Source of the DNA: Flavobacterium lipolyticum
GTDB taxonomy: Bacteria; Bacteroidota; Bacteroidia; Flavobacteriales; Flavobacteriaceae
Length of the DNA stretch: 64,000 nucleotides
Assembly: GCF_020905335.1 (NCBI RefSeq)
Contig: NZ_JAJJMN010000002.1
Span: forward strand, 310,001 to 374,000
Direction: 5' to 3'
Shown: positions 1 through 64,000 of the stretch, one piece after another
Numbering within the stretch: position 1 is the first letter of the stretch
How the letters are laid out: every line of letters begins with the position of its first letter
Program-made: the position numbers and the translations under genes
The notes under the pieces: generated by a model
Seen by the model: only the letters and a program-made list of their open reading frames with translations
Told to the model about the DNA's origin: nothing
Databases searched by the model: none

Positions 1-1
1 T

Positions 2-580
2 ACTTTTAAATCAATTCAGTTTACTACAAACTCATTGCTTCTTTTGGCCAATCAGATTCTGGAGTATTCGAAAGACGGAAATTATGAGCCCAAATTGAAC
101 AATAAGAAGTTCCTGCTTAAGGAAGAGATTCATCAGATTGTTCATTCGATGGCTTCATTGGTTGAAAGTAAAGGAAATAAGATTGAAGTTAATTCTAATC
201 TGATTTCAAATCTTGAAGTGAATTCTGATGCAGCAAAAATTCATCAGCTTTTTTATAACATTATTGGGAATGCGAATAAGTTTACCGAAAATGGATTGAT
301 AAAAATTGCGATGGATCTCGAGAAGACCTCTGATAAGCAAGTAAATTTAAAAATAGAAATTGAAGACAGTGGAATTGGAATTGCCAAGAATGACCTGAAA
401 AACATATTCGAACTTTATTATCAGGGTACCGTTTCAGGAAAAGTAAACGATCTTGGAGTAGGTTTGGGGCTCAATTTGTGTAAAGAAATTGTAGAATTGT
501 TTGATGGGAAAATAGATGTTCAGAGCGAAGAAGGCAAAGGGACAACGATTATTTTCAACCTCTTCATAAGTTTAGTTTAA
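2..580 (+). CDS. Sensor histidine kinase, C-terminal part (cut by left edge)
   Basis: The frame is open to the left edge, so the true start lies outside the window. What remains is the end of the dimerisation/phosphoacceptor helix (around ILEYSKDG) and a complete HATPase_c domain. The N box (NIIGNANKFTENG), G1 box (DSGIGIAKNDLKNIFELYYQG shortened here to DSGIGI) and G2 box (GVGLGLNLCKEIVE) are all intact, so the kinase should bind ATP. It probably phosphorylates the response regulator that starts 90 bp downstream on the same strand. The sensor domain and signal cannot be seen. The family call is firm; the pairing with the next gene is inferred from adjacency. Confidence 0.9.
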   Translation, partial: TFKSIQFTTNSLLLLANQILEYSKDGNYEPKLNNKKFLLKEEIHQIVHSMASLVESKGNKIEVNSNLISNLEVNSDAAKIHQLFYNIIGNANKFTENGLIKIAMDLEKTSDKQVNLKIEIEDSGIGIAKNDLKNIFELYYQGTVSGKVNDLGVGLGLNLCKEIVELFDGKIDVQSEEGKGTTIIFNLFISLV

Positions 581-670
581 AATAAGACCAAATTAATATA
601 CTTTTTGTATATTGACAGTAAAAAGGCAATTAGTTAGAGAAAAGCGCTGAAACAACCCTAAATTAGGTAA

Positions 671-1321
671 ATGAAAATGAAATCCCCATCCAATAACTAT
701 AGCTTTTTAGTAGCTGATGACCATAGTGTGGTTCGACAAGGCGTTTCTTTGATGATAAAAGAGTTATTTTCGAATGCTTTAATTCATAAAGCCGGAAATT
801 TTAAGGATACCCTTACTATTTTAAAAGAACAGAGTATAGATTTATTAATCTTAGATGTAAATTTTCCTGACGGAAACAGTATCAGTATCATAACAGAGAT
901 TAAATCCATCCAGCCCGAAGTGAAAATACTGATCTTCTCCGCTTATGATGAGAATATTTATGCAATGCGGTATTTGAATGCGGGAGCATCCGGATACCTG
1001 AACAAAGAAACTTCGGAGGAAGAAATGAAAAACGCAATCAGTTCGATGATTTTGTCCGGAAAGTATATTACACAGAATCTTAAAGACAGGATTCTGGACT
1101 CTTATATTTCAAAAAAACCAACAAATCCATTAGATGTATTGTCTAACAGAGAAATTGAAGTGGCACAGCTTTTAATTAAAGGCTATGGTAACCTCGAAAT
1201 AATTGAACACCTGAACATTAAGAAAACAACGGTAAGCACCTATAAAAACAGGATTTTTGAAAAGCTTGAAATTGATAATCTGGCCGATTTGATCAAAGTT
1301 TTTCATTTGTATGCGGACTGA
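671..1321 (+). CDS. NarL/FixJ-type response regulator
   Basis: A 216-residue two-domain transcription factor. The receiver domain covers about residues 10-130, with the acidic pair D16-D17 (VADDHSVVRQG), phosphoacceptor D62 (LLILDVNFPDG) and conserved K112 (GYLNKET). A LuxR-type helix-turn-helix follows at about 150-210 (LSNREIEVAQLLIKGYGN). The start is ATG at 671, but an in-frame ATG six bases later is equally possible. It follows the truncated histidine kinase and ends just before a strong terminator, so the two probably form a short two-component operon. The target genes are unknown. Confidence 0.92.
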   Translation: MKMKSPSNNYSFLVADDHSVVRQGVSLMIKELFSNALIHKAGNFKDTLTILKEQSIDLLILDVNFPDGNSISIITEIKSIQPEVKILIFSAYDENIYAMRYLNAGASGYLNKETSEEEMKNAISSMILSGKYITQNLKDRILDSYISKKPTNPLDVLSNREIEVAQLLIKGYGNLEIIEHLNIKKTTVSTYKNRIFEKLEIDNLADLIKVFHLYAD

Positions 1322-1346
1322 TAAACAACATACTTCAAACCTATTT

Positions 1347-1381
1347 TAAAAAACAGGACTTTTTAAGTACCTGTTTTTTTT
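1347..1381 (+). terminator. Rho-independent terminator after the response regulator
   Basis: An A-rich stem containing AACAGG-ACTT pairs with AAGT-CCTGTT around a short T loop and ends in a run of T. It lies 26 bp after the stop codon of the response regulator. Confidence 0.8.
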
Positions 1382-1708
1382 GTGATTATTATTTTTTTTG
1401 TGATGTTTTTTCTGTAGAAATAATTCTACAACAAGGTGTTCCATGTTCTATAACGTATTGATTTTATTGCATGTATTTTTGTTTTGTCAGGAAGACGCAG
1501 TTGCTGGAACTTTATAAATAAGATGGATTTGTAGCAGAATGGATTATTTTTTTTCAGCATCTAGCTTCCTGTATTAAAAGACACTCTTTTGTTGTTACGG
1601 ACGGCTTTTTTTGTTTTTGCTTTTGTTTTTTGGGTTATAAAAGTCAGGTCAATTTTTATTTTTTTAGAAGATCGCCGTCTGATCAACAAATAGTGCTTTT
1701 AAAATCTA
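1382..1708. other. AT-rich intergenic region
   Basis: This T-rich stretch between the terminator and the PAS kinase holds no recognisable gene or repeat. It presumably contains the promoter of the downstream kinase, but no exact TAnnTTTG element is close to that start. Confidence 0.5.
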
Positions 1709-3286
1709 ATGCAAATTTTAATGCTAAAGAAAACTACAGTTAATAGAAAGGGAATGTATAAAAGTAAGACTATGGAATTCGATTTTTATAATACAAAGAA
1801 GAAAGCAAATGTGAATGTTTTTAAATCTAAAGCATTTGATGAGGTTCAGGACGCTCTTTTCGTATTTACGATTTCGGCAGATAACGATTATGAGATGCCC
1901 TTTATAAATGACGCCACTTATGAAATGTTTGAAGTTTTATCCAATAAGATGTTTACTAATACCGTACTTTCTATATACGATCGAATTCATCAGGATGATA
2001 AAAAAAGGGTGAAAAACTCTTTATTCGACGCTATTAAAAAAAGAAGAAAATGGAGTGTTGTGTTCAGGGCAGAATTGCCTTTCAACGGATTAAGTTGGTT
2101 TAAGGTGACTTCAAAAAGGCTAGTCAATAAAGATGGAAGTACGGAATTTTATGGCCGTATAACTGATATTACCGAATTAAAGGAGCAGGAGTTAAAACTC
2201 AGAAGAACGGAACAACGTTTTAAGTTCATGCTGATGACTTCAAATGAAGGTATTTGGGATTGGGATCTAACCAATGATCGAATTTATTATTCGCCGCAAG
2301 CCTTAAATATACTGGAATTGAAAGCGTCTGATATTGCTCACACTTGCGACGGATGGAAGAAAATGATACATCCGGAGGATGTTGAAGATTGTCAAAAGGC
2401 ATTTAATGATCATTTTGATAACAGAACTCCTTTTTACGAAAATTTTCAACGTGTATTAACTTCAAATAAAAAATACAAATGGATTCTCAGTAAAGGAATG
2501 GTGACCGAGCGTGATCTTGAGGGAAAACCATTAAAGGTAATAGGAACTTACAGCGATGTTTCTTTTCAAAAAGAGAAAGAGCTTGAGTTAAGAAGAGAAA
2601 TGGAAGTGTATAAAGAAAAGAACAACAGATTGTTGAATTTTTCGCACATCGTTTCTCATAACCTAAACTCGCACGCAGGTAATTTTAAAGTTCTTTTGGA
2701 CTTGATCGATTCAGAAGAAGGTTTTGATGAAAAAGTTGAAACATTAAAATACCTGCGTGCGGTTTCCGGCGATCTTAGTAAAACAATTGAAGATTTGTCG
2801 CAAATTGTAAATGTTCAGAACAATGCCGAAATTAATATCGAGGCACTGAATTTAAACAGTTATTTAAACAGGGTACTCAACATTGTTAATGCTTATAACA
2901 ACAAGAATAATGTTACGATTATCAACAACGTTTCCCCTGAAGCAGTGGTTCATTTTAATCCGGCATATCTTGAAAGTGTATTGCAAAATTTAAGTAGCAA
3001 TGCTATAAAATATGCAGATCCTAAAAAACCACTGATCGTCGAATTTAATTTTTTCAGAGAAAATGGAAGAAAGGTATTTACCATAAAAGATAATGGTTTG
3101 GGAATTGATCTTAAGAAACACGGAGATTTAATTTTTGGAATGTATAAAACATTTCACAAACACGAAAAAGCAAACGGTTTGGGCTTATACATTACAAAAA
3201 ATCAGATCGAATCTATGAATGGAAACATTACAGTAGAAAGTCAGGTAGGAGAGGGTACAACTTTTAAAGTCTTTTTTAAAGAATAA
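1709..3286 (+). CDS. PAS/PAC sensor histidine kinase
   Basis: A 525-residue soluble kinase with no membrane segment. Two PAS/PAC modules are visible at about residues 40-155 (ends in YGRITDITELKEQE) and 160-295 (ends in VIGTYSDVSFQKE). The dimerisation helix reads FSHIVSHNLNSHAGN, with H317 the likely phosphoacceptor; this SHNL variant is common in flavobacterial PAS kinases. The HATPase domain has the N box NLSSNAIKYA, G1 KDNGLGID and G2 ANGLGLYITKNQIE. The first ATG is used; in-frame ATGs at 1721, 1754 and 1772 could be the true start because little before residue 22 looks conserved. No response regulator is adjacent, so it is probably an orphan kinase. Confidence 0.88.
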   Translation: MQILMLKKTTVNRKGMYKSKTMEFDFYNTKKKANVNVFKSKAFDEVQDALFVFTISADNDYEMPFINDATYEMFEVLSNKMFTNTVLSIYDRIHQDDKKRVKNSLFDAIKKRRKWSVVFRAELPFNGLSWFKVTSKRLVNKDGSTEFYGRITDITELKEQELKLRRTEQRFKFMLMTSNEGIWDWDLTNDRIYYSPQALNILELKASDIAHTCDGWKKMIHPEDVEDCQKAFNDHFDNRTPFYENFQRVLTSNKKYKWILSKGMVTERDLEGKPLKVIGTYSDVSFQKEKELELRREMEVYKEKNNRLLNFSHIVSHNLNSHAGNFKVLLDLIDSEEGFDEKVETLKYLRAVSGDLSKTIEDLSQIVNVQNNAEINIEALNLNSYLNRVLNIVNAYNNKNNVTIINNVSPEAVVHFNPAYLESVLQNLSSNAIKYADPKKPLIVEFNFFRENGRKVFTIKDNGLGIDLKKHGDLIFGMYKTFHKHEKANGLGLYITKNQIESMNGNITVESQVGEGTTFKVFFKE

Positions 3287-3345
3287 GGGTGCTGCGTTCC
3301 GCATTATATATAGAATTTCAGATTACATAAATAATTATTTTTAGA

Positions 3346-3705
3346 ATGGAAAAATTTATCGTTATTAAAAAAGCCAATGGAGAATTTCAATTCGAATTTG
3401 TAAATAAAAATGGTGAAATTATTTTAAGCAGTGGCGATTATACCCGAAAATTCATGTGTATGAAAGGGATTGAATCAGTAAAAGTTAATTCACAGGACAA
3501 TACAAAATTCTTCCGGAAAACCAATTCAAAAGATGAAAGATACTTTAATCTTAAAGCTTTTAACGGAAAGATTATCGGAACAAGTAAAATATTTAAAGAC
3601 AGAGATTCCCGCGATGAAGGAATACTGGAATTTAGAAAATATGCACCACATGCTATTGTAGAAGATCACTCTAATACAGTATTGGCTGAGAGTGCAGCAT
3701 TTTAG
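3346..3705 (+). CDS. YegP/DUF1508-family protein
   Basis: A 119-residue protein with two tandem copies of a beta-rich motif. The first is KANGEFQFEFVNKNGEIILSS and the second RYFNLKAFNGKIIGTS, the signature of the DUF1508 family typified by E. coli YegP. There is no signal peptide or membrane segment. The biochemical function of the family is not established. It follows the PAS kinase by 59 bp and may be cotranscribed. The family call rests on the repeated FxFxLKxxNGxIIxxS pattern. Confidence 0.8.
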   Translation: MEKFIVIKKANGEFQFEFVNKNGEIILSSGDYTRKFMCMKGIESVKVNSQDNTKFFRKTNSKDERYFNLKAFNGKIIGTSKIFKDRDSRDEGILEFRKYAPHAIVEDHSNTVLAESAAF

Positions 3706-3825
3706 AGTTATTCAATAAAACCGTCTGCCATTCGGTTTGATTTTATAAAACAATGAACTTTTGTCGTTTTCCGGATTGTAATAACGGAATCGTTTTTTAG
3801 ATAATTTAATTGGTATTTTACACAG

Positions 3826-3853
3826 CTAAGACCGCTTTTGCGGTCTTTTTTGT
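3826..3853 (+). terminator. Rho-independent terminator
   Basis: A perfect 8-bp stem AAGACCGC/GCGGTCTT with a TTTT loop is followed by T6. It ends the PAS kinase/YegP transcript, about 120 bp past the YegP-like stop. Confidence 0.85.
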
Positions 3854-3884
3854 TTTCAGTAAACTCAAGTTATAAGGCAATTAT

Positions 3885-4100
3885 AGGTTACGCTCTGAAA
3901 GAGCAAAAGCGAGGTCGAAAATATAGTCATCCCATATATTTTGTATAAGATTCTCTAAAAATGCGAACGTTTTTGTATTGGAATTTGTTGGGAACTAAAA
4001 TTGCTTTTGCCCTTTCAGGGCAATGCTGTATCTTGATCTAACACATAGTACTTTGTACTATGCTGTTGCTTTCGGGCTTTCAGCCCTTTTTTCCGCAATT
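3885..4100. repeat. Cluster of small palindromes (intergenic repeat family)
   Basis: Four short hairpins lie close together: GCTCTGAAAGAGC, GCCCTTTCAGGGC, CATAGTAC-TTT-GTACTATG (4044-4062) and GGGCTTTCAGCCC. The same design, with the same CCCTGAAAGGG type arms and a CATAGT palindrome, recurs at about 45.0-45.3 kb. No open frame is convincing here. It looks like a dispersed, REP-like element of the genome. Confidence 0.6.
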
Positions 4101-4175
4101 TCTGTTCTTGATCTGCTATAAGCCGAAAAACATTTGTGTCTTTTGTTACTTGCCCGTTTTATTTTAATTCTTTTT

Positions 4176-4206
4176 TTTGTAAAAAAGGAGGTTAATATTT
4201 TACAAA
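4176..4206. promoter_or_regulatory. 9-bp inverted repeat upstream of the phosphonate-locus receptor
   Basis: TTTGTAAAA and TTTTACAAA form a perfect inverted repeat with a 13-bp spacer, about 290 bp before the TonB receptor start. It could be an operator (for example for the XRE-cupin regulator of this locus) or a chance AT-rich palindrome. The rest of 4207-4497 is AT-rich leader without a recognised gene. Confidence 0.3.
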
Positions 4207-4497
4207 TAGTAAAAAAATGACTTTACAAGGAAGTTGCGCTTAATCAAGACTTAACTTCGGCTCCCTGCAGTATTTTATCTGCCACTTTCCTTGAATTTCC
4301 TCACTTTAAAGATGTAAATCCGCCACTATTCTGCCAATATTTCAAGGATTATAAAACTATTTTTTTACAAATACTTAACAAATTACACCCCTTAATTTTC
4401 TTTTCTTTAACAATTAGATAATTTTTGATTATTTACTATTTATAAAATTAATTGTTTATTTGCTTGTATAAATTTAATATTTGTAAACAAATTAACC

Positions 4498-7374
4498 ATG
4501 AAAACAATTTACAAGGCAATTTTAATTTTTTCGGTTGCACTTTTTACTCCAAACATAATGGCTCAAAAGGCAAGCATCAGCGGAACAATTACCGACACAC
4601 AGTCTCCGCTTCCGGGTGCTACCATAATATTGTCTAATAATCTAAAAACTACAACAGATTTTAGCGGTTATTTTACCATTCAGGATGTCAGACCAGGCAG
4701 CTTCGAATTAGAAATTTCTTATATCGGATATGAAGTGAAACACATACAGATTGAAATTACTGACAATCAAAAACTGAATTTAGGTACAATTCAGCTGCAA
4801 ACCAACTCAAAAGAACTTAATGAAGTTGTGGTTAGTGGAATGACCCAAAGAAATAGTGAAGCAAGAGCATTGAACATGCAGAAAAAATCAATGAGTATTG
4901 TAAATGTAATTGCAGCCGATGGGATTGGAAAACTTCCGGATCGTAATGCTGCCGAAACCGTACAGCGTATGCCGGGAGTTTCGATAGAGCGCGATCAGGG
5001 TGAAGGACGTTTTGTATCGGTGAGAGGATTGCCGCCATTTTGGTCGTCAACTACAATTAACGGAAACAGAATTCCAACTGCCGAAGAAGAAACGACTTCG
5101 AGAGCTACCGCATTTGATTTTTTTCCTTCAGATCTTATCGCTTATGTTGAAGCTACTAAAGCGCTTACACCGGACATGGATGGTGATGCGATTGGCGGAA
5201 GCGTCAATTTTACTACACAAACCGCTCCAACGAAAAGAACAATTAAAGCAAGTGTTTTTAGCGGATACAATCAAAAATCGGATAAAGGAATTTATAGTGG
5301 ATCACTTACAATAGGGGATAAAAGTAAAAATGGAAAGTTTGGATACATTATCAATGGTACGTATTGGGACAGAAACTGGGCAACCGATAATTACGAGGCG
5401 AGAAGACAAGGTGATCAGGGCGTTTACAGATTGGAGTTGAGAGATTACACCGGAGTTAGAAAAACCACAGGTTTGAATGGTGCAATGGAGTTTAATCCTT
5501 CATCTAGAGATAAAATTTTTCTAAAAGTAACTTATGGCGGACTTACAGATGAAGAAACACATTACAAACACCGTATCCGATTTGATAAATTCAATGGTAC
5601 AACAAATGCATTAACGGTGGAACAACAAGATATTCACAACCAATTAATGACACAATTTTTAGGTCTTGATTTGGGAGGGAAACATCAGTTAGCGAACGGA
5701 AAATTAGATTGGAGTCTTGCTTCTTATCGAAACAGGTTTAAGTATGGCAACATCCCAAATGCAGAAGACAACAGTTATTTTTTAATTCAGTTCAATCAAA
5801 CGGGAGTAGGTGTTAAACCCGAATATTTAAAAACAGTGCCGCTTGCCAATGGTGGAGCAGGAGGTCCAAGAGCGTATTGGGCTGCTGATGGTGGAATTAT
5901 GGATCCAAGCAATCCAAAGTCAATATTTGATTTTTATTCCGATCCAAATTTCAAAACAGATCCGACAAAAATGAAGTTTTCTACTTTAGAATTATACAAA
6001 ATCAACATCGTAGAAAGAGACAACATTATTGCGGCAGTCAACTACGAGCACAATTTTAATGAGAATCTTAAAATGAAGTTTGGAGCGAAAGTAACAGATA
6101 AAGATCGTATTGCAACTTTTAGAGACGAGTATTACAACTGGACAGGTTCTCCAACCCCTTATTTATCCAACTATGCTTCTGATTTAATTCTTCAACCGGG
6201 AGGTACAGATTACTTAAGGAAAGAAACAGGCACTTTGATTGGAAATAGTTTCGGTCCGGTTTTATCAGCGGATGGAATGACAAAATTATTCAATACCTCC
6301 AAAGCAAATCTGGTTTTAAATCCTGCTGATTCGCAGATTCCGGAACTGGGTAAAGGATTAGGAAGAAACTTTAATGTAGGGGAGACAACCTCTTCTGTTT
6401 ATGCGATGTCAACCTATAATCTGTCGGATAAATGGACTGTTTTGGGAGGTCTGCGTGTAACCAATACTATCACACAGGTAACCGGTAAAACTGTAGAAAA
6501 CAATGTGGTGGTAGATGCTGAGAATACTAAAACGTATACCTCCGTACTTCCAATGTTGCACGTAAAGTACACTCCGATTGAGAATTTGAACCTTCGTTTT
6601 GCCACAACCAGGACATTTGCAAGACCTAATTTTGGAGATATTTCACCTGCAGGTTCGCTAAATACTATTGACGGAGAGTATGCAGGAGGAAATCCAAACT
6701 TGAACCCTACCTATTCCTGGAACTTTGATTTGTTGGGAGAGTATTTCCTTGACGAAGTAGGAATCATTAATGCCGGAGTATTCTACAAATCGATTACAGA
6801 TCCAATTTTTGACGATACTTATCAGGGTACCATAAACGGAATTCCTGATATAGAAATCAGTTCACCTGCTAACGGAGGTAATGCATGGATTGGTGGAGTT
6901 GAATTTGGAATTACCAAGAGATTCAGCTTCTTGCCGGGATTCCTGAAATATTTTGGGACTCAGATCAATGCAACTCTTATGGACTCTGAAATGACGTTAG
7001 GGAAAAATGCTAACAATCCTAACGGAAGAAAAGTGTCAACACCTTATCAGGCAAAAGAATTATACAATATACAACTGTTTTATGAGAGCGGCAAACTAAA
7101 TGTGAGAGCTGCCTTTAATCACAAGGGAGCTTATGCCACAAGTTTTGATGCCAATGCTAAAAATACAGACATGAATGATATTTATTACGGTAAATACAAC
7201 TCGCTTGATTTTTCTGCTTCCTATAAAATTGGAGATCATTTTACCATTTTCAGTGATGTAAACAATGTATTGAACGAGCCTTTGATGTACCATTTTGGAG
7301 AAACACCAAACCGTCCGAAACAGGTAGAATATTACGGAATGAAGTTTAACCTTGGTTTAAAATATAATTTATAG
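4498..7374 (+). CDS. TonB-dependent outer-membrane receptor (phosphonate locus)
   Basis: A 958-residue receptor. Residues 1-22 form a signal peptide ending in IMA-Q. A carboxypeptidase-regulatory-like beta sandwich (about 26-105; GTITDTQSPLPGATI) precedes the TonB plug (about 125-250; IGKLPDRNAAETVQRMPGV, SVRG). The C-terminal beta-barrel ends in FNLGLKYNL with an aromatic-rich tail. The plug resembles the Xanthomonas/Caulobacter-type TonB receptor clade. It is not SusC type and has no SusD partner. It is first in a plus-strand run with a transporter, FAD oxidoreductase, phosphonatase-like hydrolase and phosphodiesterase, so its cargo is probably an organophosphorus compound; that part is inferred from context. 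Confidence 0.92.
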   Translation: MKTIYKAILIFSVALFTPNIMAQKASISGTITDTQSPLPGATIILSNNLKTTTDFSGYFTIQDVRPGSFELEISYIGYEVKHIQIEITDNQKLNLGTIQLQTNSKELNEVVVSGMTQRNSEARALNMQKKSMSIVNVIAADGIGKLPDRNAAETVQRMPGVSIERDQGEGRFVSVRGLPPFWSSTTINGNRIPTAEEETTSRATAFDFFPSDLIAYVEATKALTPDMDGDAIGGSVNFTTQTAPTKRTIKASVFSGYNQKSDKGIYSGSLTIGDKSKNGKFGYIINGTYWDRNWATDNYEARRQGDQGVYRLELRDYTGVRKTTGLNGAMEFNPSSRDKIFLKVTYGGLTDEETHYKHRIRFDKFNGTTNALTVEQQDIHNQLMTQFLGLDLGGKHQLANGKLDWSLASYRNRFKYGNIPNAEDNSYFLIQFNQTGVGVKPEYLKTVPLANGGAGGPRAYWAADGGIMDPSNPKSIFDFYSDPNFKTDPTKMKFSTLELYKINIVERDNIIAAVNYEHNFNENLKMKFGAKVTDKDRIATFRDEYYNWTGSPTPYLSNYASDLILQPGGTDYLRKETGTLIGNSFGPVLSADGMTKLFNTSKANLVLNPADSQIPELGKGLGRNFNVGETTSSVYAMSTYNLSDKWTVLGGLRVTNTITQVTGKTVENNVVVDAENTKTYTSVLPMLHVKYTPIENLNLRFATTRTFARPNFGDISPAGSLNTIDGEYAGGNPNLNPTYSWNFDLLGEYFLDEVGIINAGVFYKSITDPIFDDTYQGTINGIPDIEISSPANGGNAWIGGVEFGITKRFSFLPGFLKYFGTQINATLMDSEMTLGKNANNPNGRKVSTPYQAKELYNIQLFYESGKLNVRAAFNHKGAYATSFDANAKNTDMNDIYYGKYNSLDFSASYKIGDHFTIFSDVNNVLNEPLMYHFGETPNRPKQVEYYGMKFNLGLKYNL

Positions 7375-7387
7375 ACAACTATAAGTT

Positions 7388-7457
7388 AACCCGTTGGATG
7401 TGCGCAGATTTTATTTTTACAGTTTATTTTTTTTTAATCTGCCGCAATCAACGGGTT
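7388..7457 (+). terminator. Long hairpin between receptor and transporter genes
   Basis: Outer arms AACCCGTTG/CAACGGGTT and inner arms GCAGATT/AATCTGC form a two-part stem about 70 nt long with a T-rich loop, 13 bp after the receptor stop. It could be a partial terminator or a processing/stability element that lets the receptor be expressed above the downstream genes. The T-run after the hairpin is short, so readthrough is likely. Confidence 0.6.
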
Positions 7458-7520
7458 TCTAAAACAACCGTACTTATTTCACATTGATCACAACCCCATC
7501 ACGTTAAATCTTAAGAACTA

Positions 7521-8804
7521 ATGTCTAAAAAAGCGTCTAATTTTAGGTTCATACTCAAAACGTCCATAGCGGCATTCGGCACTTATTTTTGTATGTATGC
7601 CTTCAGAAAACCTTTTACGGTCGCTACTTTCGATCAGTTGTCTTTTTGGGGAATAGATTATAAGATTCTGCTCATTCTAGCACAGGTTTTAGGTTATACT
7701 TTTTCTAAATTTTTAGGAATCAAAATCATATCCGAATTAAAGTCGGCCAGGAGAATTTTATACTTAATCAGTTTTATCGCCATTTCAGAATTGGCTTTGC
7801 TGGGTTTTGCTTTGGTACCGGCACCTTACAACATTCTATTTTTATTCATCAATGGATTGCCTTTAGGAATGATTTGGGGAATCGTTTTTTCTTATATCGA
7901 AGGCCGAAAAACAACTGAATTACTGGGGGTAATTTTATGCTCGAGTTTTATCGTTTCCTCTGGAGCGGCGAAATCTGTGGGAGTATTCGTTCTGAAGGTT
8001 TTGGGGTGCAATGAGTTTTGGATGCCTTTTGTTTCGGGATTACTTTTTATTGTTCCGCTAATCGTATTTTCATTGTTTTTGGAAAAAATCCCAAATCCGG
8101 ATGACGAAGATTTAGCCCTGCGATCCAAACGCAGACCTTTAGATAAAAAAGAACGTGCATTATTATTCCGACAATTTGCTTTTCCGTTGACCATACTTAT
8201 AATTTTCTATGCCATGTTAACGGCAATGCGTGAATTCAGAGATAATTTTGCAAGAGAATTATGGGATTCTTTGGGATATAAAGAGAGTATTTCGATCTAT
8301 ATGTACTCCGAAATTCCGATTGCGATAGCTGTTTTGGTCATTTTAGGATTTTTAGGAAGTATGAAAAACAACTACAAAGCCTTCAAAAATTATCATTTGG
8401 TGTTGCTCGTAGGTTCTGTACTTATAGGGATTACAACCTTATTGTTTCAAAAACATTTAATATCACCAGTTCCATGGATGATAATTTCCGGATTTGGAAT
8501 GTACGTTTGCTACATTCCGTTCAACGGTCTGTTTTTTGACCGTATGATTGCCACCTATAAAATTGATGGAAATACCGGATTTTTAATTTACATCGCCGAT
8601 GCTTTTGGTTACTTAGGAAGCGTACTGGTATTGTTTTTTAAAAATTTTGGCGACAAGAATATTTCCCTGTTAAGCTTTTTTACTACCTGTATTTATCTGC
8701 TCTCTTTTGTTGGGATCATCACTACCATCATGTCCTTTAACTATTTTAAAAGGAAGTTTAGAAAGACAGCTAAGATTCATACAGCTATGAGTTATGAGAT
8801 GTGA
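7521..8804 (+). CDS. DUF5690/OPA-like inner-membrane transporter
   Basis: A 427-residue polytopic protein with about 12 hydrophobic segments and basic cytoplasmic loops (RSKRRPLDKKER in the middle), the layout of a major facilitator. The first segment reads TYFCMYAFRKPFTVATF, which resembles the AYYLVRKPF-type signature of the organophosphate:phosphate antiporters (GlpT, UhpT). It also matches what I recall of DUF5690, a family without assigned function. Placed between a TonB receptor and phosphonate-type enzymes, it probably carries the phosphonate across the inner membrane. The last five codons (MSYEM) and the stop lie inside a period-7 repeat array, so the native C-terminus may have been overwritten. 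Confidence 0.8.
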   Translation: MSKKASNFRFILKTSIAAFGTYFCMYAFRKPFTVATFDQLSFWGIDYKILLILAQVLGYTFSKFLGIKIISELKSARRILYLISFIAISELALLGFALVPAPYNILFLFINGLPLGMIWGIVFSYIEGRKTTELLGVILCSSFIVSSGAAKSVGVFVLKVLGCNEFWMPFVSGLLFIVPLIVFSLFLEKIPNPDDEDLALRSKRRPLDKKERALLFRQFAFPLTILIIFYAMLTAMREFRDNFARELWDSLGYKESISIYMYSEIPIAIAVLVILGFLGSMKNNYKAFKNYHLVLLVGSVLIGITTLLFQKHLISPVPWMIISGFGMYVCYIPFNGLFFDRMIATYKIDGNTGFLIYIADAFGYLGSVLVLFFKNFGDKNISLLSFFTTCIYLLSFVGIITTIMSFNYFKRKFRKTAKIHTAMSYEM

Positions 8805-9024
8805 GTTATGAGATGTGAGATGTGAGATGCAAGATTTGAGATGTAAGATGTGAGATTTGAGATGTAAGATCTAAGATTTGAGATTTGAGATGCAAGATCT
8901 AAGATTTGAGATTTGAGATTTGAGACGCCGAGGGAAACTTGAAACCTGAAACTTGAAACCTGAAACCTGAAACCTGAAACTTGAAACTTGAAACCTGAAA
9001 CCTGAAACCTGAAACCTGAAACAA
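8785..9024. repeat. Period-7 array A (TGAGATN then TGAAACY units)
   Basis: About 17 degenerate heptamers of the type TGAGATG/TAAGATC/CAAGATT are followed by about 12 of TGAAACC/TGAAACT. The array begins inside the 3' end of the transporter gene and stops about 60 bp before the oxidoreductase. Because 7 x 3 = 21, all frames stay open through it, which creates spurious repetitive ORFs on the minus strand. Confidence 0.9.
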
Positions 9025-9083
9025 CAAACCATAAACCAAAAACAAATAAACAAATAACCAGTAAAACAAATAAAAACACAAAC

Positions 9084-10241
9084 ATGAAAGAGAAGTATGA
9101 TTTAATAATTATCGGGGCAGGAGTTCTGGGCACATTTCACGCCTACCATGCCCTGAAAAAAGGAATGTCGGTTGCCATTCTGGAAAAAAGCAGTAAACCG
9201 GAAGGTGCGACCGTTAGAAATTTTGGACAGGTTGTACCGTCTGGAATGGATCGAAAATGGCAGAATTTTGGAAAAGAAAGTTTAAAGATTTATAAAGATA
9301 TTCAATCGCAGTTTGAGATCAATCTCCGCCAGAACGGAACTGTTTATCTGGCTTCAAATGAAGAAGAAATGCAGTTGATTGAAGAACTTCATCAGATTAA
9401 TATTTCGAATGATTACGAATCTAATTTGCTGACCAAAGAGCAATGCCTGAATAAATACGACGGTTTACGTGCTGACTATTGTAAAGGAGGATTGTTTTTT
9501 CCGCAGGAAGTTACCGTTGAACCTTCCACAATGATTCACAAATTGCACCAGTTTATGACAGCCAATCTTGGACTTGATTTGTTTGTAAACACTACGGTCG
9601 TAGAAACCCAGGACCTAAACGATGAAGTAATAGCAAGAACTGCAGCAGGTGAGGTATACAAAGCTTCAAAAATTATTATTTGTAACGGAAGTGATTTCAA
9701 AATATTATATCCTGAGATTTACAACAACAGCGATCTCATTGTATCTAAATTGCAGATGCTGCAGACGAAACCTCAGAACAATTACAGATTGGACGGCTCT
9801 ATTTTAACGGGATTGACCATCAGAAGATATGAATCGTTCGAAGAATGTAAATCGTATCAGACCATCAAAGCAAAAGAAAATCCGGATAGTTTTGAGAAGA
9901 AGTATGGCGTTCATATCCTGTTCAAGCAAGCCCTTGACGGCTCCGTAATTTTAGGAGATTCTCATGAGTATGCTCCCGCAAAAGATATTGATTCTTTGGG
10001 ATTTGATCTGAATATGGACATCGATCATTTTATGATTGAAGAAGCCAAAAAGATAATTGATTTGCCTACTTATGAAATCCAGAACAGATGGTTTGGAATG
10101 TACTCGCAATGCAAGACCAAAGATATTTTCGAATACACCGTTGACCAGAATATTCACATCATAACCGGAATAGGAGGAAAGGGCATGACGGGAAGCGCAG
10201 GATTTGCCAAACACAATATTGATATGATTTTTAATGCTTAG
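9084..10241 (+). CDS. FAD-dependent amine oxidoreductase, TIGR03364-like
   Basis: A 385-residue DAO-superfamily flavoprotein. The Rossmann motif at the N-terminus reads LIIIGAGVLGTFHAYHALKKG and the FAD-closing C-terminal motif is GIGGKGMTGSAG. Length and pattern fit the TIGR03364 group. That group is known to co-occur with phosphonatase-like hydrolases (TIGR03351) and is proposed to deaminate aminophosphonates oxidatively, giving phosphonoacetaldehyde or a close relative. Exactly that hydrolase follows 211 bp downstream. A PhnW transaminase is absent, which supports the oxidase as the deaminating step. The substrate (2-aminoethylphosphonate, an N-methyl or 1-hydroxy form) cannot be decided from sequence. 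Confidence 0.82.
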   Translation: MKEKYDLIIIGAGVLGTFHAYHALKKGMSVAILEKSSKPEGATVRNFGQVVPSGMDRKWQNFGKESLKIYKDIQSQFEINLRQNGTVYLASNEEEMQLIEELHQINISNDYESNLLTKEQCLNKYDGLRADYCKGGLFFPQEVTVEPSTMIHKLHQFMTANLGLDLFVNTTVVETQDLNDEVIARTAAGEVYKASKIIICNGSDFKILYPEIYNNSDLIVSKLQMLQTKPQNNYRLDGSILTGLTIRRYESFEECKSYQTIKAKENPDSFEKKYGVHILFKQALDGSVILGDSHEYAPAKDIDSLGFDLNMDIDHFMIEEAKKIIDLPTYEIQNRWFGMYSQCKTKDIFEYTVDQNIHIITGIGGKGMTGSAGFAKHNIDMIFNA

Positions 10242-10245
10242 GGAT

Positions 10246-10313
10246 TGTGAGATGTGGGTTATGAGTTATGAGGTATGAGTTATGAGTTTCAGAGATAACC
10301 TGAAACCTGAAAC
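10246..10313. repeat. Period-7 array B
   Basis: Heptamers such as TGAGATG, TGGGTTA, TGAGTTA and TGAGGTA run straight on from the oxidoreductase stop, followed by two TGAAACC units. A short relic of AACCATT-type units lies at 10383-10404. Unit sequences overlap with those of arrays A and C. Confidence 0.8.
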
Positions 10314-10452
10314 AAATTTAATTATAAATCATAGTATATAATCTATAATTAAAGTCTTTTTTAGAGAAATAACACAAACGATCAACCATTAACCATCAAC
10401 TATAAACAAAAAAAAAAAACAGCCTGTTTGGCTATTAAAATAAATACACAAA

Positions 10453-11133
10453 ATGAAAATTAATGAAATTGAAATGGTTGTTTTTGATATGGCCGGAACA
10501 ACAATAAATGAGCAAAATATAGTTTACAAAACATTGCATAAATCCATCAACAACTTCGGGATCGGGGTTTCTTTGGAATCGGTATTGTCATTAGGAGCGG
10601 GAAAAGAAAAACATCAGGCGATCAGGGATATTTTAGAATACAATAAGATCACAGACGAGAATAAATCAGATGTAATATTCGAATATTTTAAAGAAACACT
10701 GGACAAAGAATATCTTTCAGCTTCCGTTTTACCTATAGAAGGCATTGAAAATATTTTTGAAAATTTAAAAAAGGACGGTGTAAAAGTGGTACTAAACACA
10801 GGCTACAGCAGTCACGTTGCGAATACCTTATTAGAAAAGCTGAACTGGAAGGAAGGAAACCAATACGATGCCTTAATCACCGCTGATGATGTAGTGTTGG
10901 GACGTCCATTTCCGGATATGATATACAAAGCCATGCAATTGTTTGCGATTACAGACGCTTCAAAAGTTCTAAAAGCAGGAGATTCTGCGATAGATATTGA
11001 AGAAGGTAAAAATGCCAAATGTGGCGTAACTATTGGTGTTTTATCCGGCGCACAAACCAGACAGCAGCTTGAAGCAGCCCAGCCCGATTACATATTAAAT
11101 TCGTTGGCATCGCTTTATAGTGTTATGGGGTGA
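10453..11133 (+). CDS. Phosphonatase-like HAD hydrolase (TIGR03351-like)
   Basis: A 226-residue HAD hydrolase with the hallmarks of the PhnX group. Motif I is DMAGTT with nucleophile D12 and alanine at +2 (DxAGT). A cap-domain lysine K51 in GAGKEKH aligns with the Schiff-base lysine of phosphonoacetaldehyde hydrolase. An arginine (GRPFPDM) replaces the usual HAD lysine, and the metal-binding motif is GDSAIDIEEG. These features imply cleavage of the C-P bond of phosphonoacetaldehyde or a close 2-oxoethylphosphonate, giving phosphate and an aldehyde. The gene follows the FAD oxidase rather than PhnW, the usual context of TIGR03351 and not of true PhnX. Class is firm, exact substrate open. Confidence 0.87.
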   Translation: MKINEIEMVVFDMAGTTINEQNIVYKTLHKSINNFGIGVSLESVLSLGAGKEKHQAIRDILEYNKITDENKSDVIFEYFKETLDKEYLSASVLPIEGIENIFENLKKDGVKVVLNTGYSSHVANTLLEKLNWKEGNQYDALITADDVVLGRPFPDMIYKAMQLFAITDASKVLKAGDSAIDIEEGKNAKCGVTIGVLSGAQTRQQLEAAQPDYILNSLASLYSVMG

Positions 11134-11153
11134 GCGGTTAGATGTGAATAATG

Positions 11154-11422
11154 TTAGAAGTAAGAAGTGAGAAGTAACAATTAACAATTAACAATTGACA
11201 ATTAACAATTAACAATTAACAATTATCAATTATCCATTATCCATTATCCATTATCCATTAACCATTAACCATTATCCATTAACCATTAACCATTATCAAT
11301 TAACAATTAACAATTAACAATTAACCATTATCCATTATCCATTATCAATTATCAATTAACAATTAACAATTAACAATTAACAATTAACCATTATCCATTA
11401 TCAATTAACAATTATCAATTAG
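11154..11422. repeat. Period-7 array C (TTAACAA/TTAACCA/TTATCCA units)
   Basis: About 38 degenerate heptamers start as TTAGAAG/TAAGAAG/TGAGAAG and continue as TAACAAT, TAACCAT and TATCCAT. It fills most of the gap between the hydrolase and phosphodiesterase genes. Runs of identical variants (several ATCCATT in a row, then AACAATT) suggest local duplication by slippage. Confidence 0.92.
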
Positions 11423-11493
11423 TAAAAACAATATCCCTGCAGGAAAAGTTTCAAACAAGTAAATAAATAGTAACCATAAAACAATTCAACCCA

Positions 11494-13176
11494 ATGAAAA
11501 AGATTTTTAGATTAAGTTACATTACAATTCTTGCAAGTGCGCTTTTAGTCACTTCCTGTACCAACGATTCAGCGCTTGCGAAAGACGAACAGGCAGTAAA
11601 TGCTAAAGCAAACTCTAAAACCGGCAAATCTGCTTTAAGCAGTGGAACCAGAAAATTACTGATTATAGGAATCGACGGCTGTCGCGGCGATGCTCTAATG
11701 GGAGCCAACACTCCTAATATTCATGCTTTATTACCCAATGCGGTTTACAGTGTAGATGCATTGACCGAAGCACCTACGTGGAGCGGAAACGGCTGGTCGA
11801 CGATGCTTACCGGCGTGACCCATTTGAAACATGGCGTAACCGATAATTCATTTTCGAGTCCGAATTTTACCTCGTATCCTAGTTTTTTGAAAAGACTTGA
11901 AACGTATAATTCTGCTTTAAAAACCATGTCGATTGTGCATTGGGCACCCATCAATACCTATATTGTGAATGGCATTGATGTAGAGAAAACACTCACTACC
12001 GATTTGGCTGTTAAAAATGAAGTGGTTGCCGCACTTACAAACGACAATCCGGATGCCTTGTTTTTGCATTTTGATGATGTCGATCATGCAGGACACAGCT
12101 ATGGATTTTCGCTTAATGTATCGCAGTACAAATCTTCAATTGAAACCACAGACGGTTACATAGGTGAAATCTTAACGGCTTTAAAGAACAGACCTAACTA
12201 TGCCAATGAGGATTGGTTGGTCGTGGTAGCGCCGGATCACGGAGGGATTGTTACAGGTTCCAGTGGATCTCATGGCGGAAGTTCTTACGAAGAACGAAAC
12301 ATCTTTACTATTTTCAACAATAAAAACTTTACGTCGACTAAAATCGAAAAACCGGTCGATCCCACTACAACGATAACGGGTAAGTTTGTCAATTTTAATT
12401 CCAATTCTATTTATGCTTCAACATCTAATGCACTTTACAATTTCGGAACTTCGAGTTTTACAGTGGAGTGTCGGGTAAAAACATCAGGATATAGCAGTGA
12501 TCCTTCGCTGGTTTCGAATAAGAACTGGGTGAGCGGTAAAAACCGAGGTTTTGTCATCTGCGCCAATACCGGAGGAACATGGAAGGTAAATATTGGGGAC
12601 ACTCAAAGTCGTGTGGATATTTCCGGTGGGACAATCAATGATGGGAAATGGCATCATTTGACACTTGTGGTGGACCGCACAGCCAAATTGGTTAAAACGT
12701 ATCAGGACGGTGCTTTTGTGGGGCAGGCTGCTATTGGAGCCAGTTTCGGAAGTCTGACTTCTGGACTGCCTTTTGCGATAGGACAGGACGGAACGCTAAC
12801 GTATGGTGCCAATGTAAACGGAAATATTGCTGAGGTGCGTGTATGGAACAAAGCCTTATCGGAAGCTTCGATTTTAAATTATACCTGTTCTTCGGTTACC
12901 GCTTCACATCCGGATTACTCCAATCTTATTGGATACTGGAAAGGAGATAACGGATCAGGAAACAGTTTTACCGATTCAAGCGTTCAGCAGGTAAACCTTG
13001 CTTTTCCAAATACTCCAACATGGATAAACACTACAGCCTCTTTAAAATGTGGTACCGCAACAGGAGCAGTTCCTAAAATGGTAGATATCGCCTATTCTTC
13101 GTTACAATGGTTTGGTGTACCCATCAATACAAGCTGGTCATTAGACGGCCGTTCATGGCTTCCGACAGCGAATTAA
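11494..13176 (+). CDS. Lipoprotein phosphodiesterase/alkaline-phosphatase-fold enzyme with LamG domain
   Basis: A 560-residue surface or periplasmic lipoprotein: LVTSC is a lipobox with C22. Residues about 50-280 form a nucleotide-pyrophosphatase/phosphodiesterase fold. Metal and nucleophile motifs are IGIDGCRGD, PTWSGNGWSTMLTG, DDVDHAGH and APDHGG. Residues about 300-480 are a LamG/concanavalin-like domain (FTVECRVKTS, DGKWHHLTLVVDRT, GNIAEVRVWNKAL). The superfamily includes phosphonoacetate hydrolase and phosphonate/phosphate ester hydrolases. Last in the phosphonate run, it may free phosphonate or phosphate head groups from glycoconjugates or lipids before uptake. Substrate is inferred; the fold is clear. 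Confidence 0.85.
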   Translation: MKKIFRLSYITILASALLVTSCTNDSALAKDEQAVNAKANSKTGKSALSSGTRKLLIIGIDGCRGDALMGANTPNIHALLPNAVYSVDALTEAPTWSGNGWSTMLTGVTHLKHGVTDNSFSSPNFTSYPSFLKRLETYNSALKTMSIVHWAPINTYIVNGIDVEKTLTTDLAVKNEVVAALTNDNPDALFLHFDDVDHAGHSYGFSLNVSQYKSSIETTDGYIGEILTALKNRPNYANEDWLVVVAPDHGGIVTGSSGSHGGSSYEERNIFTIFNNKNFTSTKIEKPVDPTTTITGKFVNFNSNSIYASTSNALYNFGTSSFTVECRVKTSGYSSDPSLVSNKNWVSGKNRGFVICANTGGTWKVNIGDTQSRVDISGGTINDGKWHHLTLVVDRTAKLVKTYQDGAFVGQAAIGASFGSLTSGLPFAIGQDGTLTYGANVNGNIAEVRVWNKALSEASILNYTCSSVTASHPDYSNLIGYWKGDNGSGNSFTDSSVQQVNLAFPNTPTWINTTASLKCGTATGAVPKMVDIAYSSLQWFGVPINTSWSLDGRSWLPTAN

Positions 13177-13925
13177 AAATTTGTGTTTTTTGTTTTTTAA
13201 AGGGTTATCTTCTTTTTTGAAGGTAGCCTTTTTGGTTTGATTCTGGCTTGGAGTTTAACCGCAAAGAACGCTAAGATGTTGCGCAAAGTTCGCAAAGATT
13301 TTTTTTTCTCATTTTGTGTCATTTCGATCGAAGAGAGAAATCGCATTAGAAACTCGACACAGAATGTCGCCAATCTTTTTCGAATCCCACGTGTGATTTG
13401 CTTCGTTAAAAATTTGTGTTTTATTGTTTTTTAAAGGGTTATCTTCTTTTTTGAAGGTAGCCTTTTTGATTTAATTTTGGTCTTGAGTTTAACCGCAAAG
13501 AGTGCAAAGATGTTACGCAAGGTTCGCAAAGGTTTTTTTTCTCATTTTGTGTCATTTCGATCGAAGAGAGAAATCACATTAGAAACTCGACACAGAATGT
13601 CGCCAATCTTTTTCGAATCCCACGTGTGATTTGCTTCGTTAAAAATTTGTGTTTTATTGTTTTTTAAAGGGTTATCTTCATTTTTGAAGGTAGCCTTTTT
13701 GATTTAATTTAGGTCTTGAGTTTAACCGCAAAGAGCGCAAAGATGTTACGCAAGGTTCGCGAAGTTTTTTTAATGTAAAGGGATGAGTTTAACCGCAAAG
13801 AGCGCAAAGATACTGCGCAAAGTTCGCAAAGTTTTTTTTCTCATTTTGTGTCATTTCGATCGAAGAGAGAAATCACATTAGAAACTCGATACAGAATGTC
13901 GCCAATCTTTTTCGTATCCTACGTG
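13175..13925. repeat. 233-bp tandem repeat, about three copies plus a partial one
   Basis: Equivalent points lie at 13178, 13411 and 13644, an exact 233-bp period. Each unit contains a terminator hairpin, a segment of CGCAAAG words (TTTAACCGCAAAGAGCGCAAAG), and a stretch ending in GAATCCCACGTGTG. A fourth, truncated copy lacking the hairpin starts near 13790. Copies 2 and 3 are almost identical. No real gene is seen in 13177-14088; ORFs here are by-products of the repeat. Confidence 0.9.
13199..13233 (+). terminator. Terminator of the phosphonate locus (first of three copies)
   Basis: AAAGGGTTATCTTC and GAAGGTAGCCTTTTT pair, with G-U wobbles, around a T6 loop and end in T5. Near-identical copies recur with the 233-bp tandem repeat at about 13432-13466 and 13665-13699. 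Confidence 0.75.
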
Positions 13926-14088
13926 TAATTTACTTCGTCTATTCACTGTCCTTCGAGTCCCCTTCGGTCGATATTGACAAGCTTAGTAGCTATTTAATCG
14001 TAAAGTTCTATCTATAGAGCTTTGCGAACCTTACCTTTTTTAAAGTCTTAGCTCTAAAAAAACTTAGCGTTCTTTGCGGTAAAAAAAA

Positions 14089-14673
14089 CTAACTATTACT
14101 CTCAGAATAAAAGTAAAGTACCAGCATCACACAGTTTTCTGTTGTTCGGTTTTGAGGCACGTGTGGATGTCTTCCGTTGAAGCACAATGAATCACCTTCA
14201 TTGACAACCACTTCTGCATCATCAATAATATAAGTCACACTTCCTTTTATGATGTATTTGAACTCCCAGGCATCTGTAATTACTTTTTCGCGTTTACAGT
14301 TGGGTTCCACGTCAAGAATTACAGCTTCAAAACCAATAGAGTTAATGCTTTTACTGAAAATATGATAGTAGTTAAAACCGGTGGTTTCGGCACGGTCCTC
14401 TTTTTCTATCTTTTGATAATCGTCTTTTTTAATATGAATGTACTTCGCATTCTTGGTATTTTCAACACCTTCAAAAAAATAACTCACATCCGTATTTAAG
14501 GATTGTATCAATTCAATCAAAACAGGTAGGGAAGGAATTGTTCTTCCGTTTTCAATTCTGGAAATCAAACCGTTGCTAACTCCGGCTCTGTTGGCTACTT
14601 CGTGTATGGTTAATGCATTTTTCTTCCTGATCTCTTTTAATCTCTTTCCAATACCAATTAAAAAATCTTCCAT
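14089..14673 (-). CDS. XRE-family regulator with C-terminal cupin domain
   Basis: A 194-residue two-domain regulator. An HTH_3 domain occupies about residues 8-65 (LKEIRKKNALTIHEVANRAGVSNGLISRIENG split here as LTIHEVANRAGVSNGLISR). A small beta-barrel cupin lies at about 105-190 (NEGDSLCFNGRHPHVPQN). This fold commonly senses a small metabolite. The gene converges on the phosphonate locus across the 233-bp tandem repeats. It is the only specific regulator nearby, so it is the best candidate to control the receptor-to-phosphodiesterase genes. That role is inferred from position only. Confidence 0.85.
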   Translation of the reverse strand: MEDFLIGIGKRLKEIRKKNALTIHEVANRAGVSNGLISRIENGRTIPSLPVLIELIQSLNTDVSYFFEGVENTKNAKYIHIKKDDYQKIEKEDRAETTGFNYYHIFSKSINSIGFEAVILDVEPNCKREKVITDAWEFKYIIKGSVTYIIDDAEVVVNEGDSLCFNGRHPHVPQNRTTENCVMLVLYFYSESNS

Positions 14674-14782
14674 AATAAAAACTTCAGTTTAGTATGGTAA
14701 ATATAACACAATTAGCGGGTGAGTTGCAAAAGAAGAGAAGCCTTAGTGTGAACTTTTGTATTTTCTATAGCTAGGATTATGG

Positions 14783-14942
14783 CACACGGATGATACGGAT
14801 TCGTTTCACGTAAACACGGATGAAAACGGTTTTTTAGAGGAATAAAAGACATTATTATGATAAAATAATCCTATCCCAGATAAAACAAAAAATAATCCGT
14901 GAAGATCCGCGTCTTCGCCTAGCGAATCAGTATCATCCGTGT
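14783..14942. repeat. Palindromic element with 19-bp inverted ends
   Basis: CACGGATGATACGGATTCG near 14785 is matched by the reverse complement of CGAATCAGTATCATCCGTG near 14923, with one mismatch. Inner ACGGATGAAAACGG and ATCCGTGAAGATCCGCG words are related to the ends. The whole is about 160 bp, non-coding, and sits between the XRE regulator and the TPR gene. It looks like a miniature or REP-type element. Confidence 0.65.
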
Positions 14943-14998
14943 ACTTTTTTTAGTACGGCTTTAAAACAAAAAAGAAGTTTTATAAAAAAGGAGCGAAA

Positions 14999-15559
14999 TC
15001 AATTCACCGTGACATTTCTTACCCTGGCTTTTTTAATGAGGTTGAGTGACTCTCTAATCAGAGATTTTATTTCGAGAGGTGGAGTTTTACGCCCTTCATG
15101 TTTGTTTTGTATTGGACCATCTATGTCCATTTTAGCTGTCTGTAAATCTCTTTCAAAAGCTTTGAGAACCTGATTTTCGATAGTTGAATGTTTTTTGTAG
15201 TAATAGATTGCATTGTGCAGATCTTCGATATGACCGGTAAAATCTAAGATTGCTCTTTTGGATATTGCCCGATTGTAGTAAATAGAAAACTCTAAAGGAT
15301 CAGTTTCAATGGCTTTGTCGAAATCCTCAATGGCATTATAATGGTAATCCAGTTTTTGAAGACAGGTTCCTCTTAAGGCATAAACCCCCTGATCAAATCC
15401 GGAATTGATCGCACAGTTTAAATGCAGCAGGGCATCCTGAAACCGATTCGACAAATAAAACTGTCTGCCCTTTTCCAAATGAAGAGAACCATCATTAGAA
15501 ACGGGTTTTGAAAGTCTTTCCGTAAACTTTTTTATTACTAAAGTGTTGAACCATTTCAT
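14999..15559 (-). CDS. TPR-repeat protein
   Basis: A 186-residue protein with three or so tetratricopeptide motifs between about residues 28 and 130 (AIEDFDKAIETDPLEFSIYYNRAISK is the clearest, cited here as AIEDFDKAIETDPLEFSIYY). There is no signal peptide or membrane segment, so it is cytoplasmic. TPRs mediate protein-protein contacts; partner and function are unknown. It stands alone between the XRE regulator and the PepSY gene. The short gap 15560-15771 contains nothing recognisable. Confidence 0.72.
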   Translation of the reverse strand: MKWFNTLVIKKFTERLSKPVSNDGSLHLEKGRQFYLSNRFQDALLHLNCAINSGFDQGVYALRGTCLQKLDYHYNAIEDFDKAIETDPLEFSIYYNRAISKRAILDFTGHIEDLHNAIYYYKKHSTIENQVLKAFERDLQTAKMDIDGPIQNKHEGRKTPPLEIKSLIRESLNLIKKARVRNVTVN

Positions 15560-15771
15560 GCTCTTGAGATTTTAGCCAACAGATTAAACAAGTCCTAAAA
15601 AGATTTATTAGAAATGGGGGGATTAAATTTAGGTAATTTTTTGAAATATAACAACTTACGATTGTTTTTATTTCGAAGAACACAGCAAAAGGATCCTAAT
15701 TACCGAATAGGTAAGAAAATTTTTCCAAAGAAATACAACAACTGAATAAAGTGATTTGCTTCGTCAAAAAG

Positions 15772-16878
15772 CTACTTTTTCTTTCTGCCGAGCCAAATGA
15801 TTAGTCCTGTAATAGGTAATGTCGCAGCAAAAAGACAAACCAAAAAAGCAATTATTTTAGTGGTCAATCCATAAACACTTCCGGTATGAATAGGATACAT
15901 CAGACGTTTCAGTTTGTCACCGTTTGAATAGGATTTGTAAGGTCTGTTTTCAATATTTTCCGCCGTATACTTATCAAAATAAGCCGAGCTGGATTGATGT
16001 GGAATGATTCTTTCCAGATCTTCCTTCAGAACCGTAATACTATTGATTGTATCCACCGGCATTCTAATTTGGATATTTCCGGTATAAGGAAAAATACTGT
16101 CGGTCTTATTGTAAATACCTTGATAAAAAGCAGTATTATTGAGTTTAGGATCTATTTTTGTTGGATTCTTTACTTTTAAAGACACTTTTTTACTGGTAGT
16201 TCCATCGGCGATTAAATAAAGGCCATTTTGAAACCAGTCAAAGGCAAAGGAAAGACCGGTTAGCGAAATAATAAGCAAAGCTAAGAAGCTGTAAAAGCCA
16301 AAAGTAGAATGAAAATCCCAATTGATTCTTTTGAAGGAACCGCTCCATTTTACCTTTAGTCGTTGTTTTAAATTTTTAATCTTTTTCGGCCACCATAAAA
16401 CCATACCTGTGATCAGCATCAGAACAAAAATAATACAGGAAGATCCCATAATAAGCTGCCCGGCATCACCCATTAGCAATTGTCTGTGGAGGGAAAGCAC
16501 TACTACAAAAAACCGACTTTCCTGAGGTGTTGTGGCGAGCACTTTTCCGGTATAAGGATCAATAGAAAAAAACTGTGCCTTTTTATCGGCATCCTTTGCC
16601 AGAATTTGGAAGGTACGCGAAGGATCATTGAAGGTATAAATTCGGGTAATTTTTTTGATGCCGTACTGTTTCTGAAGAACGTCTGTACAATAATCAATTG
16701 TTTTTTTGGTCGTCCCTACAGATGAAACCTGATAGTATTGAGGATGTAAGAATGAGTCAATTTCTTTTTCAAAAACTAAAATACTGCCGGTTAAGGCCGC
16801 AATAAAAACGATTAAACCTGAGCCAAGCCCCAGCCATAAATGTATTTGTCTGATCGTTTTTTTTATTCCTTTCTTCAT
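15772..16878 (-). CDS. PepSY-associated TM protein (ferric-siderophore reductase-like)
   Basis: A 368-residue inner-membrane protein of the PepSY_TM family. The first TM helix follows RQIHLWLGLGSGLIVF, with a conserved His. PepSY-like periplasmic segments alternate with TM helices near residues 140-165, 190-215 and 340-365 (ending GLIIWLGRKKK). Relatives such as PiuB and the FpvG-type proteins act in reduction of imported ferric siderophore. It is divergently transcribed from the siderophore receptor, and an operator-like motif lies beside an exact TAAATTTG -7 element (16974-16981, minus strand) upstream. A role in iron release from the imported siderophore is therefore likely but inferred. 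Confidence 0.85.
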   Translation of the reverse strand: MKKGIKKTIRQIHLWLGLGSGLIVFIAALTGSILVFEKEIDSFLHPQYYQVSSVGTTKKTIDYCTDVLQKQYGIKKITRIYTFNDPSRTFQILAKDADKKAQFFSIDPYTGKVLATTPQESRFFVVVLSLHRQLLMGDAGQLIMGSSCIIFVLMLITGMVLWWPKKIKNLKQRLKVKWSGSFKRINWDFHSTFGFYSFLALLIISLTGLSFAFDWFQNGLYLIADGTTSKKVSLKVKNPTKIDPKLNNTAFYQGIYNKTDSIFPYTGNIQIRMPVDTINSITVLKEDLERIIPHQSSSAYFDKYTAENIENRPYKSYSNGDKLKRLMYPIHTGSVYGLTTKIIAFLVCLFAATLPITGLIIWLGRKKK

Positions 16879-16983
16879 TTAGTAGCTTATTTGGTTTTAT
16901 AGGCACTCTGGTTCACACCGTAATGGTATCATTTTCTGTTAGAATTAAACTTGAATCCACAGAAAATGCGTCGCAAATTTATA

Positions 16984-16999
16984 CTTATTTAGACTAAAT
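16984..16999. promoter_or_regulatory. Putative Fur box (site C) before the PepSY gene
   Basis: CTTATTTAGACTAAAT matches 14 of 16 positions of the site upstream of the siderophore operon and contains the palindrome ATTTAG-A-CTAAAT. It lies just upstream of a minus-strand TAAATTTG (16974-16981), where a repressor would block the promoter. Confidence 0.6.
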
Positions 17000-17247
17000 C
17001 TTTGTTTTTTGAATGAAAAAAAGAGCCGTAAAACCTCAAAAATGCTTATTTATTAACTTTTGAATGGAGTAGTCTTAAACTTTGAGAAGAGAAAACTTAC
17101 AGATTGATTTTGATTCGTTTTGTGGCATTCGTACAATTTTTTAAGCTGATGCTGTTGTAATATTGCTTTTTTATCAAGAAACTGATTTATTTTCTGACAA
17201 AGGCGCATGAATTATTAAAAATTCTATAGAATAAATCGAAATAATAC

Positions 17248-17277
17248 TTGTTAAACAATTATTAATCTTTATTTTTG
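17248..17277 (+). promoter_or_regulatory. Bacteroidota-type promoter of the siderophore receptor
   Basis: TTG at 17248-17250, a 19-bp spacer, and TATTTTTG at 17270-17277 fit the TTG-N19-TAnnTTTG consensus of the primary sigma factor in this phylum. The predicted transcript start falls at about 17284, next to the putative Fur box. The rest of 16879-17334 is AT-rich with no gene. Confidence 0.65.
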
Positions 17278-17287
17278 CGCTGTTTTT

Positions 17288-17303
17288 ATTAATTCTAAAT
17301 AAG
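17288..17303. promoter_or_regulatory. Putative Fur box (site B) before the receptor gene
   Basis: ATTAATTCTAAATAAG is the reverse complement of CTTATTTAGAATTAAT, 15 of 16 identical to the siderophore-operon site. It overlaps the predicted transcription start of the receptor, a position suited to iron-dependent repression. Confidence 0.65.
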
Positions 17304-17334
17304 AATAAAATCACTAACCAAAAAATTAAAATCA

Positions 17335-19722
17335 ATGAAATATCTTAGTTTAAGAACATCAAAGTTTTTATTTATTATCAGCCTTTTATTTTCGGTCTTT
17401 TCTTCTTTTGCACAACAAAATGGTGGAAAAATTAAAGGACAAATCACAACCTCTGACGGAAAATCGGCTTCGGGAGTTATTATTACACTTAAAAATTCAA
17501 GATATAAAACCATTTCAAATAGCGACGGCAGCTTTAGACTGAACAAAATAGCAGAGAATATTTATACTCTGCAAGCTTCATTATCGGGCTACGAAACGAT
17601 CGAACAGGAAGTTACGGTTGCCAACAATGAAACGACCAATGTGACTTTGCAATTGAAATTTAATGGTAAAGAAACCAACGTTTCTGAAGAGAATGGCGAT
17701 CAGTTAGATGAGATAATCGTCTCGGCCAGTAGAAAAGTAGAAACTTTATCAAAAACACCTTCTTCGGTAACTGTCATTAATGCTAAGGATATTGAAGATT
17801 TATCGATTGTGAGTCCAAATATTGCCAATATTGTGGCATTTGCGGTTCCAGGCTTAGGATCGGGTACAAACAATACAGGGAATTACGGTCAGACACTTCG
17901 CGGTAGAAATCCCTTAGTTTTGATTGATGGAATTCCGCAATCGACGCCATTGAAATCTGCAGGACGTGAGCTGCGTTCTATAGATCCTTCTGTAATTGAA
18001 CGTATCGAAGTCATTAAAGGAGCAACTGCTATTTATGGAAATGGTGCTGACGGAGGTTTGATTAATTACATTACAAAATCAGGTAAAACTCAAAAGAAAT
18101 TCGCCGGATACAGTGAGGCAGGAACTAACGGAAATATAAAAGGTGACAGTACATTAGGATACCGCTTCAATCAGCAGTTTTATGGGAAAATCAGTAAGTT
18201 CAACTATATGGTAGGCGGAACTTATGAAAAAACGGGTGTTTTTCGTGATGGAGGAGGGAAGGTTATTTCTCCTGAGTACGGATTAGGAGAAACTAAAACG
18301 TATAATGTGTTTACTAAAGTAGGTTACGATTTAACCCCTAAGCAAAGAATTGACTTCATGTACAATTATTTCAGTTCGAATCAGGATTCGGATTTTATCC
18401 TTAAAAATGGAGTATACGGAGTAAGTCCTGCAATTGGAGTATTGGGTAACAGGCCTGGTGTAGACGAAGGAAATCGTTACAATCACAATGCGAATCTTCA
18501 GTATGTAAACAGAGGGATTTTTGGGAGCACTTCACTTACAGCTAACTTGTATTTTCAGGATTTCCTGACGGCATTTTCTAACTCTACTTTTTTCTACGGA
18601 AGCGGACAATCACAAACGGCATCTACCAAAAAAGGGGTAAGAGTATATTTGAATTCTCCTTTTGTAATTTCGTCAAACTTCACGGGTGATGTGACTTACG
18701 GATTCGATTTATTGAACGATAAAACGAACCAAAAACTGGTAGACGGACGTGTTTGGGTTCCGAACATCGATATGGTCAATCTGGCACCTTATGCACAATT
18801 ATCGACACAGCTGTTTGGCGACTGGAATGTAAAAGCAGGTTTGCGTGCAGAAAACATTAAAATCAATATCGACGATTACAATACTCTTGCTACCGGTGCA
18901 AATGGAGCGGGAAGTATTGCTGTAAAAGGGGGAAAACTTAATTATGATGCTTTTGTTTTTAACACGGGTATTCGATATTCAAGATTTAAATTCTTCAATC
19001 CGTTTGTGAGTTTTTCTCAGGCTTTTTCTGTATTTGATTTAGGAAGGGTTTTAACCAATGCAAAACAGGATGCCATCTCTAAGTTGGAGACAGAACCAAT
19101 TATTGTCAACAACTATGAAGGAGGTTTTAGCAGTCAGTTAGGAAAATTCAATGTAAGTGCTTCTTATTATTTGAGTACATCAAAATTAGGAACCAATTTG
19201 ATTCAGGTAGACGGATTTTTAGTAGCAGAACGTTTGCCGGAAAGAGTTTGGGGATATGAGGTTCAGGCCGATTACCAAATTCTTAAGGAATTGACAGTAG
19301 GGGGTAACTATGCCAATGTACAGGGAAGAGGGGATAAAGATTCTGATGGGAACTTTTACGGACCAAACGATATTTATTTGAAATCAAACCGAATTCCTCC
19401 GGTTAAAATTACAGGTTACGCAAAGTATGGCGGTAAAAGATTAAATGTTGAATTGTACTGGATGTATGTTGGTGATCGTGATGTTTTCAAACCAAATGCC
19501 AAAGGAGCTTATGCCATTGGAGAAGGACCAATTCATTCTTTCAATTTATGGAATCTGGCATCTGCTTATAAAGTAACAGATAGCATCCGTGTTAAACTTG
19601 GAATTGAAAATATATTCAATACAGATTATTATCCAACAACTTCGCAGTTTTTTGGTACAAATGCCAATTATACAAGAGGAAACGGTACCAGATTTAATTT
19701 AGCACTGGGGTATAGCTTCTAA
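17335..19722 (+). CDS. TonB-dependent siderophore receptor
   Basis: A 795-residue receptor. Signal peptide 1-26 (ends FSSFA-Q), carboxypeptidase-regulatory-like domain at about 30-115, and TonB-box-like DEIIVSASRK at about 132. The plug (SSVTVINAKDIEDLS, RGRNPLVLIDGIPQS, IERIEVIKGATAIYG) is followed by a beta-barrel ending FNLALGYSF. The plug and the NYTRGNGTRFNLALGY-type end are typical of ferric-siderophore receptors. It has a good promoter with an overlapping Fur-like box and converges on the siderophore biosynthesis operon. It is most likely the uptake receptor for that siderophore. Confidence 0.92.
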   Translation: MKYLSLRTSKFLFIISLLFSVFSSFAQQNGGKIKGQITTSDGKSASGVIITLKNSRYKTISNSDGSFRLNKIAENIYTLQASLSGYETIEQEVTVANNETTNVTLQLKFNGKETNVSEENGDQLDEIIVSASRKVETLSKTPSSVTVINAKDIEDLSIVSPNIANIVAFAVPGLGSGTNNTGNYGQTLRGRNPLVLIDGIPQSTPLKSAGRELRSIDPSVIERIEVIKGATAIYGNGADGGLINYITKSGKTQKKFAGYSEAGTNGNIKGDSTLGYRFNQQFYGKISKFNYMVGGTYEKTGVFRDGGGKVISPEYGLGETKTYNVFTKVGYDLTPKQRIDFMYNYFSSNQDSDFILKNGVYGVSPAIGVLGNRPGVDEGNRYNHNANLQYVNRGIFGSTSLTANLYFQDFLTAFSNSTFFYGSGQSQTASTKKGVRVYLNSPFVISSNFTGDVTYGFDLLNDKTNQKLVDGRVWVPNIDMVNLAPYAQLSTQLFGDWNVKAGLRAENIKINIDDYNTLATGANGAGSIAVKGGKLNYDAFVFNTGIRYSRFKFFNPFVSFSQAFSVFDLGRVLTNAKQDAISKLETEPIIVNNYEGGFSSQLGKFNVSASYYLSTSKLGTNLIQVDGFLVAERLPERVWGYEVQADYQILKELTVGGNYANVQGRGDKDSDGNFYGPNDIYLKSNRIPPVKITGYAKYGGKRLNVELYWMYVGDRDVFKPNAKGAYAIGEGPIHSFNLWNLASAYKVTDSIRVKLGIENIFNTDYYPTTSQFFGTNANYTRGNGTRFNLALGYSF

Positions 19723-19762
19723 AAGATAGCTTTCCAAATAATATTATTTTGTTTTTTTATTT

Positions 19763-19801
19763 AAAGGTTCCTGACGCAGTTTTGTCAGGAGCCTTTTTTT
19801 G
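19763..19801 (+). terminator. Rho-independent terminator after the receptor
   Basis: AAGGTTCCTGAC and GTCAGGAGCCTT form a 12-bp stem with one mismatch and an 8-nt loop, followed by T7. Confidence 0.85.
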
Positions 19802-19824
19802 TTTTGAAGGGTAAAAAAAGTCAC

Positions 19825-20016
19825 AGTATTCAGTCGCAGTTTTCAGTTTTAATGTGTACTGATTACCGTGACTGAATACTGCGACTTGTTTTGAAAGATA
19901 AAAGAAATAGTCACAGTTTTCAGTCACAGTGCTCAGTTTTAATGTATACTGATTACCGTGACTGATTACCGTGACTGACTACTGCGACTGCAAACTGCAA
20001 ACTGCGACTGAATACT
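19825..20016. repeat. Inverted-repeat-bounded period-7/14 element (array D)
   Basis: A perfect 16-bp inverted repeat, AGTATTCAGTCGCAGT at the left and ACTGCGACTGAATACT at the right, bounds about 190 bp. The interior repeats CTGATTACCGTGA, ACTGCGA and ACTGCAA words, many at 7- or 14-nt spacing. It fills the gap between the convergent receptor and AMP-ligase genes. Confidence 0.75.
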
Positions 20017-20022
20017 TAAAAC

Positions 20023-21411
20023 CTATAAAGCCCCTTCTAATTCCAGTGACTCCTTAAGTAAAGGATAGTTTACTTTTCCGTTTGGTGTAAGCGGAACGTC
20101 TTCTATGTGCATCACTTTTAAAGAACTGGCGTGAAGATTTAGTTTGGCTTTTAGCACTTTCAGAATCAATTCTTTGTTCAGATTTTCGTCGGTGTACATT
20201 ACGGCCAGATGTTTATCGTTTATTCCGATACAGATAAACGTTTGCCCACCCAATGCATCTTTCAGCAATAATTCTGTTTCGTCAAGATTGAGACGTACTC
20301 CGAACAATTTCACGATTCGTTTGATTCGGCCTACAATATAGTAGTAACCTTCTTCATCTTGTCTGGCCTTGTCTCCGGTGTGGAGTCTTTCCTGTTCTTC
20401 ATAAAACTGAAGATCAGCTCTCACATTGGCATAACCACCATAGACATTTGGACCAATGTAAATCAGTTCCTCTGTTTCGTTATCGATCTCAAAACGTCCA
20501 TTTTTAACTGGTAAACCAATAGAAGTTCCTTTTCGCAACAGATCTTTCGGAGGCAAATAAGCCATACGACCGGAAGCTTCTGTTTGTCCGTACTGCGCAA
20601 AGAATTGCTTGCCGAATTTCTCACTAAAATCTGAAATTGCCTCAATTAGTTTGTGATTCAGCATTCCGCCCGTATGGGTCAGGTAACGTAAGGAAGGATG
20701 ATCTTTCTTGAAGAATCCAATACTGTACAGCATCTCATAGAAGTACGGAACTCCACCTAAGGTAGAGTATCCGTACTTTTTGAAATCGGCCCAGAATTCT
20801 TTTTGAAAAGCATCTTTATCTGTACAAACAATCTGACTGGCTTTGATACAATTGGTGGTAAAAATCGACAAGCCATACACAAAATTGATCGGTACATTTA
20901 AAGGTACTACATCATCTGACCGGATTGGCATATACTCCATAATCGATTTTGCATTGTGTACCAGGTTTTCATCAGAAAGCCTAACAAATTTAGGCGATCC
21001 TGTAGTTCCGGAAGTGCTTAGCAAAAGTTTTATTTTGGCATGTATCGGGTAAATTAAATTTACGTTTCGTTTAAACAATACTATCGTTTCGGATGCATTT
21101 ACAGCCGTATAGCCTTCTATTTCAGTTCGCGTAGGGTCATAGATATAATAAGGAGTATATTTCTGTTCCAGATTTTCCTTAAAATTTTCGAGTAAACCCA
21201 TTCCCAACAAAGCAATCGTAAACCTGCTCTGGTAAAAATTTAAAAGCGTTTCAATAGCCGGTAACTGATTGTCATTGTAAATAAAAACAACTGAACGGAT
21301 GTTTTCGATTTCCAGTGACTGATCCATTTCTGCAATAGATTTTGAAACTCCGGTACTGGCGTCGGTAAAAGTCAGCTTTTCATTTTTTCTGATTAAATCG
21401 TATAGTTCCAT
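20023..21411 (-). CDS. AMP-dependent acyl/aryl ligase (siderophore operon)
   Basis: A 462-residue ANL-superfamily adenylating enzyme. The P-loop is LLLSTSGTTGSPKF (A3), A5 is FAQYGQTEASGRMAY, A7-A8 is LHTGDKARQDEEGYYY then GRIKRIVKLFGVRLN, and A10 is TPNGKVNY with the catalytic Lys. It is shorter than typical acyl-CoA synthetases, about the size of stand-alone adenylation domains. The carrier protein gene lies 17 bp upstream in the same operon. It probably activates a carboxylic acid and loads it on that carrier. The acid (fatty, aryl or amino) cannot be read from the sequence. Confidence 0.88.
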   Translation of the reverse strand: MELYDLIRKNEKLTFTDASTGVSKSIAEMDQSLEIENIRSVVFIYNDNQLPAIETLLNFYQSRFTIALLGMGLLENFKENLEQKYTPYYIYDPTRTEIEGYTAVNASETIVLFKRNVNLIYPIHAKIKLLLSTSGTTGSPKFVRLSDENLVHNAKSIMEYMPIRSDDVVPLNVPINFVYGLSIFTTNCIKASQIVCTDKDAFQKEFWADFKKYGYSTLGGVPYFYEMLYSIGFFKKDHPSLRYLTHTGGMLNHKLIEAISDFSEKFGKQFFAQYGQTEASGRMAYLPPKDLLRKGTSIGLPVKNGRFEIDNETEELIYIGPNVYGGYANVRADLQFYEEQERLHTGDKARQDEEGYYYIVGRIKRIVKLFGVRLNLDETELLLKDALGGQTFICIGINDKHLAVMYTDENLNKELILKVLKAKLNLHASSLKVMHIEDVPLTPNGKVNYPLLKESLELEGAL

Positions 21412-21428
21412 AAGTTTAGTGGTCTATT

Positions 21429-21671
21429 CTAATTGATTTCAAATCCGTATTTTTTAAGAATGTCTTTAATTTTTGCTACACTTCCCATCTCCAGAATGTC
21501 TTCCATTTCGATTGAGATTTTGTAAGTACTTTCAAGTTCTTCTACTAATACCAAATGACTCAGCGAATCCCATTCGGCTATAGCCTGATATTCCAGTCCG
21601 TCGTTTACTGCCTCAACAGGAATTTCAAAAGCTCTTGCAAATACTCCGTGTAATTGTTCTATTGTACTCAT
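21429..21671 (-). CDS. Acyl carrier protein
   Basis: An 80-residue acyl/peptidyl carrier protein with the phosphopantetheine site EWDSLSHLVLVEELE; S36 is the attachment serine. The acidic helix II (DILEMGS) is typical. It is cotranscribed with the AMP-ligase 17 bp downstream and is separated from the MATE gene upstream by a 419-bp block of repeats. It is probably the acyl donor partner of the ligase. A fatty-acid-synthesis ACP would normally sit with fab genes, which are absent here. Confidence 0.9.
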   Translation of the reverse strand: MSTIEQLHGVFARAFEIPVEAVNDGLEYQAIAEWDSLSHLVLVEELESTYKISIEMEDILEMGSVAKIKDILKKYGFEIN

Positions 21672-21730
21672 TGTTCTATTATTTAATATTAAATTGATAT
21701 TTTTTATTTGTTGTCTAATGTTTTGTGATG

Positions 21731-22070
21731 TAATTCATATGCAATAGATATGACGCTCCTCCGGAGCTTTCGCAAAAAAATACGTTATAAATGCTATAAA
21801 TATGATGCTCCTTTGGAGCTTTTACAAATGTTATCTCATTGGAACGTAATTCTATAGATATGACGCTCCTTCGGAGCTTTTACAAAAAAATACGTTATAA
21901 ATGCTATAAATATGACGCTCCTCTGGAGCTTTTACAAATGTTATCTCATTGGAACGTAATTCTATAGATATGACGCTCCTTTGGAGCTTTTTATAAATGC
22001 TAAGCCCCATCGGGGCAAAATATTTATAGAAATTGGTAAAATCGTTTCAATAAACCCCAACGGGGTGGCA
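21731..22070. repeat. 110-bp tandem repeat of GC-rich palindromes inside the siderophore operon
   Basis: Five copies of GACGCTCCTYYGGAGCTTT, each a GCTCC/GGAGC palindrome, occur in a 110-bp tandem unit (units begin at 21781 and 21891, with a partial one before). Two further palindromes follow: GCCCC-ATC-GGGGC and CCCC-AAC-GGGG. The block separates the MATE and ACP genes, which share an orientation. No ORF is credible here. Each palindrome would form a stable RNA hairpin in the transcript. Confidence 0.9.
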
Positions 22071-22090
22071 TATTTTGAACCGCTTTAGTT

Positions 22091-23497
22091 TTAAAGCTTT
22101 GTATGTTTCCATTTTCCTTTTCGGAAAACAACGATACAAGCCACGGCCAATATAATTTCTGAAACAAGGATGGCCGTAAAAACACCATTGGAACCCAAAT
22201 CAAAAGAAATTCCCAGGGCATAGGCAAGCGGAATCTGTATGACATAGAACATCAGGATGTAAAGCCAGGTCACCACTTTTACTTCGCCGGCCGCATTAAG
22301 GGCTCTTGAAATCACCATCGTATAACCTAATAATATGTAGGCTATCGAAATTAGATGAATGTACATGGTACTAAAAGAGATCACCTCAGGAATGTCAGTA
22401 AAGATTTTTATAACCGGAACAGCAAGGAATATCCAGCAAATTCCAATTAAAACCAGAAATCCCATGTTTAACATTCCCGCTCTCCAAACCGATTTTTCGG
22501 CACGTTCGGGCTGTTTGGCTCCCAGATTTTGTCCGGTTAAGATTCCTGCGGCATTTCCAAGACCCCAGGCCGGCATCGTAGCGATAGAAGTGACTCTTTG
22601 TGCCAGAATGTAACCTGCAAGAGCACTCTCGCCAAAATGCGACATGATCTTAATCATGAACACCCAACTTGATGCCGGAATGATAAATTGTACGGTACCG
22701 CCAAAAGCAAGTTTCAGTACTCTTTTGAAAATAGCAAGATTGAAGACCATTTGTGCCAGACCAATTTTTAACATGGTTTTTGCCCTTATCAGATACCAGG
22801 CCTGATACAGTACTCCAATTACTCTCGCAATTAAAGTGGCCAGTCCAACTCCCAATAAACCGTATGCCGGAATAGGACCCCAGCCATAAATAAATACCGG
22901 ACACAGTACAATGTTCAATGCATTGGAAAGCCACAGTATTCTCATAGCTGTCGAAGCGTCTCCAACACCTCGAAAGATTCCATTTACGACGATTCGAAGA
23001 ATCAAAAATCCGCTGGAAGCAAACATGACGATGCCGTAAGTTCTTCCTTCCTCAACCATAGCAGCCGAAAGTCCCATAGCACTCATAATATCAGTGGTAC
23101 AGATGGTACAGACAATGCTAATCAGGGCGGCAATAGGTACTGTAGCATAAATCACCTGCATGGTGGTTTGACCTGCAGCTTTGAATTTTTTCTCGCCAAT
23201 TCTTCTGGAAATCATCGCGGATGCCGCTATCCCCAAACCAATGGAAACCGAGTAACAAAAAGTGATAAAAGTAGTGGTCGCTCCCGCAATTGAAATGGCA
23301 TTCGTACCCAATCGGCTTACAAAGAACAGATTGGAACATACAAATAGGGATTCCATCAGAAGCTCAACCACCATTGGAACTGACAGTAAAAGAATGGTTT
23401 TGTTAATACTGCCGGATGTGAAGTTTTTTTCACTTCCGGCAAGAGAACGCCTTAATAAACCAAAGAAGGAGCGTGTTTTTAAAAGGGCTTCTTTCAT
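22091..23497 (-). CDS. MATE-family efflux transporter
   Basis: A 468-residue membrane protein with about 12 TM helices and two-fold MATE symmetry. The first helix region reads KTILLLSVPMVVELLMESLF, and ISIAGATTTFITFCYSVSIG and GNAAGILTGQNLGA are family-typical. Its ATG overlaps the stop of the upstream IucA/IucC gene by one base (TAATG), so the two are translationally coupled. MATE proteins are drug/cation-coupled exporters; within this operon the likely job is siderophore export, which is inference from context. Confidence 0.9.
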   Translation of the reverse strand: MKEALLKTRSFFGLLRRSLAGSEKNFTSGSINKTILLLSVPMVVELLMESLFVCSNLFFVSRLGTNAISIAGATTTFITFCYSVSIGLGIAASAMISRRIGEKKFKAAGQTTMQVIYATVPIAALISIVCTICTTDIMSAMGLSAAMVEEGRTYGIVMFASSGFLILRIVVNGIFRGVGDASTAMRILWLSNALNIVLCPVFIYGWGPIPAYGLLGVGLATLIARVIGVLYQAWYLIRAKTMLKIGLAQMVFNLAIFKRVLKLAFGGTVQFIIPASSWVFMIKIMSHFGESALAGYILAQRVTSIATMPAWGLGNAAGILTGQNLGAKQPERAEKSVWRAGMLNMGFLVLIGICWIFLAVPVIKIFTDIPEVISFSTMYIHLISIAYILLGYTMVISRALNAAGEVKVVTWLYILMFYVIQIPLAYALGISFDLGSNGVFTAILVSEIILAVACIVVFRKGKWKHTKL

Positions 23498-25329
23498 TAG
23501 TTTTCTTTTGCTGTTACTATTTCTTCATGGATTAACTGATGTAACGGATTCGGTACAAAACCACTTTTCTTCATGTGTGGAAATCCGGCCGTTTCTTCAT
23601 AACCATTATACAAACGTCGGCTATTGAAAATAAGACGTTTGAATTCAGGTATGAACATATTGTACTTGTCGAATATTTCCTGAAGCTCAGGATGTTCTGC
23701 CTGATATTCGATGATAATATCGTAAACACAATTCCAGAATTCCTTCTCTGTGTAGTTAGCGTTTGTAATCATAACGTGACTCAGGTATCTGAAGAAGGCA
23801 TCAAAAATGGCGATAAGTATCGTTAATGGTGCATTTTCAGGATTTGGAGAGGCATTAAACAAGTTATCAATAAATTCCTGCGGCAATTTTTTCTTTGCTT
23901 CTTCATTAATTAAAATATCTCCCACAAAGTCCTGCAGGGCAATACGTGTTGGCACATAATCTTTTAGAATCAGAATCACATTTTGTCCATGTGGATCAAT
24001 AGATAACGAATGCTGGTAATAAATCTGAAGCACGGGCTTAAGATACGCAGTCATATAAGCTTTGAGCCATTGTTCTGTAGAAAGACCTGACTTTTCTATC
24101 AGTTCTTGTACAAGACTTTTTCCGGTGTTGTCTACATATAATAATGCCGCCATCGTCATTAAATTCTCTCCTTCTCTAAGGGAATTTATAGGACTTTCGC
24201 GCCACATAGCCCCCAAATATTCATTGTACTGGTAAGGAGGATTGTCAATTTTACTATAACTCGGGTGGGCATAGGTAACCGAAACGACTTCACCTAAAAG
24301 TACAACTCCCATTTTTTGCAAGTGCTCGTCTTTTTTAAGAACATTTTTCAGATACTCTGTCAAACGTGGCGCTATCAATAATTGTTTAGGAGACAAACCT
24401 CTAACATGGCTGGTGTTTAAAATAGACATTGATGTTTTTACATAATGTTTATGAGGTGCACTTTCGTTGAAAAAAGTACGAATACTTTGTTGAGGGCTGT
24501 AAATGTCTTCGGTTAGCTCTAATGGGATAAGATGTTTGGAAGCAATATCATTAGAGAATTGCATCACGAGTTTATTTTGCCATTGCCATACATGCACCGG
24601 AATAAAAACATAATCATACGGATCTACATTTAATGCCGCTAACTTGTTTCTAAAGGCATCCAGTTTTTCTTTGCCAATTTCATTTTCATAAAAATCCTGA
24701 TCGTTCACATCGGTCTGTAAACGCAGATTAGCTCTGTTTTTATGAGCAGCAATCCAAATTAAACGTGTTCTTTGATCAGACTCCGGATTGTATTTTGTAT
24801 AATCTTCCGAGTCAAAACCAATACGCCCCTTGTTGACTATTACCCACGGGTGGCCATCCAGACTGTGTTCGATCGTTTGAAAATCAGCATCGGCTAGTTC
24901 CGCAGCAGGCACACGACGGTTTGACTGAATGTAAGCATCGGCGTATAAGGTGTGCAGTAACTCTTCGATATAATGGGCCAGGGTAAAAGAGTTGATACCG
25001 AAAGTTTCCTGAAGTTCGATAAAGAAATTCGGTACATCGATATGTTCTAATTTTACTTCATGTTCCACTTTACAAAGGCTGTCTTTAACAATATGCCAAT
25101 AGTTAAGAAATCTCGGATAAGCCGAAAAAGTATAGTAAATACTCGCGGTGTCGGTTTCTAATCTGAAATGGGTAAGTCCATCCTCATCTTTAGCGGTTAT
25201 TTGAGGGTTCGCGACGTCTTCACGCATCAATTCCGAAATACTTTTGGCAAGTAAGTTTCGATTGACCTGATTCCAAATATCGGCGTTGAGGTGCTGAGCG
25301 TCTTTAAAGGTATTTTCTGGGGTTATCAT
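23497..25329 (-). CDS. NIS siderophore synthetase (IucA/IucC family)
   Basis: A 610-residue NRPS-independent siderophore synthetase. The nucleotide-binding region reads DGHPWVIVNKGRIGF at about residue 157, with PVHVWQWQNKLVMQF and TSMSILNTSHVRGLSP further on. The C-terminal FhuF-like region has DPHGQNVILILKDYVPTR. The enzymes use ATP to couple a carboxylate to the amine or hydroxylamine of a siderophore building block. It is the second synthetase of the operon, 22 bp after the N-hydroxylase. As the stand-alone copy it may perform the last condensation or macrocyclisation. Confidence 0.93.
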   Translation of the reverse strand: MITPENTFKDAQHLNADIWNQVNRNLLAKSISELMREDVANPQITAKDEDGLTHFRLETDTASIYYTFSAYPRFLNYWHIVKDSLCKVEHEVKLEHIDVPNFFIELQETFGINSFTLAHYIEELLHTLYADAYIQSNRRVPAAELADADFQTIEHSLDGHPWVIVNKGRIGFDSEDYTKYNPESDQRTRLIWIAAHKNRANLRLQTDVNDQDFYENEIGKEKLDAFRNKLAALNVDPYDYVFIPVHVWQWQNKLVMQFSNDIASKHLIPLELTEDIYSPQQSIRTFFNESAPHKHYVKTSMSILNTSHVRGLSPKQLLIAPRLTEYLKNVLKKDEHLQKMGVVLLGEVVSVTYAHPSYSKIDNPPYQYNEYLGAMWRESPINSLREGENLMTMAALLYVDNTGKSLVQELIEKSGLSTEQWLKAYMTAYLKPVLQIYYQHSLSIDPHGQNVILILKDYVPTRIALQDFVGDILINEEAKKKLPQEFIDNLFNASPNPENAPLTILIAIFDAFFRYLSHVMITNANYTEKEFWNCVYDIIIEYQAEHPELQEIFDKYNMFIPEFKRLIFNSRRLYNGYEETAGFPHMKKSGFVPNPLHQLIHEEIVTAKEN

Positions 25330-25351
25330 CTGAGTTGATTTTTAGTATGAT

Positions 25352-26704
25352 CTAATGGTTTACTTGCTCGTTTACTAATTCCAAAACATTCGCCGATGAA
25401 AATTCAGGAGTTGCTCTTTGTACTCCGAATTGTTGAAAAGCAATACGTTTTTCAACCTTATACACTTCACGATTAGCGATTTGGTTAATGATGTACGAAT
25501 TTCGATAAGCACCCATTCCCAAGTCCGGAGTCGAAAGTCCATGCGTATGCAATTCAGCATTCTGAACAAAAATATCCGTACCGTTTTTGTCAATAGTATA
25601 ATTGCGATGTACTTTGAATAAGCCATTTTCCAGTCGGCCAATTTTGTCCTGAATTCCTGAAAGAATTGTGGGTTCTTTATATTTGTAACCCGTTGCCAGA
25701 ATCACATAATCGGTTTGATCCTCGAAAGGCTGCTCCAGTTCTGTTTGTACAAAATCAAGTAAATGCGAACCATCCGTATCTTCTTTTACCGAAGTCAGGC
25801 GCATATTCGAACGCAATTCTACATTTAGTGGAGTGTCTTCTAAGCTCATCTCGTACAAGCTGTCGAAAATCTCGTTAATCAATTCGTGATCAATCCCTTT
25901 GTATAGCCCATGCTGACTGTCTAAAAGCTGTTTTCTTTTTTGTGCCGAAAGACTGTGAAAATGATCTACATATTCCGGAGAAGTCAGCTCCAAAGTCAGT
26001 TTGGATTTATTGTCAAGCGGGAAGAAGTGTGACGAACGGGTGAACCATTTCAATTGCAATCCGTCTTCCGTATCCGGTAAAAGATCACGGAATACCTCGG
26101 CAGCACTTTGTCCTGAACCAATGATTGTTACCGACGCATTTTTCTGAATCTGAGGTTTGAAATACAAATATTGAGAGGCATGAATCACATTTGGAAGAGC
26201 TTCTGTGTCAATAAAATCAGGTACATGTGGTGAAGTTCCCGTACCCAAAACTATTTTATGTGTATAATAAACTGTCGTAACACACGACTGAGTATGGATC
26301 ACCGTAACTTTGTACACATCATCAACAGGGTCAATTGAAATCACCTTGTGCGAAAATTTAAGGTTGCTTAACTGAGCCGCCGCCCATTTGCAATATTCAT
26401 TGTACTCTCTTCTGTAGATAAAGAAATTTTCGCGGATATAAAATTTATAAGCACGTCCGCTTTGTTTGATGTAATTTAAGAAGCTGTATTTATTCGTTGG
26501 ATCGGCCATGGTAACCAAATCGGCTAAAAACGGAACCTGTAAAGTGGCATTGTTTAGCATTAAACCCGGGTGCCAGTCAAAGCCTTCCGATTGATCAAAA
26601 AACAGTGCTGATAAATCTTCAATGGGTTCGATAAGTGCGGCTAGTCCAAGGTTGAAAGGACCAATTCCAATTCCGATTACCGAATATATTTTTTCTGTAT
26701 TCAT
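25352..26704 (-). CDS. Lysine/ornithine/cadaverine N-monooxygenase
   Basis: A 450-residue class B flavin N-hydroxylase like IucD, DesB and AlcA. The FAD motif is VIGIGIGPFNLGLAAL near residue 10, the NADPH motif IIGSGQSAAEVFRDLLPD near 193, and the C-terminal ATGYKYKEP. It makes the N-hydroxy amine that becomes the hydroxamate iron ligand. With a PLP decarboxylase two genes upstream the substrate could be cadaverine or another diamine, as in desferrioxamine/bisucaberin, or the free amino acid, as in aerobactin. Confidence 0.93.
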   Translation of the reverse strand: MNTEKIYSVIGIGIGPFNLGLAALIEPIEDLSALFFDQSEGFDWHPGLMLNNATLQVPFLADLVTMADPTNKYSFLNYIKQSGRAYKFYIRENFFIYRREYNEYCKWAAAQLSNLKFSHKVISIDPVDDVYKVTVIHTQSCVTTVYYTHKIVLGTGTSPHVPDFIDTEALPNVIHASQYLYFKPQIQKNASVTIIGSGQSAAEVFRDLLPDTEDGLQLKWFTRSSHFFPLDNKSKLTLELTSPEYVDHFHSLSAQKRKQLLDSQHGLYKGIDHELINEIFDSLYEMSLEDTPLNVELRSNMRLTSVKEDTDGSHLLDFVQTELEQPFEDQTDYVILATGYKYKEPTILSGIQDKIGRLENGLFKVHRNYTIDKNGTDIFVQNAELHTHGLSTPDLGMGAYRNSYIINQIANREVYKVEKRIAFQQFGVQRATPEFSSANVLELVNEQVNH

Positions 26705-26721
26705 TGTGGTTATTTTATGAA

Positions 26722-29163
26722 TTAAACTTGTGGGGCTGAAACGATATTTTTTTGAAACTCTTCGGCAGCCGGGAATTTAGCCCAGTACCATTCTCGGTAA
26801 CAAAAGTTCAGATTGGCTTTTTTATGAGGCATTTCGATTACTTTCTGAATTTTAAATCCAACGTGAGCTTTGTTCATCATCGAAGCGATAGAATCTACAG
26901 AACCTTCACCTACCATTTTGCCTACTTTTGATTCGCTCAATACAAAATCCATCATAGACTGAGTTGCCGGAGAGCCGTATTTCAGTTTCGGATCTGTTGG
27001 CGCGATAAACTGGTGCGTTCCATAATCAGACGGAAGTACGTCATAGTATTCTCCCACAATGTCACGGCTCGCCCAATATACTTCGATATTAAAAGTAGGA
27101 ACACCATTAGCTTCTCCAATGTAACTGTGCGAGTGACCACCAGGAAGCAACGTGCGGTAAAACACCTCCAAATCGCGGATTGGCCAGTTCATCTGCCAGA
27201 TTTTCAAAGCATGTTCGCGGTGAAACCACTCGTGAAGCATCTCCAAATCTTTGTCTACATCTACCGGACGCAAGGTGATGGTTACATTTTCTTTCTCAAA
27301 ATAACGGCTGAAAACAGTAGTGTTTGCTTGTGGCTGAATTAATTTTTTAGAGAAATAGTGTCTGTTTAAAGGATTTGGGAAAGTTTTGTACACCGCCGGA
27401 TTGGTTCTTGGTGCACTGGCCTCATCCATATTGTTTAAACTGGTTAGTAAATTTCCTTTTACGATTAATTTGACACTTTCGGTGAAATGTGAAACTAAGC
27501 CGGTTACATCTGATTCTCCCTCTTTTCTGATAGCTTCGTAAATCAGGTTAAGCAAAGTATCTTCGTCAGCAAGTTTGTTTTTACCCAAAGCACTCACAAT
27601 TCCAAGCAAGTGATTGATTAAGAAATAATAACCCCAGAAATCAATAATTCTTTTTTCAGCAATAAAAGAACGGCTGTCTTTACCAAATTCCGGAATCAAA
27701 CGTTCCAGTTCTTCTACTTGTCCCTGACGGAAAAAGTATCCCTGATTGTCTCTGAAATAGAATTTTGAAGGGAAAAGATTTTCATCGAATTCAACCATTA
27801 CATTCTGTTGGTGAAATTCTGATCCAAATCCGTATTTGTTGAAAATACCAATTAAAGGCGTAAGGCTAATATTCAGGTATTGTTTGAACCAGGCAATAGC
27901 AGTGTCTGCTACTGTTAAGTCTTGTCTTTTTGCCGATTCTTCAATCAGAGTTACGATTCTTGGCAGCTCAGTCAAAATGTTATCCTGTGTCAAAGAAGCT
28001 ACCAGCGTCACATTTTTATTGGCGTTGGCTCCATGAAAAGGATTTTGACGGATACTAGTACTGAAACCATCGATAATTTTATCTTCAAAAACCACCGTGA
28101 TGAATGCAGGATCGGTAATCAGCTGAATTTGTGGATAGTCTTTCTGAATGCCTTTTCCCCAATCTGTTTTCATCAACTGCGCGGCATCATAACCACGATT
28201 AAGTTCGTGTAGGTAATTGACGCGGAAAGAGTTGGTGATTTTCACATGCAGTGAGAATTTATACATCCATTCGCTTTCGTCATTGTACACGGTACGAACC
28301 GATGAGGTTGCCGCATAGGAAGGACCAAATTGCCCCAGACTGAAAAGCAGTTGTCTGGATTGCATTTCTTTTACTTCTTTTTGCTCTAATAGATAGTTGG
28401 CTTCCCAAGGGTGTGCAGGTACTACTTTGTATTGCGAATAAAAATCCAGTAATTCTTTGGCATTTTTATTGGCATACTTTGAAATTTCATTTCTCAGATA
28501 ATCGGTGATCAGATAGTCTTCGGCACTTTTTTCGGCTACATTTTCCGGGTGAATCAGGAAATAGTGAAGCGGGAATTGTCCTTGGGTTTCAGGAGAATAT
28601 TGAACCAATTCGTCCTTTGTAAATCCTTCTCTGCTTTTTGGCAACGGATGCACGGTATGCCCCAGGATCAAAGATTGTTCAGAAGCTATAAAAGACTGTT
28701 CCGGATTGTTGGCTGTACGGTCACTGTTTTTGTAATGTTCCAGATATAGTGCCAGATTTTCGATGCTGTTTTGCATACGTTTTTGCGTAGGAACAGGATC
28801 AATATCAGGGTTTTCTGTTTTAGAATATGCCGCAACAAGTTCTGTAAATTCGATTGGATTTATTTCTCGGAATGTATCTGTCGCAATAGTGCGTGACACT
28901 ACGGGAAATCCGAAGGCATGTACGCCACTTTGAGAAAAATAAACCAAAGGAGCAAAAACTTCCTGGCCAATAGCAGTGAAATCAAATTTAAGAAAAGAAC
29001 TATGATCGATAGTTTTCATAAATTCGGCCAAAGCAGGGTCGTATTTTGGAACACCTTCGTATTGGATCCAATTGCTAAATTCTCTGCAATAGCAATTGAG
29101 CAGGGATTTGTAGTTTACTTGTTCTGCCAGTTGGTAAAAATTAGTTGAGTCTGTGGTATTCAT
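26722..29163 (-). CDS. NIS synthetase fused to GNAT acyltransferase
   Basis: An 813-residue two-domain enzyme. Residues about 1-600 are an IucA/IucC synthetase (GHTVHPLPKSREGF near 170, VVPAHPWEANYLL, YAATSSVRTVY, HQQNVMVEFDENLFPSK). Residues about 620-805 are an IucB/AlcB-like acyltransferase (TITLRPVDVDKDLEMLHEW, GVPTFNIEVYWASRD, AHVGFKIQKV). The GNAT domain should acylate the N-hydroxy amine from the neighbouring monooxygenase, and the synthetase condenses the product. The ATG lies inside the 3' end of the decarboxylase gene (23-bp overlap), so translation is probably coupled. Domain calls are strong; acetyl versus succinyl donor is unknown. Confidence 0.93.
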   Translation of the reverse strand: MNTTDSTNFYQLAEQVNYKSLLNCYCREFSNWIQYEGVPKYDPALAEFMKTIDHSSFLKFDFTAIGQEVFAPLVYFSQSGVHAFGFPVVSRTIATDTFREINPIEFTELVAAYSKTENPDIDPVPTQKRMQNSIENLALYLEHYKNSDRTANNPEQSFIASEQSLILGHTVHPLPKSREGFTKDELVQYSPETQGQFPLHYFLIHPENVAEKSAEDYLITDYLRNEISKYANKNAKELLDFYSQYKVVPAHPWEANYLLEQKEVKEMQSRQLLFSLGQFGPSYAATSSVRTVYNDESEWMYKFSLHVKITNSFRVNYLHELNRGYDAAQLMKTDWGKGIQKDYPQIQLITDPAFITVVFEDKIIDGFSTSIRQNPFHGANANKNVTLVASLTQDNILTELPRIVTLIEESAKRQDLTVADTAIAWFKQYLNISLTPLIGIFNKYGFGSEFHQQNVMVEFDENLFPSKFYFRDNQGYFFRQGQVEELERLIPEFGKDSRSFIAEKRIIDFWGYYFLINHLLGIVSALGKNKLADEDTLLNLIYEAIRKEGESDVTGLVSHFTESVKLIVKGNLLTSLNNMDEASAPRTNPAVYKTFPNPLNRHYFSKKLIQPQANTTVFSRYFEKENVTITLRPVDVDKDLEMLHEWFHREHALKIWQMNWPIRDLEVFYRTLLPGGHSHSYIGEANGVPTFNIEVYWASRDIVGEYYDVLPSDYGTHQFIAPTDPKLKYGSPATQSMMDFVLSESKVGKMVGEGSVDSIASMMNKAHVGFKIQKVIEMPHKKANLNFCYREWYWAKFPAAEEFQKNIVSAPQV

Positions 29164-30661
29164 CTCCGTTTTGTTTTATGAGGTTAAGAATGTTTTTAAT
29201 ATCATTTAGGGTGGTAAGAGGATTTAAAATGGTGAACTTCAGGTAGAATTCTCCATTTACTTTGGTGCTGGCTACGAGTACTTCTCCGCCATAGAAAAGT
29301 TTCTCTTTGATGTATTTGTTGACCTCACAAGAGTTTGATTCAACGGGTCCGTCCAGATAGCGGAACAATAAAATACCAATATCAGAGTGGCATAACAGTT
29401 CAAAATTCGGATCGGTTTCAATGTAGGCGGCGGTTTGTTGAGTGATTTCGATTAGGGCTTCAGTAAATTGTCCAAGTTTTTTCTTGCCCATATAACGAAG
29501 AGTAAACCAAAGTTTCAAAGCATCAAAACGGCGTGTAGTCTGAACAATCGATTTATTAACCTGAGCCGGAAGCACATCGTAATTTTGTTCTTTTGGATTC
29601 AAATAATCAGCGTGATGCTTGATAATGTCGAGCTGAAGTTTGTCTTTTACAATAAAAGCACTGCTGCTCACCGGTTGGAAGAACGATTTGTGGTAATCGA
29701 TGGTTACAGAATCGGCCAATTCGATACCGTTTAATAAATACCTTTGTTTCTCTGTCAGTAATAATCCACATCCATAAGCAGCATCTACGTGAAGCCATAA
29801 ATTATAGCGGTTGGCGATATCAGCGATGCTCTTCAAGGGATCTACGTTACCGAAATCGGTGGTACCTGCGGTTGCGGTAATGGCAATTGGAATATTTCCT
29901 CTCCTAATTTCGTCGGCGATTGCTTTTTCCAGTTTTTCAGGATCCATGCGGTATCTTTGATCCACTCCAACATTTACGATTGCCTGTTCTCCAAGACCTA
30001 AAATCCAGGTGGTTTTATGATTGCTGAAGTGCGCCTTGTCTGAAACAAAAATTCTGTATTTGTGTGCATCCGGAGGAAGACCTTCCAATTTGATATTCCA
30101 TTTTTGATACTGCAAAGCATAATAATCTCTCGCTAAAAGCAAGCCCATCAAATTACTTTGAGAGCCTCCGGCTGTAAAAACACCATCACCCTGAGTATAG
30201 CCAATCTGCTCGCTTGTCCAGTCAATTAGTTTTCTTTCGATAAACGTTCCACCGGCGCTTTGGTCGTAAGTATCTTGTGAGGAGTTGATAGCGCTGATCA
30301 GAATTTCTGCCGCTAGTGCCGGAATAACAACCGGACAGTTTAAGTGTGCAATATATTCCGGAAGGTGAAAGGCAGTGGCGTGGTTCACATAAAGCTCGTC
30401 TACTTCGTTCAGCAGACTTTCGTAATCGGGTAGTGGAGTGTCAAAATCTATCTCTTCAACTTTTGCTCGGATTTCTTCAGGTTTGATTCCACTGAAAGGT
30501 TTTTTATTATTTTTTAGGAAATTCGAAACGCGTTCCTGTGCTAATTTCATGGCTTGAGCGTATTCTGTTCCGGAGTTTTGATGGAAAATGTCTTTGTAAA
30601 AATCCTGGTCCGGCTGGACTCCTTTTTCGGTGACTTCTGTACGAATCAATGTGGTATTCAT
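29141..30661 (-). CDS. PLP-dependent decarboxylase (group II, DABA/lysine type)
   Basis: A 506-residue pyridoxal-phosphate decarboxylase. The cofactor region contains GVFTAGGSQSNLMGLLLARD, DVDAA-type HVDAAYGCGLLL and Schiff-base K325 in DYHKSFFQP. The family includes 2,4-diaminobutyrate, lysine and glutamate decarboxylases; DesA of desferrioxamine synthesis is a relative. In this operon it most likely makes the diamine backbone (cadaverine, putrescine or diaminopropane). It follows the nitroreductase by 33 bp and overlaps the next gene by 23 bp. Confidence 0.9.
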   Translation of the reverse strand: MNTTLIRTEVTEKGVQPDQDFYKDIFHQNSGTEYAQAMKLAQERVSNFLKNNKKPFSGIKPEEIRAKVEEIDFDTPLPDYESLLNEVDELYVNHATAFHLPEYIAHLNCPVVIPALAAEILISAINSSQDTYDQSAGGTFIERKLIDWTSEQIGYTQGDGVFTAGGSQSNLMGLLLARDYYALQYQKWNIKLEGLPPDAHKYRIFVSDKAHFSNHKTTWILGLGEQAIVNVGVDQRYRMDPEKLEKAIADEIRRGNIPIAITATAGTTDFGNVDPLKSIADIANRYNLWLHVDAAYGCGLLLTEKQRYLLNGIELADSVTIDYHKSFFQPVSSSAFIVKDKLQLDIIKHHADYLNPKEQNYDVLPAQVNKSIVQTTRRFDALKLWFTLRYMGKKKLGQFTEALIEITQQTAAYIETDPNFELLCHSDIGILLFRYLDGPVESNSCEVNKYIKEKLFYGGEVLVASTKVNGEFYLKFTILNPLTTLNDIKNILNLIKQNGDEYHRLN

Positions 30662-30694
30662 AAAATAGTTGTTTTAAGGGGTTAAAGTTATTTT

Positions 30695-31327
30695 TCAGTC
30701 GAGGTAAACGACTTTTTTAGATAATGGGGTTCTCTTTTTTTTGGAGGGTTTTAAGGCTTCGGGATAATACCCCAGATAAAGAAGCCCTAGTGATTTTTCA
30801 TTTTCTGAGAGGCCAAATTTTGCCACATAATCGATAGCTACTCCTTTGGTACTCCAGTAACTGCCCATTTTATGAGCATGACAGGTAAGCGCAATATTTT
30901 GCACAGCAGAAGAGACTGCAGCAATTTCTTCCCATTCAGGCAGGTCAATTTTGGTGTTTTTCACCATGACTACTCCAATCATGCAGGCTGCATTGAGCGG
31001 ATAATTTTCGAGATAAGAAAGCTTGTCTTTTTGATCTTCAGGAGATAATTCAGTATAGAAATCTCGGTAATAATGAGCCATATATTCGCCGTACTTTTTC
31101 AAATATTTACCCCTAAAAACGATAAACCTCCAAGGCTCTGTCATTTTGTGGGTAGGAGCCCAGGTGGCATTCGTCAAAATTTCTTCAAGCAATTGATCCG
31201 GTAATTCTCCCTTGATAAACTGATTGGCGTAGACGCTTCTCCTGTTACGGATGTTCTTCGAAATTTTGTTTAATTTATAAGAAGAGTCTGATAGCTTGAT
31301 TTTACTGGGGTTGTTCTTAATTTTCAT
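30695..31327 (-). CDS. Nitroreductase-family flavoprotein, first gene of the siderophore operon
   Basis: A 210-residue FMN-dependent nitroreductase-like protein. It has NRRSVYANQF for FMN contact, TNATWAPTHKMTEPWRF, and the family-typical C-terminal GLLYLGYYPEAL. Nitroreductases transfer hydride to nitro, quinone or flavin substrates. It heads the minus-strand operon 33 bp before the decarboxylase and is not a usual member of NIS clusters. It could tailor the siderophore, control redox of hydroxylated intermediates, or act as a ferric reductase; the sequence does not decide. Confidence 0.85.
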   Translation of the reverse strand: MKIKNNPSKIKLSDSSYKLNKISKNIRNRRSVYANQFIKGELPDQLLEEILTNATWAPTHKMTEPWRFIVFRGKYLKKYGEYMAHYYRDFYTELSPEDQKDKLSYLENYPLNAACMIGVVMVKNTKIDLPEWEEIAAVSSAVQNIALTCHAHKMGSYWSTKGVAIDYVAKFGLSENEKSLGLLYLGYYPEALKPSKKKRTPLSKKVVYLD

Positions 31328-31394
31328 TTATTTTGGAAATTTTTCTAAGAAAATTCTTTTTTATTTTGGCCAAATAAAAATAAATTTGTAAGTA

Positions 31395-31419
31395 ATTCTT
31401 ATTTAGAATGAATAAGAAT
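31395..31419. promoter_or_regulatory. Putative Fur box (site A) before the siderophore operon
   Basis: ATTCTTATT and AATAAGAAT form a perfect 9-bp inverted repeat around TAGAATG, 68 bp upstream of the nitroreductase ATG. The core CTTATTTAGAATGAAT (31398-31413) recurs almost exactly before the receptor (site B) and the PepSY gene (site C). A near-consensus minus-strand -7 element (TTTATTTG, 31371-31378) lies between it and the gene. Confidence 0.65.
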
Positions 31420-32022
31420 AGTGAGTAGCAAAAGTATAAATTAATCTGGTAGAAAAAAATGTTTTTTTAAAAATTTATACGAATGAACGTACACTTGGTT
31501 TTGAATTTCTTTAGTTTTTATTATTTAATAAACTGATTATTAGTTTTTTGTGTTTTGGTGTTTAAAGTCTTTTTACAGCTATTATTAAATTGTAAAAAAG
31601 AAGTTACGTGTAATTTTTACAGATAAAAAGTGAGATAAGAATACTGGTTTTATTTTGTATTCTTACAAGAAGTTGAACAATGAAAGGAGATCAGCAGGGA
31701 AGGAGCATTTAGCCTGCTTTTAGGAAGTTTTTAGCAAAATTTTAATGGAAGTATTCTCGTCCATTTAGAAATAGAAAAGGGGTCGGAATTTTAGAATTTT
31801 GAAGCTCTTTTTTGAGTAAAAATGCCTTAGGATGGATCAATTTAATTTTGAATTGAGAATAGTTGTTCTAAATTAACTTTTAGATTAGATAAAATGTTTT
31901 AATTTTTAGTTTTGAATGTGATAATTACAGTTTTTATTGCCATAAACAAGTAAAACCATAAAAATTAGTAGCTTCTTGTTGTAAGTGTAAAATTATTTTG
32001 TGACATCGTTTAAATTTGTGAG
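31420..32022. other. AT-rich intergenic region
   Basis: About 600 bp between the divergent siderophore operon and the efflux genes. No convincing ORF, repeat or terminator was found. It must contain the efflux promoter; a TAAATTTG at 32011-32018 is only 4 bp before the GTG start of the next gene and has no TTG at the right spacing, so it is probably chance. Confidence 0.5.
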
Positions 32023-32400
32023 GTGCGAAAAATCATTATATCTCTCTTCATCTTTTTAATTGTATCCAATATTGGGTTCTTTCAGCAGTTTTATAAATTG
32101 CCGATATTGCTGGAGCATTTTAAGGAACATCAGCAAAGACATGATATCAGTTTTTTTGATTTTTTGGAAATGCATTACTGGGGAGAAGATTTAAAAGACA
32201 ATGATTCTGATCGTGATATGCAGCTTCCGTTTAAGAACATATCCGGACCTTACGTACAGCTGGTGTTTGTTCCGCAGGACAAGCCCGTATTTTACATTCC
32301 TTTTACCGTTGGATTTTCACAATCGGATACAATTCCTTATACCTCAGATTTGTATTCAAATCCTTCCTTGTTTTCGGTATTTCGTCCTCCTATAGCCTAA
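32023..32400 (+). CDS. Small exported His-rich protein upstream of CusA (unknown family)
   Basis: A 125-residue protein with an N-terminal hydrophobic helix (IIISLFIFLIVSNIGFF) that acts as signal peptide or anchor. A GTG start is chosen because it alone gives the basic n-region MRK. Residues about 30-60 are rich in His and acidic residues (LLEHFKEHQQRHD, FLEMHYWGED), a plausible metal-binding patch. It sits 83 bp before the CusA-type pump on the same strand and is probably cotranscribed. I do not recognise a named family; a periplasmic metal carrier in the manner of CusF is only a guess. Confidence 0.72.
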   Translation: MRKIIISLFIFLIVSNIGFFQQFYKLPILLEHFKEHQQRHDISFFDFLEMHYWGEDLKDNDSDRDMQLPFKNISGPYVQLVFVPQDKPVFYIPFTVGFSQSDTIPYTSDLYSNPSLFSVFRPPIA

Positions 32401-32483
32401 TTTAATATTATAGAATTTTTATTGTGGTTAAGACATTTTTGATGTTTTAGCCCTGGCATTACTATATTCAAATAAATTAAATT

Positions 32484-35400
32484 ATGCTTAATAAGATCAT
32501 ACAGTTCTCCGTTAAAAATAAACTGGTAATTGGGATCTTCACGTTGCTATGGATTATCTATGGCGTGTTTGAAGTAACCCGTTTACCCATTGATGCGGTT
32601 CCTGACATCACCAACAATCAGGTACAAATTATAACAACTGCTCCGTCTTTGGGGGCAGAAGATGTAGAGCGTTTAATTACATTTCCAATCGAACAGGCGA
32701 TTAGTAATATACCACAGCTGAAAGAAAGCCGCAGTATTTCGCGTTTTGGACTTTCGTTGGTTACGATTGTTTTTGCAGACGATACCGATGTGTATTGGGC
32801 GCGTCAGCAGGTGGCCGAACGATTGCAAAAAGTAGAAATTGCAGAGAACGCCAATATTCCTGAAATGGCACCTGCCACTACAGGTCTGGGCGAAATTTAT
32901 CAGTATGTTTTGAAACCGCAACCCGGATATGAAACGAAGTATTCTCTGGAAGACCTGCGTACCATTCAGGACTGGACGATAAGAAGACAGCTTCTGGGAA
33001 CTCCCGGAATTGCTGATGTCGCTACTTTTGGAGGGAAACTAAAACAATATGAGGTTGCCGTTAATCCGTCGCGGCTTAAAGCGCAGAACCTGACTATTAA
33101 AGAAGTTTTTACAGCACTGAGCAGTAATAACGAAAACACGGGTGGAGCTTATATTGAAAAAGGGCCAACGGTACTTTACATTCGAAGCGTTGGACTGACC
33201 CGAAATATAAAAGACATTCAGAATATTATTGTCAAAAATACACAGGCCGGAACTCCGATTCTGATTAAAGATATTGCAGAAGTAAAAATGTCTTCTGCTA
33301 TACGCTACGGAGCCTTAACGACAGACGATATTGGTGAGTCGGTTGGTGGAATTGTAATGATGCTTAAAGGAGAGAATGCGAATAATGTGATCGTAAAGGT
33401 TAAAAAACGGGTTGCTGAAATTGAGAAGATCTTACCCAAAGGTTTAAAAATAGAACCTTTTTTAGATCGGACTAAAATGGTAGATAATGCTATTGGAACG
33501 GTAGAGAAGAATCTTATTGAAGGAGCTTTGATTGTAGTATTGGTACTGGTACTTTTTTTAGGCAATTTGCGAGCAGGTTTTATTGTGGCTTCGGTAATTC
33601 CTTTGGCCATGCTGTTTGCAATTATCATGATGAATACGTTTGGTGTGAGCGGGAATTTAATGAGCTTGGGTGCGCTTGATTTTGGTTTGATAGTCGATGG
33701 TGCCGTAATTATTGTCGAAGCCATTTTGCATCATATTCATTCCGCCAAAAAGTACAAAGAGATCGATTCTATTTCGCAAGAGGAGATGGATAAGGAAGTG
33801 ACAGGTTCGGCAGGGCGTATGATGAACGCTGCAGTATTTGGACAAATTATTATTCTGATCGTATACCTCCCAATATTATCATTAGAAGGCATCGAAGGAA
33901 AGATGTTCAAGCCAATGGCACAAACGGTAGCCTTTGCTATTTTGGGTGCTTTTATATTATCCCTTACTTATGTTCCAATGGTGAGCGCCTTGTTTATTAG
34001 CAAGAAAATAAGTCATAAGCCCAATTTATCCGATCGAATAATGACAAAACTTGAGTTTTATTACGAAAGAGTTTTGTCACGAGCATTGCAAGTTAGAAAA
34101 GGGATTGTGATTTCAGCTTTCGTTTTGTTTGGTATCGCCTTGTTGCTTTTTAGTCGAATGGGCGGTGAGTTTATACCACAACTGGAAGAAGGTGATTTTG
34201 CTGTAGAAACCCGTTTACTACTGGGGACAAATTTGTCAACGACCACAGCAACCATTGAGAAAATTTCGACGGCATTAAAAAATACTTATCCGGAAGTGGA
34301 AAAAGTAGTTTCCAGAATTGGGAGTGCCGAGATTCCAACAGATCCTATGCCTATAGAAGGAGGTGATATGATTATTGTCTTAAAAGATAAATCAGAATGG
34401 ACCAGCGCTTCTTCGTTTCCTGAACTGGCCGATAAAATGACCCAAACCGTTAAAGAGGTTGCTCCGGGAGTTACGACTGGTTTTCAGTTTCCGGTTCAGA
34501 TGCGTTTTAACGAATTAATGACAGGAGCAAAGCAGGATTTGGTTTGTAAAATTTATGGCGAAGATCTCGATAAACTGGCAAAATATGCCGAGCAGTTAGG
34601 CGCGATTAGCACTACTGTAGAAGGAGCTACGGATCTTTATGTGGAGAAAGTTACCGGAATGCCACAAATTGTTATCGACTACGACTGGGCAGAAATGGCG
34701 AAATACGGCATTTATGTTTCGGATATCAATCAAACCGTAAATGCCGCGTTTGCAGGAGCTGTAGCAGGCAGTATTTATGAAGGAGAAAAAAAGTTCGATA
34801 TGGTGGTACGTGTAGAAGCTAATGGACGGAAAGATATTGAGGATGTTCGTAATTTACTGATTGCAACCCGCTCCGGAATGCAGATTCCGTTGTATCAGGT
34901 AGCTTCGGTAAAAGAAGTGGAAGGTCCGAACCAAATTCAGCGGGAAGATGCCAAAAGGAGAATTATTGTTGGTTTTAACGTAAGAGGACGGGATGTTGAA
35001 TCTATTGTAGAAGAATTACAAAAGAAAGTAAACAGTCAGATCAAATTTGATCCGGGTTATTATATTACCTATGGTGGTACTTTTGAAAACCTGCAACAGG
35101 CAAAATCGCGCCTTGGAATTGCAGTCCCGTCAGCTTTGTTTATGATTTTGGCCTTGTTGTATTTTGCTTTCCGATCTTTTAAAGAAGGCATTATCATTTT
35201 TACTGCCATTCCTTTGTCCGCAATTGGCGGTGTTTTTGGACTGGCTTTGCGGGATATGCCGTTTAGTATTTCGGCCGGAGTTGGTTTTATTGCCTTGTTT
35301 GGAGTAGCCGTTTTGAATGGAATTGTTTTAATCTCCGAGTTCAACCGCATACATAAACAAGGTGAAATTATCGATCCGCTTCAAATTATCATTACCGGAA

Positions 35401-36863
35401 CCAAAAACAGGTTGCGTCCTGTATTGATGACAGCTGCTGTTGCTTCTTTAGGATTTTTACCTATGGCTTTGAGCAATGGCGCAGGAGCAGAGGTACAGCG
35501 TCCGTTGGCCACGGTCGTGATTGGCGGACTGATTACGGCTACTTTGCTTACACTTTTTGTACTTCCTGCGATTTATTTAATGACGTATCATACTAAAGTT
35601 TTTTCTAAGAAAAATAAAAAACATAAGATGGATAAACTGACTTTACTGGTGCTGGCTTTGTTTCTTACGGCTTCCGTACAGGCACAAGATGCACCTATTT
35701 CGCTTGAAGAATCTTTATCAATAGCGATGCAGCACAACAGAAGAATTAAATCTTCTCAATTGAATGAGAGATCAAAAGAACAATTAGAAAAATCTGCTTT
35801 TGATATTCCTAAAACAGCTTTTACTGCCGATTATGGTCAGTTTAATAGCGCTGTAAACGACACCCGTTTTGGGATTAGTCAGACTTTTGCTTTTCCAACA
35901 GTATATGCAAATCAGAAAAAAGTACTGAGAGAGCATCACAATGCCGCAAAAGCAGAATCGCAGCTAACAGTACAGCAGGTTAAGTCGAATGTGAGGAACT
36001 TATTTTATGATTACATCTGGCTCAACAGTAAAAAGGAATTGCTGACTTATGCCGATTCGATTTACAGATTAATGGAACAGAAATCAGAGCTGCGCTATAA
36101 AACAGGAGAAACTACTGTTTTGGAAAAAACCGCTTCTCAATCGGCACGGCAGTTTTATATGAACCAGCTTGCAATGGTGAATAAAGATATCGTCATCACG
36201 CTTAAAACGTTTAATACGGTTCTTCAGGATAGCATGGTTCATGTGCCCGCTTCAGAGACTGTAAAAAATGATTTTATGGTTTCATTACATCAAAGTAAAG
36301 ATACTGCAGAGCTTCCTCAGGTACAACTTTCAATGTACGAAGCAGAAGCGGCAAAATGGAGATGGAGAACGGAACAGTCCAAAATACTCCCTGATATTAC
36401 CATTGGCTATAATAATTTAAGTATCATTGGAACACAAACAAACACTATAGGTAATGATATTTATTACAATGGTAGTCAGAGATTTAATTATTTCAATTTC
36501 GGTTTGTCAGTTCCTCTTTTTTTCGGCAGTCAGTCCGCGCGTAATAAAGCTGCCAAAGTAGATTATGAAGCATATAAAATGCAGGCAGAAACGACAAAGA
36601 TTGAATTGAAGGCAGAGATTGTCAATGCGGTAAATGAAATCGAAAAATACAAAGAAAGCCTTTCCTATTATGAAAATGAAGGATTAAAAAATGCGACAAT
36701 CATTATCGATACTGCCAATAGTCAATTGGAAAATGGAGATATCGATTACCTGCAATGGGTTTTAGTGGTCAATCAGGCGATCACCATAAAAAATGAATAT
36801 TTAGACCGAATTAACGATTACAACAAAGCCGTAATTGATTGGCAAACCCTTAATAATTTATAA
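32484..36863 (+). CDS. CusA/CzcA heavy-metal RND pump fused to TolC-like protein
   Basis: A 1459-residue fusion. Residues 1-1040 are an HME-RND pump: an N-terminal TM (NKLVIGIFTLLWIIYG), porter domains, and the TM4 proton-relay motif LDFGLIVDGAVIIVEA in which the acidic residues are typical of CusA/CzcA. From M1049 a second module begins with its own signal-like segment (LTLLVLALFLTASVQAQD) and continues as a TolC-type outer-membrane factor to the end. No stop or frameshift separates them. This arrangement is common in Bacteroidota. It exports metal cations, Cu/Ag or Co/Zn/Cd, together with the adaptor that follows. Confidence 0.95.
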   Translation: MLNKIIQFSVKNKLVIGIFTLLWIIYGVFEVTRLPIDAVPDITNNQVQIITTAPSLGAEDVERLITFPIEQAISNIPQLKESRSISRFGLSLVTIVFADDTDVYWARQQVAERLQKVEIAENANIPEMAPATTGLGEIYQYVLKPQPGYETKYSLEDLRTIQDWTIRRQLLGTPGIADVATFGGKLKQYEVAVNPSRLKAQNLTIKEVFTALSSNNENTGGAYIEKGPTVLYIRSVGLTRNIKDIQNIIVKNTQAGTPILIKDIAEVKMSSAIRYGALTTDDIGESVGGIVMMLKGENANNVIVKVKKRVAEIEKILPKGLKIEPFLDRTKMVDNAIGTVEKNLIEGALIVVLVLVLFLGNLRAGFIVASVIPLAMLFAIIMMNTFGVSGNLMSLGALDFGLIVDGAVIIVEAILHHIHSAKKYKEIDSISQEEMDKEVTGSAGRMMNAAVFGQIIILIVYLPILSLEGIEGKMFKPMAQTVAFAILGAFILSLTYVPMVSALFISKKISHKPNLSDRIMTKLEFYYERVLSRALQVRKGIVISAFVLFGIALLLFSRMGGEFIPQLEEGDFAVETRLLLGTNLSTTTATIEKISTALKNTYPEVEKVVSRIGSAEIPTDPMPIEGGDMIIVLKDKSEWTSASSFPELADKMTQTVKEVAPGVTTGFQFPVQMRFNELMTGAKQDLVCKIYGEDLDKLAKYAEQLGAISTTVEGATDLYVEKVTGMPQIVIDYDWAEMAKYGIYVSDINQTVNAAFAGAVAGSIYEGEKKFDMVVRVEANGRKDIEDVRNLLIATRSGMQIPLYQVASVKEVEGPNQIQREDAKRRIIVGFNVRGRDVESIVEELQKKVNSQIKFDPGYYITYGGTFENLQQAKSRLGIAVPSALFMILALLYFAFRSFKEGIIIFTAIPLSAIGGVFGLALRDMPFSISAGVGFIALFGVAVLNGIVLISEFNRIHKQGEIIDPLQIIITGTKNRLRPVLMTAAVASLGFLPMALSNGAGAEVQRPLATVVIGGLITATLLTLFVLPAIYLMTYHTKVFSKKNKKHKMDKLTLLVLALFLTASVQAQDAPISLEESLSIAMQHNRRIKSSQLNERSKEQLEKSAFDIPKTAFTADYGQFNSAVNDTRFGISQTFAFPTVYANQKKVLREHHNAAKAESQLTVQQVKSNVRNLFYDYIWLNSKKELLTYADSIYRLMEQKSELRYKTGETTVLEKTASQSARQFYMNQLAMVNKDIVITLKTFNTVLQDSMVHVPASETVKNDFMVSLHQSKDTAELPQVQLSMYEAEAAKWRWRTEQSKILPDITIGYNNLSIIGTQTNTIGNDIYYNGSQRFNYFNFGLSVPLFFGSQSARNKAAKVDYEAYKMQAETTKIELKAEIVNAVNEIEKYKESLSYYENEGLKNATIIIDTANSQLENGDIDYLQWVLVVNQAITIKNEYLDRINDYNKAVIDWQTLNNL

Positions 36864-36867
36864 AATA

Positions 36868-37998
36868 ATGAAAATATATAGCAGTATCATTTTTGTTTTT
36901 CTATGCTTGGTTTCCTGCCAGAGCGATAAAAAAGAACCACAAAGTAAAAAAGTACTAAGACCCGAAAATAGTATTCAATTAAGCGATGCACAGATCAAAA
37001 ATGCAAAATTGGTTGTTGGTCGTCCTAAAGAAAGAACAGTAAAAGGAATATTACAGCTTCAGGGAACAGTGACGGTACCTCCGAAGAGTGTGGTAACAGT
37101 GAGTATTCCTTTAGGAGGTTACATCAAAAAAACGGATTTAATGACAGGTATGCATGTTAGAAAAGGGCAAGTATTGGCGGTAGTCGAGGACATGCAATAC
37201 ATACAATTGCAACAGGATTATCTTACCGCGAAAGAAAAATTTCAATTGGCCCAAAGTGAGTTTAACCGACAAAAGGAACTTAATGTTAAGAAAGCAAGTA
37301 GTGATAAACTATTGGAACAGACTGCAACTGAGATGCAGACACAACACATTTATATGTCATCATTAGCCCAAAAACTAGGGTTGTTAGGGATTAATGTCAA
37401 AAAACTAACCGCTTCAACAATAAGCAAAACAGTTGTGATTCATTCACCAATCAATGGGTTGGTTGCTAAGATTAATGTGAATGTGGGAAAATACATTTCA
37501 GCGACCGACATGCTTTTTGAGTTAATCGAAATGAGCGACATTGTCCTGATGATGAATGTTTTCGAAAAAGACATACAGCTGCTTTCAGTCGGGCAGGTTG
37601 TTACGGCTTTCACTAATGCGAATCCGTCTAAAAAGTATCAGGCAAAAATTGCTTATATCAATCAAAGTCTAAATGATGATCGTGCGGCAGAGGTGATTTG
37701 TAAAGTGAATCAATACGAAAGTTCGCTAATACCGGGACTTTTTATTAATGCCGAGGCAGAGTTTGACAATGCAAAAGCGCTTACAGTTCCGGATGATGCT
37801 GTGGTAAGATGGCAGGGTAAGTTTTTTGTTTTTTTGAAGGCTGGTGCGTACAGTTTTAAAATGGTTCCCGTTGAATTGGGTACTGCCAGTCAGGGATACC
37901 GTCAGATTAAATCTTCGGCTATCAATACCTCTTCGGCTGTTGTAATCAAAAATGCTTATACGCTGCTGATGGCTTTTAGAAATGGAGGAGAGCAGTAG
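36868..37998 (+). CDS. RND periplasmic adaptor lipoprotein (CusB/CzcB-like)
   Basis: A 376-residue membrane-fusion protein. The ATG at 36868, four bases after the pump stop codon, is preferred over an earlier in-frame TTG because it gives a proper lipoprotein signal (IFVFLCLVSCQSDKK). A barrel-sandwich hybrid with a helical hairpin is visible (GGYIKKTDLMTGMHVRKGQ, LQQDYLTAKEKFQLAQSEF, VVIHSPINGLVAKINVNVG). It links the inner-membrane pump with the TolC-like portion. Transcription of the set ends at the strong hairpin 17 bp downstream. Confidence 0.93.
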   Translation: MKIYSSIIFVFLCLVSCQSDKKEPQSKKVLRPENSIQLSDAQIKNAKLVVGRPKERTVKGILQLQGTVTVPPKSVVTVSIPLGGYIKKTDLMTGMHVRKGQVLAVVEDMQYIQLQQDYLTAKEKFQLAQSEFNRQKELNVKKASSDKLLEQTATEMQTQHIYMSSLAQKLGLLGINVKKLTASTISKTVVIHSPINGLVAKINVNVGKYISATDMLFELIEMSDIVLMMNVFEKDIQLLSVGQVVTAFTNANPSKKYQAKIAYINQSLNDDRAAEVICKVNQYESSLIPGLFINAEAEFDNAKALTVPDDAVVRWQGKFFVFLKAGAYSFKMVPVELGTASQGYRQIKSSAINTSSAVVIKNAYTLLMAFRNGGEQ

Positions 37999-38014
37999 GT
38001 TGTAGTTAAGAAAA

Positions 38015-38050
38015 ATCCCCCAGTTTCAAAAGGGACTGAAACTGGGGGAT
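38015..38050. terminator. Bidirectional terminator between efflux and receptor genes
   Basis: A perfect 14-bp stem ATCCCCCAGTTTCA/TGAAACTGGGGGAT with an 8-nt loop, flanked by A-runs on both sides. It serves the convergent adaptor (plus strand) and TonB receptor (minus strand) genes. Confidence 0.88.
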
Positions 38051-38073
38051 AATAAAAAAATAAAACACAATCT

Positions 38074-41000
38074 TTAGAACGTATACCTCACTCCAAATTG
38101 TCCTTGGAATCTTGAGGCTAACTGATCTACAGTATAAGGTGATGTCGAAGGTTTTTGGAACGTATAAGTTGGATCGCCAGTAGCAACTCCGCCTAAGTTT
38201 CCTGATTTTGTTAACCCAAGATTTGCTGTTGAATTGTAGGTGTTCGGAACAAAGTAACTTCTTCCCCAATCTTTATTAATCAGGTTTCCGACATTTGCTA
38301 TGCTGAATGAAAGCTGTAAAGTACCTGCTTTAGCAATTTTGATTTCATCCATTAGTTTCAGGTCAGCTTGTATGTTCCATGGTGTAGTGGCACCGTTTCT
38401 TTCCGTGAAGTTTCCTCTTCTGCTTTTCAAATAATCATTTCCATTAATAAAAGCTTCGTAATCTGCTACCTGTTGTGCTGCTGTAGCCGATGGAACTCCT
38501 GCTGCATTCACACCAATGTATTTCGCTGCTTCTGCGGCATCCTTGAAGATATAAGCCAATCCTGCTGCCTGACCCGTTCCTGCAATAGTGGAGTTTACAA
38601 ATCCCCATGAAAACGGATTTCCGGATTGAGCATTGAAATATACATTTGCTGAGAACGTATTGTTATCGGCCACTTTTACGGCATATCCAACATTAGAAAC
38701 AATTCTGTGCTTGATGTTGAAGTTGGATGTTGCTAACTGAGGATTATTTGGTGTTAACGACTGGTTCATCTGGAAATTACTTTCCATCGAGTTACGGATT
38801 CCGTTAGTAATATCTTTAGAATTTCCGTAGGTATAAGCGACCATAAAATTAAGACCAAAATCATACGTTTTTGAGATCATCTCCGTAATACTGTATCGGT
38901 ATCCTTTGTTGGTGTTTGATAATAAATACGCATTTGAAAAAGCAGGATTTATATTGGCTGCATAAATGGGCATCTGATGATTGGTATCATAAGAAAAATA
39001 AGTTGGGTTATCAGTCTTATTGACTTGTTGAAATTCAAGATCACGAATTACTTTGGTATAAATACCTTCGGTGGTAAATTTATAACCGTTGATGATTTTA
39101 TCGATGGCAAGTGAGTTTCTCAACACTGCCGGCATTTTAAATTTGTTATCCACTAAATCGGCCTGTACTTTTGGCGTTGCATCATGATAACCGTTTAATC
39201 CGTTTGCTGCCAAAGGATCTCCCGCTGTAGCAACTTGTGCCGGGCTAAGGTTATTTTTGTCATAACTTCCGTAACCTACACCATCATTGTAGTAAGCATA
39301 TCCCAGCCATGCAAATGGAATTCTTCCTGTAAATACTCCTGATCCGCCACGAATAACAAGTGTTTTGTCTTCGTCAACATTATATGTAAATCCAATTCTT
39401 GGAGAAACTAATGCTGTACTGAAGAAGTTGTTTTTAATCTGACTTAAGGGAGTGTAGGAGTAAGTGTTACCGTAATTTGGATCAGCCGGAGAGTTTTGTA
39501 CCTGCGGGCTTAATTTTGGTTTATTAGGCAGGTCTGTATAATCAATTCTCACACCAGGAGTAACTTTAAGTTTGTTGCCAATTCTAATTTCATCCTGTAC
39601 ATAAACACTGTAAAGATTTACTTTAAACTGTGCATAAGGATTGTTAAAGATTTGGTCTCTTGAAGAACCGTCAAAAGGATAGGTTCCACGAACACGGGTA
39701 GGAAGTTTGTTGTAGAAATCTGCCAGAGATTTGTAGGATACTCTTCCGTTAAGGGCATTTACGAATCCGTAATTGATGTCGTAGAACTCATTGTGTGTAC
39801 CGAACAATAAGGTATGATTTCCGGTTTTGTAGGTAAGGTTATCTGTGATTTCGGCAGTATTTTGTTTCATGTTAAATACGGTTGCTTCACGATCGTTTCC
39901 TAAAAAGATGGTTCCGCCATTATATCCAATTTCGGTTTGTGGAAACATGATATTACCTGATTTTGGATCTCGATAATCTTTGATAGCCGAGTAACTGGCG
40001 ATGAACGAGTTAGACCACTGGCTGTTAAAATGACTTTTAAGTTCTAAAACGGTACTGATAGATTGGTTTTTTTGCGTGAAATCCATGCTGGAGAATCTGA
40101 AATTTGCCGCATCACGCTCTAAGTTGGAAGCTTGCGAGATCACGGTGTTGTTTCGCAACGATAACGAATGTTTTTCGTTAATTTTCCAGTCTAATTTGTT
40201 GAAGAATTTTTGGCTTTTTGCAAAGTTGTTGTACCCACCGAAAGTTCCGGTATCAAATCCGTAGTTTGTTTTTACGAAGTCTGAGATTTGCTGAGCGGTA
40301 GTGTTGTCTACCAATGAAGTCAGTTTTCCGTTAGAATCAGTTTGTCCAGCATTGTAAAATATAGGATCAGTTCTTTCGGCATATTCCATATTCGTAAAGA
40401 AGAACAACTTATCTTTTACGATCGGTAAACCCAATCGGAATCCAATTTGATAATCACCAAAAGAGTTTGGCATTTTAGAACCGTCACCGGCATTGTTACG
40501 GCCTGTAATAGCCGCGTTTCTTCCGTAACTGTAAATCGATCCCGTAACATTGTTGCTGCCGCTTCTGGTAACAGCATTAACGCTTCCTCCTAATAAGTTA
40601 CCTAATTTAATATCGTAAGGAGCAATATACACCTGAATATCCTGTATCGCATCAAGACTTATAGAGTTGGAACGTGTACTGCTTCCCGGCATTCCTGAAG
40701 TTCCTGATTGTCCCCCTAAAGACGGACTAAAACCGATCGCATCATTGTTGATCGAACCGTCGATCGTGACGTTGTTGTATCTGAAATTGGTACCGGCAAA
40801 AGAGTTGTTGGAACTTTGCGGAACTAATTTTGTCACATCCTGAATCCCGCGATTGATTAACGGAAGACCATTGACCTGTTTTTCATTAATGTTCGTTCCG
40901 TTATTTTTAGAAGAGGGTTTAGAACTTGTAATCACAACTTCTTCCAGTACATTGTTGTCTGCTTTGCCAACCACTATCACCGGCAGGTCATTATCGCCGA

Positions 41001-41289
41001 GTGCTAAGTGTATTTGTGCGTTGGAGTAGTCTTTAGTAGCAGAACTTTTAATTTCTAATTCGTAAGGTCCGCCGGCATTTAAATTTTCGAAACTAAATCT
41101 ACCTTGTTTGTCTGTTACAGCTTTGTACACTGCATTAGTAGGTAAATGAGTTAAAGTAACTTCTGCACCCGTAAGCGGGCTTGTACCATCATTAACTTTT
41201 GCAGATAATGAAGAGGTAGTAATCTGAGCAAAAATGTTTCCCATAACAAGGAGCATTACAGCCGAAAAAATGAGTTTTAGTTTTGTCAT
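38074..41289 (-). CDS. Oar-like TonB-dependent receptor
   Basis: A 1071-residue outer-membrane protein. Signal peptide about 1-21 (VMGNIFA-Q), carboxypeptidase-regulatory-like domain about 25-105 (GAEVTLTHLPTNAVYKAVTD), then a plug with VLEEVVITSSKPS and IQDVQVYIAPYDIKLGN-type text (cited as IQDIQVYIAPYDIKLG). The barrel is long and ends RFQGQFGVRYTF. The pattern (GLPLINRGIQDVTKLVPQS, IDGSINNDAIG) fits the Oar/OmpA-related TonB receptors of Bacteroidota, whose cargo is often peptide or protein-like and usually unknown. It has its own promoter region (41290-41583, nothing notable). Confidence 0.9.
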   Translation of the reverse strand: MTKLKLIFSAVMLLVMGNIFAQITTSSLSAKVNDGTSPLTGAEVTLTHLPTNAVYKAVTDKQGRFSFENLNAGGPYELEIKSSATKDYSNAQIHLALGDNDLPVIVVGKADNNVLEEVVITSSKPSSKNNGTNINEKQVNGLPLINRGIQDVTKLVPQSSNNSFAGTNFRYNNVTIDGSINNDAIGFSPSLGGQSGTSGMPGSSTRSNSISLDAIQDIQVYIAPYDIKLGNLLGGSVNAVTRSGSNNVTGSIYSYGRNAAITGRNNAGDGSKMPNSFGDYQIGFRLGLPIVKDKLFFFTNMEYAERTDPIFYNAGQTDSNGKLTSLVDNTTAQQISDFVKTNYGFDTGTFGGYNNFAKSQKFFNKLDWKINEKHSLSLRNNTVISQASNLERDAANFRFSSMDFTQKNQSISTVLELKSHFNSQWSNSFIASYSAIKDYRDPKSGNIMFPQTEIGYNGGTIFLGNDREATVFNMKQNTAEITDNLTYKTGNHTLLFGTHNEFYDINYGFVNALNGRVSYKSLADFYNKLPTRVRGTYPFDGSSRDQIFNNPYAQFKVNLYSVYVQDEIRIGNKLKVTPGVRIDYTDLPNKPKLSPQVQNSPADPNYGNTYSYTPLSQIKNNFFSTALVSPRIGFTYNVDEDKTLVIRGGSGVFTGRIPFAWLGYAYYNDGVGYGSYDKNNLSPAQVATAGDPLAANGLNGYHDATPKVQADLVDNKFKMPAVLRNSLAIDKIINGYKFTTEGIYTKVIRDLEFQQVNKTDNPTYFSYDTNHQMPIYAANINPAFSNAYLLSNTNKGYRYSITEMISKTYDFGLNFMVAYTYGNSKDITNGIRNSMESNFQMNQSLTPNNPQLATSNFNIKHRIVSNVGYAVKVADNNTFSANVYFNAQSGNPFSWGFVNSTIAGTGQAAGLAYIFKDAAEAAKYIGVNAAGVPSATAAQQVADYEAFINGNDYLKSRRGNFTERNGATTPWNIQADLKLMDEIKIAKAGTLQLSFSIANVGNLINKDWGRSYFVPNTYNSTANLGLTKSGNLGGVATGDPTYTFQKPSTSPYTVDQLASRFQGQFGVRYTF

Positions 41290-41583
41290 TGATTTTTGAG
41301 TTTTTATTTGACAAAGAAACTCAGTTTGCTCCGATCGGATTTAACGCTTTTGTTAACTTAAAATGATAAAAATAGTTAGTGTTAACTTAAAATGATCAAG
41401 CCGTTAGGTTTGTAGAATCTTTTAGGTCTTTAAAATCAATGATTTGTGTAAATCATTAAAAATAAACGGATTAGAGTTGTATTTAAAGTAGATTAAAGAA
41501 AGATTAGAGTGTTAAGTAAAGGTTACCAACTGGAAAAACAGATTGGATTAAGGTTTGTAAAAACAGCAGAGAAACGAATCAGA

Positions 41584-42951
41584 TTATGGAAATACTAAGG
41601 TAACAGAAGTACCTTTTCCAACTTCAGAATCTACTCTAACATGAATATCATGCAGTTTGAGTATCTGCATGGTAATGAAGAGACCTAAACCTTGTCCTTG
41701 TATGTGACGGGTATGATCGCTTCTGAAAAAAAGATCAAAAATAGATTCTTTGTCCTGTTCTGAAATTCCGGAGCCCTGATCTGTAATTTGTATTAAAAGT
41801 TTATGGTGCTCAGAGAAAGTTAAAACATTTACCGGTTTTGGAGATGAAAACTTGATCGCATTGTCTAAAATATTGTAAAGGGCTATAAAAAGCATATGTT
41901 TATTGGCATGAACCGAAAGTAAATTTTCACGATCGGCCAAAGCACTTAGATCTACCGATACTTTAGATTCGGGGTATTCAATTGCTTTTTTCTCCAGTAC
42001 ATTCCATAGTATTTCATCAATTCTTATGGTTTCCATTTGCTGAGGTTCAGACAACTGAAGTCCCGATAGTACCAGAAGACCATCTAAGGTTGATTTTAAA
42101 TGCAGTGTGTCTTTTTTAAGAGATTTTAAAATTTCTTCATATTGCTCGTTGGTTCTGGGTTGTTGCAGGGATACGTCAATATCACCAATGATGATGGTCA
42201 AGGGAGTTTTGAGCTCGTGTGAGGCGTTTTTTAGAAAATTTTTCTGCGTCATCACACCGGTTTCAAGTCTTTCTAAGAGATAATTGAAAGTGGTTACAAG
42301 TTCTTTAATTTCATCTTTTTCCTGAGCTTGCTGCACTTCTAATCTCGAATGCAGATTTTCGGTGGTGATGGTATTTACTTTTGCAATGACTTCTTTAAAA
42401 GGACGGAAGGTTTGTTTGGCTAAAAATGTCCCCAAAAGATAGTTTAGAGGAATACCTGCCAGGTAAAAAAGGATAAACATTAGACCCAAAATCTCAAGCT
42501 GTCGGTTACCCGTGTGATTGATACCAGAGACTACAATTATAAAATCCCCTTGATTGTCTTTGTAAAATAAACCTACAAACTGCCTGTTTTTTATGGTAAA
42601 CGATTCTATTTTATTTTTTACAATACTATTCAGTTCATGGTCGCTAAGCTCAATATCAATTGAATCTTTTAAGTATAATTTTTTGGTTTTAGCATCGTAA
42701 ACCCGAATGGATTCATTGTTGATTCGGTGGTACTGAACTTCAATCTGATGGTATCGTTCGTTTGTGAATTCTTTTATTTCATCCTTCTTAAAATAAAATA
42801 AAGCAGCAGTCAAGGCATGATCTTCGAGATTGTCATAGTAAAGGTCTTTCATATGACTTCTGAAAAGCAGGAATGATCCGGTCATGAGTAATCCGACGAT
42901 AAAAGCAAAAAGCAACGTAGAATTTACTGCTAATTTTTTTTTTAGATTCAT
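41584..42951 (-). CDS. Two-component sensor kinase (CusS/HAMP type)
   Basis: A 455-residue membrane kinase. TM1 is at about 10-30, a periplasmic sensor at 31-160, TM2 at about 155-175 and a HAMP domain at about 180-235. The HisKA site is NASHELKTPL with phosphoacceptor H245. The HATPase has NILDNAIKFS, DQGSGISEQDKESIFDLFFR and GQGLGLFITMQILK. It lies downstream of its OmpR-type regulator, separated by 332 bp that is mostly a heptamer array. The nearby CusA pump makes metal sensing attractive, but they are not in one operon. Confidence 0.92.
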   Translation of the reverse strand: MNLKKKLAVNSTLLFAFIVGLLMTGSFLLFRSHMKDLYYDNLEDHALTAALFYFKKDEIKEFTNERYHQIEVQYHRINNESIRVYDAKTKKLYLKDSIDIELSDHELNSIVKNKIESFTIKNRQFVGLFYKDNQGDFIIVVSGINHTGNRQLEILGLMFILFYLAGIPLNYLLGTFLAKQTFRPFKEVIAKVNTITTENLHSRLEVQQAQEKDEIKELVTTFNYLLERLETGVMTQKNFLKNASHELKTPLTIIIGDIDVSLQQPRTNEQYEEILKSLKKDTLHLKSTLDGLLVLSGLQLSEPQQMETIRIDEILWNVLEKKAIEYPESKVSVDLSALADRENLLSVHANKHMLFIALYNILDNAIKFSSPKPVNVLTFSEHHKLLIQITDQGSGISEQDKESIFDLFFRSDHTRHIQGQGLGLFITMQILKLHDIHVRVDSEVGKGTSVTLVFP

Positions 42952-43071
42952 AACGCTTTAGGTCTGTTTTTAATATATGGGAACATAATTCAAAATAAGT
43001 GGGTATTTATTTCCTCTCGCAGATTGCTTCGCCTGTTCCCTATCGCTCGGGTTAGCAGATTCAGCAGATTT

Positions 43072-43283
43072 TTACTCTTCACTCTTTACTCTTTACTCTT
43101 TACTCTTTACTCTTTGCTCTTTACTCTTTACTCTTTACTCTTTACTCTTTACTCTTTACTCTTTACTCTTTACTCTTTACTCTTTACTCTTTACTCTTTG
43201 CTCTTTACTCTTTACTCTTTGCTCTTTACTCTTTGCTCTTCACTCTTCACTCTTCACTCTTCACTCTTCACTCTTTACTCTTT
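43072..43283. repeat. Period-7 array E (ACTCTTT units) between regulator and kinase
   Basis: About 30 nearly perfect heptamers ACTCTTT, with variants GCTCTTT and ACTCTTC, end exactly at the response-regulator stop codon (TGA, 43284-43286). On the transcribed strand the unit is AAAGAGT. The array is the most regular of the set in this window and lies inside what should be a two-component operon. The plus-strand ORF across it (SLLFTLY repeats) is an artefact of the period. Confidence 0.95.
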
Positions 43284-43967
43284 TCAACTCTTCTGCTTCA
43301 ACATATACCCCGTTCCTTTTATGGTATGAATGAGCGGAGTGGGGAAGTTCTTGTCGATTTTATTTCGCAGATAATTAATGTACACGTCAACAGTATTGGA
43401 GGTACTGTCAAAATCAATGTTCCAGACCGCTTGTGCAATGGCCACTCTTGACAAGGCAGTTTCGCGATTTTTCATAAAGAAAATCAGGAGTTTGAGTTCT
43501 CTTGATGAAAGGTTGAGCTCTTTGCCGTCTCTTGTGGCACTTTGTTCTTTCATATTGATTTCGATTCCGGCATAGGACTGAAAATCGAGAATTCCGGTAC
43601 TGAATTCGGCACGACGAAGCTGTGCATTAATTCGGGCCAAAAGTTCTTCAAACAAAAAGGGTTTGGCGAGATAATCGTCGGCTCCGGATTGTAAACCTTT
43701 TACTTTTTCCTGTGGTGTATCAAGTGCACTTAAAATAAGTATGGGTACAATAATTTTTCTGCTTCGTAAAACTTCGCAAACTTCAAAGCCGGTAATGTCC
43801 GGAAGCATGATATCAAGGATAATGATATTGTACTCGTTTTGCATGACCTCTTTGATGGCTTCAAAACCTTTGGTAATGGTTTTAACTTCATACAAATGTT
43901 CTTCTAATCCTCTTGTGATAAATGATGCCACTCTGGGATCATCTTCAACTAATAACACTCTGTTCAT
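43284..43967 (-). CDS. OmpR/PhoB-type response regulator
   Basis: A 227-residue regulator. The ATG at 43967 (MNRVLLVEDD) is chosen over an upstream in-frame start that would add 16 unconserved residues and overlap the bestrophin gene. The receiver domain has D9-D10, phosphoacceptor D52 (IIILDIMLPD) and K in LAKPF. The winged-helix Trans_reg_C domain follows (LSSRELKLLIFFMKN, VDVYINYLRNKID, HTIKGTGYML). It pairs with the kinase encoded downstream. Targets are unknown. Confidence 0.93.
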   Translation of the reverse strand: MNRVLLVEDDPRVASFITRGLEEHLYEVKTITKGFEAIKEVMQNEYNIIILDIMLPDITGFEVCEVLRSRKIIVPILILSALDTPQEKVKGLQSGADDYLAKPFLFEELLARINAQLRRAEFSTGILDFQSYAGIEINMKEQSATRDGKELNLSSRELKLLIFFMKNRETALSRVAIAQAVWNIDFDSTSNTVDVYINYLRNKIDKNFPTPLIHTIKGTGYMLKQKS

Positions 43968-43999
43968 ATTCGAAATATAATGGAGGAGTGACTCCTCTT

Positions 44000-44917
44000 T
44001 TAGGTAATAAAGCAATCCTTATGATGCGTTACCGGATTTATTTTTTTATCGTTTAATTCTAATAAGGTGTTTTCGATCATTTCAGACATTGCATCAAGGG
44101 CAAGATCGTTAGGCTGCAGGCCAAATGGATTTTCGAGTTCATCTGCAATGGCTTCCAACGCCACAAAAGTATAGGCAATAAAAACAATGATAAACGGTGT
44201 AATCCAGCCCATAGTTTCGACAAAACCAAAGGACAATAAAAAGCAATAAATATAAACCGTTCTGTGTAATAATACACTGTAGGTGTAGGGGATAGGTGTG
44301 CCGGCAATTCGTTCGCATCCGCCAACAATATCGGACAGTTTATTTAAATTTTCTTCAAAAGCCAGTTGTGTAACACTGTCTATTTTATTTTCAGCTTTAG
44401 CGTCTTTTACCCAAAGACCTAATTCTCTTAAAAGGAGTATGGGTTTGTAGCGAGTTTCTTTTAATTGGTCGGCAAACTCTTTGGGTAGTAATCGACTCAT
44501 ATCGGCATCAGAATTGGTTTCCCGAAGCTGATGTTTGAGACTGTATACAAATGCAATAAGCAAATTAGTGAATTTTTCGCGTTGGACTTCATATCCTTTA
44601 TCAGGAACAAGAGTGATGCTTTGTCGGGCAAGAGATCGGGTATCATTGAGCAATGCACCCCAAAGTTTTCGCCCTTCCCAAAAACGATCGTAACTCACAC
44701 TGTTCCTGAAACCGAGGAAAATGGCCAGCGCAATTCCAAACAATGTAAAAATAGCAGGATTGATGTGCAGATTATATTGGAGTAGCCAGGGTTTAAAATA
44801 AACCACGACAAAGGAAAACAGCAGTAATAATAAAAGCCTTGGAAGCAGCTGTGGCAAAACGGAACCTCGCCATTCAAAGAGCATTTTAAACCAGGTATTC
44901 TTTTTCTTTATAATCAT
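44000..44917 (-). CDS. Bestrophin-like membrane channel
   Basis: A 305-residue membrane protein of the bestrophin family. TM segments are at about 20-45 and 50-70 (FTLFGIALAIFLGFRNSVSY), and the family motif SYDRFWEGRKLWGALLND follows. The C-terminal region contains YTFVALEAIADELENPFG, where the ELENPFG segment is strongly conserved. Bacterial bestrophins form pentameric ion channels. The gene is 32 bp upstream of the response regulator on the same strand, so the three genes bestrophin, regulator and kinase may be one transcript. Confidence 0.92.
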   Translation of the reverse strand: MIIKKKNTWFKMLFEWRGSVLPQLLPRLLLLLLFSFVVVYFKPWLLQYNLHINPAIFTLFGIALAIFLGFRNSVSYDRFWEGRKLWGALLNDTRSLARQSITLVPDKGYEVQREKFTNLLIAFVYSLKHQLRETNSDADMSRLLPKEFADQLKETRYKPILLLRELGLWVKDAKAENKIDSVTQLAFEENLNKLSDIVGGCERIAGTPIPYTYSVLLHRTVYIYCFLLSFGFVETMGWITPFIIVFIAYTFVALEAIADELENPFGLQPNDLALDAMSEMIENTLLELNDKKINPVTHHKDCFIT

Positions 44918-44989
44918 TGATGCTGATTAGATTTAATACCATAAAAGTAATTAAAAGTGCGGCCTCAAACAAAAAATGATAGAAATATA

Positions 44990-45320
44990 TGAGGATTAAA
45001 CGAGATCAGGCGTATAGATTGGAGTTTACTCTTTCGCCCTTACAGGACTTTGATAGATGGTTTATTTATTTCATAATACGCTGCATTATGCTTTTGCCTT
45101 TGGATTTTCAGCCCATCTTTGAGATTTAAATAAAAGTATTGAGAATATTATTCGAAGCTGCAATATTTTTTACAATGCAGTCTGATCTAAAAGAGATCAC
45201 TTTTCCAAACCAGCTCTGAAAGAGCTTAAGCAACAGTATAGTGCAATGCACTATGCAGTAAATTAACATTAATTACCCTGAAAGGGTAAAAGCAAACCTA
45301 GGTTATACAGGCGTTTGCTC
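44990..45320. repeat. Second cluster of small palindromes
   Basis: ATAGTGCA-A-TGCACTAT (45238-45254), CATAAT/ATTATG around 45073, GCTCTGAAAGAGC and ACCCTGAAAGGGT occur in a row. Arms and order resemble the cluster at 3.9-4.1 kb, in the opposite arrangement. The remainder of 44918-45618 is AT-rich with no credible gene. Confidence 0.6.
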
Positions 45321-45618
45321 ATCGAGAAATCAGTTTAAATTTGAATCAGTTACTAATTTGATTGTTTATCTGGAGATTACTCTTCCGTCCTTATTGAGAC
45401 TTTGTCATTCAGAAATCAATTTGAAAACACTGAAAAATTAGTATTTCTGGCTCCTGAAATTTTGGTTTGTTATAAATTGAAAGTTTAATCTTATAAAAAT
45501 GTATTTACGATTAATATTTTGTAGTACATTTACCCTTATTTGTCGTGGTTTTCGAATGTACTTGTAAGGGTATATGTATAAATAAGAAAAGAATATCAAT
45601 TAAACAACGCCTGAAATT

Positions 45619-48600
45619 ATGTTATTAGCCAACAATCACTTGACCATTGTGGTCGGGATAGATATTCATTTTACCACTTTGCCGCCTTTTAATCCCTTTC
45701 ATCCTTATATAGGTATTGTAATTGACCCTGCAGATTATACTCCGTTTTTAGGTACCAGTGTGTATGTTAATGGTTTAAAAAGGGGTAACTCAGATACCAG
45801 CGGAATTATAATTCCTTTGGTGCATATTCCGCTTTTTAGCCCTCCCTGGCTTATGGCTCCCATTATTGGTCATGAAAGTGTGAACTTTTTTGCCTCACAA
45901 ACCGTTTTTTCAGACAGTACCCGAATGAGCCCCAAAGGCCATATGCTAATGACCTGCAACGATATCGGAATCCCGATCTCGATGGGAAAAACAACCAAAG
46001 TAGGTCAAAAAAAGCTTCCCTTTGCCCCGACATTATTTGCCCCAACATCATTTTCTTTGCCTATTCCTACCGGAAAGCCCGTGATACTGGGCGGTCCTTA
46101 TGTTCCCGATTTGGGAGGTATGCCTACCGGACTGATTGCCAGTATGGGTTTTGGTACCCTGATGAAAGAGAGGAGGAAAGCATTCAATAAATTTCTAAAA
46201 GGTGCTATTGGGCCTAATAAACTCAGTAAATTATTGTGTAAGGCAGGTTTTGAGCCTGTAAACCTGATCAACGGAGCGGTGATATATGAAGGCAGTGATT
46301 TTGATATTGCAAGTCCTATAACCCTGAATTGGGAGCGCAACTGGTATTCCGATTCAGACTATTTAGGCTGGCTCGGACATGGTGTACACAGTGTTTATGA
46401 CAGAGCCGTAGAGTTGTATCCTGAAGATGATGCTTTAGGACTTCGTATGGACGATGGACGCCTGGTCGCTTTTCCTGCTTTACTACCCGGTGAAGAATTT
46501 TACCTGCGCCAGGAAAAAACCACTTTAAAAAGAACCCCAATCGGTTATCAGGCCTATGATCATAGCGGTAAACGGTATTATGATTTTGCCCTTTTTGACG
46601 GCAAAAAATACCAACTCACCCAAATAAGCAATTCCGATGGACTTTCTATCTTTTTTGAATTTTCGGGATATATCCTAAACAAAATCATCGATGCCTGTGG
46701 CCGAATCATAAAAGTAAGTACCAAAGACGGATTCATTCAGAAACTTGAACTGGAAGGCCCTGAGCAGGACGAGCTTTTAGTGGCCTATGAATATGATGAG
46801 TCACATAACATAATCGCTATTGTGGATGCCTTAGGCAAACCCACCCGAATCGTGTACGAGGATCATCTGATGGTGGAGAAAACGGATCGTAACGGACAAA
46901 CCTTTTATTGGGAATACGATACTGAGAACCGTTGTGTACACACCTGGGGTGACGGAGGCTGGCAGGAAGGCCGGATCGAATATCATACTGAAGAAGGGTA
47001 TAACCTGGTAACCGATGCCAACGGAGCGGTAACTACTTATTATTATGAACCTGATCAGCTCATTACCCGGATCAAAGACCCGTTAGGCAATAGTATCTAT
47101 AACACTTATACCGAGTTTATGGAATTGTATCGCCAGATCGATCAGGAAGACCGTATCTTAGGATTCACTTATGATGAGATGGGCAATAAAATCAGTACCA
47201 CTTATCCTGACGGCACTCAGGAAATGATGTTATTTGATGAGGAAAACCGTCCTTCCATAGCCATAGATCCGGAAGGACATAAAACCATCTATCTTTATAA
47301 TGATCAAAAAACACATCAGCTCAAAACCATTATTGCACCCGATAAAACCTATACCAGTTTTACGTATTATGAAAACGGGCTATTGTCCGGCGTTGCTAAA
47401 AATAATAACGCACTTGAATTGGTTTATGATCAGCAGTATAATCTTATTGAATGGCGCGAAAACGACCAAAAACTAAAGAGTTGGGAATACGACCATCGTG
47501 GACGTGTAAAAGCCATTTACACCCCTATGCAAATGGCCGATTACTTTACCTATGATGCATTGGACAGAGTACAGCAAATTATAGAAAAAGACAGTAACAT
47601 CATTGAGTTTGCGTATAATAATTATGAGGAAGTAATCGCTTTAAAAGACAATAAAAATCATATAAAATTCAGCTATACCCCAATGGGAAGCCTTGCCGTA
47701 AGAGAGCAAAACGGGGTAAAAGTACGTTTTGACTACGACAAGATTGAGCAGTTGACCAGTATAAAAAATGAAGACAACGAAAGTTATAGTTTTAGGAGAG
47801 ACAAAGCCGGATACATCATGTGTGAAACCTCTTTTGACGGGATCATTAAAAAATACCATCGCAATCTGGCCGGTGAAGTAACCCGAATCGATCAAGGAGA
47901 GGGAAAATTTACCGACTATGAACGGGATGCACTCGGGCGAATTATCAGAGCCGATTACCATGATGGTAGCTGGGAAACCTATACCTACAACAAAAACGGA
48001 TTACTGACAGAAGCCAACAACCAAAACGTAAGCATTTGTCTGGAACGCGATGCTGTTGGACGCATCGTAAAAGAAACCCAAAAACAACAACTTGACAGTC
48101 CCGAAAATGCTATAACGCTGATTTCAACTTATAACACCTTAGGACAGCGTACCCATATCGAAACAAGTCTTGGCGCCAACATCAACACCCACTACAACCC
48201 AAAAGGACAGCTCGAACGTATAGAAGCTCAAAGCAACGAACTCAAGGAACAACATCAGGCTTGGGAAACTACTCTGAAAAGAGATGATTTAGGGCGCGAG
48301 ATAGAACGTTTTGCTACAGGAGGATTGCACATCAAAACCAGTTATAACAGCAGTGGGAAGCAAAAAGAACAGGAAGTTTTTGTCAATGGTAAACGTACCG
48401 GTTCCCGTTTCTATAATTGGGATACCAACGGACAGCTTCGCAGTGCTGTAAATCAGCTAACCCAAAACATGACCTACTTTGATTATGATGATTTTGGGAA
48501 TTTGGCTAAAAGTTATAATGGAACTGAAGAACTCTATAGAACACCTGATGTCGTAGGAAACCTTTACAAAACCCTGGATCACAGCGATCGTAAATACGGT

Positions 48601-49905
48601 AAAGGAGGTAAACTGCTCAAAGACGATAACTACCATTACAAATATGATGAACTGGGGAATCTGATTCACAAAAGTCCTCGTGATATTACAAAACCGTTAG
48701 TTTTTGAAAAACCAACCAATCTCTTTGATAAACTTATAGGCAACAAAAAAGAAGAAAAAAAGCTACAACAAGAACACGAGCAGTGGCAACAAGGCGATAC
48801 CATTTACCGCTGGCTGGCCAATGGTATGCTCGAGAGTTTACAAAACCCTGATGGTAAAGTGGTACGCTTTGAATATGATGCACTGGGCAGACGTACGGCA
48901 AAAATTGCCGACCAACAAATAAATCGCTATTTTTGGGACGGTAACGTTCTTATTCATGAGTGGAAATACGATCTGAAAGAAAGCCCCCGGTTAATCGCCA
49001 TAGATGAAGACGGAGACTTTCTGATATACGATAAACCTGAGCCAAAAGACAATCTGATAACCTGGGTATATCAGGAAGGAAGTTTTACACCGAGTGCAAA
49101 AATAATGGGGGAAGAAAAATTCTCCATTATTAATGATTATATCGGTCGTCCTGTGCAGGCTTACAATGATACTGGTAATCTTATTTGGGAGACTGATTAT
49201 GACATTTATGGTGCTTTAAAAGATTTAAAAGGGGATAGGAACTTCGTCCAATTCAGACAGCTCGGGCAATTTGAGGATGTAGAGACGGGCTTGTACTACA
49301 ACCGATACCGTTATTACTCGCCGGACACAGGAACTTACCTGAGTCAGGACAGAATAGGACTGCTGGGAAATAACCCGAATTTCTATGCTTACGTGCATGA
49401 CTCTAATGGATGGGTGGATCCGTTTGGGTTGAGTGCGGGACAATTGACTATTTATGCAGATGCTCCGGACAATACCTTTGTCGGCCATGCTTTTATTGGC
49501 GTGAATACAACCGGGGATCCTGAAGTATATCTGGGCCACTGGCCCGGACAAGGACGTGGTCTTCAAAAATCGGAGGCATGCCCTTTTATATTTTTCGGAA
49601 TGCCGGGAATGTTAGTTGTAGATGATAAATCTCATTTAAGAAGTCCCGATTTGGTTTCAAGAACTTATCAACTTGATTTTAATCAAATGTCCCGTCTTTC
49701 AAATTATATAAGAGATTTTAATAGTGGGAATTCAGATACGTCCGGTTATCATTACCGCAGACAATGCGCCACTTTTGCGTATGGAGCTGCACAGGCAGTT
49801 GGTATAGAAGAAATGAGGTTGCCTTGTTATAAGTGGGTTACACCTGAAACTTTGGCAAATAAAATGATATATTTAAACAAAAGGGACCATATAAAATGTG
49901 TTTAG
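45619..49905 (+). CDS. Rhs/YD-repeat polymorphic toxin with PAAR-like N-terminus
   Basis: A 1428-residue effector. Residues about 1-170 are hydrophobic, Pro/Gly-rich and PAAR-like, suited to loading on a type VI or related apparatus. Residues about 225-1270 form the Rhs core of YD repeats (YDALGRRTAKI, YEYDESHN and many others). The core ends in GLYYNRYRYYSPDTGTYLSQ and WVDPFGLS; D1267-L1271 marks the shell boundary. The last 157 residues are a separate toxin tip with H1290 (GHAFIGV) and C1383 (RQCATFAYGAAQAVG). H before C is the order of circularly permuted papain-like (NlpC/P60, LRAT) hydrolases. The likely immunity gene follows. No secretion genes are in the window. Confidence 0.9.
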   Translation: MLLANNHLTIVVGIDIHFTTLPPFNPFHPYIGIVIDPADYTPFLGTSVYVNGLKRGNSDTSGIIIPLVHIPLFSPPWLMAPIIGHESVNFFASQTVFSDSTRMSPKGHMLMTCNDIGIPISMGKTTKVGQKKLPFAPTLFAPTSFSLPIPTGKPVILGGPYVPDLGGMPTGLIASMGFGTLMKERRKAFNKFLKGAIGPNKLSKLLCKAGFEPVNLINGAVIYEGSDFDIASPITLNWERNWYSDSDYLGWLGHGVHSVYDRAVELYPEDDALGLRMDDGRLVAFPALLPGEEFYLRQEKTTLKRTPIGYQAYDHSGKRYYDFALFDGKKYQLTQISNSDGLSIFFEFSGYILNKIIDACGRIIKVSTKDGFIQKLELEGPEQDELLVAYEYDESHNIIAIVDALGKPTRIVYEDHLMVEKTDRNGQTFYWEYDTENRCVHTWGDGGWQEGRIEYHTEEGYNLVTDANGAVTTYYYEPDQLITRIKDPLGNSIYNTYTEFMELYRQIDQEDRILGFTYDEMGNKISTTYPDGTQEMMLFDEENRPSIAIDPEGHKTIYLYNDQKTHQLKTIIAPDKTYTSFTYYENGLLSGVAKNNNALELVYDQQYNLIEWRENDQKLKSWEYDHRGRVKAIYTPMQMADYFTYDALDRVQQIIEKDSNIIEFAYNNYEEVIALKDNKNHIKFSYTPMGSLAVREQNGVKVRFDYDKIEQLTSIKNEDNESYSFRRDKAGYIMCETSFDGIIKKYHRNLAGEVTRIDQGEGKFTDYERDALGRIIRADYHDGSWETYTYNKNGLLTEANNQNVSICLERDAVGRIVKETQKQQLDSPENAITLISTYNTLGQRTHIETSLGANINTHYNPKGQLERIEAQSNELKEQHQAWETTLKRDDLGREIERFATGGLHIKTSYNSSGKQKEQEVFVNGKRTGSRFYNWDTNGQLRSAVNQLTQNMTYFDYDDFGNLAKSYNGTEELYRTPDVVGNLYKTLDHSDRKYGKGGKLLKDDNYHYKYDELGNLIHKSPRDITKPLVFEKPTNLFDKLIGNKKEEKKLQQEHEQWQQGDTIYRWLANGMLESLQNPDGKVVRFEYDALGRRTAKIADQQINRYFWDGNVLIHEWKYDLKESPRLIAIDEDGDFLIYDKPEPKDNLITWVYQEGSFTPSAKIMGEEKFSIINDYIGRPVQAYNDTGNLIWETDYDIYGALKDLKGDRNFVQFRQLGQFEDVETGLYYNRYRYYSPDTGTYLSQDRIGLLGNNPNFYAYVHDSNGWVDPFGLSAGQLTIYADAPDNTFVGHAFIGVNTTGDPEVYLGHWPGQGRGLQKSEACPFIFFGMPGMLVVDDKSHLRSPDLVSRTYQLDFNQMSRLSNYIRDFNSGNSDTSGYHYRRQCATFAYGAAQAVGIEEMRLPCYKWVTPETLANKMIYLNKRDHIKCV

Positions 49906-49944
49906 CAATTGCAATAGGCATATCAATCATTTAATTTATTATTT

Positions 49945-50277
49945 ATGTTTTCAATATTATCCAGACCAACTATAGTTTCTTATGAAGAAGATCAGGATTC
50001 ATGTATGTTAAATGTCTATTTAAAATCTCGTAAATGTGGCTTCATTTGCATATCCCAAAAACATGTCGTTTTTCATCTTTCTTGTGGATGTAGTAAAATT
50101 GGAAAAGGCGCATCAGATATCAAAAGTGTATTTTTAAAGTATGCAAACAATCAGATGATTATTTTTAGAGTTTATGATAATAAAGAAATACTTGTTATAA
50201 AATGTGATCAGATTATATATGAAAAAGCATTAAATTTTTTAAAAAATAAACAAAGAGAAATGAATGTGTTTATTTAG
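49945..50277 (+). CDS. Candidate immunity protein for the Rhs toxin
   Basis: A 110-residue protein with no signal peptide or TM helix. It alternates predicted beta strands (SCMLNVYLKSRKCGFICIS, QMIIFRVYDNKEILVI) and ends in a basic helix. No family is recognised. It begins 39 bp after the Rhs stop codon on the same strand and is visibly more AT-rich than the Rhs core, the usual picture for toxin-immunity cassettes. The immunity role is an inference from position. It is likely cytoplasmic, which would fit a toxin acting in the cytoplasm; a toxin against peptidoglycan would normally need an exported immunity protein. Confidence 0.6.
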   Translation: MFSILSRPTIVSYEEDQDSCMLNVYLKSRKCGFICISQKHVVFHLSCGCSKIGKGASDIKSVFLKYANNQMIIFRVYDNKEILVIKCDQIIYEKALNFLKNKQREMNVFI

Positions 50278-50409
50278 GTATGGCATTCGGGTTAAGAACT
50301 AATCTTAATTTTAAAGCTTAAATCAGTCTGGAAATAATCCAATTTGTATTCTTAATATTCATAATGGCAATGATTGGATTGATATTTTTGGATGAACTGA
50401 GATCCCTCA

Positions 50410-50448
50410 AAAAAAAAAGCCGATTTCCCCCAAGAAACCGACTTTTTT
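50410..50448. terminator. Bidirectional terminator
   Basis: AAAAAGCCGATTTC and GAAACCGACTTTTTT form a long stem around CCCCAA with one bulge, A-run on the left and T-run on the right. A second small hairpin TTTTCCCG-AG-CGGGAAAA follows. They separate the toxin/immunity unit from the convergent beta-barrel gene. Confidence 0.8.
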
Positions 50449-50497
50449 AATTTTTCCCGAGCGGGAAAAGTAGTTATTTAAGATTTTTATTTGTTAA

Positions 50498-51349
50498 TTA
50501 ACGTAAAGCAAATCTCAGCTTAAGTCCGTAAGAAACCAGTCTGACATTGTGTACGGATGGAGAATCCAATACGCTGTTGTATTGCAGCTGCACAGGAAGG
50601 TCCGGATTGTACTGTACCAGACTTTTGTCTCCATTTTTATTGTAGATGTTATTTAGACCATAATCGATATAAGCCCCAAGATAGAATGAACTTCTGTTCC
50701 CAATCTTTTGTTTTAAACCTGTTTCAAAAGTAGCAGAGTAAGACACTTTAGTATCTAAATCCTGTTCGCTGGTCTTTACATCATTAGTACTTGCAAAACC
50801 GGCAAACGCAGGGTTAAATAATTCTACATTGTATTGCGGATAGTAACCGCTTGTAGTAAGGTTTTGAAAGGTACTCTGATAACATCCTTTGATCGCAAAT
50901 CCTACTTTAGCACCCGCAGCAACGTACAATTGAGTAGTTCCCGGAGTTTCAAATTGAATGGCGATTGGAACATTTATGTAACTCAGGCTTTGTTCTTCTC
51001 TGAAGTTAGTGGCTTTGTATCTAAACTGAAAGGTTTCATTTTCGGCATCTTTAGTAACATATTGTCCACTAAAAGAAGCATACTTTGCATCAGAATTATA
51101 GGATTGATACTCCGCTCCAATTCCGATACTTAAGCCTTCGTTTAAATAATAGGAGTATCTGATTCCTGCACTAATTCCGTTTCCGGGTACGATAGTACCA
51201 CCGCCACTGTACTTAAGAAAAGAACCGGGTCCTGCGACGGAGATCGATATTTCCTGTTTTTTATCCTGACTATAGCCCTGGAGGCATATCGCTAAAAACG
51301 CCGTAACTGTAGCTATAGATTTTATAGAGGTACTGATATATTTTTTCAT
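50498..51349 (-). CDS. Outer-membrane beta-barrel protein
   Basis: A 283-residue exported protein: signal peptide about 1-27 (LAICLQGYS-Q), then alternating amphipathic strands (GISAGIRYSYYLNEGLSIGIGAEYQ is one, cited as ISAGIRYSYYLNEGLSIGIG), ending in VSYGLKLRFALR. It fits the general OMP_b-brl class. It follows the giant SprB-repeat gene by 53 bp on the same strand and is probably cotranscribed. In F. johnsoniae sprB is followed by sprF, a PorP/SprF barrel needed for its secretion. This protein does not look like PorP/SprF, so an analogous role is only a possibility. Confidence 0.82.
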   Translation of the reverse strand: MKKYISTSIKSIATVTAFLAICLQGYSQDKKQEISISVAGPGSFLKYSGGGTIVPGNGISAGIRYSYYLNEGLSIGIGAEYQSYNSDAKYASFSGQYVTKDAENETFQFRYKATNFREEQSLSYINVPIAIQFETPGTTQLYVAAGAKVGFAIKGCYQSTFQNLTTSGYYPQYNVELFNPAFAGFASTNDVKTSEQDLDTKVSYSATFETGLKQKIGNRSSFYLGAYIDYGLNNIYNKNGDKSLVQYNPDLPVQLQYNSVLDSPSVHNVRLVSYGLKLRFALR

Positions 51350-51402
51350 CTTAAAGTTGTATTAGCCAGTACCATTTTGAAGTGGTACTGGCATGATTTT
51401 GA

Positions 51403-54400
51403 TTATTTTACAAGTACTTTGAATGACTTTTTGATATTGCCTGATTCAATAACTACAAGAACCATATTACTCTCAGTACTTGGAGGTAATTGCACCTGTG
51501 TTTGAGCAGTAGACGACTTCATTGTTGTAAGTAGTTTACCTGTAACAGAGTAAAGACTTATTTGCATGTTTTCTAAATCACCTTCTGGTAAATCAGCGTC
51601 TACAGTAAGCATTTTTCCTGTTTCAACCGGATTTGGATACAATTTAACCTCAAGTGATTTCTGTGTCTTAATTTTAGAAGGACATGTTTGCAGCACTTTA
51701 CCATCTTTAGTAGTCATTTTTACACTATAATCGGCTGTTAAATCCAATGTATTAGATTGAGCCTCACCTGCTGAAAAGTATTGATTTGTTCCAATTACTT
51801 GTCCGTTTTTAAACCATTGGTACGAAACAAACTCGTAACCTCCATTCGTTTGAGGGTTGTTGTTTACGATAAGTACATTATTGAATTTTTGGTGTACAAT
51901 ATCATAGAATCCAAATGGTTTTTCTACAGTTATAGCATAAGTAGCATTAGCACTTCCGTCTTCAGAAGTAATTGTTACGTTTTGCGTATAAATTCCAGGT
52001 TTAGGTGTATTGATCGTAAAATTAGCTGCAGGCGTAAAGGTTGCATTGGTTGTATTGGTCAATGCTACATTTACGTTGTTCTCGCCACATGCCATCAGGT
52101 AATTAATAGTTTTAGCCGGATTTGGATAAACTTTAGTACCAACAGTAATTTGAGTAACAGTGATGTCATTGTTTTTGATCACCAAAAGCTGTGAAACATC
52201 CGCAGCAGGTAAATAATTCGCATCACCAGCCTGAGCAGCAATAATTGTTACTTCTCCAGGTCTTAACATAGTTACTAGACCAGTTAATGGAGCAACAGTA
52301 GCAGCAGGTAAAGCTGTTTTGTAGGTGAAAGAATAGTTCACCGCTAAACCTGAACTGGCAGTAGCCCCCAGTGAGAACGTATTTATAGTTCCAAGAGTTT
52401 TTACTCCTAAAGCTGCGAAAGTAATTTGTTGCGCTGCTTTTTGAATAGTAAGCTGTGCAGTAAGCGTAATTGGAGAACAATTAGGCTCGCTTGCAGCAGG
52501 AGTTACTAGCGCAGTTACCGTATATGTACCCGCATTTGTAGCTGAATTTCCTGTAGATCCAGGTGCTATTGTATAAGCAACAGTAGCTCCTGCAGGTAAA
52601 TTAGCAACTTGTATTGCTTGTGGGTTTTTGTTGTAGGTTACTGTAGCATTGCTAAAAGTTACTGCTTGAATAGACGAAGGAAGAACTTTAACGGTCTGAT
52701 TTTGTGTGCTTGTGTTTCCACTGGCATCAGTATACGTCCAGGTAATTGTATAGGTTCCCGGTGTATTATAAGTTAAAGGATTCGTTGTGGTTGCAGTAAT
52801 ATTTCCACTACAATTATCCGTTGCAGTTGGAACTGGAATCTGAGCCGATAAAACAGCACAAGCACTTGTAATTACTGGAAGAGTAGCCACATTTGGTACT
52901 GGTGGTGTTACATCAGGAGTAGTGGTTAAAGTTACTGATAGTGGTGCAGTACAACCATTAGCATCTGTAACTGTTAGGGTATAGGTTCCTGTCGTTAATC
53001 CGCTGATGTCTTTAGTTGTTGCTGCATTTGACCATAAGTAAGTGTATGGAGTTGTACCGCCAGTTATAGTAGTGGTAATCGCTCCATTGCTTGCTCCATT
53101 GCAGGAAATGTTTGTTTGAGTTGCAATGGTGGCAGTTAATAGAGCCGGTTGGTTGATCACAATATTGGTAGTTTTGGTACATCCATTTCCATCAGTAACC
53201 AGTACGGAGTAATTTCCTGAAGGTAAGCCACTTGCAGTTGCTGAATTTCCTCCGGTTGGAGACCAAACGTAAGTATAACCACCTGTTCCACCTGTTACAT
53301 TAACAGTAGCCGAACCATTGCTTCCTCCGTTACAGCTAACATTTGTTCCTGTAATTGTAGTTGCGATTGCAGCTGGTTCTAAGATGTTGTAAACTTGAGT
53401 TTTAGTACAACCACTACCATCAGTGATCGTTAAAGTGTAAGTTCCTGCAGTAAGTCCGGTTGCAGTTGCAGCCGTACCTCCCGATGGAGACCATGAATAG
53501 GTATAACTACCACTTCCGCCACTTACGGTAGCCGAAGCTTGTCCGTTTTGCCCTCCATTACAGGTTACATCAGTTTGTGCTGGGGTAACTGTAATAGCAG
53601 TTGGTTGATATACAATAATATTACTAACTGTTTTGGTACATAAGTTGGCATCTGTTATGACCACATTATAGTTTCCGGCAACAAGATCAGTTATAGTTTG
53701 TGTTGTTGCTCCATTTGACCATAAGTAAGTATAGCCCGAAGTACCTCCGGTTGGAGTAACCGTTGCAGTACCGTCAGCTTGCCCAAAACACGAAACTACT
53801 GTTGTAGTTGCAGTTCCGTTAAGAACAGCTGGTTGACTAATAACAATACCAGTTATCGTTTTAGGACATGCGTTAGCATCTGTAATGGTCACGCTATAAG
53901 TTCCTGCAGCAAGCCCGCTTGCTGTAGCCGCTGTACCACCTGTTGGAGACCAGGAATAAGTATAATTTCCGGCACCCCCGGATGGAGTAACTGTAGCCGA
54001 ACCATTGGCATTACCGAAACAAGTAGCAGCTGTTGTAACTACAGTCCCGTTCACGGCGTCAGCTGGTTGACTAATAACAATACCCGTTATCGTTTTAGGA
54101 CATGCGTTAGCATCTGTAATAGTAACACTATAAGTTCCGGCGGCAAGTCCTGTAGCGGTTGCTGCGGTACCTCCGGTTGGAGACCATGAATAAGTATATC
54201 CTGCAGTTCCTCCGCTAGGAGTTACTGTTGCAGTACCGTTAGCTCCTCCAAAACAAGAAGCGGCTGTTGTAGTTACAGTTCCATCAAGAGCTGCGGCTGG
54301 CTGACCTATAATAATATTGTTTATCGTTTTAGGACAGTTGTTCGCATCTGTAATGGTAACATTATAAGTCCCTGCGATAAGTCCGTTTATGGTTTGAGTT

Positions 54401-57400
54401 GTAGCTCCGTTAGACCATGCATAAGTATATCCTGCAGTTCCTCCGCTAGGAGTTACTGTTGCACTACCGTTAGCTCCTCCGAAACAAGAAACGGCTGTTG
54501 TAGATATAGTTCCATCAAGAGCAGCTGCTGGCTGTCCTACCACAATACCCGTTATCGTTTTAGGACATGCGTTAGCGTCTGTAATAGTAACGCTATAAGT
54601 TCCGGCGGTAAGTCCTGTTGCTGTTGCAGCCGTACCTCCCGATGGAGCCCATGAATAAGTATATCCTGGTGTACCACCTGAAGGGGTAACTGTTGCTGTA
54701 CCGTTATTACCTCCAAAACAGGAAACGGCTGTTGTAGTAGCAGTTCCGTCAACAGCTGTAGGCTGGCCAATAACAATACCTGTTATCGTTTTAGGACATG
54801 CGTTAGCATCTGTAATGGTAACACTATAAGTTCCGGCAGTAAGCCCGGTTGCCGTTGCGGCTGTACCTCCGGTTGGAGACCATGAATAGGTATATCCCGG
54901 TGTACCTCCTGATGGGGTTACTGTTGCTGTACCGTTAGCACTTCCAAAACAAGAAGCTGCTGTTGTAGCTACAGTGCCATCAAGAGCGGTAGCTGGTTGT
55001 CCTACCACAATACCCGTTATCGTTTTAGGACATGCGTTAGCATCTGTAATAGTAACACTATAAGTTCCGGCGGCAAGTCCTGTTGCGGTTGCTGCTGTAC
55101 CTCCTGATGGAGACCACGAATAAGTGTAAGCTGGAGTACCTCCGGTTGCAGTTACTGTTGCAGTACCATTAGATCCTCCAAAACAAGAAGCGGCTGTTGT
55201 AGTTACAGTTCCATCGAGAGCTGCGGCTGGCTGACCTATAATAATATTGTTTATCGTTTTTGGACATAAGTTAGCATCTGTAATAGTAACGCTATAAGTT
55301 CCAGCTATCAAACCTGTTATAGTTTGCGTTGTGGCTCCTGTAGACCATGCATAAGTATATCCTGCAGTTCCTCCGCTAGGAGTTACTGTTGCAGTACCGT
55401 TAGCTCCTCCGAAACAAGAAACGGCTGTTGTGGATATAGTTCCATTGAGAGCTGCTGCTGGCTGCCCTACCACAATACCCGTTATCGTTTTAGGACATGC
55501 GTTAGCGTCTGTAATAGTAACGCTATAAGTTCCGGCGGTAAGTCCTGTTGCTATTGCAGCCGTACCTCCTGATGGAGCCCATGAATAAGTATATCCTGGT
55601 GTACCACCTGAAGGGGTAACCGTCGCCGTACCGTTATTCGCTCCAAAACAGGAAACTGCTGTTGTAGTAGCCGTTCCGTCAAGAGCTGTAGGCTGGCCAA
55701 TAACAATACCCGTTATCGTTTTAGGACATGCGTTAGCATCTGTAATGGTAACACTATAAGTTCCGGCAGCAAGTCCCGTAGCCGTTGCGGCTGTACCTCC
55801 GGTTGGTGACCAGGAGTAAGTATATGCCGGAGTACCTCCGGTTGCCGTTACTGTTGCTGTACCGTTAGTACTTCCAAAACAAGATGCGGCTGTTGTAGTC
55901 ACAGTGCCATCAAGAGCGGCAGCTGGTTGTCCTACCACAATACCCGTTATCGTTTTAGGACATGCGTTAGCATCTGTAATAGTAACACTATAAGTTCCGG
56001 CGGCAAGTCCTGTTGCGGTTGCTGCTGTACCTCCTGATGGAGCCCATGAATAGGTGTATCCAGGTGTACCTCCTGATGGTGTAACTGTTGCTGTACCGTT
56101 ACTACCTCCAAAACAAGAAGCGGCTGTGGTAGTAACAGTTCCGTCAAGTGCGGCAGCAGGCTGACCTATAACAATATTGTTTATTGTTTTAGGACAATTG
56201 TTAGCATCTGTGATGATCACACTATAAGTTCCGGCTACACGGCCTGTTATAGTTTGCGTTGTAGCTCCGGTAGACCATAAGTAGGTATATCCAGGTGTAC
56301 CTCCAGTTGGAGTTATTGTTGCTGTACCGTTACTGCCTCCAAAACAGGAAACAGCCGTTGTCGTAGGCAGTCCATTTAGTGCTGTTGGTTGTGTTATCGA
56401 GAAGTTTCTGGTAATTTGTGTCAATTCAGCATCGGTAATTGTAACGGTGTATGCATTTGCAGACAGTCCGGTTGCCGATGATCCGGTACCTCCTGCAGGA
56501 GACCATGAGTAGGTATAGGGAGTAACTCCGCCAATTACGGTAACACTGGCAGCACCAGTAGTTCCTCCGTTACAAGCCACATCTGTTTTTGAGGTGGAAG
56601 AAGTGGCTAAAGCAGCCGATGTTACGAAAGTTGACTCGGCACCATAAGCTGTACCGGCAGTATTCTTTGCATAAGCTCTGTAATGAATAGTCGAACCAGG
56701 AGTTAATCCGGTTACAGTATTACTAAAAATTCCAGTTCCAGTTCCGATTTGAAATTTATTGTTTGCGATCGTCGGGCTTGCTGTTGTTGCCCAAACGATT
56801 CCTCTTTCTACATTGGCATCTCCGCCATCTGCAGTTACATTTCCTCCAATAATTGCTTTCGTTGAACCCACATTTGTTGCGGTTGTAGTAGTTACTGTTG
56901 GTAAACTTACCCCATCAACCCAGGTAAAATTATCAATTGCAAAATAATCGTAATTGGCGCTTAGCTGAATTTCAAGCTGGTCAATGTTGATATTGGTAAA
57001 ATTTGAAACTCCGTCTGTCGCGAAGTTGACAGGGATAAAACCTTTATTAGGTAAGGCAACACCAATGTTTGCGCCAGTAGTGCTTTTTACAATAGAGAAT
57101 TGTGTTACACCTCCAAGTTTTCCGGTTAAGGTAACCGAACCAGGTGCGCCATCAAAGGTACTATTAGGAGTCTGACCAGAAGTACCGGTAAGGTAAATCC
57201 ATAAACTATTCATCTTAAAGCTTCCGGAGGCAGCTGTAATGTATCCGGTTTGTCCTAAACTTTCGGCTAATCCGCCATCCGTAACCTGTATAAATCGGTT
57301 TGAACCGTTATAGCCTAAACCTGCAAATTGAACAGTAGTAAAGCTAATGTAAGTGTTAGTCAGATTAAAGGTCTTACCATTGCTGGTAAAGTTAGGCTGG

Positions 57401-57495
57401 TTAATTGTCTGAGCTTCGAAGGTCTCTACTGTTTGTGCAGTCAATTGCTGCAGCGTAAAAAACAGTAGAATGAGTAATAGGTAGAGTTTTTTCAT
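51403..57495 (-). CDS. Giant SprB-repeat cell-surface protein, T9SS cargo
   Basis: A 2030-residue secreted protein. Signal peptide about 1-20, an N-terminal lectin-like beta domain (about 20-195) and an Fn3-like module (about 200-290). Sixteen SprB-type repeats follow (about 295-1520; each has C-F/N-G then GGTPGYTYSWSP and ITDANACPKT). An HYR-like domain, MBG-like segments and a cadherin-like domain come next. The last ~80 residues are a type A T9SS sorting domain (LYPNPVETGK ... ending IKKSFKVLVK). It is probably an adhesin or gliding-type filament, but it is much smaller than SprB itself. Confidence 0.93.
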   Translation of the reverse strand: MKKLYLLLILLFFTLQQLTAQTVETFEAQTINQPNFTSNGKTFNLTNTYISFTTVQFAGLGYNGSNRFIQVTDGGLAESLGQTGYITAASGSFKMNSLWIYLTGTSGQTPNSTFDGAPGSVTLTGKLGGVTQFSIVKSTTGANIGVALPNKGFIPVNFATDGVSNFTNINIDQLEIQLSANYDYFAIDNFTWVDGVSLPTVTTTTATNVGSTKAIIGGNVTADGGDANVERGIVWATTASPTIANNKFQIGTGTGIFSNTVTGLTPGSTIHYRAYAKNTAGTAYGAESTFVTSAALATSSTSKTDVACNGGTTGAASVTVIGGVTPYTYSWSPAGGTGSSATGLSANAYTVTITDAELTQITRNFSITQPTALNGLPTTTAVSCFGGSNGTATITPTGGTPGYTYLWSTGATTQTITGRVAGTYSVIITDANNCPKTINNIVIGQPAAALDGTVTTTAASCFGGSNGTATVTPSGGTPGYTYSWAPSGGTAATATGLAAGTYSVTITDANACPKTITGIVVGQPAAALDGTVTTTAASCFGSTNGTATVTATGGTPAYTYSWSPTGGTAATATGLAAGTYSVTITDANACPKTITGIVIGQPTALDGTATTTAVSCFGANNGTATVTPSGGTPGYTYSWAPSGGTAAIATGLTAGTYSVTITDANACPKTITGIVVGQPAAALNGTISTTAVSCFGGANGTATVTPSGGTAGYTYAWSTGATTQTITGLIAGTYSVTITDANLCPKTINNIIIGQPAAALDGTVTTTAASCFGGSNGTATVTATGGTPAYTYSWSPSGGTAATATGLAAGTYSVTITDANACPKTITGIVVGQPATALDGTVATTAASCFGSANGTATVTPSGGTPGYTYSWSPTGGTAATATGLTAGTYSVTITDANACPKTITGIVIGQPTAVDGTATTTAVSCFGGNNGTATVTPSGGTPGYTYSWAPSGGTAATATGLTAGTYSVTITDANACPKTITGIVVGQPAAALDGTISTTAVSCFGGANGSATVTPSGGTAGYTYAWSNGATTQTINGLIAGTYNVTITDANNCPKTINNIIIGQPAAALDGTVTTTAASCFGGANGTATVTPSGGTAGYTYSWSPTGGTAATATGLAAGTYSVTITDANACPKTITGIVISQPADAVNGTVVTTAATCFGNANGSATVTPSGGAGNYTYSWSPTGGTAATASGLAAGTYSVTITDANACPKTITGIVISQPAVLNGTATTTVVSCFGQADGTATVTPTGGTSGYTYLWSNGATTQTITDLVAGNYNVVITDANLCTKTVSNIIVYQPTAITVTPAQTDVTCNGGQNGQASATVSGGSGSYTYSWSPSGGTAATATGLTAGTYTLTITDGSGCTKTQVYNILEPAAIATTITGTNVSCNGGSNGSATVNVTGGTGGYTYVWSPTGGNSATASGLPSGNYSVLVTDGNGCTKTTNIVINQPALLTATIATQTNISCNGASNGAITTTITGGTTPYTYLWSNAATTKDISGLTTGTYTLTVTDANGCTAPLSVTLTTTPDVTPPVPNVATLPVITSACAVLSAQIPVPTATDNCSGNITATTTNPLTYNTPGTYTITWTYTDASGNTSTQNQTVKVLPSSIQAVTFSNATVTYNKNPQAIQVANLPAGATVAYTIAPGSTGNSATNAGTYTVTALVTPAASEPNCSPITLTAQLTIQKAAQQITFAALGVKTLGTINTFSLGATASSGLAVNYSFTYKTALPAATVAPLTGLVTMLRPGEVTIIAAQAGDANYLPAADVSQLLVIKNNDITVTQITVGTKVYPNPAKTINYLMACGENNVNVALTNTTNATFTPAANFTINTPKPGIYTQNVTITSEDGSANATYAITVEKPFGFYDIVHQKFNNVLIVNNNPQTNGGYEFVSYQWFKNGQVIGTNQYFSAGEAQSNTLDLTADYSVKMTTKDGKVLQTCPSKIKTQKSLEVKLYPNPVETGKMLTVDADLPEGDLENMQISLYSVTGKLLTTMKSSTAQTQVQLPPSTESNMVLVVIESGNIKKSFKVLVK
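52930..56600. repeat. Coding tandem repeats of the SprB-like protein
   Basis: Sixteen units of about 70-80 codons. The inner ten (about 53.8-56.3 kb) are nearly identical in DNA, with long blocks such as the one encoding TGIVIGQP repeated almost verbatim. Two alternating subtypes are visible: one ending CPKTITGIV, the other CPKTINNII. Outer units are more diverged (CNGG instead of CFGG). This is the pattern expected when inner copies exchange by recombination. Confidence 0.9.
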
Positions 57496-57581
57496 AATTA
57501 ACTGATATTAGATTTATCATTTTGTATTCTTACATTTGTTTTTCAGTTTCAACTTTAAAGCTTTAACTAAAATTGAGTATC

Positions 57582-58601
57582 ATGTATAAACAAGAGCTTA
57601 CGATTATTGTTCAATCTATCATTGCGTCAAATACTATTGATGAACACACCACATGTGCGCGAAACCTTTCAGAATTTTATGAAAAAATCGCAACAGTTAA
57701 CCATTTTGAGAACAACGAAGTTCTTGTGAAAGGTGGCGTTGCCTTGTCAAGCTCTGGTGCGGCAGACTGTGTTGACGATTATTTACGCACGGTTTATTTC
57801 ATAAAAGGCGTTTATAAGGCTCTGACAAAATTGTGTATTGATTTTCCAGAGAGAAGTATTAATGTTCTTTATGCGGGTTGTGGCCCTTATGCAACTTTAA
57901 TTCTTCCTTTACTTCCTTTGTTTCATAAAGATAGAATTAAAGCCATTTTACTGGATATCAATACTGCTTCTATAGCATCTGTACATCATATTTTATCGGT
58001 GACCGGTTTAAACGATTATTCATTAGAATTAATCGAAACAGATGCCATTACATATACAAAACCATATGATTTTGAAATTGATTTGGCCATTTCCGAAACG
58101 ATGCATTATGCTCTTACCCGAGAGCCGCAAGTGGCGATTACACGAAACATTGTTTCGCAGCTGTCTTCACATGGAATTTTAATTCCCGAAGAAATCAAAA
58201 TCGATTTGGCTTTTACCTTTTTCGATCATGAGCCGTCACTTAAAGATGCTAAAACAGAGGTTAAGGGCCACAATGAAATGCAGCCCTATCCTCATAGTGT
58301 ATTTGTAGATAGATTATTTACAATAAGCAAAGAACTTTTTGGCAATAGAAGTCAGGATTTAGAATTTAAAAGTGACTTTTATAATCTGCCCGATGATTTT
58401 AGTAACCATCCCGATGTGTGTATTTTTACTGAAATCAGGATATTTGAAGACATCGAATTAAAAACTGCGGAGTCTTATATTACAAACCCTTTTTGTCTTG
58501 TTTCTATGTACAATCTTACAGAGTATTCTGAAATTCAGTTTTTATACGACTTCAGCGATATACCCAAATGGTCTTATAATGTAAAAAATGCTCTTAAATA
58601 G
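57582..58601 (+). CDS. SAM-dependent methyltransferase, PRMT-like
   Basis: A 339-residue protein, ATG at 57582 (an in-frame TTG 9 bp earlier is less likely). SAM motif I reads INVLYAGCGPYATLILPLL at about residue 105, followed by the acidic loop LLDINTAS. ISETMHYALTREPQ with SHGILIPEEIKI resembles the double-E loop and following strand of protein arginine methyltransferases. There is no signal peptide. It is divergent from the SprB-like gene (87 bp) and its stop faces the tail-collar gene end to end, one base apart. Substrate unknown; arginine or another amine is a guess from the fold. Confidence 0.7.
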   Translation: MYKQELTIIVQSIIASNTIDEHTTCARNLSEFYEKIATVNHFENNEVLVKGGVALSSSGAADCVDDYLRTVYFIKGVYKALTKLCIDFPERSINVLYAGCGPYATLILPLLPLFHKDRIKAILLDINTASIASVHHILSVTGLNDYSLELIETDAITYTKPYDFEIDLAISETMHYALTREPQVAITRNIVSQLSSHGILIPEEIKIDLAFTFFDHEPSLKDAKTEVKGHNEMQPYPHSVFVDRLFTISKELFGNRSQDLEFKSDFYNLPDDFSNHPDVCIFTEIRIFEDIELKTAESYITNPFCLVSMYNLTEYSEIQFLYDFSDIPKWSYNVKNALK

Positions 58602-58602
58602 T

Positions 58603-59157
58603 TTAATTTCTGGAAGGGAAAATTCCTTCTAGACAAATGATATAAGATAATGCTACATAAGGCTGCATTATTGAGATAGGCAGATTGCTACCAGTGGCAC
58701 CAGTGGTTACATTGCTTAATAAATCGACACTTGGAGTTGCTGTTGCAAAGCCTAATGTTGGTGCAAAAACTCTCGATACAAGAGCTCCCGGTATTGCTAT
58801 CGATGCTCCGGCTACCGGTGTTGAATCTGATGCATTTGTTGCACTCACAGAAATTTTACCAGGTCCTGCGTGAACGTGAGCAGGAAGGTTGCTTGTTAAA
58901 ATTGAAACGTTTGGTGTACCTGCAGCTTGTCCAAGAACGTAAGTTCCTCCAGGTGAAGTTCCTTGTCCAATAGCTGTTGCACCTTGTAGATTTGGTAAAG
59001 CGAAAGTAGTCTGACCATTTCCTCCATAGGTTGTACCAAGGATTGAGAATAATGCCGTATTTTGTGCAATTGACAATATTTGTCCGTTACAAAAGGCCCA
59101 GCCTCTTGGGGCAAAATTTCCCGCAAAAAGTTTTACAACTCCAATGAATTCTTCCAT
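58603..59157 (-). CDS. Phage-tail-collar (microcystin-dependent protein-like) protein
   Basis: A 184-residue protein of the tail-collar/MdpB type. The N-terminal collar domain reads GVVKLFAGNFAPRGWAFCNG and QNTALFSILGTTYGGNGQTT, followed by FALPNLQG. The C-terminal half has LPAHVHAG and ends with ISIMQPYVALSYIICLEGIF. In phages this fold forms fibre attachment points; many bacterial chromosomes carry stand-alone copies of unknown role. No other phage gene is nearby, so it is not part of a prophage. Confidence 0.9.
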   Translation of the reverse strand: MEEFIGVVKLFAGNFAPRGWAFCNGQILSIAQNTALFSILGTTYGGNGQTTFALPNLQGATAIGQGTSPGGTYVLGQAAGTPNVSILTSNLPAHVHAGPGKISVSATNASDSTPVAGASIAIPGALVSRVFAPTLGFATATPSVDLLSNVTTGATGSNLPISIMQPYVALSYIICLEGIFPSRN

Positions 59158-59275
59158 AGTGTTTAGTGTTAATAGGTTAGTGTTTATATTTGTTTTTGAT
59201 ATTACTTGTGTTTTTAACTAAGAAATAAAAGGACAATTTTTATATTTCAACTAAGATATAAAATATAAAACTCTC

Positions 59276-59300
59276 AAAAACAGGTGTTTCTACCTGTTTT
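59276..59300. terminator. Hairpin with T/A runs on both sides
   Basis: AAAAACAGGT-GTTTCT-ACCTGTTTTT is a perfect 10-bp stem and works as a terminator in either direction. It lies upstream of the tail-collar gene, so it would end a minus-strand transcript arriving from about 59.3-59.7 kb. Confidence 0.65.
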
Positions 59301-59484
59301 TCTCTTCTAAAACAGGTTAAAACTAAGAATCTTAGGCACCGAAACTGAAAAATATGTCATGAGAAAGGTTTTTATTGTCATGAAATATCTTTTTAATGTC
59401 GGAAACACTAATAATGAGTGAGATAAATCGCAAGTAGCAGAAAAATGAGCCACATCCTTATGTTTATTGGTGTTTTGCACGATT

Positions 59485-59703
59485 TTACGGTAGAAATATG
59501 ATAGTTGTAGGAGGTATAGTACAACCTAAGCTTTCTATTGACACATTATTATGAAAATTATGGAGAAAAAATTCTGCACCAAATACTAAGATCGTTGCGG
59601 CAAATTCGTAATTACTTGCAGTATGCTTTGCTTTAACAAGTGACACTTTACAAAGCTGATATCGAACAAGATCTCCTATCAATATTGACGTAACATAAAG
59701 CAT
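59485..59703 (-). CDS. Possible small ORF, unknown
   Basis: A 72-residue frame with mixed hydrophobic content (EFAATILVFGAEFFLHNFH). No motif, no promoter and no recognised family. The only support is that a terminator-like hairpin lies downstream of it on the same strand (59276-59300) in a 700-bp gap otherwise without genes. It may equally be noncoding or a relic. Confidence 0.15.
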   Translation of the reverse strand: MLYVTSILIGDLVRYQLCKVSLVKAKHTASNYEFAATILVFGAEFFLHNFHNNVSIESLGCTIPPTTIIFLP

Positions 59704-59751
59704 CAGATGTTAATATAATGTTTTATAACGAGCTCAGTTTATTAATGTAAA

Positions 59752-59799
59752 CGTAACCTTCCAGACCTACCCTCAGCTTTAATTTTGAAGACATATTAT
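59752..59799 (+). promoter_or_regulatory. Duplicated regulatory element, copy 1 (before the sigma factor)
   Basis: CGTAACCTT, five bases, CCTACC, sixteen bases, AAGACATA, one base, TAT. The same words with identical spacing occur before the FecR gene at 60523-60570. Such exact spacing suggests a promoter or operator, possibly one recognised by the ECF sigma factor encoded here. Confidence 0.55.
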
Positions 59800-59919
59800 A
59801 AACAACACAATTGTAGTATATGTCATTTTTTAAAATCAGAATACATCGCTGTATAAAGATTGGATCGAAAGTCTTATTTCGAACACTCCATTCGCCAAAT
59901 CATTCAAAAACAGTGTCTC

Positions 59920-60477
59920 ATGTATAAGAAGTTTACAGATGAGGAGCTTGTTGAGTTATTGAGACAAGGAAAAGATAAAGCGTTTGATGAATTGTATTTC
60001 CGATATCGGGATGTATTGGTTCGGTTTGTTTATGTGAGGATGAAGTCGGTTCCGGTTTCCGAAGAGATTGTTCAGGAAGTTTTTGCAACAATTTGGGAAA
60101 GACGAAAGAGTTTGGTTATTCAAAAGCAATTTTCAGCTTATATCTACACCTCTGTTCGGTATACCACTTTAGATTATATAAAATTGCATACCCTCACCGA
60201 TCAGTATATAAGAGAGGTTATAGACAGAAACACCAATGATTGCGACGGCAGCAACACTACCGAAGATTCTATTTATTATGAAGAACTGCAGGAAGCCGTT
60301 GATAAGGCTGCGTTATTGCTTCCTAAAAAATCCAAAGAAGTTTTTATTCTCAGCAGAATCAAACATTACACCAACAAAGAAATAGCCGAAGAACTTAATG
60401 TTTCGCACGAAACGGTAAAGTATCACATTGCCTACGCATTAAAGTTTATGCGAAACTACCTGGGTGAATTTAACTAA
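59920..60477 (+). CDS. ECF RNA polymerase sigma factor (FecI-like)
   Basis: A 185-residue ECF sigma factor. The ATG at 59920 (MYKKFTDEELVELLRQG) is preferred over the TTG at 59860, which adds 20 residues not typical of the family. Region 2 contains FDELYFRYRDVLVRFVYVRM and SEEIVQEVFATIWERR; region 4 contains LLPKKSKEVFILSRIKHYTN and EIAEELNVSHETVKYHIAYA. It is followed by a FecR anti-sigma and an STN-bearing SusC receptor, the standard cell-surface signalling cassette. It should direct transcription of the receptor operon when the receptor binds its ligand. Confidence 0.93.
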   Translation: MYKKFTDEELVELLRQGKDKAFDELYFRYRDVLVRFVYVRMKSVPVSEEIVQEVFATIWERRKSLVIQKQFSAYIYTSVRYTTLDYIKLHTLTDQYIREVIDRNTNDCDGSNTTEDSIYYEELQEAVDKAALLLPKKSKEVFILSRIKHYTNKEIAEELNVSHETVKYHIAYALKFMRNYLGEFN

Positions 60478-60522
60478 TAGCAGATGGCTAATGTAAGGTT
60501 ATGCATTTTTTCTTAACAAAAG

Positions 60523-60570
60523 CGTAACCTTAAGCGCCTACCTGAAATTACTATTTCTAAGACATACTAT
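60523..60570 (+). promoter_or_regulatory. Duplicated regulatory element, copy 2 (before fecR)
   Basis: CGTAACCTT-N5-CCTACC-N16-AAGACATA-N-TAT, matching copy 1 in all fixed words and spacings, 22 bp before the FecR ATG. Because it lies between sigma and anti-sigma genes, it may give the anti-sigma/receptor genes their own sigma-dependent promoter. Confidence 0.55.
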
Positions 60571-60591
60571 TAAAGAGATAAACACATTATA

Positions 60592-61512
60592 ATGCCTGAA
60601 AAATCACATCAAGATATAAAACTTTTTTTAGAAGGGAAGCCCTCTTTAAATGGGGAAGAATTATGGAATAACTGGTACGATCATCCTGAAGAAATATTCG
60701 ACACGATAGCATTGATCACATCAGACCAATCGAAGTTAAAAAAGGAAATTCAAAATATTAAAAAAACGAATAAGGTTATTTCTTTTCCTAATAGTAATTG
60801 GGCGGTGGCAGCTTCTTTGTTATTTGTAGTTAGCTTGTCCTGTTTCCTTTATTTATCCTCGCTAAAAACCATTACCAGGCAATATGCGACAAGAGCAGGA
60901 GAACATGCTAAAATAGTTTTAAGTGACGGAACTCAGATATGGCTTAATGCCGGAAGCCATGTAAAATATCCGGTTACTTTTAAGGGGGATACCAGAGAAA
61001 TCTATTTAACCGGAGAAGCCTTTTTTGATGTAGCCAAAGATAAAAAGCATCCTTTTATCATTCATACCGATAAAATGGATACCAAAGTACTGGGAACGAG
61101 TTTTAACGTGCAGGCTTATCCGGATCAGACTACTCAGGAAGTTTCGGTGCTGACGGGAAGAGTGAATGTCAAATCAACTGTGACCGAAGAAAATGTATAT
61201 GTAACTCCGGGGCAAAAAGTGGTTTTTAAATCGCACAGTAACAAACTTCAGACGTTTAAGGATATCCCAATGAACTCAATTTCGCTATGGCGGAAACACA
61301 TTATCGTTTTTGAAGATGCCCCTTTACCGGAAGTCATTGCAACGATCAATCGAAATTATAACGTAACCGTTCAGATTGCAAACAAAAATTTAAACAACTT
61401 AAAAATTAGTGCTTATTTCAAAGAACTTCCGGCAGGACAGGTCGTTGCTTTGGTGTGCAATATTATCAATGCAGATTACAAAATAGAGTCGGGGACTTAT
61501 GTCATCCGTTAA
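60592..61512 (+). CDS. FecR-family anti-sigma factor
   Basis: A 306-residue single-pass inner-membrane protein. The cytoplasmic N-terminus is about residues 1-64, the TM helix about 65-86 (WAVAASLLFVVSLSCFLYLS), and the FecR domain about 95-215 (LSDGTQIWLNAGSHVKYPV, GEAFFDVAKDKKHPFIIHT, GTSFNVQAYPD). A DUF4974-type C-terminal domain follows (LPEVIATINRNYNVTVQIAN). It holds the ECF sigma factor inactive and relays the receptor signal across the periplasm. It begins 114 bp after the sigma gene, just past copy 2 of the duplicated element. Confidence 0.95.
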   Translation: MPEKSHQDIKLFLEGKPSLNGEELWNNWYDHPEEIFDTIALITSDQSKLKKEIQNIKKTNKVISFPNSNWAVAASLLFVVSLSCFLYLSSLKTITRQYATRAGEHAKIVLSDGTQIWLNAGSHVKYPVTFKGDTREIYLTGEAFFDVAKDKKHPFIIHTDKMDTKVLGTSFNVQAYPDQTTQEVSVLTGRVNVKSTVTEENVYVTPGQKVVFKSHSNKLQTFKDIPMNSISLWRKHIIVFEDAPLPEVIATINRNYNVTVQIANKNLNNLKISAYFKELPAGQVVALVCNIINADYKIESGTYVIR

Positions 61513-61699
61513 GTTTAAAAAATACGGTTGAGAGAAAAATAGTTCGCATAGCGCAATGCGGGTTAGCGGAGTGGAGAGAATTTTTAAAATCTCCAATTCC
61601 TGTTTCGATCAGCCGGAATACAATTCCCTTAAAAATCAAATTAAAAAATCTACGTAGAAAACCGTTCCACAATCAAAAACAATTAAAAAACACACAATC

Positions 61700-64000
61700 A
61701 TGAATAAAAAGCAAATGCGGTATGTCGTAAAGGCTCAGAGCATTAATAAATCGGTACTAATGAAGGCACTGCTTTTCGTGGCGCTATTTTTTATCGGATT
61801 AACCGTAAAAGCGGCCCGTTTTGATATCGGTAAAAGAGTAACTTTAAAAGTAGAAAATGAAAGTATAAAGAGTGTTTTTCAGAAGATTGAAAAACAGGTC
61901 GACGTGCATTTTATGTACGAAACCAATCAGGTCAATACCAATCAAAAGATTAGTTTAAAACTTAACAATGTACCTCTGGAGCAGGCTTTGGATAAAATAT
62001 GCAGCAATCTCTTGTTGAGATATGAAATGGTCAGCAATAATATTGTGATTAAGAAAAGCATAAAAGTTTCAGACGTCGGTCAGGGTAAAATAAGCATTTC
62101 GGGAACTGTTTTTGGCGGTGATGACGGAATGCCGTTACCGGGTGTTGGAATCAAAGACAAAGATTCGGATGCAACAGCCACAACAGATTTTGACGGAACT
62201 TTTAAAATCGAAATCAATTCGTCTGCAGCAGTACTTGTTTTTTCCTATGTAGGTTATGTGACGCAGGAAGTAAAAGTAACACAATCCGATAAAAACATAA
62301 GTGTAAAATTGGCGGCCGACATGAAACAACTGCAGGAAGTGGTTGTAATGGGATACGGAAGCGTAAAAAAGAATGAAGTTTTAGGATCAGTAGGAACCGT
62401 TTCGATGAAAGAAACCTCAAGCAGAACCTACAATAGTGCCGCAGAATTACTGCAAGGAACAGTGGCAGGTGTTACCGTAATTAATAATGGTGGTGATCCA
62501 ACTGCCGAGCCTACAATTAATATAAGAGGTATCGGATCTTTGAACGCCGAAACACCACTGATTGTTTTAGACGGAATTATTTACAGCGGTTCTTTAAACA
62601 CTTTAAATCCAAACGATATTGCTTCGATAAGTGTTTTAAAAGATGCGGCTTCTGCAGCAATTTATGGAGCAAGAGCTTCGGGAGGAGTGATTTTAATTAC
62701 CTCTAAAAAAGGAGTTTCGGAACGCATAAACATCAATGTAAATTATCAGGGAGGTTTTCAAAACGTAGCTAAAAAGTTAGACGTTTTAAATGCGGCGGAA
62801 TATGCGGATGCGATGAACACCGCCAGAGATAATGCAGGTATGCCGAGAATTCCGGCTTTTGATCCGGCTTTTGAACCAACAGCCAGAACAACAAAGACCA
62901 ATTGGATGGATGAAATTTTCCGTACTGGCGAAATTCAGGATTTGTCTATTTCGGTAAATGGTAAAACGGAGAAATCTAATTTCTTTATTTCCGGAAGTTA
63001 CCGCAAAAACGAAGGAATATTGTTAAATACCTACGGAACCCGTTATACGGCGAGAGCCAATTCTTCTTTTAAACTGGCACCTAATTTTACAGTGGGTGAA
63101 AATTTGTCGTACTCTTTAACAGATGGTCAGGCAGCCAATACAACAAGTGGTTACACAGGAGCCATTTTAGCAGCGATCTTTTATCCGCCAAACGCGACAA
63201 TCTATAGAGAAGATGGTTCAGGAAAGTTTGGAGGCGTTCCTGAAAAATATATAGGTTCTTATGGAGACGTAATCAATCCGGTGGCCTATTTAAAAAGACT
63301 GGACAACCGCAATCCGATTTCGACTGTTTTGATTAATCCTTATGCAGAATGGGAAATCGTATCAGGTTTAAAATTTAAATCAAACTGGGGATATACCAGA
63401 ATTCAGAACAACGCAACCGATTTTGCGGTAAAAATAACAGAGCCGGGTAAAATATTTGACTTTAACCGATTAACAAAATCTTCTGCTACCACAACTGACT
63501 TATTAAGCGAGCAGACACTTTCTTATGAAAAATCATTAGGGAAGCACAATTTTAAAGCACTTGCCGGATATACCTATCAGCAAACCAAAAGAGATTTTTA
63601 TACCGTGCAGGGAACAGGCTTTGATAATGAAGATCCATCACAGCGTTATTTATTAAATGCTAAGTTAGTACAGCAGGTAGAAGCAGGAATGTCCGAAGAA
63701 ATCATTTCTTCTTATGTAGGAAGACTGAATTACGACTTTAATCAAAAGTATTTGATTTCAGGAATTATACGTCGTGACGGTACTTCAAAACTAACTTCAG
63801 ACAACCGCTGGAAAGTATATCCTTCTGTTTCTGCCGGATGGTTGATTTCTGAAGAAGGATTCATGAAAAGCATAGACCCGTTAGTAAGCAACTTAAAATT
63901 ACGTGCAAGCTGGGGACAGATTGGAAACTTAGGAAATCTTGGACCTTACCAGTTTAGTGTGCCTTTAACGCAGACACAAGCTTTAATTGGAAGCAGTCCG
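61700..64000 (+). CDS. SusC/RagA-type TonB receptor with STN signalling domain (cut by right edge)
   Basis: The frame opens with ATG at 61700 and stays open to the end of the window (767 codons seen). After a signal segment (FVALFFIGLTVKA) comes the STN domain (about 40-130; VTLKVENESIKSVFQKIEKQ is typical). A carboxypeptidase-regulatory-like domain (about 140-215) and the SusC plug follow: MGYGSVKKNEVLGSV, LLQGTVAGVTVINNGGDP, NIRGIGSLN, PLIVLDGI, ISVLKDAASAAIYGARASGG. The STN domain contacts FecR, so ligand binding can switch on the sigma factor. A SusD partner is expected just beyond the edge. Glycan or glycopeptide cargo is likely but not shown. Confidence 0.95.
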   Translation, partial: MNKKQMRYVVKAQSINKSVLMKALLFVALFFIGLTVKAARFDIGKRVTLKVENESIKSVFQKIEKQVDVHFMYETNQVNTNQKISLKLNNVPLEQALDKICSNLLLRYEMVSNNIVIKKSIKVSDVGQGKISISGTVFGGDDGMPLPGVGIKDKDSDATATTDFDGTFKIEINSSAAVLVFSYVGYVTQEVKVTQSDKNISVKLAADMKQLQEVVVMGYGSVKKNEVLGSVGTVSMKETSSRTYNSAAELLQGTVAGVTVINNGGDPTAEPTINIRGIGSLNAETPLIVLDGIIYSGSLNTLNPNDIASISVLKDAASAAIYGARASGGVILITSKKGVSERININVNYQGGFQNVAKKLDVLNAAEYADAMNTARDNAGMPRIPAFDPAFEPTARTTKTNWMDEIFRTGEIQDLSISVNGKTEKSNFFISGSYRKNEGILLNTYGTRYTARANSSFKLAPNFTVGENLSYSLTDGQAANTTSGYTGAILAAIFYPPNATIYREDGSGKFGGVPEKYIGSYGDVINPVAYLKRLDNRNPISTVLINPYAEWEIVSGLKFKSNWGYTRIQNNATDFAVKITEPGKIFDFNRLTKSSATTTDLLSEQTLSYEKSLGKHNFKALAGYTYQQTKRDFYTVQGTGFDNEDPSQRYLLNAKLVQQVEAGMSEEIISSYVGRLNYDFNQKYLISGIIRRDGTSKLTSDNRWKVYPSVSAGWLISEEGFMKSIDPLVSNLKLRASWGQIGNLGNLGPYQFSVPLTQTQALIGSSP

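Follow-up and report, generated by a model that had tools for sequence, protein, structure and literature searches.

A probable aminophosphonate utilisation locus in Flavobacterium lipolyticum, with DUF5690 as its proposed inner-membrane carrier

Aminophosphonates form a sizeable pool of phosphorus and nitrogen, and the locus described here raises the question of how a bacterium may acquire them when no PhnD-type importer is found. It lies in a window of 64,000 nucleotides from Flavobacterium lipolyticum. An earlier note, made from this DNA alone, had read five same-strand genes, encoding in order an outer-membrane receptor, an inner-membrane carrier, an FAD oxidase, a HAD hydrolase and a lipoprotein phosphodiesterase, as an aminophosphonate uptake and breakdown locus. 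Family profiles match the five genes in that order (Table 1) and the reading is supported; a sixth member, an opposed regulator gene, is added here. The absences remarked upon in the note also hold for the window's own genome, where there is no match to PhnW at E ≤ 1e-50, nor at 0.001 to PhnJ of C–P lyase or to the PhnD-type PF12974 of phnCDE-type import. Very probably, the locus is an inducible aminophosphonate utilisation set, running from phosphodiesterase through TonB-dependent receptor (TBDT), DUF5690 and oxidase to HAD hydrolase under XRE-cupin control; we infer its substrate, the role of the phosphodiesterase and the direction of transport.

Table 1. Features of the locus, in window coordinates
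Feature	Coordinates	Strand	Basis
Whole gene set	4498-13176	+	Five same-strand genes, faced by XRE-cupin regulator
Four predicted operators upstream of TBDT	4198-4214, 4363-4379, 4431-4447, 4472-4488	.	Consensus GTTTAC-N5-GTAAAC
TonB-dependent receptor (TBDT)	4498-7374	+	TIGR01782, 490 bits
DUF5690 MFS carrier, proposed aminophosphonate transporter	7521-8804	+	PF18943, 560 bits
FAD-dependent amine oxidase, TIGR03364/PbfD-like	9084-10241	+	TIGR03364, 420.9 bits
Phosphonatase-like HAD hydrolase, cap lysine K51	10453-11133	+	TIGR03351, 239.2 bits
Exported lipoprotein phosphodiesterase, alkaline phosphatase superfamily	11494-13176	+	PF01663 + Laminin_G_3 + DUF4983
XRE-cupin transcriptional regulator, proposed palindrome binder	14089-14673	-	HTH_3 + Cupin_2

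Comparisons rely on 199 genomes of the genus, 247 genomes of the class, and named loci that are the best 80 of 580 and hence close to the window. At the cell surface, the phosphodiesterase would free a phosphonate that is ester-linked to a polymer or lipid. The protein has a lipobox (LVTSC, read directly at its N terminus) and a laminin G domain, and PF01663 scores 71.8 bits (cut-off 23). Its Ser nucleophile (S97) and six metal ligands (D61, D197, H201, D248, H249 and H260) are kept in 54 or 55 of 56; the structure model is poor past about residue 290 (block means mostly 25 to 66), and that part was left unused. A phosphodiesterase gene occurs within 10 kb of the oxidase gene in 18 of 37 genomes, versus 0.57 expected, the count covering 37 of the 38 oxidase genomes and omitting one (G413) in which the contig breaks off within the oxidase gene. 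The enzyme could also be a general phosphorus scavenger, sharing the neighbourhood and not feeding the pathway: its catalytic domain is alike to those of mono- and diesterases, sulfatases and a phosphonate monoester hydrolase, its type differs among loci (PDELG, PDEa and PDEb), and 19 of the 37 genomes have none within 10 kb. However, the excess over expectation and the retained catalytic residues argue against a mere scavenger, as do two phosphodiesterase pieces that flank a receptor relative far from the oxidase in one genome (G057), making this role rather doubtful. A phosphonate freed by a dedicated phosphodiesterase would then cross the outer membrane via the TBDT, as suggested by where its relatives occur. 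Matches at 1e-100 are found in 13 of the 247 class genomes, 12 of which are DUF5690 genomes, and in 8 of the 13 they lie within 10 kb of oxidase, DUF5690, HAD or PhnW genes. Close relatives of the receptor thus mostly co-occur with phosphonate genes. The receptor is also 47% identical, over 862 aa, to that of a HAD-DUF5690-FAD locus in Stenotrophomonas.

In the cytoplasm, homology to PbfD enzymes suggests that the oxidase would convert 2-aminoethylphosphonate (AEP) or N-methyl-AEP to phosphonoacetaldehyde; PbfD enzymes perform both oxidations in vitro according to excerpts of PMC10590968. In line with the TIGR03364-like reading of the earlier note, it passes the curated TIGR03364 cut-off (285.1 bits) and covers positions 1-365 of the 365 of the profile. 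The fear that it would fall with glycine or sarcosine oxidases did not materialize (ThiO, 74.3 of 250.8 bits; soxA, 41.8 of 479.65 bits). In a tree of 46 out of 109 rows, thinned at 70% identity and with one very distant outgroup, it sits in its own 23-row clade (99/96). Grouping with a PbfD1 sub-clade was not seen in this tree, where PbfD1 is represented by two Acinetobacter rows, so taken by assumption and not by identity to the published enzyme. Because the clade stands apart from these rows, the substrate choice of the oxidase is not fixed. The Stenotrophomonas oxidase is nested among mostly Bacteroidota rows; therefore, the Stenotrophomonas locus may be a transfer.

Cleavage of the C–P bond, giving acetaldehyde and phosphate, would fall to the HAD hydrolase through a Schiff base on K51, as its conserved catalytic positions suggest. 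The protein is above the TIGR03351 cut-off (218.9 bits) and below that of the PhnX equivalog TIGR01422 (114.8 of 220 bits). The nucleophile motif, cap lysine and PhnX-group arginine pointed out in the note all pair with solved PhnX: the motif reads D12-M-A-G-T, the cap G48-x-x-K51-x-x-H54 has the spacing of the PhnX G-x-x-K-x-x-H, and counterparts are found for D12, K51 and H54 as well as for the ‘GRP’-loop arginine and two late aspartates. In PhnX, the lysine opposite K51 (K53) is the Schiff-base former. By motif, the cap lysine is kept in 112 of 116 HAD relatives and in all 90 HADs from oxidase loci; the count of just 57 of 116 in plain MAFFT columns is attributed, after the motif scan, to a misaligned cap. 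At K+3, 36 of the 112 retain the histidine. With its DxAGT nucleophile and GxxKxxH cap lysine, the window HAD would qualify for a PhnX-type mechanism.

The same layout might handle another aminophosphonate, such as 1-hydroxy-2-aminoethylphosphonate, with the HAD cutting a hydroxylated aldehyde instead of phosphonoacetaldehyde. This would agree with a HAD of TIGR03351 and not of the PhnX equivalog, with the wide variability of the K+3 histidine, and with TIGR03276-like HD oxygenases (representative at 214.1 of 214.6 bits), which the window lacks but which are present in 7 of the 78 named loci and 5 of the 21 class loci. The TIGR03364 description reproduced in excerpts of PMC10590968 also suggests such a substrate. 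Yet the PbfD enzymes tested there use N-methyl-AEP and AEP, the PhnX positions that were checked, H54 included, are retained in the window HAD, and the oxidase family pairs with annotated PhnX in Novosphingobium, Asticcacaulis, Comamonas and Acinetobacter. A hydroxylated substrate is judged unlikely.

AEP or its N-methyl form, the likelier candidate substrates, would cross the inner membrane via DUF5690, to which context in two phyla points strongly and structure more weakly. The family is large (7794 of 8000 scored candidates matched at E ≤ 1e-10), and no paper naming it was found. Its structure model is an MFS carrier, with SLC37A4 ranked first, tied with another carrier. Sequence homology to GlpT was not detected: phmmer against the PDB gives no GlpT chain (E 1), a profile search at E 10 matches neither a GlpT chain nor any carrier, and hhalign against GlpT gives E 0.055 with a probability of about 1%. 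An identification with AepP or GlpT by sequence is thus unsupported. In the weak hhalign alignment, Y22, Y26, R29 and K30 stand opposite GlpT Y38, Y42, R45 and K46, a stretch with the TM1 Arg-Lys pair of the phosphate site, and Y59-S62-K63 opposite Y76-S79-K80; R29, K30, Y59 and K63 are invariant in 52 sequences.

The DUF5690 gene adjoins phnX-phnW in Parabacteroides and Bacteroides, and TIGR03364 with annotated PhnX in Novosphingobium. Scans place it near C–P lyase genes in Dyella and Rhodanobacter (PhnJ, PhnI and PhnN in both, PhnM in Dyella and PhnF in Rhodanobacter). This links DUF5690 to phosphonate use in Bacteroidota and Pseudomonadota, beside three C–P cleavage routes (oxidase-HAD, PhnW-PhnX and C–P lyase). 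The conservation of neighbours expected in the note is borne out. Oxidase and DUF5690 share exactly the same 18 genomes out of 199 in the genus, with the HAD in 17 of these and in one other genome, and all 21 oxidase genomes among the 247 of the class have DUF5690. In the class sample, oxidase-or-PhnW versus DUF5690 gives 33/2/4/208 (p 3e-34; by genus, p 5e-19), values that overstate independence since the genomes are related; four genomes have DUF5690 and neither enzyme. Within 8 kb of DUF5690 in 78 of the 80 named loci are found FAD (62), HAD (63), phosphodiesterase (52), receptor (60) and regulator (63) genes. The other two, L180 and L203, lack a called DUF5690 gene; in L203 the ORF was lost to the ORF-overlap rule and was read by hand. 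One locus, L114, has no cluster match in the clustering of neighbours. No phosphonate enzyme is detected by HMM within 8 kb in 12 of the 78 loci, nine of which have no explanation and one a TIGR03366-like dehydrogenase; the other two, L205 and L207, of high G+C and poor ORF calling, were counted here although C–P lyase genes are present. Around 21 oxidase loci of the class sample, some on short contigs, DUF5690 lies within 8 kb in 13, HAD in 11 and any phosphodiesterase in 10. Median gaps, with genes starting at the first possible start codon, are -4 bp for DUF5690-FAD (69 loci) and 2 bp for FAD-HAD (68 loci).

DUF5690 might be a mere companion of phosphonate genes that carries another organophosphate or exports internally made phosphate. 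Such a role finds some backing in a PHP/HisJ-like gene, present in 17 loci and next to DUF5690 in 15, six of them without an adjacent phosphonate enzyme, and in the habit of OPA carriers to swap organophosphate for Pi. It is at odds with co-location with three distinct C–P cleavage chemistries in two phyla and with the lack of any other recurrent inner-membrane importer in the core cluster, and is held to be very improbable. Chance neighbourhood is ruled out by the presence/absence association in the class sample and the identical genus distribution.

As for expression of this aminophosphonate set, statistical association suggests that the XRE-cupin regulator (52.2 of 211 bits against the PuuR model) would act through GTTTAC-N5-GTAAAC palindromes. 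Such palindromes occur at locus promoters in 76 of the 88 loci that have the regulator and in 7 of the 64 that lack it. In the window, the four sites have 0, 2, 1 and 1 mismatches, in order, to the core TTTACN5GTAAA, and three of the nine sites with at most one mismatch fall in 300 bp (4198-4488; rough P 1e-5 for a stretch picked post hoc). No excess is seen over the whole window (87 matches at two mismatches versus 75 expected), and the signal is one of clustering and cross-locus enrichment. Microsatellites in the spacers were discarded as regulatory elements, such arrays being present only in L077 among eight close relatives.

Collectively, the locus gives a large protein family a testable function, suggests a possible route to aminophosphonates for a bacterium whose genome yielded no PhnD-type importer, and offers, with its regulator and operator, a handle for finding similar loci. 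Bacteroidota are hardly represented in the phosphonate literature searched: the word stem is missing from PMC10590968 and PMC10574752 and appears a single time in PMC12366243 and in PMC8316502. Most of the chemistry is known, from oxidation by PbfD and cleavage by PhnX to an OPA-type 2AEP permease and Pus loci near phosphonate enzymes; the new part looks to be transport and control.

According to excerpts of PMC10590968, the PbfD2-PhnX route of Mariniblastus fucicola likewise combines a PbfD-group FAD oxidase with a phosphonatase and dispenses with PhnW; here, the HAD is of TIGR03351 and not PhnX, transport and regulator genes differ, and the window oxidase belongs to another sub-clade than the Acinetobacter rows, in a tree that does not include PbfD2 itself. 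The hpnW-phnX operons of Achromobacter (PMC11203657, in part) also place a TIGR03364 oxidase in a phosphonatase operon without phnW, but with a phnSTU ABC transporter and a LysR regulator in lieu of DUF5690, TBDT and XRE-cupin. AepP, the OPA/GlpT-like 2AEP permease of Pseudomonas putida BIRD-1, is also an MFS carrier of the inner membrane, encoded alongside AEP catabolism; it aligns with GlpT at 9e-37 in the portion of PMC8316502 at hand, whereas the DUF5690 searches found no GlpT chain. Flavobacterium Pus loci (PusCD) are reported near phosphonate enzymes in a single sentence of the PMC8115612 excerpts, which name no carrier, oxidase, HAD, regulator or operator. In GlpT-GlpQ of Escherichia coli, a diesterase gene also adjoins an OPA carrier gene, but the substrate is C–O–P there and C–P here. 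The GlpQ fold differs from that of the window phosphodiesterase. On balance, we lean towards DUF5690 being a new phosphonate carrier family, not joined to AepP or GlpT by sequence, with an MFS fold and an OPA-like TM1 motif, common to oxidase-HAD, PhnW-PhnX and C–P lyase operons of both phyla and possibly exchanging aminophosphonate for phosphate released by the pathway; with its own receptor clade, surface phosphodiesterases and a palindrome-binding XRE-cupin regulator, it would form the phosphonate equivalent of a polysaccharide utilisation locus.

The window that holds the locus spans bases 310001-374000 of its contig, in a genome of 5.77 Mb. The earlier note had described an aminophosphonate locus here, and comparison across genomes bears this out and shows its neighbours to be conserved together: in the genus sample, the TIGR03364 oxidase and the DUF5690 membrane protein occur in the identical 18 of 199 genomes, and the HAD hydrolase in 17 of these 18, plus one further genome (G353). 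In the class sample of 247 genomes, the oxidase is found in 21, DUF5690 in 37, PhnW above cut-off in 18 and the HAD in 33 at 1e-20, with just 5 above cut-off. All 21 oxidase genomes carry DUF5690. An oxidase or PhnW accompanies DUF5690 in 33 of 37 genomes, as against 2 of 210 genomes without it (p 3e-34; 5e-19 when counted by genus). Physical linkage (≤8 kb between DUF5690 and oxidase) holds in 17/17 other genus loci and in 13/21 class loci, some of which are on short contigs.

Features of the locus and repeat arrays in the window
Feature	Position	Strand	Remark
TonB-dependent receptor	4498-7374	+	
DUF5690 membrane protein	7521-8804	+	
TIGR03364 FAD oxidase	9084-10241	+	TIGR03364 420.9 bits
TIGR03351 HAD hydrolase	10453-11133	+	over TIGR03351 cut-off
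Exported lipoprotein phosphodiesterase	11494-13176	+	LamG + DUF4983 domains
XRE-cupin regulator	14089-14673	-	faces the five plus-strand genes
Period-7 repeat spacer	8795-8925		heptamer TGAGATG
Period-7 repeat spacer	8934-9022		heptamer GAAACCT
Period-7 repeat spacer	10258-10288		heptamer GTTATGA
Period-7 repeat spacer	11175-11421		heptamer TAACAAT
Period-7 repeat spacer	43071-43283		heptamer TTTACTC
~233 bp repeat in tandem	13173-13990		downstream of phosphodiesterase gene; no ORF ≥120 aa
~234-bp repeat array	53717-56361	-	within 2030-aa ORF

Five intergenic spacers of the window are filled with period-7 tandem repeats, each with its own heptamer; among eight close relatives, only locus L077 has short versions of these arrays in the same spacers.

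The oxidase exceeds the TIGR03364 cut-off of 285.1 bits by a wide margin, and glycine and sarcosine oxidase models score far below TIGR03364, which dismisses these identities. A tree built from 46 representatives places it inside a well supported 23-row Bacteroidota clade, with the two Acinetobacter rows outside. The HAD stays below the PhnX equivalog cut-off; against solved PhnX, D12, the GxxKxxH cap motif, two late Asp and the GRP arginine all pair. By motif scan, the cap lysine is present in 112/116 HADs and in 90/90 of those from oxidase-bearing loci, and the histidine at +3 is conserved in 36/112. A MAFFT column count finds the lysine in only 57/116, probably owing to a misaligned cap, to judge from the motif scan.

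The closest named relatives of the DUF5690 protein are Flavobacterium proteins (94%). The carrier had been read as OPA-like, plausibly rightly. A PHP/HisJ-like gene adjoins DUF5690 in loci L084, L085 and L087-L090 (f5 g7 genomes) and in L086 and L091-L094; the former six have no phosphonate enzyme beside DUF5690, and PhnW lies elsewhere in the same genomes. In one genome (G057, locus L060, G057:C1:1051999-1053155), the DUF5690 frame contains an in-frame TAG and is matched in two pieces.

Matches to the receptor at 1e-100 occur in 13/247 class genomes. Twelve of these genomes also carry DUF5690 (p 3e-10), and in 8 of the 13 the match is ≤10 kb from oxidase, DUF5690, HAD or PhnW genes. SusC-SusD replaces the receptor in many loci. 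A Stenotrophomonas receptor from a HAD-DUF5690-FAD locus shares 47% identity over 862 residues; since the oxidase of that locus nests among mostly Bacteroidota rows, receptor and locus may be one transferred set.

A phosphodiesterase gene lies ≤10 kb from the oxidase in 18/37 searched genomes (0.57 expected). Its nucleophile S97 and ligands D61, D197, H201, D248, H249 and H260 are conserved in 54 or 55 of 56 sequences, and the catalytic-domain model is about equally similar to alkaline phosphatases, NPP enzymes, ENPP7 and sulfatases.

Scanning upstream regions detected an inverted repeat, GTTTAC-N5-GTAAAC, a putative operator. With ≤2 mismatches it precedes 104/497 locus genes versus 10/706 other genes of the same 88 loci (Fisher 9e-32), and it occurs in 76/88 loci with the regulator versus 7/64 without (Fisher 7e-22). 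Both comparisons overstate independence, since the loci are related and only 75/135 sites are distinct, and regulator presence is confounded with taxonomy. The half-site ranks first of 120 letter permutations (95 promoters; next best 22). Four sites are predicted upstream of the window receptor, two of which differ from the full consensus at three positions; counted across the entire window, the core pattern shows no excess (87 matches, 75 expected).

Among the matches listed in open-licence literature that links phosphonate or AEP to TonB, SusC/SusCD, phosphodiesterase, Bacteroidetes or Flavobacterium, none further was recognised as describing a locus of this kind. According to excerpts of PMC8316502, AepP is an OPA-family 2AEP permease required for growth with 2AEP as sole nitrogen source, and a single Bacteroidetes strain is named there as having a homologue. 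Achromobacter operons carry a TIGR03364 oxidase instead of phnW (PMC11203657, in part). Excerpts of PMC10590968 report in vitro conversion of N-methyl-AEP to phosphonoacetaldehyde by PbfC and PbfD enzymes; one PbfD also accepts AEP well, and PbfD1 of A. baumannii has the TIGR03364 annotation. The catabolic core represents a variant of a published route; what is new and testable is the proposed role of DUF5690 in phosphonate transport, together with the receptor clade and the putative pairing of regulator and operator.
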